A DNA stretch of 33,038 nt from a virus. The notes beneath the pieces are model-generated. The model was not told where the DNA came from. It did no database searches and saw only the letters and a program-made list of their open reading frames with translations. The stretch covers positions 1-33,038 of IMG/VR virus record IMGVR_UViG_3300042502_000267; one strand, written 5' to 3'. Made by a program: the position numbers and the translations under genes. Of the stretch, positions 1 to 33,038 are shown one piece after another (position 1 is the first letter of the stretch; the number at the start of each line of letters is the position of its first letter).

Positions 1-81
1 CCGTTGGATGGCCATGATCTTCTGCCGCGCTATCGGCGCAGGCAAATTTGCTGGCGGCAATTCAATGACGGCTGTGCTCAT
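1..81 (-). CDS. Partial leftward gene, N-terminal 27 codons only
   Basis: An ATG at 79-81 on the minus strand opens a frame with no stop for 27 codons up to the window edge. It begins MSTAVIELPPANLPAP and continues as a basic segment. It sits 60 nt downstream of the terminase stop, after a short gap holding a 19-bp motif that also lies upstream of the ribbon-helix-helix gene. No clear Shine-Dalgarno is visible. I do not recognise the product, and 27 open codons are weak evidence alone; the strand and the regulatory-looking gap are what make a gene plausible. Confidence 0.4.
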   Translation of the reverse strand, partial: MSTAVIELPPANLPAPIARQKIMAIQR

Positions 82-121
82 ATCAACCGATTCTATTGGT
101 GTTTGTACGATAGGCAAGAGC

Positions 122-140
122 TGTATATCAGCGCGATATG
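122..140 (-). promoter_or_regulatory. Dyad motif upstream of the left-end gene
   Basis: TGTATATCAGCGCGATATG on the plus strand contains the inverted repeat ATATC-N5-GATAT. It matches 17 of 19 positions of 5966-5984, upstream of the ribbon-helix-helix gene. On the minus strand the site ends in GATATACA, and TTTGCA lies 17 nt before TATACA, a weak sigma70-like arrangement. It may be an operator, a promoter or both. Confidence 0.4.
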
Positions 141-141
141 C

Positions 142-1695
142 TCATGCAAACACATCGAAGTCGGTGCTGGCGCTGGATTGGCCCATGGGTCGGCCACCGA
201 GCTGATGGGTGCGGGTCATCCGGTTGTACTCACCGCCGCCCAGCATCAGGTATCCGAAGCTGTCGCCAATGTGTGAGTGCTCGTTCTTGTTGGGCGCGTC
301 CCGGAAGCGCTCCTGGCCAGCCCCGATGGCGATGCGCTTGAAGTGGTAGCCACCGGCCAGGGACTTTCGTAGCAGCTTGCACTCGCGGTTGACGATGAGC
401 CCCGGCTTGCCTGCGATCAGGCGCTGCATGGGCGCTGCAGAAGCCTCGCGGCGCACCTTGAAGTCGTTGCTGGCCGTGGGCTGGGCACGCAGGCCCAGGG
501 TTTTCAGGTGATCAAAGGCGGTGACCTCGTAGATCGCGTCCCTGGCCATGCCTGCCGGGTCGCCCCAGACCATCACTTGGTGGTTGGGGTAGCGCTGGTT
601 AAGCTCACCCAGCAGTTGGTGGCCAAAGCGCTCCAGGCCCATGTCAAAGGTGACGATTTCCTGGTGAATCAGCCACCGACCGTTGGGCAGCCGCTGGCCA
701 ATGGTGGCCGCGGGGGTCAAACCAAAGTCCAGCCCCACCTGGATGGGCACCGAGGGGTCAATCTCGGTGTCGCCAGACATGGTCGAGTCCTCATACTCGG
801 GCCAAACAGGCCTGCCCTCCTGGACATAGGTGTACTCGCCCCCGGCATAGCAGCGAATCCAGTCCAGATTCTTGCCGAGCAGCATCTGCTGGTAGTAGCC
901 TGGGGGCAAGTTGTGGACATTCTCGGCTTTGGGGTTGACCTTCCACCACTTGCCGCTGGCAAAGATGTGATCGTTGGCCTCGGGCATCTCGGGCAGGTCT
1001 TCAACAGCCACCGGCACCACGCCGCCGGGCTGCTTCCAGAACTTCCAGGCGTACTGGCCGCTCATCTTCTCCTTCTCGGCCATCTTGTGCCACCAGTGGT
1101 CGTCATCCATGGGGTTGGTATCCATCCAGATCCCATGCCATGTAGCCCCGCCATCGCGCTTGGTGGGGTATCGGCCAACCCGGTGGGTCAATCCGTCGAT
1201 CACCGCCTTGGGCAGCTCTCTGGCTTCGTTCACCCAAGCGCCCGTGAGCTCCAGTGAGAGCAGTTTTCGGACATCCTTGGGCTGGTCAAGCGCCAGGAAG
1301 ATGACCTCGCAGTCGATCCCGGCGGCATCCCCACGGGCTGGCAGCCGAATGTGGTGGGTGATGGGCGGTGTCCACAGCATCGGGCCGAAGGTAGCCTCCG
1401 GGAACAGGTCGAGCCATGTCTTGATGGTGGTCGTCTTCAGCATGGGGTAGCTGTTCCTGACCACCGCCCACCGGGTATACCGGATGTTGTCAATGGCAGA
1501 CGGCTTTTGCTGCACCGCCTTGATAAAGATCTTGCTCGCGCAGCCGTAGCTCTTGCCCGACCCCACCGGGCCCATGATGCCCTGGACGAAGTTCTTGGAC
1601 TGGATGAAGTCGTATATCACCGGCGACTCGCTGAAGTCCAAGTTCAGCCCGGCCACCGGCACAGCTTTGTCGGATGTCTCTTTGGTTCTAGCCAT
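142..1695 (-). CDS. terL: Terminase large subunit (packaging ATPase/nuclease)
   Basis: This is the DNA-packaging motor: an N-terminal ATPase that drives DNA into the prohead and a C-terminal RNase H-like nuclease that cuts the concatemer. With the ATG at 1695 the protein has 517 residues. Walker A is GPVGSGKS (about residues 42-49) and a Walker B-like strand ends AWVNEARE (about 154-160). The nuclease acidic residues are Asp323 in GLDFG, Asp379 in WGDPAG and Asp478 in HIGDSFGY. Two adjacent ATGs (1698, 1695) follow AAGGGG. The second has the better spacing, although a longer frame opens to 1728. The start overlaps the end of the small-terminase gene, which implies coupled translation. Confidence 0.93.
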   Translation of the reverse strand: MARTKETSDKAVPVAGLNLDFSESPVIYDFIQSKNFVQGIMGPVGSGKSYGCASKIFIKAVQQKPSAIDNIRYTRWAVVRNSYPMLKTTTIKTWLDLFPEATFGPMLWTPPITHHIRLPARGDAAGIDCEVIFLALDQPKDVRKLLSLELTGAWVNEARELPKAVIDGLTHRVGRYPTKRDGGATWHGIWMDTNPMDDDHWWHKMAEKEKMSGQYAWKFWKQPGGVVPVAVEDLPEMPEANDHIFASGKWWKVNPKAENVHNLPPGYYQQMLLGKNLDWIRCYAGGEYTYVQEGRPVWPEYEDSTMSGDTEIDPSVPIQVGLDFGLTPAATIGQRLPNGRWLIHQEIVTFDMGLERFGHQLLGELNQRYPNHQVMVWGDPAGMARDAIYEVTAFDHLKTLGLRAQPTASNDFKVRREASAAPMQRLIAGKPGLIVNRECKLLRKSLAGGYHFKRIAIGAGQERFRDAPNKNEHSHIGDSFGYLMLGGGEYNRMTRTHQLGGRPMGQSSASTDFDVFA

Positions 1696-2107
1696 CATTG
1701 CCCCTTGGTGCCACCACGTTGATGTCAATCACGCTGGGCTTGCTATCGTCGTCAGGGCTGTCCAACAAGCCACTGGCCTTGGCCAGAAGTCGGAGCACCC
1801 CCACCTTGTCGTAGAGCTCGATCTCCAAGGTGCTGACCCCGTCCTTGTCAGTCCTGACCTTGATGTTCTTGATCGCGTGCAGTGCGTGCTCAGGTATATC
1901 GCTAGACCTTTTCACCGTCACATTGCCGTGCTCATCCCAAGTCATGATGTCGGTCAGCTTGGTGTTGGCCATGCTCAACAGCGCATAGGCCACGGCCTCC
2001 TTGTTGGCCACAATGGTCGAGCTGCGCTCCAGTCGGCGCTGCACAGACCTGACCCCACCCCAGTTGGTCAAGGGCGGGATCACAGTGGACTGCTTGGGCC
2101 TTGTCAT
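1688..2107 (-). CDS. terS: Terminase small subunit (DNA recognition)
   Basis: 139 residues, immediately upstream of and overlapping the large terminase. The N-terminal part (about 15-50) is helical and could form the DNA-binding region. The central TWDEHGNVTVKRSSDIPEH and the following IKNIKVRTDKDG, then LYDKVGVLRLLAKASGLL, follow the layout of phage small terminases: a short beta hairpin, then the 'D-K-hydrophobic-leucine' oligomerisation helix. The tail is acidic (DSPDDDSK). The start ATG overlaps the stop of the preceding gene as TGATG. It presumably recognises the pac/cos site and recruits TerL. Confidence 0.83.
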   Translation of the reverse strand: MTRPKQSTVIPPLTNWGGVRSVQRRLERSSTIVANKEAVAYALLSMANTKLTDIMTWDEHGNVTVKRSSDIPEHALHAIKNIKVRTDKDGVSTLEIELYDKVGVLRLLAKASGLLDSPDDDSKPSVIDINVVAPRGNDG

Positions 2108-2364
2108 CAGAACGGTATATCGTCGTCAGACTCAACCACCGCAGCCTTGAGCTGAGGTTGGGGCTGGCCACCGCCTTGCACCAGCTCGCCGACAGACAGC
2201 GAGATCCACTTCTCGCCAGCACTGGTCGTCTTCGTCCAGCCGCTCACCCACCTCACTTCGCCGCCGGGCAGCATGATCTTGCCCTTCAGGTTTGGGTGGC
2301 TCTCTGTCGTCCTCTTGTCATTGCGGAACAGGCTGCCCTGCCCAGGTCTCATTTCGTATGCCAT
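2107..2364 (-). CDS. 85-aa protein with SSB-like acidic C-terminal tail
   Basis: The chosen start is ATG 2364, because AAAGGAG lies 6 nt upstream; a TTG one codon earlier is less likely. The protein begins MAYEMRPGQGSLFRND and has a compact body rich in Gly, Trp and Lys (KGKIMLPGGEVRWVSGW). A Gln/Pro-rich linker follows, and the end is ESDDDIPF. That acidic, hydrophobic-ended tail is the signature by which bacterial single-stranded-DNA-binding protein docks its partners. The body is much shorter than a full OB-fold SSB, so this may be a minimal ssDNA-binding protein or a protein that mimics the SSB tail. It lies at the head of the terminase genes. Confidence 0.72.
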   Translation of the reverse strand: MAYEMRPGQGSLFRNDKRTTESHPNLKGKIMLPGGEVRWVSGWTKTTSAGEKWISLSVGELVQGGGQPQPQLKAAVVESDDDIPF

Positions 2365-2390
2365 CAAAGCTCCTTTGGGTTGATTGTCGT

Positions 2391-2717
2391 CTACAGTGAA
2401 AAAGTGGGGAAAATTTCAGACGGACCCCCGGTCGCTACCGTGAGGGGTGGGGGGGAAGGGGTCGCGATTCGTGCGCGTCGTCGGGAGCGGATCGCCTGCG
2501 CACGCCCTGGCGCATATAGGTCGAGACCCCTGGCCGCTGGGCTGGAGACACCCCTTTGCCCCAGGTGTACAAAACCCATACGTTCGTCTGGTGGTTGGAC
2601 AGACCGATTTAAACGGTCTACAACGCGCTGGATGGCTTGGGTGCTACCCATGTGCCAACCCGCACCTGACAACGCCTTGCAGGTGCCTTCCTGTGGCTTG
2701 CATGGGCATCGGCTCAT
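2391..2717 (-). CDS. Doubtful 108-aa ORF filling the gap below the replication gene
   Basis: The 350-nt stretch between the replication gene and the 85-aa gene holds one leftward frame whose ATG overlaps the upstream stop as TGATG, the same coupling used elsewhere here. The translation is Arg/Pro/Ser-rich with no recognisable domain (it begins MSRCPCKPQEG), and the codon pattern looks unlike its neighbours. It could be a genuine orphan gene, or the stretch may be non-coding and regulatory; a palindrome at 2601-2619 supports the second view. I give it low confidence. Confidence 0.25.
   Translation of the reverse strand: MSRCPCKPQEGTCKALSGAGWHMGSTQAIQRVVDRLNRSVQPPDERMGFVHLGQRGVSSPAARGLDLYAPGRAQAIRSRRRARIATPSPPPLTVATGGPSEIFPTFSL
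2601..2619. other. Palindrome in the gap downstream of the replication gene
   Basis: AGACCG-ATTTAAA-CGGTCT is a perfect 6-bp inverted repeat around an AT-only 7-nt centre. No U-tract follows on either strand, so it is more likely an operator or RNA hairpin than a terminator. It lies inside the doubtful 108-aa frame. Confidence 0.35.
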
Positions 2718-3637
2718 CAGGCATCTGCCTGCAGTTGTCGGATGCCGGTGGCCAGGACTGCGCTGGTGGGCTCGATGCCCTCGGCTTGGTACAGCGGCAG
2801 CAGGGTGTCGAGGCTGTCGGTGATCTGCTCGACGGTCAATCCATCAGCAATCAATTTGTCAATTTCAAAGTTTCCTATAACTGTATTAAACCTCTTTAAA
2901 GACTCTTTATAAATACTCTCTCTTATGTGTTCTCCTGAGTTATAGGAAACTGTGGAGTGTCCTATTGGTTGCCTATGGAGGGCTTCATTGGACACTTTTG
3001 GGATGCCTTCATTGGACACTGGTGAGTGTCCTATGGACTGATGGTTATCAACTGACTTGTCCACAGCTTTGGGCTGCTTGGATTGTGCCTTTCGGATGCC
3101 ATCTTTCATCTCTCTGACCGTTCTGGTCTCGCCTGACTTGGGCATGGTTTTGCTCCTGGTTGGTGGTTGCTTGAATGCTTTGGAGATCAGGCTTGCGATG
3201 CGTGCCTGACCGGCTGGATCTGGTGTTTCTTGCATACTGGGTGGTCTGGTGTCTTCCTTGTTGCTGGTGATGATGATGGCTTCCTCTGCTGTGATGCTGG
3301 GGTCGAAGATGACTCTGAGGGTGTTGCAGCGCTCGCCTCTAAAGCCCTTGCGGACGATCTCGACGTAGCCTGCATCGCGCAGCTTGGCCAGCTGGTTGGT
3401 GATGTTCTGGCGGCTGGTCTTCATGTCCTCGGCCAGACGCTTCTGGCTGACCCAGGTCAGGCCTGCCCGGTTGCAGTAGCTGCACAGCAGGGCGAGGATG
3501 CGCACAGCGCCATCGGTCAGCTTGGGATCTGTCAGCGCCCGGATGGGCATCACGCACACCTTGCGCTGGTCTGGCGGCGCGTCCTTTTCCTTGATGCGCG
3601 GCTTCTTGGGCAGCGTGAAGGGAATGACTTCAGGCAT
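2717..3637 (-). CDS. Winged-helix replication initiator (lambda O-like organisation)
   Basis: 306 residues from ATG 3637 (a GTG at 3646 would add three). The N-terminal third holds a winged helix: LTDGAVRILALLCSYCN, then LTWVSQKRLAEDMKTS and NITNQLAKLRDAGYVEIVRKGF (about residues 38-100), typical of phage replication initiators and HTH_36-type proteins. A Lys/Ser/Pro-rich linker follows, with the repeated pattern IGHSPVSNE / IGHSTVSYN, then a C-terminal helical domain (about 250-306) suited to binding a helicase or loader. The linker codons contain an iteron cluster and an AT-rich segment, so the gene probably carries its own origin. The product is inferred to bind those iterons. No helicase or primase is in the window, so host DnaB recruitment is plausible. 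Confidence 0.78.
   Translation of the reverse strand: MPEVIPFTLPKKPRIKEKDAPPDQRKVCVMPIRALTDPKLTDGAVRILALLCSYCNRAGLTWVSQKRLAEDMKTSRQNITNQLAKLRDAGYVEIVRKGFRGERCNTLRVIFDPSITAEEAIIITSNKEDTRPPSMQETPDPAGQARIASLISKAFKQPPTRSKTMPKSGETRTVREMKDGIRKAQSKQPKAVDKSVDNHQSIGHSPVSNEGIPKVSNEALHRQPIGHSTVSYNSGEHIRESIYKESLKRFNTVIGNFEIDKLIADGLTVEQITDSLDTLLPLYQAEGIEPTSAVLATGIRQLQADA
2870..2950. other. Candidate origin: AT-rich unwinding segment between 12-bp inverted repeats
   Basis: GTTTCCTATAAC (2870-2881) and GTTATAGGAAAC (2939-2950) are perfect inverted repeats. They flank 57 nt of which 40 are A or T. The repeat core TTTCCTAT resembles the adjacent iteron core GTGTCCTAT, so these may be two further binding sites. 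Iterons beside an AT-rich element within the initiator gene is the lambda ori plan. Confidence 0.58.
2956..3034. repeat. Iteron cluster inside the replication gene
   Basis: There are four copies of a 10-bp unit. AGTGTCCTAT is at 2956-2965 and 3025-3034; its inverted near-copy ATTGGACACT is at 2987-2996 and 3011-3020. The third and fourth copies form a dyad with a 4-nt centre. The two inverted copies share a longer context, CTTCATTGGACACT. Units of this size and arrangement, lying in the middle of an initiator gene, are what replication initiators bind. Confidence 0.65.
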
Positions 3638-3857
3638 TGCGCTCACGGTATATCGCTTTCATGTGCGCTCTGATCCGCTCGGCACTGCCTGGGCCGTAGA
3701 GCTTTTCGCTGTGGGCCAGCCAGCGCTCCACAGTGTCTTTGCTTGGGCTCAGTTCCCAGGCGCTCAAGATGTCCTTGGCCTGCGCCCACTCCAGCAGCTC
3801 GCGCTCGGGTAAGGGGCCAGACTGCTTGGGCCGGTATGGTTTCCATTGCCGTTTCAC
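3630..3857 (-). CDS. 75-aa basic/helical protein, GTG start
   Basis: The frame opens farther upstream, but the GTG at 3857 overlaps the stop of the zinc-ribbon gene as GTGA, as at other joints in this operon, so I use that start. It begins VKRQWKPYRPKQSGPLPERELLEW. Most of the rest is helical (AKDILSAWELSPSKDTVERWLAH, then SAERIRAHMKAIYRERNA). It is rich in Lys/Arg and could bind nucleic acid, but no family is recognised. Its end overlaps the start of the replication initiator, so a replication-related role is possible. Confidence 0.65.
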   Translation of the reverse strand: MKRQWKPYRPKQSGPLPERELLEWAQAKDILSAWELSPSKDTVERWLAHSEKLYGPGSAERIRAHMKAIYRERNA

Positions 3858-4009
3858 TTTGCCTGCTTGGCTTTGATGACTCTGGCCACCTGCTCGGTGG
3901 TCACAAAGCGGTGGAGGTTGGCGCACTCATAGCGCCGGTAGATGGTGTTCTCGGGGCGCTGACGGGTTTCCTTGACCTGCACCCAGGTCTTGCAGACGGG
4001 GCAGCGCAT
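3854..4009 (-). CDS. 51-aa zinc-ribbon miniprotein (NrdR/Ogr-like)
   Basis: It starts one nt after the stop of the repeat-protein gene. The protein begins MRCPVCKTWVQVKETR and has CPVC (Cys3, Cys6), then RRYECANLHRF (Cys29, His33). The pattern CxxC-N22-CxxxH, with an ETR stretch and an 'RRYEC' turn, recalls the N-terminal zinc ribbon of NrdR and Ogr/Delta-type late activators. The ATP-cone of NrdR is absent. It would fold around one zinc ion and probably contact nucleic acid; a transcription role is inferred only from this similarity. Confidence 0.68.
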   Translation of the reverse strand: MRCPVCKTWVQVKETRQRPENTIYRRYECANLHRFVTTEQVARVIKAKQAK

Positions 4010-4010
4010 C

Positions 4011-5132
4011 TCAGCCGCCGCCAAGCAAGACGCCTGTGCCGGTGGTCAGCAGGTCTTGCATGGCTTGCTGCACTTCGTCAGGTGTGTTGCGCTCCTTGAG
4101 TCGTTGCTGCGCCCACGCAGCGCCCTGATCAAAGCTGTCCAGGGCTGTGCCTTTCCTATCTGCAACCCACCCCCAGTCTTCGTCCGTCAACCCCTGCCAT
4201 TGGCGTTTGGGTGGGGTGGTGTAAAGAGGGTAAGCAACACAAGTTCCGCCAATACGCCGTGCTTTTGATTTTGCGTCAAGTTCTGCAAACTCTCCACGAA
4301 TCATTTGTGTAATTCCTTGTACAGCCCACGCCACCGGCTCCTGCTCTGGCTTAGGTGGGTAGTTGTTGCTGCTGCAAGCCACACATTCGTAAAGCACCCC
4401 TGCCTTGCACTCGGGGCAGGTAGGTTCTAGCTGTGCTGCTGCAAAGTGATCAGCAAGTTCCCTTGCCCGGTGTTTATTAATGCCCTCGCGGACTAGGCTA
4501 ACCACTATCATGTCGCGCCAAGGGGTTGGCTCCTGCTCTGGCAGAGGTGGGGTGGTGCGAACATACTCAATGCCATAGCCGGTTGCGTTATCTGCACTCC
4601 ATGTCACATCATGCAATTCGCCAAACAAAACCTCAGTTTCGTCTTGCGGGTCAAAACCAAGATCAAGCCAAATTCGGTCAGGCGCTGTGCTTACAACCTT
4701 TGCCACCGGCTCCTGCTCTGGCTGTGCTGCGGGTGGGGTGGTGTAGAGAGGAATCCACTCCCATCCATCTGCGGCTATGGTTTGCTTTTCGCAAGTCACG
4801 CTGTCAGGGTCAAAGTCATCGCATTGCATATCTCTTTCAATCCACGCCACCGGCTCCTGCTCGGCTTGCTGCTTGGACACGCTGTACCAGTGCTTCAGCG
4901 CAGATTTCAAACTGCGAATCTCAATCTCGAATGCCTTGGCCTCACAGTGACGGGCGCACGGCGCGGGGTGGGTACCTGCGGCTTGTAAGGCTTGGCGGTC
5001 AGGCTCCTGCTCTGGCTGTGCCAGTTGAGCGCGTAAGGCCTCTGCTGCAATACCCTGCTTCAGCCATGTTGAGCCGCCACGGTACTCCAACGCCTCCAGC
5101 GCCAGAGTTGCGGCTTGTCTTAGGTCAGTCAT
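4011..5132 (-). CDS. Modular EPVAW / LYTTPP repeat protein, function unknown
   Basis: 373 residues. A short helical cap (MTDLRQAATLALEALEYRGG) is followed by modules separated by the motif PEQEPVAW or close variants (about residues 40, 92, 138, 200, 263), and two modules close with PLYTTPP. Between the repeats the modules differ. One contains a CPEC...CVAC tetracysteine (zinc) cluster at about 240-255, and the last ends in helices with TDEDWGWVADRKG. At DNA level the joints are near-identical copies of a GGCTCCTGCTCTGGC-type word. I associate this architecture with Burkholderiales phages, where to my knowledge no function is established. The start overlaps the resolvase stop as ATGA. Confidence 0.8.
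   Translation of the reverse strand: MTDLRQAATLALEALEYRGGSTWLKQGIAAEALRAQLAQPEQEPDRQALQAAGTHPAPCARHCEAKAFEIEIRSLKSALKHWYSVSKQQAEQEPVAWIERDMQCDDFDPDSVTCEKQTIAADGWEWIPLYTTPPAAQPEQEPVAKVVSTAPDRIWLDLGFDPQDETEVLFGELHDVTWSADNATGYGIEYVRTTPPLPEQEPTPWRDMIVVSLVREGINKHRARELADHFAAAQLEPTCPECKAGVLYECVACSSNNYPPKPEQEPVAWAVQGITQMIRGEFAELDAKSKARRIGGTCVAYPLYTTPPKRQWQGLTDEDWGWVADRKGTALDSFDQGAAWAQQRLKERNTPDEVQQAMQDLLTTGTGVLLGGG
4204..5022. repeat. Dispersed repeat words in the EPVAW gene
   Basis: GGCTCCTGCTCTGGC occurs near 4337, 4528, 4709 and 5002, with a shortened copy near 4854. GGTGGGGTGGTG occurs near 4209, 4547 and 4731. They encode the EQEPVAW and YTTPP joints. Their DNA-level identity is greater than that of the modules between them, which suggests recombination-driven module shuffling. 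Confidence 0.7.
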
Positions 5133-5593
5133 GTGTTGCGCTCCAATGCCCAGTACAGCAGCGCCAGCGCGTCTGCTTCGTTGTCGTCGGTGACCGGGTG
5201 GCCCTTGAGCTGCATGGCCTCGACCATGGCCACCTTGTCGGCGTTGCCCTTGCCGGTGGCATGTTTTTTAATCGTGCCCACCGGCACGCCTTGGTAAGGG
5301 ATCTTGTGGTGCTCACACCAAGCGGTCAAAGTGGCCATCAGGCCGCCGTAGACATGCGCTGAGTCGGTGCTGGCGTGCCTGCGCACCTCCTCAAAGTACA
5401 CCGCCTGCAGCTCGCCGCCCAGGGTGCCCTTGAGCTCGGAGAGCCACTGTTTAAAGCGCAGGTAGCGCATACCACCACCCTCGTACCGGCCCGGTTTGAA
5501 GCTGGCCCAGCCATGCACGATGGTGTTGTCCAACGGCCTGCAGGCCCAGCCGGTGGTGGTGCCCAGGTCAAGGGCAAGGATGGTGCCGCTCAC
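5129..5593 (-). CDS. RuvC-like Holliday-junction resolvase
   Basis: 154 residues, GTG start at 5593 overlapping the previous stop as GTGA. It belongs to the RNase H fold family of junction resolvases. The first strand is ILALDLGTTTGW with Asp9; the second acidic motif is VYFEE (Glu68/Glu69); the C-terminal helix carries DDNEADAL (Asp136/Asp137, Asp141). The GKGNADK stretch before the last motif matches the basic loop of RuvC. The length is close to RuvC (about 170). Its likely role is resolving branched recombination or replication intermediates before packaging, working with the RecT/YqaJ pair encoded on the other strand. Confidence 0.88.
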   Translation of the reverse strand: MSGTILALDLGTTTGWACRPLDNTIVHGWASFKPGRYEGGGMRYLRFKQWLSELKGTLGGELQAVYFEEVRRHASTDSAHVYGGLMATLTAWCEHHKIPYQGVPVGTIKKHATGKGNADKVAMVEAMQLKGHPVTDDNEADALALLYWALERNT

Positions 5594-5766
5594 AGAGCAC
5601 CCGCCTGCCTGAGAGCCTGGACAAACTCCTCGATCTCAGGGCAGGGCACCTGGGTCGCGTGCTGCTGGTCGCCGGTCATGGCCAGAGCCTCGGCCACCAC
5701 CTCGTCTGGGTACTGCACGCCGTCCTTGACCCGGTCGAGCAGCCTGACTGCTTCTGCGTAAGTCAT
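5590..5766 (-). CDS. 58-aa hypothetical protein
   Basis: The ATG at 5766 overlaps the stop of the ribbon-helix-helix gene as ATGA; longer in-frame starts lie within that gene and look artefactual. The protein (MTYAEAVRLLDRVKDGVQY...) is short, acidic and almost all helical, ending EIEEFVQALRQAGAL. No motif is recognised. The conserved gene-coupling is the main evidence that it is real. Confidence 0.6.
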   Translation of the reverse strand: MTYAEAVRLLDRVKDGVQYPDEVVAEALAMTGDQQHATQVPCPEIEEFVQALRQAGAL

Positions 5767-5957
5767 GGCTGGCGCACCCCCGACAGGAAGCGCTGCAGCC
5801 GGGGCTGGAGCTCTCCGTACTTGGGCATGAGCTGGTCGCGCACGCACTGGTCAATGAGGGATGACACGCTGCGCCTCTGGTCGGCAGCAGCAGTGTCCAG
5901 CAGCGCCCTGGTGGCAGGGTGCAGCCGCATGAGGAAGGGTTTGAGTTTGTTGTCCAT
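5763..5957 (-). CDS. Arc-like ribbon-helix-helix regulator
   Basis: 64 residues. It has a short N-terminal strand (KLKPFLMRLHPAT), a helix (RALLDTAAADQRR), then SVSSLIDQCVRDQL, the strand-helix-helix plan of Arc/MetJ dimers that bind the DNA major groove with a beta ribbon. It is the first gene of the leftward early operon and lies directly beside the divergent control region with several inverted repeats, so autoregulation and control of the rightward recombination operon are likely. The Shine-Dalgarno is weak. The dyad at 5966-5984 ends only nine bases upstream of the ATG. Confidence 0.76.
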   Translation of the reverse strand: MDNKLKPFLMRLHPATRALLDTAAADQRRSVSSLIDQCVRDQLMPKYGELQPRLQRFLSGVRQP

Positions 5958-5965
5958 CGCTCAAG

Positions 5966-6073
5966 TGTATATCTGAGCGATATGTACAAGAGCCCCAAGT
6001 GCCTGATTATTTTGCGGTATTAGGGTAAGTCCCTAGTCTTTTAGTGCTTTTGGGGCTTGTACAGCGATATACA
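5966..6073. promoter_or_regulatory. Divergent control region with mirrored operator arms
   Basis: The left arm (5966-5998) and right arm (6050-6073) are imperfect inverted copies sharing three blocks: GATATACA, TTGTACA and TTGGGGC. The left arm has extra bases between blocks, including a complete ATATC-N5-GATAT dyad. Nearly midway between them is TAGGG-TAAGT-CCCTA (6021-6035). The arrangement suits a regulator binding both arms, perhaps with looping. Nothing in 5958-6132 looks coding. Confidence 0.55.
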
Positions 6074-6087
6074 AACTGTGCCATAAT
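6057..6087 (+). promoter_or_regulatory. Candidate rightward early promoter
   Basis: TTGTAC (6057-6062) and CATAAT (6082-6087) are sigma70-like boxes, with a somewhat long 19-nt spacer. They lie about 45 nt before the start of the first rightward gene. The -35 box is inside the right operator arm, within TTGTA-N8-TACAA (6057-6074 or so), so a bound regulator would block it. Confidence 0.42.
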
Positions 6088-6132
6088 CCTTCCATGTTCA
6101 ACAGCGCAGATAAAGCGCAACAGGAGTTCAAC

Positions 6133-6414
6133 ATGACAACCACCACCACTACACAGCTCGGCGACATCTCCGAGATCTACTTGTCAACCGGCAAGCATGA
6201 CAGCAAGGGCCGCATGATCGGCTTCATTGTCGGCTTCCGCGATGACGGCACAGAGTTCTTTGCATGGGTGCAGAATGCTCGCCTTGTCAATGGCATGTGG
6301 GCCGACTACGGTGTTCGCCAGCGCAGCCGGTCATTCCCAGCCCAGCACTTTGCCACCACTTGGGCCTACGCAGAAGTCCGAGTGCGTATCGCCAAGATCC
6401 AGAAAGGTGCCTGA
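6133..6414 (+). CDS. 93-aa hypothetical protein, first gene of the rightward operon
   Basis: The start is ATG 6133, because AGGAG lies 6 nt upstream; the ATG at 6094 has no ribosome site. After a Thr-rich N-terminus the sequence is mostly predicted beta (GRMIGFIVGFRDDGTEFFAWVQNARLV) and then basic (VRQRSRSFPAQHF...VRVRIAKIQKG). No family is recognised. Being first after the early promoter, it is probably made early, and its size and charge would fit a small DNA-binding or host-takeover protein; that is inference. Confidence 0.75.
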   Translation: MTTTTTTQLGDISEIYLSTGKHDSKGRMIGFIVGFRDDGTEFFAWVQNARLVNGMWADYGVRQRSRSFPAQHFATTWAYAEVRVRIAKIQKGA

Positions 6415-6416
6415 TC

Positions 6417-7091
6417 ATGACCACCCACACCGGCAAATTCGTAGCCTACTTTCGGGTCTCCACCGACCGCCAGGGCAAGTCTGGCCTGGGGCTCGATGCG
6501 CAGCGCGAGCGCATCACCACCTATCTCAACGGGGGCAATTGGTCTCTGATCGGTGAGTTCACCGAGGTGGAGAGCGGCCGCATGAATGACCGCCCAGCCC
6601 TGGCCGATGCCGTCAAGCTGTGCAAGCGCGAGAAGGCCACCCTGGTGGTGGCCACCCTTGACCGCCTGACCCGTGATCTGGCCTTCGGTGCCACTCTGCT
6701 CAATGACACCAAGGTGCGTTTTGTCTGCGCCGACTTCCCCGAAGCCAGCCGCGAGATGCTGCAGATGCGCATGGTCTTCGCCGAGTGGGAAGCACGCAAG
6801 ATTGGTGAGCGCACCAAGCTGGCGCTGGGCGAGCTCAAAAAGCGCGGCGTGAAGCTGGGCTCACCCACCCCCAAGGTCGGCTCGGCTGCCGGGGTCAAGG
6901 TGGTCAAGGCCAAGGCCGACAAGTACGCCGACCGGGTCGGGCCCATCGTGCGCGACATCATCCGCAAGTCGGGTGCCGACACCATGCGCGACATCGCCGC
7001 CGCCTTGGAGGCCCGTGGCGTGGCCACCCCCAGGGGCAACACCAACTGGGGGCCGACTCAGGTCTCCAACCTGCTCAAGCGCATCAAATGA
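6417..7091 (+). CDS. Small serine recombinase (resolvase/invertase family)
   Basis: 224 residues from ATG 6417; the frame is open farther upstream, but the start two nt after the previous stop fits. The catalytic domain holds YFRVSTDRQ with the nucleophile Ser15 (and Arg13), LDRLTRD (81-87), and the dimer-helix pattern EWEARKIGERTK (123-134). The C-terminal part (about 165-224) has a helix-turn-helix that may read DNA: DTMRDIAAALEARGVATPRG then WGPTQVSNLL. It lacks the large zinc/coiled-coil domain of big serine integrases, so it resembles Tn3-type resolvases or Hin-type invertases. It could resolve genome multimers, invert a segment or integrate the phage. No crossover site was identified. 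Confidence 0.93.
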   Translation: MTTHTGKFVAYFRVSTDRQGKSGLGLDAQRERITTYLNGGNWSLIGEFTEVESGRMNDRPALADAVKLCKREKATLVVATLDRLTRDLAFGATLLNDTKVRFVCADFPEASREMLQMRMVFAEWEARKIGERTKLALGELKKRGVKLGSPTPKVGSAAGVKVVKAKADKYADRVGPIVRDIIRKSGADTMRDIAAALEARGVATPRGNTNWGPTQVSNLLKRIK

Positions 7092-7180
7092 CCGCCTGCA
7101 CCCTGCACGCCGCCGCCAGTCAGCCAAGCCTGACCGGCTGGCCGGGCGTGCCCACAATGTCACACATCGAGGAGATGGTT

Positions 7181-7561
7181 GTGTCAGACCCGCTGTTTAA
7201 CTGGGAGCAGCTCTTCCCAGAGGATGCCACCAAGCTGGGGCAGTACCTGCAAGAGATCGGCCACCGCCCGGTGTGCCGCCTGGACATCAGGATCACCAGC
7301 CTGGAGGAGCTCAAGAAGGCTGCCGTGCTGGTCGGCGAGCTCAACAAGACGCTGCAGGTGCTGGCCTATGCCGATGACCGGCATGAGGCTCTCCGGGTGA
7401 TCCTGGCCCGTGGTGCGATGCAGCAAGCACGCATCGGATTGAAGTATTTGCGCACCAAGAAGTTCTTGGCTGGGCAAAAAAAGAACACTACCCGTAGTGT
7501 GCCTTGGCCCTTACAGGTTGGGGATTTGGACAGGCCTTGGAAGGGGCCGAAAGCAGATTGA
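7181..7561 (+). CDS. 126-aa hypothetical protein, GTG start
   Basis: An ATG at 7088 overlaps the recombinase stop, but its first 31 codons look non-coding. The GTG at 7181 has AGGAG 6 nt upstream, so I use it. The body is helical with charged turns (LFPEDATKLGQYLQEIGHRP, ITSLEELKKAAVLVGELNKTLQVLAY) and a basic C-terminus (LRTKKFLAGQKKN). No family is recognised. It precedes a small membrane protein and the YqaJ/RecT genes. Confidence 0.6.
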   Translation: MSDPLFNWEQLFPEDATKLGQYLQEIGHRPVCRLDIRITSLEELKKAAVLVGELNKTLQVLAYADDRHEALRVILARGAMQQARIGLKYLRTKKFLAGQKKNTTRSVPWPLQVGDLDRPWKGPKAD

Positions 7562-7578
7562 TTACAAAGGAGAAAATC

Positions 7579-7752
7579 GTGAAGCCTTTTTTTAAAACCG
7601 AGGTCAATGCGTATAATTTGTATAGTGTCAGTAGACACCGGCAGCACTATCTGCAGTGTTTGCCTGAGCCAGAGGAGACCCTCGGAGAGAGGGTTGCTGC
7701 AGCCGCAGCATTCCTGGCGTGCATCGCCCTGTTGATCATCATCACGGGGTGA
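7579..7752 (+). CDS. 57-aa membrane miniprotein, GTG start
   Basis: GTG 7579 is preceded by AAAGGAG with 6-nt spacing, the best ribosome site in the area; earlier in-frame starts lie within the preceding gene. The N-terminal 36 residues are polar (VKPFFKTEVNAYNLYSVSR...) and the last 20 form a hydrophobic segment (VAAAAAFLACIALLIIIT) ending at Gly. It is a likely tail-anchored inner-membrane protein. The role is unknown; superinfection exclusion or host membrane modification are possibilities only. Confidence 0.66.
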   Translation: MKPFFKTEVNAYNLYSVSRHRQHYLQCLPEPEETLGERVAAAAAFLACIALLIIITG

Positions 7753-7755
7753 CCC

Positions 7756-7950
7756 ATGGATGTCAAGATCACCTTCCCCAGCAAGCACCTGCTTGAGGGC
7801 TTCGAGTACGTCAACGCCGCCGCCACCAACGTCGAAGAGACATGGCGCAAGTTCGGCTGGGTGCCAATCGCAGAGCGCAAGGCCGAGCTCAAAGTGCAGC
7901 AGGCCGTCAAGCGGATGAAGATCAGGGAGCGCACCGATGCTGGCTCCTAA
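7756..7950 (+). CDS. 64-aa hypothetical protein
   Basis: It starts three nt after the preceding stop. The sequence opens MDVKITFPSKHLLEGFEYVNAA, has a Trp-rich middle (ETWRKFGWVP) and ends in a basic helix (KVQQAVKRMKIRERTD). No known motif is visible. Its end overlaps the next gene by 14 nt. It may be a nucleic-acid-associated accessory protein, given the basic tail and the recombination neighbours. Confidence 0.65.
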   Translation: MDVKITFPSKHLLEGFEYVNAAATNVEETWRKFGWVPIAERKAELKVQQAVKRMKIRERTDAGS

Positions 7951-8245
7951 CCTTGCCGCTGGCCGCGACATGCGCGACCGCCAGCTCGACATCTTCGAGC
8001 AGCGCGACCACCACTTCCTGGAGCGCTGCCGGGCACTAGCTGTGCTCATCTGCAAGCAGCAGGGTGAGGTCTGCATCAACGACATCCGGGCCTACATCGA
8101 GGTGCCGCCCGGTGTCCACCCATCTGTCTTGGGCGCGGTCTTCCGCACCAAGCAGTTCAAGCGGATCGGGTATACCGAGGCCGCACATCCCCAGGCGCAC
8201 GCCAGAGTGGTGCGCGTCTATTCCCTAGCCACCAACAAGGAGTGA
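7937..8245 (+). CDS. 102-aa winged-helix-like hypothetical protein
   Basis: A charged N-terminal helix (DRQLDIFEQRDHHFLERCRALAVLI) is followed by CINDIRAYIEVPPGVHPSVLGAVFRTKQFKRIGY and a hairpin ending RVVRVYSL. The order helix, helix, 'VLGAVFRTKQF' recognition helix, then hairpin suggests a winged-helix DNA-binding fold. I recall similar short phage proteins with no assigned role. The ribosome site of the exonuclease gene (AAGGAG) lies within its last codons. Confidence 0.74.
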   Translation: MLAPNLAAGRDMRDRQLDIFEQRDHHFLERCRALAVLICKQQGEVCINDIRAYIEVPPGVHPSVLGAVFRTKQFKRIGYTEAAHPQAHARVVRVYSLATNKE

Positions 8246-8249
8246 AAAA

Positions 8250-9209
8250 ATGGCAGGCAAATTAACCGACGACAAAGAGATGAGCGCCAGCAGACTGCCG
8301 GGCCTCATGGGTTTCAGTAAATACAGCAGCCCCAACGATGAGCTGCAGTTCAGCATCAACGCCATCGATGGCAAAGAGCGCCCCGACATTGGCAACGAAG
8401 CCATGGGCTGGGGCAACCGCCTGGAGCCGGTGATCTTGAGCGAGGCAGCCAAGCGGCTGGGCATCACCGACTTCAACACCGAGATCAACAAGGCCTACAC
8501 GCACCGCAGCTTTGCCTTGTCCTGCAGCCTGGACGGCATCGGGTACGGGCTTGGCCAGGAGATCACCACCGACCCCGACAAGGGCATCTATGTGGTCGGC
8601 CAGGACTCCATCGAGCTCAGTGGCCCCGGCGTGCTTGAGGCCAAGCTGACCAAGGCCATGCCCGAGGACACCCCGCACCTTGCGCGTGGCCCCATCCAGC
8701 TCCAGGGCCAGATGCTGGTGACCGGCCACCGCTGGGGCGCGGTCTGCGTGTTGTACCAGGGCATCGAGCTGCGAGTGTTTCTTTTCTCGACGCACCACGA
8801 CACCCAGAAAGAGATCGTCAAGGCGGTGCTGGTGTTTGAGAACAAGCTGCAGACCTACCGGGAGAGCGGGGCCATCGACTGGTATCCACCCGCGAGCAGC
8901 AAGGAGCTGGATCGGATCTACCCGATGGCGGCAGGCAAAGAGGAGGTCGAGCTGCCGGGCAATGTGGGGGATCTGGCCAAGGGCATTCTTGAAAACAAGG
9001 CAGCCATCAGGGCAGCCGAGGCCAGCATCGAGGATGCGGAGAAGCTGATCAAGGCGCAGTTGGGTCAGGCCGAGCGGGGCCGGGCCGGGCAGTACGTCAT
9101 CAACTGGCCGATGCGCAACTACAAGGCGGCAGCCGAGCGTTTGGTGCCTGCCAAGGAAGCCTACAGCGTGCGCCAGTCAACGCTCTCCATCAAGGAGTGG
9201 CAGACATGA
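8250..9209 (+). CDS. YqaJ-type recombination exonuclease
   Basis: 319 residues, preceded by AAGGAG. It belongs to the lambda-exonuclease/YqaJ nuclease superfamily, which resects double-stranded DNA 5'-3' to leave 3' single strands. Visible motifs are LMGFSKYSSPNDEL near residues 19-32, GWGNRLEPVI with Glu59, SLDG with Asp95, VLEAKL with Glu130 and Lys132, and the Gln-rich strand IQLQGQML (149-156). These fit the D-ExK metal site. The C-terminal region (about 240-290) is a charged helical coil. It is paired with the RecT-like gene two genes downstream, the usual SynExo arrangement for phage homologous recombination. Confidence 0.91.
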   Translation: MAGKLTDDKEMSASRLPGLMGFSKYSSPNDELQFSINAIDGKERPDIGNEAMGWGNRLEPVILSEAAKRLGITDFNTEINKAYTHRSFALSCSLDGIGYGLGQEITTDPDKGIYVVGQDSIELSGPGVLEAKLTKAMPEDTPHLARGPIQLQGQMLVTGHRWGAVCVLYQGIELRVFLFSTHHDTQKEIVKAVLVFENKLQTYRESGAIDWYPPASSKELDRIYPMAAGKEEVELPGNVGDLAKGILENKAAIRAAEASIEDAEKLIKAQLGQAERGRAGQYVINWPMRNYKAAAERLVPAKEAYSVRQSTLSIKEWQT

Positions 9210-9391
9210 ACCTGCCCGACAAGCCTGCCATCAAGCAAGCCTATGAGCAGGCCGTTGTGGCCCTGCTGAATGTGACCGACTCCACCGAAGAGGAGGCCGA
9301 GATCTTTGTCGATGCAATGACCGACCTCATCTTCACCACCATGCAAGCCTACCTGTCCCAGAAAGAACAAAATGCAATTGACCACCACTAA
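9206..9391 (+). CDS. 61-aa acidic protein between exonuclease and annealase
   Basis: ATG 9206 overlaps the exonuclease stop as ATGA, with AAGGAG upstream. The protein (MNLPDKPAIKQAYEQAVVALLNVTDS...) is nearly all helical and acidic (TEEEAEIFVDAMTDL). Its end overlaps the next gene by 20 nt. Its position inside the exonuclease-annealase pair suggests an accessory or inhibitory partner, in the way lambda Gam sits beside Bet and Exo, but it shows no Gam similarity. Confidence 0.7.
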   Translation: MNLPDKPAIKQAYEQAVVALLNVTDSTEEEAEIFVDAMTDLIFTTMQAYLSQKEQNAIDHH

Positions 9392-10397
9392 CCGGGGCTT
9401 CGCTCCAGCCACCCTCACTGAGGCGATCCAGTTCTCCGACATGCTGGCCAGCTCCAGCATGGTGCCCAAGGCCTACCAGGGCAAGCCCCAGGACATCCTG
9501 GTGTGCGTGCAGTGGGGCTATGAGATGGGGCTGGCACCCATGCAGGCGCTCCAGAACATCGCCGTGATCAACGGCAAGCCATCGGTTTATGGTGACGCCG
9601 CCATGGCCCTGGTGCAGGCCAGCAGCGTCTGCGAGGATGTCGAGGAGTTCTTCGAGGGCGAGGGCACCACCAACCCGGTGGCCGTCTGCGTGGCCAAGCG
9701 CAAAGGGCGCAAGCCGGTGACCGCCCGGTTCAGCGTCGAGGATGCCAAGCGAGCCGGGCTGTGGGGCAAGCAGGGGCCATGGTCGGCCTACCCCAAGCGC
9801 ATGATGCAGATGCGAGCTCGCGGGTTCGCGTTGCGTGATGCCTTCCCCGATGTTCTCAAGGGGCTGATCACCGCCGAGGAAGCGCAGGACTACCCCGACG
9901 AAGCCAAGCCCAGGCCGGTGGCCAAGCCAGCCAACCCGTTGGACATGGTGGCAAAGCCAGCGCCTGTGGCTATCCATGAGATGACGACAGACCCTGTGGT
10001 GATCGCTGCGGCGATGGCAGACACGGTTGACCCAGAGCCGGTCGAGGTGCTGGCCGTGATCCCGCACGCCGAGGTTGAGCATGTCGATCTGCAGCCGCTG
10101 CCTGAGACCGGCCAGGATGAGGAGGCCGTGGCTGCCGTGGGCTACCCGCTCAAGGTGCCCGGCAAGGACAAGCCGTATTCAGTGCATCAGAGTCTGGATG
10201 AATGGCAGGACAGCTACGAAGATCTGGCAGACAAGACCGCCAAGGCAGGCAAGCGGCCAGCCCGTGATCGAATGACCGCGCTCAAGGAGCTGCGCGAGGC
10301 CAATGAGCTTACGCTGCAGCGGGTGGATCTGGTCAAGCGCATCAGGCACACCGCTGCTTACAGCAAGCGGCTCAATGCTCTGGGGGCTGCGCTGTAG
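9372..10397 (+). CDS. RecT-family single-strand annealing protein
   Basis: 341 residues. The core TLTEAIQFSDMLASSSMVPKAY, then GKPQDILVCVQWGYEMGL, LQNIAVINGKPSVYGDAAMALV and KRMMQMRARGFALRDAFPDVL (about residues 14-165), is characteristic of RecT-type annealases. A Pro/Val/Glu-rich linker (about 175-260) leads to a C-terminal helical domain with many basic residues (KRPARDRMTALKELREANELTLQRVDL). It coats the ssDNA made by the YqaJ exonuclease and anneals homologous strands. The acidic linker may recruit SSB or replication proteins. Its stop lies 26 nt inside the convergent endolysin gene. Confidence 0.9.
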   Translation: MQLTTTNRGFAPATLTEAIQFSDMLASSSMVPKAYQGKPQDILVCVQWGYEMGLAPMQALQNIAVINGKPSVYGDAAMALVQASSVCEDVEEFFEGEGTTNPVAVCVAKRKGRKPVTARFSVEDAKRAGLWGKQGPWSAYPKRMMQMRARGFALRDAFPDVLKGLITAEEAQDYPDEAKPRPVAKPANPLDMVAKPAPVAIHEMTTDPVVIAAAMADTVDPEPVEVLAVIPHAEVEHVDLQPLPETGQDEEAVAAVGYPLKVPGKDKPYSVHQSLDEWQDSYEDLADKTAKAGKRPARDRMTALKELREANELTLQRVDLVKRIRHTAAYSKRLNALGAAL

Positions 10398-10872
10398 ACA
10401 GGAACAGGGCTCGCTCGCCCTTCCTGCGTTTCACAAGGCCGGGGAGCTCTTTGCCCCCGGCTTTTGTCCACATGAGGAAGGCATCGGCTGCGGCATCCCA
10501 GTCCTCCCGCTGGATCTTCATGCGGATGGTCGAGCGTTGGAAGTTGCCTAAACCTACATTGAAGCTGAAGCTCACACAAGCGTCGAACCGACTTTGATGA
10601 CCAGCAAGAGTAGGAGCAAGTCGCAGTACACCGCGCTCAAAATTCTCAAGATCTTTAGCCAGGATGGCATTGACTTCCTCCATGGTCAGGGTTCGATCCC
10701 AGCCAGCGGGTATCGGCAGGCTCTTGCGCTCATCCAGCGGCACTCGGATGTGGTTCTGGTCAATGACATGACCAACTCCCACAGTCCACAGCAGAGCCTG
10801 GCAGCGGTACGGTTTGAGCCGCACGCCCTCGTCGTGCCTGATCATTTGGATCGCCCTAGCTGAAGTCTTCAT
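10372..10872 (-). CDS. Endolysin, GH24 lysozyme
   Basis: 166 residues. The chosen start, ATG 10872, overlaps the holin stop as ATGA; the frame is open farther upstream but that part is within the holin gene. The catalytic pattern is E-8-C-5-T: Glu15, Cys24 and Thr30 in RHDEGVRLKPYRCQALLWT, followed by VGVGHV. Cys in place of the Asp of T4 lysozyme is a known variant. The rest of the domain is complete (LTMEEVNAILAKDLENFE; FDACVSFSFNVGLGNFQ). No signal peptide or SAR segment is seen, so it should need the holin for release. It cleaves peptidoglycan glycan strands. Confidence 0.92.
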   Translation of the reverse strand: MKTSARAIQMIRHDEGVRLKPYRCQALLWTVGVGHVIDQNHIRVPLDERKSLPIPAGWDRTLTMEEVNAILAKDLENFERGVLRLAPTLAGHQSRFDACVSFSFNVGLGNFQRSTIRMKIQREDWDAAADAFLMWTKAGGKELPGLVKRRKGERALFLSTAQPPEH

Positions 10873-11384
10873 TTGCCGAATGCACGGCCACCGAAGTGGA
10901 AAGCGATGATGCTGGCAAACAAGGTGGCGGTCTCTGCGTCCCACAGCATGTCGGCCAGCACCTTGAAGTCCACGCCCCGATTCCAACCGTAGATGAACAG
11001 GCCAACATCAATGGCCACTAGCAGGGAGAAGAAACCATAGGTGATTATCGGGCGCACGCTGGCACGCAAATCCTTCATCCAGGTGCTGGTGCCTTCGTTG
11101 AGGCTGGTGTCGTGCGCATAGACCGCCTGCATCTCTGCCTGCTGCGCCGTAATCAGGGTTTGTTGGGTTTGGGCATCAGCGCTGGCCTGGATTTGGTCGA
11201 GCCTGATTTCCTCGACCTTGGCCTGTGCTGCATACCCGCGCTCAAGCATCTGGAGCTCACGCTCCGTTTGCATTTTGGCCAGCTCTAACTCGTGCTTCTT
11301 GTCCGACTTATCCTGCATAAAATCCAAGATCTTGGGCAAGCCACCCATGAGGAATGACACGACGGTAGATATTAAAGTCAACAT
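10869..11384 (-). CDS. Holin of the three-transmembrane (GTA-type) class
   Basis: 171 residues. An N-terminal hydrophobic stretch (LTLISTVVSFLMGGLPKIL) is followed by a long charged coiled coil (about 25-95; HELELAKMQTERELQMLERGYAAQ). Two C-terminal hydrophobic segments follow, ITYGFFSLLVAIDVGLFIYGW and ATLFASIIAFHFGGRAF. The 'RASVRPIITYGFF' entry into the membrane and the '...AFHFGGRAFGK' end match the three-TM holins of gene-transfer agents and podoviruses. It sits directly upstream of the endolysin with an ATGA overlap. It is expected to form the timed membrane lesion. Confidence 0.77.
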   Translation of the reverse strand: MLTLISTVVSFLMGGLPKILDFMQDKSDKKHELELAKMQTERELQMLERGYAAQAKVEEIRLDQIQASADAQTQQTLITAQQAEMQAVYAHDTSLNEGTSTWMKDLRASVRPIITYGFFSLLVAIDVGLFIYGWNRGVDFKVLADMLWDAETATLFASIIAFHFGGRAFGK

Positions 11385-11992
11385 CAGCTTCCCCTTTTGG
11401 TTAACATGGCGCTGGCTATTTCCAGCATAAACTTGGTCTGCTCCATCTTCTCGGGCGGCTGTGCCCAGCCGACTGTGATCTGTCCGACAAAGCGGTGGCT
11501 ATCAGGCGGCACGCTGATGCGGCAAGTGTAAGTCACGCCTTTTTCCAGGTACCACAAGCCCACCTCTGACTGCGCGTAGCGGTACTCACCGCAGGGTATT
11601 TCGTTGGTCATCAGCTTGACGACATCGGCATTGTTTGATGCGTTCTGCGAGAACAGCCCAACATCGATTCCCTCGACGCTCTTGTCCCTGCCGTCCTTAC
11701 TGTAGGCCCGGTACAGCACCCGCGAGTTGAACAACGGGTTCACGTTGAAGGTAGCTACCACAATAGCTCCGGTCTGCTTAAACAACATGGCGGCAGCGTC
11801 ATCAACCCGGCTGGTGTTGACCTCTGGCAGTTTCCTGGACTCCTTGTATGCGTCCCGCAAGAAGTCCTGGTTCTCCCACAGAAAGTACCCGGCAAAGGCG
11901 ACAATGCCCATGATGATGATGGCGATCAGCTTGAACGGCGAGTCCACATACCTAAGTACTTTGTCCAACACGGTCTCGGGTTTTTCGCTCAT
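11384..11992 (-). CDS. 202-aa single-pass membrane protein in the lysis cassette
   Basis: A short cytoplasmic N-terminus (MSEKPETVLDKVLRYVDSP) precedes one transmembrane helix (FKLIAIIIMGIVAFAGYFLW, about 21-40). About 160 soluble residues follow, with a Cys pair (EIPCGEYRY ... VTYTCRISVP) that could form a disulphide in the periplasm. The topology is type II. It starts with an ATGA overlap and ends overlapping the holin start. The family is unknown; an anti-holin or periplasmic regulator is plausible from topology and position. No lipobox or spanin-like coiled coil is seen. Confidence 0.74.
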   Translation of the reverse strand: MSEKPETVLDKVLRYVDSPFKLIAIIIMGIVAFAGYFLWENQDFLRDAYKESRKLPEVNTSRVDDAAAMLFKQTGAIVVATFNVNPLFNSRVLYRAYSKDGRDKSVEGIDVGLFSQNASNNADVVKLMTNEIPCGEYRYAQSEVGLWYLEKGVTYTCRISVPPDSHRFVGQITVGWAQPPEKMEQTKFMLEIASAMLTKRGS

Positions 11993-12462
11993 GTATCACT
12001 CACAATGTTCCAGGTGAAATAGGCTGATAGTCCGATCACCAGCGCTACCAGCGCAGCCCACAGTCCGATGTTGATGATGTCGCTGATCTCTTCTGCTCGT
12101 ACTGCTTTGGCGTGGGCTGCTTCAGCCTCTGCCTTCTTGCGCTCTGTCACCATGCGGTTGCGCTCCAGCATGATGGCGTTCCACACATCGTCGTTACCTG
12201 ACCAGATCAGCATCTGCTTCAACTCCGCTTCTGCGTCTTGCAACTGCTTGAGCTGCATCACCGTTTCAAATGCCACCGCTGTATCGCTCTTGCCAAAGCC
12301 TTTGGGCTTCTTAACCGACTCTTTGGCGATAACGTCCTTGGCCTCGAAGAACTTCATCAAGTCGCCGCTGATGGCGTTGATGTCCTTGCCCATCTTGATT
12401 GCCGCCTGGACGCCTTTGATTGCGCCCTGCGCCACAGCAAATGCGGTCAAAGGGTCAATCAT
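11989..12462 (-). CDS. 157-aa tail-anchored coiled-coil membrane protein
   Basis: The start is ATG 12462, overlapping the 48-aa gene stop as ATGA; the ATG at 12474 lies four codons inside that gene. The N-terminus MIDPLTAFAVAQGAIKGVQAAIKMG is amphipathic. The middle (about 60-125) is charged coiled coil (LKQLQDAEAELKQML; RNRMVTERKKAEAEAAHAKAVRAEEI). The C-terminus is a single TM (IGLWAALVALVIGLSAYFTW). I have seen proteins of this plan in podovirus late regions without an assigned role. It lies within the lysis cassette. Confidence 0.75.
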   Translation of the reverse strand: MIDPLTAFAVAQGAIKGVQAAIKMGKDINAISGDLMKFFEAKDVIAKESVKKPKGFGKSDTAVAFETVMQLKQLQDAEAELKQMLIWSGNDDVWNAIMLERNRMVTERKKAEAEAAHAKAVRAEEISDIINIGLWAALVALVIGLSAYFTWNIVSDT

Positions 12463-12605
12463 TTCTTGTTCCACATCTCAAACAGCGTTTTGATCTTGTC
12501 CTCCAAAACAGCAACCCGCAAATCCAGTTTGGCTAACACGATGATGAGCGTGATGATGGCCAACAATATCGGCCATGACTTTGCGAGGATGTCGAAGAAG
12601 TCCAT
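12459..12605 (-). CDS. 48-aa membrane miniprotein in the lysis cassette
   Basis: ATG 12605 to TGA 12459. A transmembrane segment SWPILLAIITLIIVLAKL (about residues 10-27) is followed by a short amphipathic helix DLRVAVLEDKIKTLFEMW and a basic end. The stop overlaps the next start as ATGA. The plan, one TM then a short coiled coil, resembles small holin or anti-holin peptides. Codon use looks like its neighbours, and both joints are tightly coupled. Confidence 0.64.
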   Translation of the reverse strand: MDFFDILAKSWPILLAIITLIIVLAKLDLRVAVLEDKIKTLFEMWNKK

Positions 12606-12623
12606 GGTCAACCACGCTGGCTG

Positions 12624-12803
12624 CTACTTGCTCATCCATACAGCCGCAAAGATCGTGCCCGACATCGACACAAGCATCACGCCTGCAGTCTTCATCAAGA
12701 TGCCCTCGATGCGCTTGAGCCGGGCATTGATCTGCTCATAACGAATGGCGCAGACCTCTTCATGGGTAGACAGCCGTGCGTCTGTCTTGTCAATGGTGCT
12801 CAT
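12624..12803 (-). CDS. 59-aa coiled-coil plus transmembrane protein (XhlA-like plan)
   Basis: ATG 12803 overlaps the stop of the 138-aa gene as ATGA. A charged helix (TDARLSTHEEVCAIRYEQINARLKRIEG) leads into a C-terminal membrane segment (ILMKTAGVMLVSMSGTIFAAVW) and ends MSK. The heptad-rich helix followed by one TM resembles XhlA/haemolysin-type lysis accessory proteins. It is the first membrane protein of the lysis cassette in transcription order. Confidence 0.66.
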   Translation of the reverse strand: MSTIDKTDARLSTHEEVCAIRYEQINARLKRIEGILMKTAGVMLVSMSGTIFAAVWMSK

Positions 12804-13216
12804 GCGGCCTCGAATGTGAAGGTCAACCGCAGGGCATCGGTGGTCGTCCAGGTCATCGGAACAGCAGCTCCCACTGCTGCGGTGGTGTTGTGGCTGTAGA
12901 CCACCATGGTCGTGCTGCTGATGTTGACGACAAGGCCAACGTAGACAGTGCCGGTGCTCGCGTCGAAGATCTGCACAGAGCCGATGGGGCTGACGGTGGT
13001 GTCAGCAGTGAAGGGCAGGGTGAAGATCCAGTTGCCGCTGCCGAAGGTGGTGGTGCTGCCAGCGACGATGTTGATGGTCGCGGTGACCGTCTTGCCGTGG
13101 CGCTGGTAGCGGCCCACCATGGTGCCGTTGCCGATGGCAGGGTTCGTTGTAGACCCAGTCCAGATCGGCGTGTAGGCACCACGCTCGTACATTGCGACTT
13201 CTCTTGATCGTCCCAT
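12800..13216 (-). CDS. 138-aa beta-rich virion-type protein
   Basis: A strong ribosome site (AAAGGAG) lies 7 nt before ATG 13216. After a short head the sequence is all predicted beta with Thr/Ser/Gly turns: GAYTPIWTGSTTNPAIGNGTMVGRY, then VTATINIVAGSTTTFGSGNW and MVVYSHNTTAAVG. The GxFTPxWTGSTTNPxIGNG opening is common in small phage fibre-associated or decoration beta-sandwich proteins. It lies between the tail-fibre module and the lysis genes. A structural or receptor-contact role is inferred from sequence style and position. Confidence 0.8.
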   Translation of the reverse strand: MGRSREVAMYERGAYTPIWTGSTTNPAIGNGTMVGRYQRHGKTVTATINIVAGSTTTFGSGNWIFTLPFTADTTVSPIGSVQIFDASTGTVYVGLVVNISSTTMVVYSHNTTAAVGAAVPMTWTTTDALRLTFTFEAA

Positions 13217-13242
13217 GCTGGGCTCCTTTCGATTTTCTGAAA

Positions 13243-13258
13243 GGCCCAGTCGGGCCTA
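13243..13258 (-). terminator. Possible weak terminator below the tail-fibre genes
   Basis: On the minus strand AGGCCC-GACT-GGGCCT forms a 6-bp GC stem with a 4-nt loop, followed only by TTC. It lies in the 59-nt gap after the 88-aa gene. The short U-run suggests partial termination or an RNA-processing hairpin. Confidence 0.35.
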
Positions 13259-13275
13259 ATGCGTTGTCAATTTAT

Positions 13276-13542
13276 TTAGCAGTCAACAGCTCCAGCAAAC
13301 TCTGGCAAGATCTTGAGATGCTCATAGGCTTGCTTAAGTGGATTTACCCCACCCTCAACAATGAGTGGAAAATTTATGGATTCGTCTTTTATCTTCTTGG
13401 AACGATCTGCATTGTAAAAAACAACTTGAGCTTTTGACATGTGTTTGCTTGCCCACACGCCTTCAACCACCACATTCACATCATCAAATGTGACATCTAC
13501 GCCGAAGTTATCGGTAAATGTGAATTTGCCTTTGAGTGCCAT
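13276..13542 (-). CDS. 88-aa small protein downstream of the tail fibre
   Basis: The start is ATG 13542, with GGAG 8 nt upstream and 13 nt after the fibre stop; a longer frame overlaps the fibre gene. The sequence starts MALKGKFTFTDNFGVDVTFDDVNVVVEG, a run of beta strands, then SKAQVVFYNADRSKKIKDES and a short helix. No family is named with confidence. Its position directly after the fibre, and its beta-rich plan, suggest a fibre- or virion-associated protein. Confidence 0.74.
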   Translation of the reverse strand: MALKGKFTFTDNFGVDVTFDDVNVVVEGVWASKHMSKAQVVFYNADRSKKIKDESINFPLIVEGGVNPLKQAYEHLKILPEFAGAVDC

Positions 13543-13555
13543 AGTAAAACTCCAA

Positions 13556-16500
13556 TCACTGATTATTAAGTTGCACAATTTTGTTTGATAATTCTTGGAT
13601 CGCCTTTACAAGCATGGGAATCATCCGCTCATAAGTCGCTTCTAGCTTGTCTGGGTTGTCTTCGCTGACAAGGCCAAAGTCCAAGCCAAGTTTCTTCTGC
13701 GCAGCAAGAAGATTTTGTGCGCTTAAACTAGCAAAAGTGCCGGGTGCGTTTTTGCTTCCGTCACGTTTGTTCCATTCAGCCAAGAACGTGTCAAGCGCCA
13801 GCACAAAATCCAGACCTGGAAGATCGCCTCGCCTAATTTTGTCGCGCTCGTCAGACAGCACGGTCAAGGCTACTTGGCAACGCAAGGATGTGATGCTGGA
13901 GTTGCCGAGAGTGACTTGATTACTGACCGTTGGTGACGATCCCACGGCCTCATTCCCAACAAAACTGTTGTTGCTGCCAGTTGTGTTAGCACCAGTGCCG
14001 CCAGGGCCAAAACCGGAGCGAGCACCAATGGCGGTGTTGTTGGTGCCAGAATCAGTTCCGTACAAAGAACCGAAGCCAATTGCCGTGTTTAGGTCGCCTG
14101 TCGATGCGTTGAGCGTTTCAGAGCCAACGGCGGTGTTGTAGCTGCCGCTTACATTTGTTGCCACAGCATTGTGGCCAATGGCCACATTGTTGTCTCCAGC
14201 AACGGTATTCCACAACGTCTTATAACCAAACGCAGTATTGAAACCAGCCAATGACTTTAACAACGATTGATAGCCAAATGCTGCATTGTTGGAGCCAGAC
14301 ACGTTGTAATACATCGCGCCAAATCCATAAGCGCAGTTGTAATTTGCGTTCAAACTTGTGTACAGCGCTTGACTTCCAACGGCACTGTTGTAGTCACCGC
14401 CCACGTTGCTGAACAACGCCTTAAAGCCTACCGCAACACTTTCTTTTGAGGCCGCTGTTAAATTGGCAGCTTGGTATCCAACGGCAGTATTTATGTTCGA
14501 CGAAAAAAATGAAAGCAATCGTCGGCCACCAGCAGTTACCGAATCATGGATGTAATAAACGCCCAAAGTCGTGTCAAAAGTGACTTCGCCATTCGCCCCA
14601 ACATACGCTGCATTTTCCGCGGCGGTGAGATTCTTGGCGCGAAAAGGCAACACCGCATCGGCTTCGACGCGGGTCTCGATGCGCTCCACAAACTTGTTGG
14701 CAATCTTGATATACCCGGCTTGTGTCGGGTGAAGGTTGTCAGCCAGATCAGTCAGTGGGTCAATGACCGAGTTTGAATCGACAGTAAATATGCGAAGCCC
14801 GTCGTTCGCCAGTAAGGCGGCATTCTCGTAGATCACGCGGTTGTATGTCTTGGTCAAGGCATCGCTGCCACCGTAGAACGCATACCCGGCAGCAGCCATG
14901 AAAGTGACGTTGCCCACATACACTTTCGGGCCAGCGGCTTGATCGTTGCCTGCAACCCAATCCAAAAACACGTTATTGTTTGAGCCCGTAGCCGAGGTGA
15001 TTGTGAGGGTCACCTCATGCCGACCGCTCTGCGGTAGCGCAATGCGAATCAGCTTTGGCCCGAAAGATTGTCCGAGAGGAGTTGTAATCCCGGCTGCGGC
15101 ACAGGAGTAGATTCCTTTGTCCACGCCATCCACGGTGACCTTGACCTCGCCGGTCTTTGTCTCGACCATTGTCAGGCCAATATAGAGCACGCTGCCGGTG
15201 ATTGTGAAGCTGGCCGTGTCATTCTGCGTGATGGAAAATCTGTTGGATACTCCGTTGGCGTAGGTATCGTTGCTAGACCAGGTTCCGGTGTAGGAGATCC
15301 TGGCGTCTGTAGCCATGATTTTCTTACTATTCGGAATAGCTGCGAACGCAAGCAGAGCAGCATGGGACTCTTGAAAATATTTAAGCAGCGTTGCAGAGCC
15401 GCCTGACACCCGCATGTTGTTGATGCCGCAGGCCACGGTCACATTGTCGTAATCTCCAATAGTTGATCCATACAATGGCTTGGCAACATCGTGAGTCTGA
15501 GCACCGTTGATGCCGTAGTTGGTAACAGACCACCCCTTATTTGTCCCAATAAGTGATGGGAATGGATTGGCAACAGCATCACCCTTGGTAATTGAATCGC
15601 CATATGCTTTAAGCACAGTGCTGTTTTGTCCATATTGAAAAATGGCAATCTCTTCAAGCGCGGTTTCTGCGTTACCGCCAGTGTAGTAGTTGCCAGTGTC
15701 TGCGATGGTCACTGAGCTTGCGCCAAGCGATCCAATGGCATTGACCTGATAGCTAAACACCTCGACCTCGTCGTTGAGCGCAAGGCCGGTGGTCACCGTG
15801 ATTGTGGCGGCATTGGTCTCGGTGTACTCGCTGGCGTTGAGCTTCACGCCGTTGACGTACACCACCATGGTGTTGGTGCCCGGCGTGTAGGTTGCAACAG
15901 TCAGCACGGTCTGGCCGGATGTCGCGGTGATTGCCGTGCGCGTGTTGGAGGCCGAGGCGTTGACGTTGACCCAAGCCGTGCCGCTCCAGACTCGCATCTG
16001 GTTGATCGCGGTGTCCCAGTACAGGGCACCCGTCAGCAGGCTGTTGCCATCGTTGTCAACAGACGGGGCCGAGCTCTTCGACCCAAGGTAGCGGTCGTCG
16101 AAGGAGTCGTAGCTGGCCGCTGCGTTGGACGCGCTGGTGGAGGCAGCAGAGGCGCTGCTGGCTGCGTTGCTGGCCGATGTGCTGGCATTGCTCGCAGACG
16201 TTGATGCGTTGCTGGCCGAGGTCGATGCGTTGCTGGCGCTGGTTGATGCGGCAGAGGCCGAGGAAGCTGCAGCGCTCGCGCTTGCGGTAGCAGATGCAGC
16301 GTCCACCAGCAGCGACCACTTGGCGCTGTCGGCGTTGGTGTTGATTGGCTGCGAGCCGCTTGAGGTGTGCTGGACAAGACACTGCCAGATGTTGTTGTTG
16401 GTGGTGTCCTTGACAATGTCTCGGGCGTAGTACAGCACACCGGCTGTCCAGTTGCCACGGTTGGTGCCCAGCGTGTCCGAGATGACTGGGTTTCCGTTGC

Positions 16501-16969
16501 CATCAAAACCCAGCGCCTTGTTGGCACGCAGCGCTGCTCGCGGCAGCGTCATGTTGATGCTGGTCGGGTCGGTCTGCGGTGCGGCCAGGGAACGCTGCAC
16601 GCCCTCGGCATTTTGCTGGGCAAAGATGGTCTGCTGATCCATCTCGTCGTTCAAGGTGTTGGCAAAGAAGTCGCCGCCGGTCACAAAGTCGGTGGTGCGC
16701 TGGATGGTGCGGTTGCCGACAATGGCGTACTGAGTGGGGCTGGTTGGAGCCAGCGCCAGCCCGGTAGCGGTGATGGTCACCGAGCCAGTGCCGTTGGCGT
16801 TGATGGTCACCGTGTAGTGGGTGGTCAGCGTCAGCAGGGTGTCGTCTTTGAAGACGGCGATGTCGGTGTTGGCCAGGATCTCAAACGTGAACGCATAGGG
16901 GCCAGCGCCACCAGTGCCACTGGGTGCGTAGACTTGCCTGCGGGTCACGTTGCTAATTGGTACTGCCAT
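13556..16969 (-). CDS. Modular tail fibre: T7-type anchor, SGNH esterase, YadA-like roll, S74 chaperone
   Basis: 1137 residues; GAAGGA lies 7 nt before ATG 16969. Residues 1-155 match the virion-anchoring N-terminus of T7 gp17 (NVTRRQVYAPSGTGGAGPYAFTF; GNRTIQRTTDF). An Ala/Ser/Thr/Asn heptad linker spans 225-288. An SGNH hydrolase covers about 450-765: GDS block with Ser459, Gly486 or Gly489 in NYGINGA, GIN with Asn517, and DNLHP with Asp744/His747. A beta-rich insert (about 560-680) separates its third and fifth blocks. Residues 825-1010 hold about eleven N-x-A-x-G repeats with a 16-17 residue period, as in YadA head rolls. The C-terminus (from about 1036) is an S74 intramolecular chaperone with LSDERDK; Ser1039/Lys1044 have the spacing of the self-cleavage pair. 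It binds and probably deacylates host surface polysaccharide. Confidence 0.93.
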   Translation of the reverse strand: MAVPISNVTRRQVYAPSGTGGAGPYAFTFEILANTDIAVFKDDTLLTLTTHYTVTINANGTGSVTITATGLALAPTSPTQYAIVGNRTIQRTTDFVTGGDFFANTLNDEMDQQTIFAQQNAEGVQRSLAAPQTDPTSINMTLPRAALRANKALGFDGNGNPVISDTLGTNRGNWTAGVLYYARDIVKDTTNNNIWQCLVQHTSSGSQPINTNADSAKWSLLVDAASATASASAAASSASAASTSASNASTSASNASTSASNASTSASNAASSASAASTSASNAAASYDSFDDRYLGSKSSAPSVDNDGNSLLTGALYWDTAINQMRVWSGTAWVNVNASASNTRTAITATSGQTVLTVATYTPGTNTMVVYVNGVKLNASEYTETNAATITVTTGLALNDEVEVFSYQVNAIGSLGASSVTIADTGNYYTGGNAETALEEIAIFQYGQNSTVLKAYGDSITKGDAVANPFPSLIGTNKGWSVTNYGINGAQTHDVAKPLYGSTIGDYDNVTVACGINNMRVSGGSATLLKYFQESHAALLAFAAIPNSKKIMATDARISYTGTWSSNDTYANGVSNRFSITQNDTASFTITGSVLYIGLTMVETKTGEVKVTVDGVDKGIYSCAAAGITTPLGQSFGPKLIRIALPQSGRHEVTLTITSATGSNNNVFLDWVAGNDQAAGPKVYVGNVTFMAAAGYAFYGGSDALTKTYNRVIYENAALLANDGLRIFTVDSNSVIDPLTDLADNLHPTQAGYIKIANKFVERIETRVEADAVLPFRAKNLTAAENAAYVGANGEVTFDTTLGVYYIHDSVTAGGRRLLSFFSSNINTAVGYQAANLTAASKESVAVGFKALFSNVGGDYNSAVGSQALYTSLNANYNCAYGFGAMYYNVSGSNNAAFGYQSLLKSLAGFNTAFGYKTLWNTVAGDNNVAIGHNAVATNVSGSYNTAVGSETLNASTGDLNTAIGFGSLYGTDSGTNNTAIGARSGFGPGGTGANTTGSNNSFVGNEAVGSSPTVSNQVTLGNSSITSLRCQVALTVLSDERDKIRRGDLPGLDFVLALDTFLAEWNKRDGSKNAPGTFASLSAQNLLAAQKKLGLDFGLVSEDNPDKLEATYERMIPMLVKAIQELSNKIVQLNNQ
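13940..14506. repeat. YadA-head-like repeats in the fibre
   Basis: About eleven units with a period near 17 codons carry variants of NTAVGYQA, NTAFGYKT and NNVAIGHNA. In trimeric adhesins such units stack as a left-handed beta roll. The DNA is not identical between units, so this is an old protein repeat rather than a recent duplication. Confidence 0.8.
16106..16297. repeat. Tandem low-complexity repeats encoding the fibre linker
   Basis: Seven-codon units encoding variants of SASNAST are repeated in tandem (fibre residues 225-288). Such Ala/Ser coiled linkers set the reach of the fibre, and the near-identical units can expand or contract by slippage. Confidence 0.75.
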
Positions 16970-16991
16970 AATGCCATCCTTCCGATTGGGA

Positions 16992-17020
16992 ATTGTACGG
17001 TTTTACTAGGGTTTGTAATA
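16992..17020 (-). promoter_or_regulatory. Candidate promoter upstream of the tail fibre
   Basis: The minus strand reads AAAACCGTACAATTCC just before the fibre ribosome site. The -10-like TACAAT and its preceding AAAACC match the element in front of the capsid gene (ATTGTAYGGTTTT on the plus strand in both). The -35 region is weak (ATTACA-like). Confidence 0.33.
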
Positions 17021-19876
17021 GAGCCCGTTGGACTTTCTGAGCTCCATGAGCTCATCAATCTTGGCTTGTAGGCTGGGCTCTTCTGACCTGAGCATGTTCT
17101 TGGCGGCATCCATGAACTTGGAATGAACGCGCTGCACGGTCTTTTGCTGGTCATCCAGCGACAGCAGGTCAAAACCCGGTGTCTTCATGATGTTCAGGAT
17201 CTCCTGCTTGGCTGGCAAATCCTTGCCGTAGATGGTCAGCAGCCGGTTGTACTGGAATGCGTCCATCTCAACCCCGTCGATCTTGCGCTCTGGCATACCC
17301 ACAGGCGAGCCCATGCGCATCAGCAGGTCGTCCACTTCGCTGAACTGCTGGGGTGTCACGCGAGTGGGCAGCACCATCTCGTAAGCTGCGCCGGTGCCAG
17401 ACTTGGTTGGCTCACCCCACAGGTTGAGCGCCTCGGGCAGGTCGGCGCTGAAGTAGGGCAGCCTGGACTTGTACTTGTTGAACGCCTCGACAAACCCGCG
17501 CACGCCCATAGGCAACTCGGGGCTGGCGCGGGTGTCCCGGTTGGTCGGGTCGGACAAGCGCTCGATGCCAGCCAGCAAAGAGCCGTAGGCACCGGCAGGC
17601 GAGCCCCCGATCACAAAGCCGCCAAACTGCTTGACCAAACCATCGACCACCTTCTTGCCGTCCACGGCACCCTGCTGGTTGGTGCCGATCAGCTTGGCCA
17701 CATCGGCCACGCCTTGCAGGTAGGGCTGCTCTTTGAGGTATTCGTACAGGCCGTAAGTGCCGCCCAGGAAGACCTCTTCAATCTTGCTGGCATCGGTCTC
17801 ATGCTTGGCGTATTCGGCATAGTCGGCGGCGATGGCCAGCAGCGCAGAGACCGGCTCCATGCCGCTGTAGCTGTAGTACTTGTCGCCGACCTTGATGGAG
17901 TAAGGCTGCCAGCCATCGCGGGTCAAGGCATCCCGGTCGGCCTTGCGCTCTGGGCCGCGCCCGGTGATGTTGCCCTCGGCCGACATGGCGGCAAAGGTGG
18001 CCAGCACCGCCGAGCCCAGCGTTACCTTGGCCAGGGCCATGTCGCGGTACACGCCGCCCTTGGCGATCTCCTCGCGCCATTGCGATGACAGCGGGGCAAA
18101 CGGGGTGCGCTCGATGACCTGCAGGCCGATGTTGGCCGGGGTCTTAAAGAACGGCACCACGATCTTGAGAGCAGGGTGGTTGAAAGTCTGCTGCAGGTTC
18201 TTCAGTGCTGGCGGCAGATCGGCGGTAAAGGTGCCCTTCTGGGCAAACAGCACAGCCGCTTCGTCCAGGTCGCGGGGCGGGTTCTGAAACAGGCTGATTG
18301 CTTCAGCCTCGGCCTTGGCCAGCGCATCGGCTTCGGTCATGCCCGAATCCAGCGCATCGCGGTAGACCGTCTTTCCGCGCCGGGTGACCTGGGCGTTGAT
18401 CTCCATGCGGTAGAGCACGCCCTTGAAGAACTCATCCTCAGCCATGAGCATCCTGCCGGGCAGGGTGATCGCGGTGCCGTAGTAGTCGATGGCTTTGCCC
18501 AGCCATTTGTCCTGCTCGATGCCAAAGGCTGCCGAGCTGATGGACGGCAGGGTGGTGCCGCGCTGCGCCTCGATCTTGCTCATCAAGTCATTGGGCTGGT
18601 TCTTCCGAAAAGCGGTCGATGCCAGATCAAAGCCTTCAACCAGCCCGTTGCGCATGGACTGGATCATGGTCAGCGCCTCGTCGTAGCCAATCTTCTCGGC
18701 CTCGCTGCCGGGCACCATCGCCCGGAATGAGCGCACCCCTGGCGGCAGCACGTTGCCGTAGAAAGCAGCGACCAGCCGCTCTGGGATCTGGTACAGACCA
18801 AACATGGCATTGCTGACCACGTTCTTAGCGTGCGACACAGGGCTGGACAGCAGCCCGTTGATGTAGGTGGTGAACCAGACATCCTTCACGCTTGACATCA
18901 TCGACTTCTCGACCAGGGCGTTCTGAGCTGCACGCGACTCCAGCGTCAGGTAGGACTTAGCCAGATCAGACAGGGCAGCATCGCCGCCGTACTCGTCGAT
19001 GACTTGGCGCACGATGGCAGCGTTGCCATCGCGGGGAATGCGGAACACGGCCAGCGATCTGGCGGTCTCGGTCTGGATGCCCTTCACACCGCGCTGAATC
19101 AGCCCGTGGAAGGCGATCTGCTGGCGCAGCACCAGCTTGTCCACATCGGTGGCGGTGCCGCTGTTGACCATTTTAAACAGTCGATCCAGCTCGTTGGCGC
19201 TGGACTCCAGCACCTCCAGCGCTTTGTAGGTCTCAACGGCGTTGGCCATCATCTTGCCATCGCTGCCGATCAGCCTGGACAGGAAGGCCTCGTTGATGCC
19301 TGACTCGGCAGCCTTGGCCTTGATCTCGTCAAAGGTCACCGCCTTGGTTCTGATGTTCAGCGCATCAGCCACGCCGCCCACAATGGCTGCGGCATCCTCG
19401 GTCTGGTATCGGCTGAGGTTGAACGGCTCGACCGGCACACCGGCGGCAGCCTCGGCGGCGCTCGGGCTGGGCTTGCCCTGGGTAATGCCAAAGGTCTGCC
19501 TGCGGCTGACCGCACGCTCAACCTCACCCGTCAGGAGTTGATCAGCCTCTGGGATCAGCTTGAATCGGCCAGCCTTGGCAGCAGCAGGCAGCTCGCCTTC
19601 AGCGGCCCTGGCAGCTTCTGGCACCAAGTTGCGCTCGGCCTTGGTGGCCTGCCGGGTAATCAACTTGCGCAGTGCAGCATCAGCAAGGCCAGCGACTTGG
19701 ACGCCTTGCTCCATGCTGGGTGTGCCGATCTCGGCCTCTGGCCCAAAATCGACCATGGTGCCCTGGCCAGCGCCGGGCATGGGCTCCAGGGGAATCTGAT
19801 CGGCAGGGGTGCTGGGCGCAGAGCCCGGCAGGATCTGGCCTAGTCGTTGGTCAAGGGACTGTTGTGGGATGGCCAT
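17006..19876 (-). CDS. 956-aa internal virion/ejection protein (LPD38-like region)
   Basis: ATG 19876 overlaps the stop of the 682-aa gene as TGATG; a GTG one codon earlier is less likely. After a Pro/Gly-rich N-terminus and helical segments, the middle contains WFTTYINGLLSSPVSHAKNVVSN and then LQQTFNHPALKIVVPFFKTPANI with TPFAPLSSQWR. I associate that signature with the LPD38-type domain of large polyvalent phage proteins. The following part has hydrophobic and Gly-rich helices (ALAKVTLGSAVLATFAAM). It sits where T7 has gp16, between the other internal proteins and the fibre, so it is probably ejected with the DNA. No transglycosylase active site is seen. Its enzymatic role is unknown. Confidence 0.84.
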   Translation of the reverse strand: MAIPQQSLDQRLGQILPGSAPSTPADQIPLEPMPGAGQGTMVDFGPEAEIGTPSMEQGVQVAGLADAALRKLITRQATKAERNLVPEAARAAEGELPAAAKAGRFKLIPEADQLLTGEVERAVSRRQTFGITQGKPSPSAAEAAAGVPVEPFNLSRYQTEDAAAIVGGVADALNIRTKAVTFDEIKAKAAESGINEAFLSRLIGSDGKMMANAVETYKALEVLESSANELDRLFKMVNSGTATDVDKLVLRQQIAFHGLIQRGVKGIQTETARSLAVFRIPRDGNAAIVRQVIDEYGGDAALSDLAKSYLTLESRAAQNALVEKSMMSSVKDVWFTTYINGLLSSPVSHAKNVVSNAMFGLYQIPERLVAAFYGNVLPPGVRSFRAMVPGSEAEKIGYDEALTMIQSMRNGLVEGFDLASTAFRKNQPNDLMSKIEAQRGTTLPSISSAAFGIEQDKWLGKAIDYYGTAITLPGRMLMAEDEFFKGVLYRMEINAQVTRRGKTVYRDALDSGMTEADALAKAEAEAISLFQNPPRDLDEAAVLFAQKGTFTADLPPALKNLQQTFNHPALKIVVPFFKTPANIGLQVIERTPFAPLSSQWREEIAKGGVYRDMALAKVTLGSAVLATFAAMSAEGNITGRGPERKADRDALTRDGWQPYSIKVGDKYYSYSGMEPVSALLAIAADYAEYAKHETDASKIEEVFLGGTYGLYEYLKEQPYLQGVADVAKLIGTNQQGAVDGKKVVDGLVKQFGGFVIGGSPAGAYGSLLAGIERLSDPTNRDTRASPELPMGVRGFVEAFNKYKSRLPYFSADLPEALNLWGEPTKSGTGAAYEMVLPTRVTPQQFSEVDDLLMRMGSPVGMPERKIDGVEMDAFQYNRLLTIYGKDLPAKQEILNIMKTPGFDLLSLDDQQKTVQRVHSKFMDAAKNMLRSEEPSLQAKIDELMELRKSNGLYYKP

Positions 19877-21924
19877 CACTTAGCTCCAGAAGTCGGAGCT
19901 CGACGGCCCCCAGTTACGCTTGTCGGATTTCCGGTGGCAGGCTGGACTCCTCCAGCTCCGGGGGCACCCCCTCCGGGTACGCCAGCCCCAGGTAGTTCTC
20001 CCGTGTAACCGGAAGGTTGAACTGCTTGAGCAGATCCAGGACGTAGTCCGGCTCCTTCCCACTCTGGAGGTCTGATTCCACCGGCATTTCTGAAGACTTC
20101 ATTGCGTGCCTCCTCAAGGGACATTTTGCCTTTGCGATATTGTAACCAGATGCCATCGATCTGATCGACATTCTTAGCTTGGCTTTTGAAGGTATCAGGG
20201 TACAGACCACGCACCGCTTCCCAGGTGATTGATTGCATCTCGCGGGGCAGAATTCCGCGCTCGGCAGCCGCCCGGCGGTAGGCTTCGGCATAGATGCCGT
20301 AGGTGCCCTGTACCCCGGTGATCGAGCTGTTCTTTGGGCCACCCTCACCAAGCACACCTGAGCCAAAGTTGTGCAGCACTTCGCGGCTGTTGCCAGACAA
20401 TGGGCGCAGCAGGCCAGCAGCCACCGCATGGGTGTCAATGGTCACCGGGCCTGCCGGGTCATTGGGCGCATAGATGTTGCTGTAGAAGTTGCGAACCTTG
20501 TGCTGCTGGCCAAGGTTCATGCTGATCGTGTCAATGCGCGGGTCTTCCAAAATGACAATGGCTTTGCCGATTTCATTGAGCGAGCCCCAGCCAGTTTGTG
20601 TCGGGGTCTTCCCATCCTGGTTCATGCGTACGCCAACAAAGTCACCTTCTGGGCTGACGATCTGGTGCTCGCGTGGGTTCTTTGCTTGGTCGTAGGTTCG
20701 CAGCCACATGGCCTTGAGGCCGGGCTCCTTGACCTCGGCCAGGGTCTTGCCCCGGATGGCATTGACCATCGGCGCGTATTTGGCATCGCCAAAGATGGTC
20801 TTGGCAATTACATCCATGCTGGAGTCCCAGCGGGTTGATTGCTGCTTGGTTGCAATGTCGAGGACGCGCTGGCCCAGAGACACATTCATAAACCAGTCCT
20901 TCTGCGGCGAGAGCACGGCCAGCACGCCAGATACCGCCTGATCGGGTACGCCGTAGTCAAGCGAGAAGCGGTCGGCAATGGTGCGTGCGCCGTCATACCA
21001 GAGCTTGCTGCGCTGGCGCGTGGCATCTGGCACCTGATCGTGCAAGAACAGCAGATTGTTTTTTACCTCAGTGATGAAGTCTTCTGCTTGCCTGTCAGGG
21101 TTGCGTGCCTTGCTGGCGAAGTTGGGGTATTGACGTATCAGCCCCATGTTGTACGCAAAGGCATTGGGGTCTTGCTTGGTTGCCTGGAGGTCAATCACCA
21201 ACCTGCTGGTCAGCGGATCCTCGGTTCTTTTGACTGCGGTCGGCAGGCGGGTGCTGACCAAGTTGGGGCCGGGCTGCACGGCAAACATAGGTCGAGCGGC
21301 CTGCGGCACCACAGCGGCCAACGGCCCGGTGCCTTCCATCATGGCGCGGTTGAGTTGCTGGCCGGTTTCCTTGGCCAGCGCTTTGCCTCCTGAAGCCACC
21401 ATTTTACCAACCGGCACAATGTTCATCCCAATGTCCATGGCGGCCAAGGACGCATCCTCGGTCATTTGCCTAGCAAAGCCGGTGCCCCTGGTAAGCGACT
21501 GACCAGTGCCTGCCTGCTGCAGCGCCATGGGTGTGCCTTGCCATTGCGATTCACCAAGCACGCTGCGCGAGCCCTGCTTTGCGGTGCCCACAAATGGCAC
21601 AAAGTCGGCCAAGCTGATCTTGCCCAGCAGTGGCACATCAACCTGACCCAAGCTATCCAAGAACCGACCAGCCTGCTCTAGGGTCAAACCTGTGGTCTCT
21701 AGAGCTTTTTCAAACCGAGTGGGGTCAATGGCTTTAATGCTGCCCATGGGCCCACCACCACCGGCATCGGTCATGGTCTGGCCGGGGCCAGCGGCCAGCA
21801 GCAAATCATTGGGCTGCCTGCCGGGCTGAAACAGCTCTGGCCGCAAGTCTTCAACCGGCTCGTCGGGGAACTGCAAAGCAGTCAAGGCCGACAGGTATTT
21901 GTTTTCAATGGAGCTGTAGGCCAT
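19876..21924 (-). CDS. 682-aa internal virion protein with HhH/glycosylase-like domain
   Basis: The N-terminal 230 residues are Gly/Pro-rich and amphipathic. Residues about 300-575 look like a conserved phage family (DUF7178, as I recall). Its pattern is DGARTIADRF, then VSGVLAVLSPQKDWFMNV (331-348), HKVRNFYSNI (475-484), VTIDTHAV (494-501), TYGIYAEAYRRAA (541-553) and MQSITWEAVRG (563-573). The order 'A-LSPQ, lysine-NF, V-x-D-T-H-A' resembles the helix-hairpin-helix DNA-glycosylase fold, where the Asp of VTIDTH would be catalytic. The C-terminal 65 residues are low-complexity Gly/Pro and overlap a second gene in another frame. The genomic position implies virion ejection. Confidence 0.84.
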   Translation of the reverse strand: MAYSSIENKYLSALTALQFPDEPVEDLRPELFQPGRQPNDLLLAAGPGQTMTDAGGGGPMGSIKAIDPTRFEKALETTGLTLEQAGRFLDSLGQVDVPLLGKISLADFVPFVGTAKQGSRSVLGESQWQGTPMALQQAGTGQSLTRGTGFARQMTEDASLAAMDIGMNIVPVGKMVASGGKALAKETGQQLNRAMMEGTGPLAAVVPQAARPMFAVQPGPNLVSTRLPTAVKRTEDPLTSRLVIDLQATKQDPNAFAYNMGLIRQYPNFASKARNPDRQAEDFITEVKNNLLFLHDQVPDATRQRSKLWYDGARTIADRFSLDYGVPDQAVSGVLAVLSPQKDWFMNVSLGQRVLDIATKQQSTRWDSSMDVIAKTIFGDAKYAPMVNAIRGKTLAEVKEPGLKAMWLRTYDQAKNPREHQIVSPEGDFVGVRMNQDGKTPTQTGWGSLNEIGKAIVILEDPRIDTISMNLGQQHKVRNFYSNIYAPNDPAGPVTIDTHAVAAGLLRPLSGNSREVLHNFGSGVLGEGGPKNSSITGVQGTYGIYAEAYRRAAAERGILPREMQSITWEAVRGLYPDTFKSQAKNVDQIDGIWLQYRKGKMSLEEARNEVFRNAGGIRPPEWEGAGLRPGSAQAVQPSGYTGELPGAGVPGGGAPGAGGVQPATGNPTSVTGGRRAPTSGAK
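19914..20102 (-). CDS. Overprinted 62-aa gene inside the 682-aa gene
   Basis: In the +1 frame relative to the 682-aa gene, ATG 20102 is preceded by a perfect AGGAGG with 6-nt spacing and runs to a TGA ending at 19914. The product begins MKSSEMPVESDLQSGKEPDY and continues VLDLLKQFNLPVTRENYLGLAY, then PEGVPPELEESSLPPEIRQA. The phrase 'LPVTRENYLxLAY...PPEL...LPPE' is one I recognise from short phage proteins and protein termini in single-frame contexts, so this frame looks selected. The host frame here is Gly/Pro-rich and featureless. The function is unknown. The alternative is a frameshift that appends this domain to the 682-aa protein. Confidence 0.62.
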   Translation of the reverse strand: MKSSEMPVESDLQSGKEPDYVLDLLKQFNLPVTRENYLGLAYPEGVPPELEESSLPPEIRQA

Positions 21925-21926
21925 AA

Positions 21927-24407
21927 TTATTTACCCTTCGCCTTGCTTTTTTTATATTTCTCAACCAACGCAAGTGCTTCTTTTCTGGTTCTTGCTTTGC
22001 CAAGTACAACTTCGCCGGGTTCTTCCAGCCCTGCAGTAAATTGGGGGTTGGGTTGATAACGCACTACGCCTGTTTCATCTCTCTCCCAAAAAATATCTTG
22101 CACAGCAATGAGGCTTGCATCTTCTCGGCCTATATAGCCTTGCATACCTGCCTTAGATCTGGAAGCAATTGAAGGACGGGCATCAGTAGCTGGTGCTTTG
22201 CTAGGTGCTGCTGCCGGGGCCGGGGCTTGTCCAGGTGCTGCTTGCGTAAGAATCCATTTATCGATAATTTCTCTGGCAGCATCAAAATTTTGCGATTCAA
22301 AATCTTCTTTTTTTACTTTTCCAATAATGACACGTTGACCATTTTGCGTGACTTGAACATCGCCATTAGGTAAAAGTTTTGGGCCAAATGATTTGAATTG
22401 TTTTTGTTGAGCCGTGAGCTCTGGTGCTGCTGCCGCTGGAGCTGCAGCCGGTGCCGGTGTTGGGGTTGGGGTTGGTGCTGGCGCAGGGTCTGGGGTCGGG
22501 GTAGGCGCTGGCGCTGGAGCAGGGGCCGGGGCTGGGGCAGGCGGGGGGGCTGGTGCTGGAGGTGGCGGTGGCGGCGCTGCTGGTGGGCTGGGTGTTGGCC
22601 CAGGCTCATTCCCTTGAGCTCGCTGCAGCAGCTTTTCCAGCTCGGCAATTTGGCGCAATTTGTTTACATCGCTGCCAGCTTTCTGGCGCAGGGCAGGCAG
22701 GTTCTCAGCGGTCACCGGGCCGGTGATCCAGTCTCGGCCCGGCTTGGAGCTTCCATCCGCACGCTTCGCATACTCGTCAATTTGTTTGCGTGCTGACTTG
22801 GCGTCTTCGCTGTTTCGGCTTGTGGCAATTCCGCTCTCCAGTTGGGACAGGATCTGGCGCGGTGTCAGGGTCTTGCCCTCAGCGGCTGCTGCCGACTGTA
22901 TCTGCAGCGCCTGGGCCTTGAGCTCGTTGCGGCGCTGGAACTCTGCGCCCTTGGGATCAAGCACCACCACGCTGCCAGGGATTACCGGGATACCCGCGAG
23001 CTGCGAGAGGCCACGATCCAGGTCTGCGCTGTCGCGCCGGTCATCGGCCTGCAAGAGCTTGAGCGCAGCCACGGCATCCTCGCCGTTTATCCCTTTGCCA
23101 ACCAAGTTCCAGATCTGCCTGGAGTCGGTAATGGTGTTGTTGTAGATGCCGTTGAGCAGGTTGAAATAAACCCCCTGATCGGTTGGCATCTTCTTTGGCT
23201 CTTTTGGCTCCAGCAAATCCTTGAGCGTGCCAATGGGCACAGACCCTTCTGGCAGCGCGGTGAGCTGGGCGATGAGCTGCTTTTTCTTTGGGCTGTTGTC
23301 AGGCAGCGGGAAGATCTGCTCCAGCAGGTTAATGGCTTGGCCCTCGGCAACCCGCTTTTCATCTGCAATCTTGGCATCCTTGATTGATTTACGGGTGTTG
23401 ACCGCCACCATGAAGTTGGCAGTCACCTTGGCCACCGAATCAAAGTCATTCGTGATCATGGATTGCAACACCGGGCTCATGTTGCCCAGGTCGCCAGCCT
23501 TTAGCTTGGCCAGCGTCCTCTCTGGGTCAGCCATGTTGGCATCAGACATCAGCGCCTTTGTCACAGCGTTGACCTTTGCGGTGCGCAGTGCTGCCTCAAA
23601 TTTTGTGCTGTATTCGGTCTGCAAGCCTTTGTCGCCAAGCAGCAGGGATTGAGTCAGCACATTTTTGCGGAACACATCTGCGAGCTCGTCAACAGAACGC
23701 ACTTGGCCGGTTGAGTCTGTAAAGCTGCCTTGCGATACCGTTGCTTCCAACAATCTGATGCTGGTGTCAAAGTCAGAGTCAAACTTAGCAATGCGTTGGT
23801 TCTTTGCTCTCTCAAGCTCGGCCTTGTAAGCGGCATTGAGCACGGTGTTGCCGTGCGTGGCCATGGTTGCGCGGAACTTGATAGCGGCTTCTGGGTCAAT
23901 GCTAGACAGCGATTTTGAAAAACCGTCCGACATGGTCTTGACTTTGGCGCTGACTTGCTCGGATGTAACGCTGCCATTCTCAACGCCAGACAGCAGCTTG
24001 ACCAGCTCGTTGCGGCCTTCCATTTCAAAGTGCCCAGACAACTCTAGGCTTCGGGCCTTGGCTACGGCTTGGTCAAAAAAATTGGTTGAGCTGGTGCTGC
24101 TGATTAAAGATGTTTCGCCGCGTCCACCAAGACCTATAGTTGTCCCAAATTCGCCTTTGGCATACCGCAATTGCTCAGAGGTCAGCGGGTTCTGCGCTAC
24201 ATATTGCAGTCCCTCTTGCTGGCGCATAACACCAGCCGACTGAAATGCACTTGCGCTCATGCGGTCAAGTACTTGCGCCAATACATTTGCCGTTTGCGCT
24301 TCAACTCGCAGCCCAATGTAGTCCACCGGCTGCTGCTGGGCCTGCACGATTGGCACACTGCCCACCGAGCGAATCTGCATCTGTCCTGATTCAATTCTGG
24401 TTGCCAT
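21927..24407 (-). CDS. 826-aa internal virion protein with Pro/Ala linker
   Basis: It occupies the position of T7 gp15, between the gp14-like and larger ejection proteins. Residues 1-595 are mostly helical with Gln/Ser-rich stretches (MQIRSVGSVPIVQAQQQPVDYIG; GLSQLAGIPVIPGSVVVLDPKG). About 598-665 is a striking Pro-Ala/Pro-Thr linker. After that a small domain (LNGDVQVTQNGQRVIIGKVKK-type strands, residues about 670-700) is followed by a second Ala/Pro stretch. The C-terminus has PSIASRSKAGMQGYIGRED then a basic tail (KYKKSKAKGK). It is expected to be packaged and ejected. The flexible linker would let it pass through the tail as separate domains. Confidence 0.84.
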   Translation of the reverse strand: MATRIESGQMQIRSVGSVPIVQAQQQPVDYIGLRVEAQTANVLAQVLDRMSASAFQSAGVMRQQEGLQYVAQNPLTSEQLRYAKGEFGTTIGLGGRGETSLISSTSSTNFFDQAVAKARSLELSGHFEMEGRNELVKLLSGVENGSVTSEQVSAKVKTMSDGFSKSLSSIDPEAAIKFRATMATHGNTVLNAAYKAELERAKNQRIAKFDSDFDTSIRLLEATVSQGSFTDSTGQVRSVDELADVFRKNVLTQSLLLGDKGLQTEYSTKFEAALRTAKVNAVTKALMSDANMADPERTLAKLKAGDLGNMSPVLQSMITNDFDSVAKVTANFMVAVNTRKSIKDAKIADEKRVAEGQAINLLEQIFPLPDNSPKKKQLIAQLTALPEGSVPIGTLKDLLEPKEPKKMPTDQGVYFNLLNGIYNNTITDSRQIWNLVGKGINGEDAVAALKLLQADDRRDSADLDRGLSQLAGIPVIPGSVVVLDPKGAEFQRRNELKAQALQIQSAAAAEGKTLTPRQILSQLESGIATSRNSEDAKSARKQIDEYAKRADGSSKPGRDWITGPVTAENLPALRQKAGSDVNKLRQIAELEKLLQRAQGNEPGPTPSPPAAPPPPPPAPAPPPAPAPAPAPAPAPTPTPDPAPAPTPTPTPAPAAAPAAAAPELTAQQKQFKSFGPKLLPNGDVQVTQNGQRVIIGKVKKEDFESQNFDAAREIIDKWILTQAAPGQAPAPAAAPSKAPATDARPSIASRSKAGMQGYIGREDASLIAVQDIFWERDETGVVRYQPNPQFTAGLEEPGEVVLGKARTRKEALALVEKYKKSKAKGK
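22417..22617. repeat. Low-complexity Pro/Ala codon run
   Basis: Tandem GGX/GGY-rich plus-strand sequence encodes the minus-strand PAPAPAPT-type linker of the 826-aa protein. It is prone to slippage, and length differences between isolates would be expected. Confidence 0.8.
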
Positions 24408-24409
24408 GC

Positions 24410-25003
24410 TTATTTCACCTTTGCGTATTCACTGAGCCCTTTTCCAAGGGTTGCGCCAGCAAGGATGCCGCCACTTCTGCGAGCCGCATCGGCAGCGGAT
24501 GAGAGCTGGCCAGCTTGGCTTCTTGCGCTGTACAGGTTGAGCATGTTCTGATAGTCGGTGGACTCCAGCATGGCGCTGGCATCCTCAAAGCCCAGCACCC
24601 GTGCGGTCAGCGCGTTGAGGTCGGAGATGCCGACATCGCGCATGGTGGCCGCCACGTTCTCGCGCTGCACGGCCTGGATAGACCCCTCACCCAGCACCAC
24701 GCCGCTTGCTGCGGCCCTGGCACGCACCGTTGCGTTGGTGGCTCGCATGTTTCTGAGCAGAGTGTTGCCAGCGATCTGGTAGTTCTGCGCTTCGATCTCT
24801 GCTTTCTTAAGCGTGCGCCCGGCCTGGATGGTGGCGTACTGCTCGCTCATGTTGGCACGCACTTCAGACACCGCCAGAGTGTCGCGTGCTTGCAGCAGAT
24901 AGCTGGTCTGCTGGTTGATCGCGGCAGCTCTCTGCGCTTCGGCCTCGCCGTAGGCGCCAATTACCCCAGCAATCCCTGTCATTTGTCCGGGTGATATTGC
25001 CAT
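24410..25003 (-). CDS. 197-aa internal virion protein (T7 gp14-like)
   Basis: It begins MAISPGQMTGIAGVIGAYGEAEAQ, a Gly/Ala amphipathic segment. A long helical region follows (LLQARDTLAVSEVRANMSEQYATIQAGRT) with an ASGVVLGEGS turn at about 98-107. The end is Gly-rich (SGGILAGATLGKG). This size and plan, just upstream of the large ejection proteins and directly after tail tube B, matches gp14-type proteins that extend the tail channel through the outer membrane. The ATG is one nt after the upstream stop. Confidence 0.8.
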   Translation of the reverse strand: MAISPGQMTGIAGVIGAYGEAEAQRAAAINQQTSYLLQARDTLAVSEVRANMSEQYATIQAGRTLKKAEIEAQNYQIAGNTLLRNMRATNATVRARAAASGVVLGEGSIQAVQRENVAATMRDVGISDLNALTARVLGFEDASAMLESTDYQNMLNLYSARSQAGQLSSAADAARRSGGILAGATLGKGLSEYAKVK

Positions 25004-25004
25004 G

Positions 25005-27224
25005 TCATGTTCCTGAGAAGACAGCCACGCGATAGTCCAGGCCCAGCAGGTTCATCTTGACCGGAAGGTCTTGCGACACCTCGATGGACTGCTCGCGGTT
25101 GTAACCCAGCACGCCGTTCACCCGTTTGATGCCGGTGAACTCTGGGATTGGGTCATCCAGCAGTGGGTTGTCAAGCAACCGAAAAGCAACCGGCTGCTGG
25201 TTGATGATCATGTTCTGGGTCTCGTTGAGCACCGCGCTAATTTCCACAATACGCTTCTTGAACGACACCCGGCTGCCGGTCTGCAGCTTGACCTCGGCAG
25301 GCATAGTCTTGACGAAGACATTGATCGGCAGACCGACCTCGTAGCTGGTGGTGCTGGAGCGGTCAAACGTCACCGAGCCACCGCCGCTCACAGTCTCGTT
25401 GCCCTGGGGCGAACCATCGCAGATCACGTTGAGCGATTTAGCAATGTGGGGTAGACCGCTGGCGCTGGCTGCGGCACCGCCCACAAACGCGCAGTCGGTG
25501 AAATACTCGTAGCCAAACAGCTCGATGAAGTAGCGGTTGACTCCGTTAAAGCTGCGCCATGTCACCACATAGATCGAGTTGACATCCACGCCCACATCGA
25601 TGAAGAAGCCATCGGTCGTGAACTCAGACGGGCTAGTGACCTGCTGGCTGCGCATGATGCTGAAGGCTGCAATGCTGCCGTCATCGGTGTTGGTCATCAG
25701 CAGCAGATCGGCCTCTTCGGTGCTCGATGCCCGGCGCAAAGCTACGCGCTGCGGCCCCTTGAGCAGGTGCCCAGACAGCAGCGATATTCGCTGGGTGATG
25801 TAGGTGAGCTGGGTGTCGCTAAAGATAAACTCGTTCAGGGATTTGCCCTGGCGCTGGATGTAGATCGAGCCTGACTCCACAGATTGCACGCGAGTGCCCG
25901 GCTTGATGCCATTGCGACTGACGTTCTTGAATGTAAAGGTCAGCGGGGTGACTGGGTCGGTTCCAGCTTGCGGAATGAAGAACTCGCCGCCGGTGGTGAA
26001 CACTTGGAAGTCACGGCCAGAGATGATGTCGGTGATGACGTTTAGGTCGTTGGTGTCCAGCGTGGCCTCGACCGCATCATCATCCAGCGACTCGGTTGGC
26101 ACAAAGTCAAAGAACAGGCCGATCTTAGAGCCCCATACCGTTGATGGCCGGGACTTGCTACCACCAAAGTACAGGCGACCCTCATGGAAGGTGACCGTGC
26201 GTGGCCAGCCCTTGGTGCTCGACCAAGCATCTTCGTAATTGTGCTCCAGCTCCCAGCGGCCAGCATCGATGACCGTTGTGTTGAAGAACGGGTATTCGGT
26301 GACCGCCTCAACCACCGTGGCCGACACATAGCGCAGGATCCTGGCTCGGCCCTGTGGCTGCACGTTGACGTACTGGTTGACCGACTCGGTTGTCCAGGTG
26401 GTTATCTGATAGTTGCTGGTATTGTTGGGCGCGGGTGAGAAGGCAATATCGACGGTGGCCACCTTGGTGCTGCCGACATAGTCTTCAATGAGTCGGATCT
26501 GCCCAGCCCCGGTGCCGCTGGTGATAGTGACGTACATGCCGTTGTAGATGTCATCGGTAGAGCTGGAGGTGTTCTTGAGGGTGATGGTAGTGCTGCTGCC
26601 AGCTTGCGCTGCGCCACTGTCATGGTGCGTTGTCGAGGCGGTCAGAGTCACATTGCCAGACACCGCAGACGGGGTCAGCGTCGAGCCGTTATTGGTGTGG
26701 AAGTCAATGTTGAATGCGTACTTTGGGGTCGAGTCAAACGTGATGGCAGTGGCCGTCCAGGTGCTGTCGCTGGTGCGGGTAATGCGCACCGGCTGCAGGT
26801 CAGGGTGAACGACGATCAGGGTATCGGCAGACTGAGTCCAGCACATGTCGTCAACAATTGTGCTGCCTATCGTAGTGGTCAGGTAGCTGTTGCCGCTGCC
26901 GTTGATGTTGGCCACCACCGCGCCGTTTTTGACCACATGCATCCGATTGTGCGTAAAGCACAGCATGTAGCTGTCAGCCACAGAAAATTGGAAAGGCACC
27001 AGCCGCACGCCGTTGGCGGTGTTGTCAGCTCCAGCGGATGCGTTGGGCAGCTCAAAGATGTGCTTGGTGCCGGGCCTGCGGCGCAGACCGCCCTGGGGCT
27101 GGATGAGCACGTTGGTGGCCTTGGCCAGGGCGTTGTTGTAGGCCTGCAGATCAACCCGCGCACGCAACAGCGGGTCGAGCTCGCCCGTTGCAAAGTTGGT
27201 GGTGAACTCGACGAAACGGGGCAT
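25005..27224 (-). CDS. Tail tubular protein B (nozzle; T7 gp12-like)
   Basis: 739 residues. The opening MPRFVEFTTNFATGELDPLLRAR and the following YNNALAKATNVLIQPQGGLRRRPGTKHI are the hallmark N-terminus of podovirus nozzle proteins. The rest is beta-rich (WTQSADTLIVVHPDLQPVRI; WPRTVTFHEGRLYFGG; QVFTTGGEFFIPQ) and typical of gp12. It forms the hexameric tail nozzle. The start overlaps the tail-tube A stop as TGATG. The length is near that of T7 gp12 (794 aa). Confidence 0.93.
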   Translation of the reverse strand: MPRFVEFTTNFATGELDPLLRARVDLQAYNNALAKATNVLIQPQGGLRRRPGTKHIFELPNASAGADNTANGVRLVPFQFSVADSYMLCFTHNRMHVVKNGAVVANINGSGNSYLTTTIGSTIVDDMCWTQSADTLIVVHPDLQPVRITRTSDSTWTATAITFDSTPKYAFNIDFHTNNGSTLTPSAVSGNVTLTASTTHHDSGAAQAGSSTTITLKNTSSSTDDIYNGMYVTITSGTGAGQIRLIEDYVGSTKVATVDIAFSPAPNNTSNYQITTWTTESVNQYVNVQPQGRARILRYVSATVVEAVTEYPFFNTTVIDAGRWELEHNYEDAWSSTKGWPRTVTFHEGRLYFGGSKSRPSTVWGSKIGLFFDFVPTESLDDDAVEATLDTNDLNVITDIISGRDFQVFTTGGEFFIPQAGTDPVTPLTFTFKNVSRNGIKPGTRVQSVESGSIYIQRQGKSLNEFIFSDTQLTYITQRISLLSGHLLKGPQRVALRRASSTEEADLLLMTNTDDGSIAAFSIMRSQQVTSPSEFTTDGFFIDVGVDVNSIYVVTWRSFNGVNRYFIELFGYEYFTDCAFVGGAAASASGLPHIAKSLNVICDGSPQGNETVSGGGSVTFDRSSTTSYEVGLPINVFVKTMPAEVKLQTGSRVSFKKRIVEISAVLNETQNMIINQQPVAFRLLDNPLLDDPIPEFTGIKRVNGVLGYNREQSIEVSQDLPVKMNLLGLDYRVAVFSGT

Positions 27225-27838
27225 CAGTTCCTCACTGCGATCAGGCTGTAGTCTTCGATCACCCGCACCGGGGTGTTTTGTCCATCAATCTGAGCCGCCG
27301 TGCGGAAGTAGCCGCCGCGCCCGTTCTCAGAGATGTCGCCGGTGGCCACGCGCTGCCACTTGGTGGCCTTGTCCTGCTGCTCGGTCACGGTCTCGGCGAT
27401 GTGCCAAGCCACCTGATACTTGAGCAGCTGCACGAAGTACTTGGGCATGGCGTACTCAGGCACGCTGTACTGATAGTCGATGAACACGCTGGGCAGGTTG
27501 GTGAGCAGTACGTCACCCTGGATCTCCCAGTCCTTTTGGATAGGCGAGCCCTGTGAGGAGCTCTGGACAACCAGCCTGGGCGAGGCCAAGCGGTCACCCG
27601 GTAGTTGGTATTGGTAGCGCCAGACGCTTGCTGGCGTTGTCAGCAATTGCGCGAGCTGCGTCTTCTTCATGCTGAACGTCCAGGGGTACATCATCAGGGT
27701 CGAATCCCTGATGTCTGGATAGAGCCGGTCGCACACGCTCGACTCGTCGGTGCCATCGTTGAACGACGATATTGCCTTGGCTCCAATCAGCAGCAGGGCA
27801 TCAGAGCAGATCGATACACCAGTGTCGCCAGCAGCCAT
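27224..27838 (-). CDS. Tail tubular protein A (adaptor; T7 gp11-like)
   Basis: 204 residues, close to T7 gp11 (196). Conserved features are ICSDALLLIGAKAISSF, LYPDIRDSTLMMYPWTFSMKK near residues 38-58, WRYQYQLPGD, then FIDYQYSVPEYAMPKYFVQLLKYQVAWHIAE. It forms the dodecameric ring linking portal and nozzle. AAGAGG lies 6 nt upstream of the ATG. A stem-loop lies in the 71-nt gap before it. Confidence 0.91.
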   Translation of the reverse strand: MAAGDTGVSICSDALLLIGAKAISSFNDGTDESSVCDRLYPDIRDSTLMMYPWTFSMKKTQLAQLLTTPASVWRYQYQLPGDRLASPRLVVQSSSQGSPIQKDWEIQGDVLLTNLPSVFIDYQYSVPEYAMPKYFVQLLKYQVAWHIAETVTEQQDKATKWQRVATGDISENGRGGYFRTAAQIDGQNTPVRVIEDYSLIAVRN

Positions 27839-27859
27839 GTAAACCTCTTAATGTGAGAA

Positions 27860-27891
27860 GGGCCAGCCCCCGAATACTCAGTGACTGGCCC
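27860..27891 (-). other. Stem-loop between the 93-aa gene and tail tube A
   Basis: On the minus strand GGGCCAG and CTGGCCC form a 7-bp GC stem around an 18-nt loop, followed by TTCTC. It lies after the capsid and 93-aa genes. It could attenuate or process mRNA so that capsid exceeds tail expression. The U-tract is poor, so I do not call a strict terminator. Confidence 0.35.
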
Positions 27892-27909
27892 GGTTGCAGC
27901 GAAGCCGAC

Positions 27910-28191
27910 TTAGTCGGTATCGGTTGCAGTAACCACCACGCCGTCAGTGATGTCCACCACCGTGCCGGTGTTGGAATTCACATAAGCGGTGGACATGACA
28001 GGCGTGCCACCCGTTGCCGAGTAGCAGAAGACGATGTCGCCAACCTTGAGGATGGATGCCACCGCATTGAAATACCCGGCAGCGCGAATCACAGACTGTG
28101 CGTCTGCGCTTGCGTAGGTATAAATTGCGGGAGCATTGCCAGCCTTGGATTGACCGCCAACAGAACTAAAGCCTACAGAATCGAAAGCCAT
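27910..28191 (-). CDS. 93-aa protein following the capsid gene (possible decoration protein)
   Basis: AGGAGG lies 8 nt before ATG 28191. The sequence MAFDSVGFSSVGGQSKAGNAP leads into IYTYASADAQSVIRAAGYFNAVASILKVGDIVFCYSATGG, and the end is beta-rich with Thr/Asp. I recall similar 'MAFDS-G-...-YFN-...-VGD-I' proteins directly after the capsid gene in other podoviruses, annotated only as structural. Position, strong ribosome site and size suggest a high-copy capsid decoration or head-completion protein. Confidence 0.74.
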   Translation of the reverse strand: MAFDSVGFSSVGGQSKAGNAPAIYTYASADAQSVIRAAGYFNAVASILKVGDIVFCYSATGGTPVMSTAYVNSNTGTVVDITDGVVVTATDTD

Positions 28192-28206
28192 GGTATGACC
28201 CTCCTA

Positions 28207-29061
28207 TTAAGCTGCAGCCGCAGTATCGCGTGCAGTGATTTTGACAATACCCTCAACGTCAATCGCTACAGAGCCGGCAGAGAACAGAGCATTCACAAGG
28301 TAGCTCGTTTTCTCGGGGATGTAGTTGATTTCAGTCTTGGGGGCGATACCTTCAGCGTAGCCAACAGAGTCTTTGTGGAATGCAAACAAGACTCGGTCGT
28401 TGGAGCCGTCCAGTATCAAACCACCTTCGGTGCGGTCGCCCATTACATGGAATGTGAAGCCCATGAATTGGTTGATCTCACCTTGCACCAGAGCCTTGAC
28501 CGTGTTGAAGTCCGAGCTGGTGACTGAGGTTTGCTCCAACATCGCGGCCAAAGAGTTGGCATGGATGATGATGTGGCGACCATCAGACGGCACGTTCTTC
28601 GTGTTCAAGATTTTGGCAGCCTCGCGCAGCTTGGAGATATTCATGTTGGTGTTTGCGCCACCAATTGAATTCGCCACGGTGCCGGTGCTTGATGCAGCGG
28701 TAAGCGCGTCCAAGATCAGTTGATCCTGGCGGCGACCGATTGCATTGCCGACCACTTGGACAAGCTCGGAGCGCTCGTCAAAGTTGACCTTCTGCTGAGA
28801 GAAGATGTCCGAATACTCAGCAGCGTTGAAATCACTCATCGTGCAGGTAACGGTGGAGAACCCGACATTCATCGGGGTGACATCGGTTTGGCTGACGCGA
28901 GCAGTTGCGACACCTTTCCCGACTTTGGGGAACTTGACAGTGGAGCCTTCGACACCACGACGCTGACGCACAGCACCCACCAGCATTGCTTTGCCCTGGT
29001 AAGCCTGTTTGACCTCAGCATCGAACAGCGTCACAAAGGCGTTGGATAGAGAAACGCTCAT
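28207..29061 (-). CDS. Major capsid protein (HK97-type fold)
   Basis: 284 residues. The N-terminal arm (MSVSLSNAFVTLFDAEVKQAYQGKAML) is followed by the E-loop/long-helix region with PKVGKGVATARVSQTDVTPM and EYSDIFSQQKVNFDERSELVQVV. The A-domain holds VPSDGRHIIIHANSLAAMLEQ and FMGFTFHVM. It ends in a short Ala tail. The layout fits HK97-fold coat proteins of small podoviruses. It has its own candidate promoter and lies just after a strong terminator, so its expression is probably separated from that of the scaffold and portal. Confidence 0.91.
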   Translation of the reverse strand: MSVSLSNAFVTLFDAEVKQAYQGKAMLVGAVRQRRGVEGSTVKFPKVGKGVATARVSQTDVTPMNVGFSTVTCTMSDFNAAEYSDIFSQQKVNFDERSELVQVVGNAIGRRQDQLILDALTAASSTGTVANSIGGANTNMNISKLREAAKILNTKNVPSDGRHIIIHANSLAAMLEQTSVTSSDFNTVKALVQGEINQFMGFTFHVMGDRTEGGLILDGSNDRVLFAFHKDSVGYAEGIAPKTEINYIPEKTSYLVNALFSAGSVAIDVEGIVKITARDTAAAA

Positions 29062-29200
29062 TTGATTACCTCATTCGGTTGATTGATCAGGGTTGTCGCG
29101 TCGGTGAGCCGGTAATCCGGGCCTGTGCTTGCTGCTTACGGCAGCCGCTCGTCAGCATCCGCTGCGGTTGGGGGTCGGTTTCCCGGTGGGCCTTGGCCAG

Positions 29201-29228
29201 ATTGTATGGTTTTTTTACAACAGTGCAA
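29201..29228 (-). promoter_or_regulatory. Candidate capsid promoter
   Basis: On the minus strand TTGCAC (29223-29228) and TACAAT (29201-29206) are 16 nt apart. They lie directly after the terminator and about 135 nt before the capsid start. The -35 box is within a flanking inverted repeat, which suggests a repressor- or activator-controlled late promoter. Confidence 0.45.
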
Positions 29229-29249
29229 TAGGGGGGCTTGACTGTTGTA
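29216..29249. repeat. 9-bp perfect inverted repeat around the capsid promoter
   Basis: TACAACAGT (29216-29224) and ACTGTTGTA (29241-29249) are perfect inverted repeats with 16 nt between. The similarity continues imperfectly into the flanking A/T runs. Half-site spacing near one and a half to two helical turns fits a dimeric or tetrameric DNA-binding protein. Confidence 0.6.
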
Positions 29250-29250
29250 C

Positions 29251-29276
29251 AAAAAAGACCCAGCCGAAGCTGGGTC
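29251..29276 (-). terminator. Strong leftward intrinsic terminator
   Basis: On the minus strand GACCCAGC-TTCG-GCTGGGTC gives a perfect 8-bp stem with a UUCG tetraloop, followed by six T residues. It lies 40 nt after the scaffold gene stop and ends leftward transcription of the portal/scaffold operon before the capsid gene. The plus strand lacks a T-run, so it acts one way only. The rest of 29062-29316 holds the candidate promoter and leader; I see no gene in it. Confidence 0.88.
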
Positions 29277-29316
29277 AAATGGCAACTGCTGCAAGCAGTT
29301 TGGAGAAAACTCTGGA

Positions 29317-30093
29317 TTATTTGGCAAACTGGTGGAACATCCGCTCCACTTTTTGGCGGTATGCGGGATCCTTCTGGTACTTCGGGTCGCCCACCATGGC
29401 GTACAACTCTTCCTTGCTTGGCGTGCCCTCAAGCTGGACAGACTCGATGGGCACCCGTCCCTCGTAGGATTCTCGCACCTTCATCAGCGCAGTGATGCCG
29501 CGAGCGGTGCCGCCCATGATCTTGAACTCCTCAAAGTCGTCTTTGGACCAAACGCCCTTGTTGACCAAGCCGCGAGCCCAGTCAACCATGCCGTTGACAA
29601 TTGCGCCGCCGTTGGGGCCGAGCTGCTTCATCTCGACAGCCGGATCAACCATGTCGCCCTGCATCACTTCCTTGGCCTGGGTCTGCAGGTTGGTGACTAG
29701 GTCGTCAAAGGCAGCCTGGGACAGACCGTTGTTCTTTGCCCAGCCCGTCAGGGTGGTGGCAATGGGGTTGGTTTCGGCCTCCTCGCCAAAGGCTTTGAGG
29801 TCGTACTTGCCATCGGCTGGGGCTTTGTGCTTGCCCTGGCTGATCTGCTTGCGCAGGTCTGACCAGCTCTTGGCAATGCCCTCCAGGTCGGGCTCGTTGG
29901 AGTCCTTCTTCCAGAAGTTCTCGGGCCAGAAGTCTGGCCGCTCCAGGGGGTCATCCGGTTCCGGTGCGCTTGGGTCTGCAGCCCTGTGGCTGATCTCTGC
30001 CGCTTGTGTGTTTTCTGGTTTGGTGTCGTCAGTCACTTGCACGTTGTCAAGTAGGCCGGTTCCACCGGGCTCGACGGTTGCTGTGTCGGTCAT
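29317..30093 (-). CDS. Capsid assembly scaffolding protein
   Basis: 258 residues, acidic and helical. The N-terminus is Thr/Pro/Glu-rich (TDTATVEPGGTGLLDN; APEPDDPLERPDFWPENFWKKDSN). The middle (WSDLRKQISQGKHKAPADGKYDLKAFGE...) and the ending basic helix (PKYQKDPAYRQKVERMFHQFAK), which likely contacts the coat protein, match podovirus scaffold proteins. It lies between portal and capsid genes, as T7 gp9 does. The start overlaps the 87-aa gene stop as ATGA. Confidence 0.86.
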   Translation of the reverse strand: MTDTATVEPGGTGLLDNVQVTDDTKPENTQAAEISHRAADPSAPEPDDPLERPDFWPENFWKKDSNEPDLEGIAKSWSDLRKQISQGKHKAPADGKYDLKAFGEEAETNPIATTLTGWAKNNGLSQAAFDDLVTNLQTQAKEVMQGDMVDPAVEMKQLGPNGGAIVNGMVDWARGLVNKGVWSKDDFEEFKIMGGTARGITALMKVRESYEGRVPIESVQLEGTPSKEELYAMVGDPKYQKDPAYRQKVERMFHQFAK

Positions 30094-30353
30094 AGTTTCC
30101 TTGCTGAGTTGATCCGTACCTCGATGTCCCTCACCACCGTCCTCTGCCCTTCGGCAAAGAAGGCATATGAGGGGTCAGTGCCCGGCACGGCGATGGGCAC
30201 ATTCACATACATGTCGCGCAGCCACTGCAGCAGCTTCTGGCCGTCTTCAGAGCCAAACACCCGCAGGGTCAGCTTGGCCAAATCCTCGCGCTTTTGGTCA
30301 ACCTCACGGATGTCGGAGGTGTCGCCAATGGCGTTGATCTCGTCCCAGCTCAT
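30090..30353 (-). CDS. 87-aa Bbp19-like phage protein
   Basis: A charged N-terminus (MSWDEINAIGDTSDIREVDQKRED) is followed by TLRVFGSEDGQKLLQWLRDMY and an end AFFAEGQRTVVRDIEVRINSA. The pattern 'FGSxDGxxxLxxLR...EGxRxxVxxIxxxI' fits the small Bbp19-type domain found next to portal and scaffold genes in podoviruses such as the Bordetella phages. Its function is not established to my knowledge. Both joints are ATGA overlaps. Confidence 0.72.
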   Translation of the reverse strand: MSWDEINAIGDTSDIREVDQKREDLAKLTLRVFGSEDGQKLLQWLRDMYVNVPIAVPGTDPSYAFFAEGQRTVVRDIEVRINSARKL

Positions 30354-31969
30354 GCTGGCATCCCTTGCGGCGCTGGCAGCGCCTGCATACCAGCGCCAGC
30401 CTGGGCCTGCATGGCCATGGCCTGGGCGATGGCTTGCTGCTGCTGCTGGTTCTTCATCTCTTCCATGAGCACGGCACGCTCGGCGGCGGTGTTGCGCACG
30501 GCTGCTGGCACGCCCAGCTTGTCGGCCAAGTAATCCACTAGCACATCGGTCTTGATGGCGAGCTGGCCATCGGTGCCCAGGCTCTGGCTGATCTGCATGT
30601 ACTGCATGATCGCGTTGACCTCTTCCATGTTCTGGGCCATGGCCAGCGGTGCCACCGGGGTGACCTTGACCTCCAGCCCATTGACCCGCAGCGGCATGTC
30701 GATCAAGCCGCGCTCGTCCATGACCTCCAGGATCTTGGCGGTGACCGGGATCATGGTTTCGTTGATCAGTCGGCCAAAGGCAGAGCCCAGGTTCTGGGCC
30801 AGCTCCTTCATGCGCTCGACGATCTCGGTGGCCGACCGGGCGCTCATGTTGTCGGGCGGCAGCGACTCGTCCAGCAGGATCCGCTTGACGTTGGAGCGCA
30901 GGTCGTTGATCACCAACTGGCTGACGTTGAAGTCGCCAGACCGTGGCAGGGGCAGCAGTGCTGGGCCTTGTGAGCCGCCATTGCGTGCCACGGGGATGAT
31001 GGCACCCGGCACGATCTTGACCGTGTTGGGATTGAGCACCCCGTCATCGGCTGCGGTGTAGACACCCGCCACGGCCAGCGATGCGTTCTTGAGCAGCAGC
31101 TCGATGGTCTTGTTCAGCGTCTTGATGTCTGGCAGGGCGGTCATCAGGGGGCCACGGCCATAGATCTCGCCTGCCACTTTCATGTAGCGCGAGATCACCC
31201 AGGGACTCATCTTGCGGCGGCGGTAGACCAGCTCGTCCTTGGAAGTCTTGTCAATAACGTGGTAGCAGTAGTCGCCACGCTTGTGGTCGTAGATGGTGGC
31301 CTCCAGCAGCTCGATGTCATCGGTCGGCTTTTGCTCAATGCGCCGAGCCATGTCGTCGGGGATCTTGGCATCGGGCCACTGGCGCTGAATGCTCTCGCCC
31401 TTCATCCTCATGCGCCGGTAGACGTTGTCCACCTGACCGTTGGCTCCCTCCTCGTAACTCACCAGGAACAGCGGCACGGGGATGAAGTTGAGCGGGGAAA
31501 CATCGTCGCCGGGTTGCACCATCATGCAAGCGGTGCCGACCGCCAGATCCAGCAAGAACTCGCCCATGGCGATGTCGAAGTTGGACTGGTTGAGCATGGT
31601 GAACATCTTGTCCTGGTAGACCTCCAGGATGGCTTGCGCCTGTTGCTTGCGATCTGCCGGGATGTCCGAGCCAGCCTCCAGCTTGGCCCATTTACGCTGT
31701 GGCGGGAAAACAACAGACTGCAAACGATTGGCAAAACGCTGGGTGGAGTTGATGGCGGTCGAGTCAAAGACCCGCATCATCTTCTTGGAGCCGGTGGCGC
31801 CACCTTCCCACACGCCGTAGAGCTGGCGTTGGGGCAGGGCGAACTCGTAGGCGTCCTGGTAGAGCTGTTGGAACTCATCCTTCTTGGCTTGCGCTGACGC
31901 CTGCCGTTTTAGGATCTGGTCAGGTGTCAGGCGCAAACCGCCCGGCGTGGTCTTGTCGTATTCCATCAT
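30350..31969 (-). CDS. Portal protein (head-tail connector, T7 gp8-like)
   Basis: 539 residues, very close to T7 gp8 (536). Visible features: LYQDAYEFALPQRQLYG near residues 39-55, MMRVFDSTAINSTQRFANRLQSVVFPPQRKWAKLEAG near 64-100, a WVISRYMKVAGEIYGRGPLMTALPDI block (about 255-280), and a C-terminal Gln/Ala-rich helix. Two adjacent ATGs (31969, 31966) follow GAAAGG; the first overlaps the upstream stop as ATGA and the second has better spacing. It forms the dodecameric DNA entry ring that engages TerL. Confidence 0.93.
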   Translation of the reverse strand: MMEYDKTTPGGLRLTPDQILKRQASAQAKKDEFQQLYQDAYEFALPQRQLYGVWEGGATGSKKMMRVFDSTAINSTQRFANRLQSVVFPPQRKWAKLEAGSDIPADRKQQAQAILEVYQDKMFTMLNQSNFDIAMGEFLLDLAVGTACMMVQPGDDVSPLNFIPVPLFLVSYEEGANGQVDNVYRRMRMKGESIQRQWPDAKIPDDMARRIEQKPTDDIELLEATIYDHKRGDYCYHVIDKTSKDELVYRRRKMSPWVISRYMKVAGEIYGRGPLMTALPDIKTLNKTIELLLKNASLAVAGVYTAADDGVLNPNTVKIVPGAIIPVARNGGSQGPALLPLPRSGDFNVSQLVINDLRSNVKRILLDESLPPDNMSARSATEIVERMKELAQNLGSAFGRLINETMIPVTAKILEVMDERGLIDMPLRVNGLEVKVTPVAPLAMAQNMEEVNAIMQYMQISQSLGTDGQLAIKTDVLVDYLADKLGVPAAVRNTAAERAVLMEEMKNQQQQQAIAQAMAMQAQAGAGMQALPAPQGMPA

Positions 31970-32127
31970 TTGCCTTTCTTGAGCCTGTTGGCTTCGCTCA
32001 TGGCGATGGCCACGGCTTGATCGCGGCTGGCCACCTTGTCGCCGCTGGAGCTCTTGAGCTTGCCAGCCTTGTACTCGCGCATGACCTTGGCGACCTTGTC
32101 TTGCATTTTTGTCTTCATGTCTTTCAT
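31966..32127 (-). CDS. 53-aa basic protein (DUF6496-like)
   Basis: ATG 32127 to TGA 31966. The sequence MKDMKTKMQDKVAKVMREYKAGKLKSSSGDK continues VASRDQAVAIAMSEANRLKKGK. The pattern 'KVxKVMxEYKxGKLKSxSGxKVxxRxQAxAIAxSEA' is the small basic family I know as DUF6496, seen in phages and bacteria with no assigned function. It lies immediately upstream of the portal with an ATGA overlap. Confidence 0.68.
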   Translation of the reverse strand: MKDMKTKMQDKVAKVMREYKAGKLKSSSGDKVASRDQAVAIAMSEANRLKKGK

Positions 32128-32130
32128 GGC

Positions 32131-32460
32131 TCAGTCCTCATCTTTGTCCATCTTGTACTTGTCCAACAGGTTGCGGCCCTTGGCTGCCAGCCGGGCTGCA
32201 GCGCCAGCAGTGCGCGGCACCGGCTCGCCCCAGGCGTTGGCGGCCAGCGCCAGCCGGGTAGGTTTGCCGTTGTCTCCCACCAGCGGCCCACTTGGGTTGG
32301 TGTAGAAACGGGTCAGGAATGATCCCTTGCGGCGTAGCGCCTGCCCGGTGGGGTTCTTTTGCTTGACACCGGGTTGCAGGTTCTTGCTTTCACCGGAGGA
32401 CTCAAACTTACGTCTACCCTCCTCGGTCAAGCCGCCCTTTGGGTTTTTGTACTTGCTCAA
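32131..32460 (-). CDS. 109-aa basic protein (DUF6321-like), TTG start
   Basis: The only usable start is TTG at 32460, overlapping the 52-aa gene stop as TTGA; no internal ATG exists until the last residues. The protein begins MSKYKNPKGGLTEEGRRKF (initiator shown as Met). It has QPGVKQKNPTGQALRRKGSFLTRFY and then GPLVGDNGKPTRLALAANAWGEPVP, a pattern I associate with DUF6321-type phage proteins. It is strongly basic until an acidic end (DKDED). It is probably a minor virion-assembly or DNA-associated protein. Confidence 0.72.
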   Translation of the reverse strand: MSKYKNPKGGLTEEGRRKFESSGESKNLQPGVKQKNPTGQALRRKGSFLTRFYTNPSGPLVGDNGKPTRLALAANAWGEPVPRTAGAAARLAAKGRNLLDKYKMDKDED

Positions 32461-32615
32461 TTCTTGTCTTTCGACGCCGCCATGTTGTCCACCAAGTTGG
32501 GATAAGGCCGACCTGACTTGGCAGCTCGCCTCATGGCGTTGCGTTTTTGCGCAGGCGACATCTCCTTGGGCTTGCCCAGATCCTTGGGCCTTGGTTTGTC
32601 CCAGACTGCTTTCAT
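32457..32615 (-). CDS. 52-aa basic protein with a GRPYPNLVDN motif
   Basis: ATG 32615 to TGA 32457. MKAVWDKPRPKDLGKPKEMS leads to a Lys/Arg helix, PAQKRNAMRRAAKSGRPYPNLVDNM. I recall short phage proteins ending 'GRPYPNLVDN' next to portal or terminase genes, without a known role. Both joints overlap (ATGA upstream, TTGA downstream). With its two neighbours it forms a run of three small basic proteins before the portal. Confidence 0.66.
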   Translation of the reverse strand: MKAVWDKPRPKDLGKPKEMSPAQKRNAMRRAAKSGRPYPNLVDNMAASKDKN

Positions 32616-33038
32616 GACGGTGCTCCTGCTAATAATGGCCTTGTAGATTTGCGAGACACGGCACCGATCTTGGCGGCGCGGCGCTCGCCGACTTCGCGCT
32701 TCAACACACTCTCGGCCTCAGCCTTCTTGACACCAAACTGCGAGGAATCAAACGCTTCAACGGTCGGAGCGGTTGGGGCTTCTGGCAGGGCAGGGGCGGT
32801 CTCTGTGAACTTGGGTATCGGCTTGGGCGCGTAGTAGGTGAACGCTTCCTGCTCGGTGTCGTAACCCAGCAAGCCAAACAAGCCAAACCTTGGCTTTTTG
32901 ACTTCTTTGTACCCGGTCATCGGCACCACGGGGTTCTTCTCGATGTCGGCCAGGAGCGTGTTGTAGTCGTCCAGCTTTTTCTGATAGGCGGTTTTCTGGG
33001 CCTCGTAGGTCGGCAGCAGCGACTCCTTGTAGGTTGCC
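32612..33038 (-). CDS. Partial protein, N-terminus beyond the window
   Basis: The frame is open without a stop from the window end, so the N-terminus is outside; at least 141 residues are visible. The first visible part is a charged coiled coil (YKESLLPTYEAQKTAYQKKLDDYN), then FGLFGLLGYDTEQEAFTYYAPKPIPKF, a Pro/Ala-rich linker, and a helix (KKAEAESVLKREVGERRAAK) with a basic tail. It resembles minor virion or head-assembly proteins upstream of the portal, but no family is named. The stop overlaps the next start as ATGA. Confidence 0.74.
   Translation of the reverse strand, partial: ATYKESLLPTYEAQKTAYQKKLDDYNTLLADIEKNPVVPMTGYKEVKKPRFGLFGLLGYDTEQEAFTYYAPKPIPKFTETAPALPEAPTAPTVEAFDSSQFGVKKAEAESVLKREVGERRAAKIGAVSRKSTRPLLAGAPS

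Follow-up and report, generated by a model that had tools for sequence, protein, structure and literature searches.

A predicted initiator gene with a cluster of repeated sites

The window (the entire 33,038-nucleotide stretch analyzed here, IMG/VR record IMGVR_UViG_3300042502_000267) encodes a 309-amino-acid winged-helix protein, a predicted replication initiator whose gene contains a compact cluster of repeated sites (Table 1), together with a single-strand DNA-binding protein (SSB), an exonuclease, an annealing protein, a RuvC-like resolvase, and the large and small terminase subunits. The capsid and connector proteins are 75% and 72% identical, respectively, to those of phage MEP301; HTVC010P-type pelagiphages and Vibrio podoviruses are more distant kin by capsid and tail, and the metagenome sources of the relatives give the impression of freshwater phages. 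The serine recombinase of the window (6264–7091, plus strand) has a resolvase domain and matches the Recombinase domain only below threshold; according to the MEP301 paper, that domain is missing from the recombinase of that phage as well. In the capsid genes of genomes G003, G004, G006, G008, G011, G018, and G020, the match to the window capsid includes one in-frame stop, probably an alignment overrunning the C-terminal stop.

Table 1 Features of the initiator locus (window coordinates)
Feature	Position	Strand	Evidence or remark
SSB gene, replication-associated neighbor	2107–2367	(-)	PHROG SSB families, E 6e-8
Initiator gene, 309 aa	2717–3646	(-)	PF13730, PHROG matches, AlphaFold2 model
Initiator domains	residues ~36–112, 191–248, ~259–308		winged helix (predicted recognition helix 79–92), flexible middle, C-terminal helical domain
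Distal half-site ATAGGAAACT	2869–2878	(-)	past the AT-rich segment
AT-rich segment, putative unwinding element	2882–2938		40/57 A/T, direct count; between dyad 2 and distal half-site
ATAGGAAACT in second inverted-repeat arm	2942–2951	(+)	part of dyad 2
Dyad 2, ATAGGAAACT-GTGG-AGTGTCCTAT	2942–2965
AGTGTCCTAT units	2956–2965, 3025–3034
Weak seventh half-site ATAGGCAACC	2967–2976	(-)	11 bp from dyad 2 in the direction of the gene
ATTGGACACT units	2987–2996, 3011–3020		2987–2996 (+) is a single half-site
Dyad 1, ATTGGACACT-GGTG-AGTGTCCTAT	3011–3034
Second, weak DnaA-box-like site TTATCAACT	3045–3053	(+)	2 mismatches; 12 bp from the first
DnaA-box-like site TTGTCCACA	3057–3065	(+)	1 mismatch to TTATCCACA

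PF13730 (HTH_36) matches residues 43–95 of the initiator with 36.8 bits (gathering cut-off 25), and weak PHROG matches point to phage replication initiation and O-like families. AlphaFold2 predicts the winged helix with confidence, places a disordered stretch at residues 191–248, the part that the iteron region encodes, and ends the protein with a small helical C-terminal domain with pLDDT of ~78; confidence in the model as a whole is low (pTM 0.35), and the fold match thus covers the winged helix only. In the Foldseek search, ranks 1–4 were taken by 4pql, 4pt7, and 5kbj (E 3e-4 to 1e-3), with other winged helices close behind; these top matches are pSK41-type RepA N-terminal domains and a Rep-DNA complex, and we take 4pql and 5kbj to be RepA_N proteins. 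The identification of 4PT7 as a RepA_N protein comes in part from PMC7145576. A sequence search against solved structures yielded nothing beyond weak matches to regulators. PF06970 (RepA_N) was absent from the Pfam matches of the window protein at E up to 1, and PF04492 (Phage_rep_O) did not match this protein or exceed its cut-off in any of 22 genomes, among which there was one sub-threshold match. The search of a bacterial genome collection for the initiator gene produced no confirmed relative; accordingly, this collection gave no indication of prophages and allowed no assignment of a host.

All six exact matches to ATWGGAMACT in the 33-kb window fall within positions 2869–3034, inside the winged-helix gene (shuffled sequences contained 0.13 on average and at most 2). 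The earlier note on this DNA had listed four of these units with correct positions and sequences, together with a perfect 12-bp inverted repeat, which is exact (GTTTCCTATAAC, 2870–2881, and GTTATAGGAAAC, 2939–2950), and a 57-nt segment with 40 A/T, which was counted correctly and is the stretch between the repeat arms. Its proposal that the inverted-repeat core resembles the iteron core, giving up to six sites, likewise holds: the arms contain ATAGGAAACT, bringing the exact total to six. It missed the seventh, weaker half-site and the arrangement of sites into dyads, both of which span 24 bp with a 4-bp spacer and conform to the pattern ATWGGAMACT-N4-AGTGTCCTAT. Among all 60-mers of the window, the one richest in AT (starting at 2856, 77% AT) adjoins the cluster and is flanked by half-sites. 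GC skew, which the earlier note had proposed as a check, gave no clear origin signal in the window.

The site stretch of the window gene contains 19 8-mer repeat pairs, compared to a mean of 2.0 and a maximum of 11 in 300 synonymous shuffles that hold its protein sequence and codon usage fixed; the excess recurs in most of the other relatives examined and is less clear in L011, L046, L054, and L082. Among close relatives, synonymous codon identity is 0.85–0.93 over codons 193–240 and lower on both sides (0.59–0.61 over codons 169–192 and 0.63–0.76 over codons 241–276), with some other stretches of the gene also high. Across the whole window, local repeats stronger than those of the site cluster are present only in the tail-fiber repeat region (~16,000–16,300). 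The respective tail-fiber-like ORF (13556–16969, minus strand) contains a long Ser/Ala/Asn repeat run, especially at 16001–16300, which gives a stronger local repeat signal than any other part of the window. Scattered PEQEPVA-like repeats occur in a 373-aa ORF (4011–5132, minus strand), along with a weak, sub-cut-off match to PF12236 that is probably not meaningful, and a large ORF of the structural region (21927–24407, minus strand) includes a Pro/Ala-rich low-complexity stretch at about 22400–22600.

Site clusters and recognition residues across the relatives

Scans of IMG/VR identified 237 loci with a readable initiator gene, of which 125 are unique and 92 were retained after dereplication. 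The site cluster occupies an equivalent portion of the gene in all 92 relatives, with a median of 6 class-matched half-sites (range 3 to 10), compared to a mean of 0.36 in a control stretch of equal length at the 5' end of the gene; the loss of the units from close relatives that retain the protein, which the earlier note would have held against an origin, was looked for and not encountered. At least one dyad is present in 87 of the 92 relatives and at least two in 75. A class-matched distal half-site past the AT-rich gap, which averages 68% AT, was detected in 74, in 72 of these in the same orientation. The commonest head-to-tail spacing of half-sites is 11–12 bp, with 11 bp at the top. The half-sites form classes A (ATAGGACACT), B (ATTCACAACC), C (ATAGGCAACC), and D (ATACGCAACC).

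The sole homologue without the insert is the distant one from MEP301, 38% identical over the N-terminal third, in whose short gene no internal iterons were seen on inspection by eye. This gene, gp55 (locus L105, 34057–34662, minus strand), encodes a 201-aa protein annotated as hypothetical and represents a short initiator homologue without an internal origin. Given this homologue, embedded sites do not occur throughout the wider group.

DnaA-box-like sites directly precede the iterons; those of the window are weak, with one at no more than one mismatch. Relatives often carry TTATCCACA or TTGTCCACA at the corresponding position, commonly as two copies 12 bp apart, and L031 and L011 are among the relatives in which the second-box position reads TTATCCACT. 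In 44 relatives, which are not independent of one another, boxes with at most one mismatch number 66 compared to 19.3 ± 3.8 in synonymous shuffles, and perfect boxes 14 compared to 1.5. Several of the relatives have no such box, and most of the class C and D relatives lack them, so that DnaA boxes are not supported as a constant part of the origin; judging from these patterns, a role for DnaA is conceivable.

Two residues of the winged helix covary with the half-site without a single exception among the 92 relatives: half-site position 5 is G in relatives with R79 and A in those with Q79, and positions 6–7 are AC where residue 84 is N and CA where it is K or R, the half-site states being called with motifs picked after the sequences had been seen. 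The window is of the R79/N84 type, L019 of the Q79/K84 type, and L090 of the R79/K84 type. Residue 79 is the first residue of the predicted recognition helix, and Arg–G and Gln–A are textbook protein–DNA contacts. In the tree of the linker and C-terminal domain, the residue-79 trait switches 22 times, with the site switching along each time; among independent supported pairs in this tree, 13 of 13 agree for residue 79 (p = 0.00024) and 7 of 7 for residue 84 (p = 0.016). In the N-terminal tree, which was built without the recognition-helix region, all 6 switches of residue 79 and all 8 of residue 84 are concordant, as are the 4 supported independent pairs, too few for significance (p = 0.125).

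Since the winged helix and the sites share one gene, joint transfer could mimic such covariation. Comparison of individual pairs of relatives at the nucleotide level argues against this. L015 and L056 are 68% identical in the winged helix and 60% in the ori, compared to 94% over residues 116–164, 97% in the linker, and 89% in the C-terminal domain; for the window and L019, the corresponding values are 65% (winged helix), 54% (ori), 91% (linker), and 89% (C-terminal domain), and L057 and L062 present a similar pattern, with a conserved linker between a differing winged helix and ori. Simple linkage within one gene was rejected as the cause of the covariation, the linker being near-identical while both flanking segments differ; with the intervening linker so conserved, the winged helix and the sites are most likely kept matched by selection. 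Furthermore, L076 and L101 have capsids 93–94% identical to that of the window, yet their initiators belong to other site classes; thus, specificity changes faster than the capsid. The class-matched positions, the covariation, and the co-exchange, all read from the sequences themselves, jointly provide strong, though indirect, evidence that the initiator protein binds its sites.

Origin, operator, or by-product

The region at about 2869–3065 is best explained, with high confidence, as a replication origin of the phage located inside the gene of its own initiator. Both the anatomy of the cluster and the existence of similarly built initiators make it very likely that the site cluster is a replication origin, and the placement within the initiator gene, as claimed by the earlier note, is well supported comparatively by the constant position, the match between site class and recognition helix, and the co-exchange. 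Under the proposed mechanism, the N-terminal winged helix, probably as a dimer, would bind the single half-sites as well as both dyads, R79 and N84 of the recognition helix reading half-site bases 5 and 6–7, respectively. The resulting complex would melt the AT-rich segment, which has half-sites on either side, after which the C-terminal helical domain would recruit the helicase, primase, and polymerase of the host, given that none was detected in the phage; DnaA bound at the adjacent DnaA-box-like sites possibly helps this recruitment. The origin DNA would double as the code for a flexible protein linker, and the cluster would presumably be the sole origin.

The principal competing possibility is that the cluster is an operator, through which the protein represses or times transcription of its own gene and of the downstream SSB and terminase genes, with the origin located elsewhere. 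Such winged helices are common in transcription regulators, and an operator explains site binding equally well, covariation being unable to separate the two. We nevertheless consider an operator unlikely: the sites are not at a promoter but some 600 bp inside the coding sequence, they flank the AT-rich segment in a conserved order, a layout known from initiator-embedded origins, and the best PHROG families are replication initiation proteins, with a plasmid initiator as the best fold.

The sites may alternatively belong to another protein of the phage. The phage encodes a resolvase and a terminase, and dyads are typical of the sites of such proteins, so the cluster could serve site-specific recombination by the serine recombinase or packaging by the terminase; however, a foreign binder would not be expected to produce a site class that follows residues 79 and 84 of the containing gene in every one of the 92 relatives, and this option appears very improbable. 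Least credible of all is that the repeats arose as a side effect of peptide repetition or of biased codon use in a disordered linker. Although the stretch does encode a low-confidence, poorly conserved linker, none of the 300 synonymous shuffles for the window reached the observed repeat count, synonymous codons are more conserved over codons 193–240 than beside them in close relatives, and the inverted orientation, the dyads, and the class switching are unexpected from peptide repeats.

An origin within an initiator gene has precedents: lambda O and pSK41 Rep both carry the origin within the gene (PMC7466680, PMC5703833). The earlier note had called the locus lambda-O-like, which is apt as an analogy of layout but not as membership, with no Phage_rep_O match above the cut-off and no lambda P. 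As in lambda O/ori-lambda and the Stx phages, iterons and an AT-rich tract lie mid-gene and the protein binds its own gene (PMC7466680), which is predicted here; however, lambda has four iterons beside the AT-rich tract, whereas the present cluster consists of two dyads and single half-sites on both sides of it and has DnaA-box-like sites next to the iterons. No match to PF06992 or PF01695 that would represent a lambda P-type loader was recognized in the 22 genomes.

The window protein resembles plasmid initiators that have an internal origin more than it does lambda O, and the closest working precedents are pSK41 Rep and pPR9 Rep. In pSK41 Rep, the Rep boxes lie mid-gene and encode a dispensable linker, and the C-terminal domain is host-specific (PMC5703833). 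The pSK41-type RepA_N initiators share with the window protein the winged-helix fold of the N-terminal domain and mid-gene sites that encode a linker, but differ in the RepA_N Pfam match, which is absent here, in half-sites and architecture, and in the DnaA-box-like sites present here. The Rep of pPR9 has a PF13730 N-terminal domain and origin region in place of those of pSK41; its rep region supports autonomous replication, and the pPR9 mini-replicon is reported to work and to be compatible with pSK41 (PMC5703833). Going by this description, pPR9 Rep resembles the window protein in the PF13730 domain, the origin within the rep gene, and the exchange of N-terminal domain and origin against a retained C-terminal domain; however, pPR9 is a Firmicutes plasmid with a RepA_N/pSK41-type C-terminal domain, whereas the window comes from a podovirus with a different, short C-terminal domain, for which no prophage relative was found in the bacterial genome collection. 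MEP301 shares the gene layout (resolvase, YqaJ, SSB, and winged-helix gene) and the lack of a phage DNA polymerase but differs in that its homologue, gp55, has no embedded sites.

Proposed origin specificity in polymerase-less podoviruses

In the set of 22 genomes of 32–35 kb, which includes the window and MEP301, we found no Pfam match to PolA (the polymerase family searched in each genome), DnaB helicase, the DnaC/IstB loader, or lambda P. Both MEP301 and the HTVC010P-type pelagiphages are without DNA polymerase and depend on host replication (PMC8024684, PMC10504331); a helicase loader gene has been reported in the pelagiphage Skadi (PMC10504331). With relatives of similar capsid known to be polymerase-less (PMC8024684, PMC10504331), the earlier note went too far in calling such an origin unexpected alongside T7-type structural genes.

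The principle is already known; what is new here is the phage group, the mixed layout, and the code. We tentatively propose, as a scenario that is plausible but falls somewhat short of probable, that one sizeable group of polymerase-less freshwater podoviruses has diversified its origin specificity via a two-residue code, with the winged helix and the origin swapped jointly among otherwise similar phages. If so, co-infecting relatives would replicate without response to each other's initiators, and initiation would depend on host DnaA, with no phage helicase loader. For MEP301, no initiator or origin is annotated, and the homologue is listed as a hypothetical protein; the present analysis offers a concrete candidate initiator and origin for a large group of metagenomic phages related to MEP301 and the HTVC010P-type pelagiphages. 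The code predicts which protein would bind which site, and natural sequences suffice as test material. In these genomes, the joint swap of binding domain and origin, with the linker in between left unchanged, records cleanly how a protein and its DNA target have moved in step.
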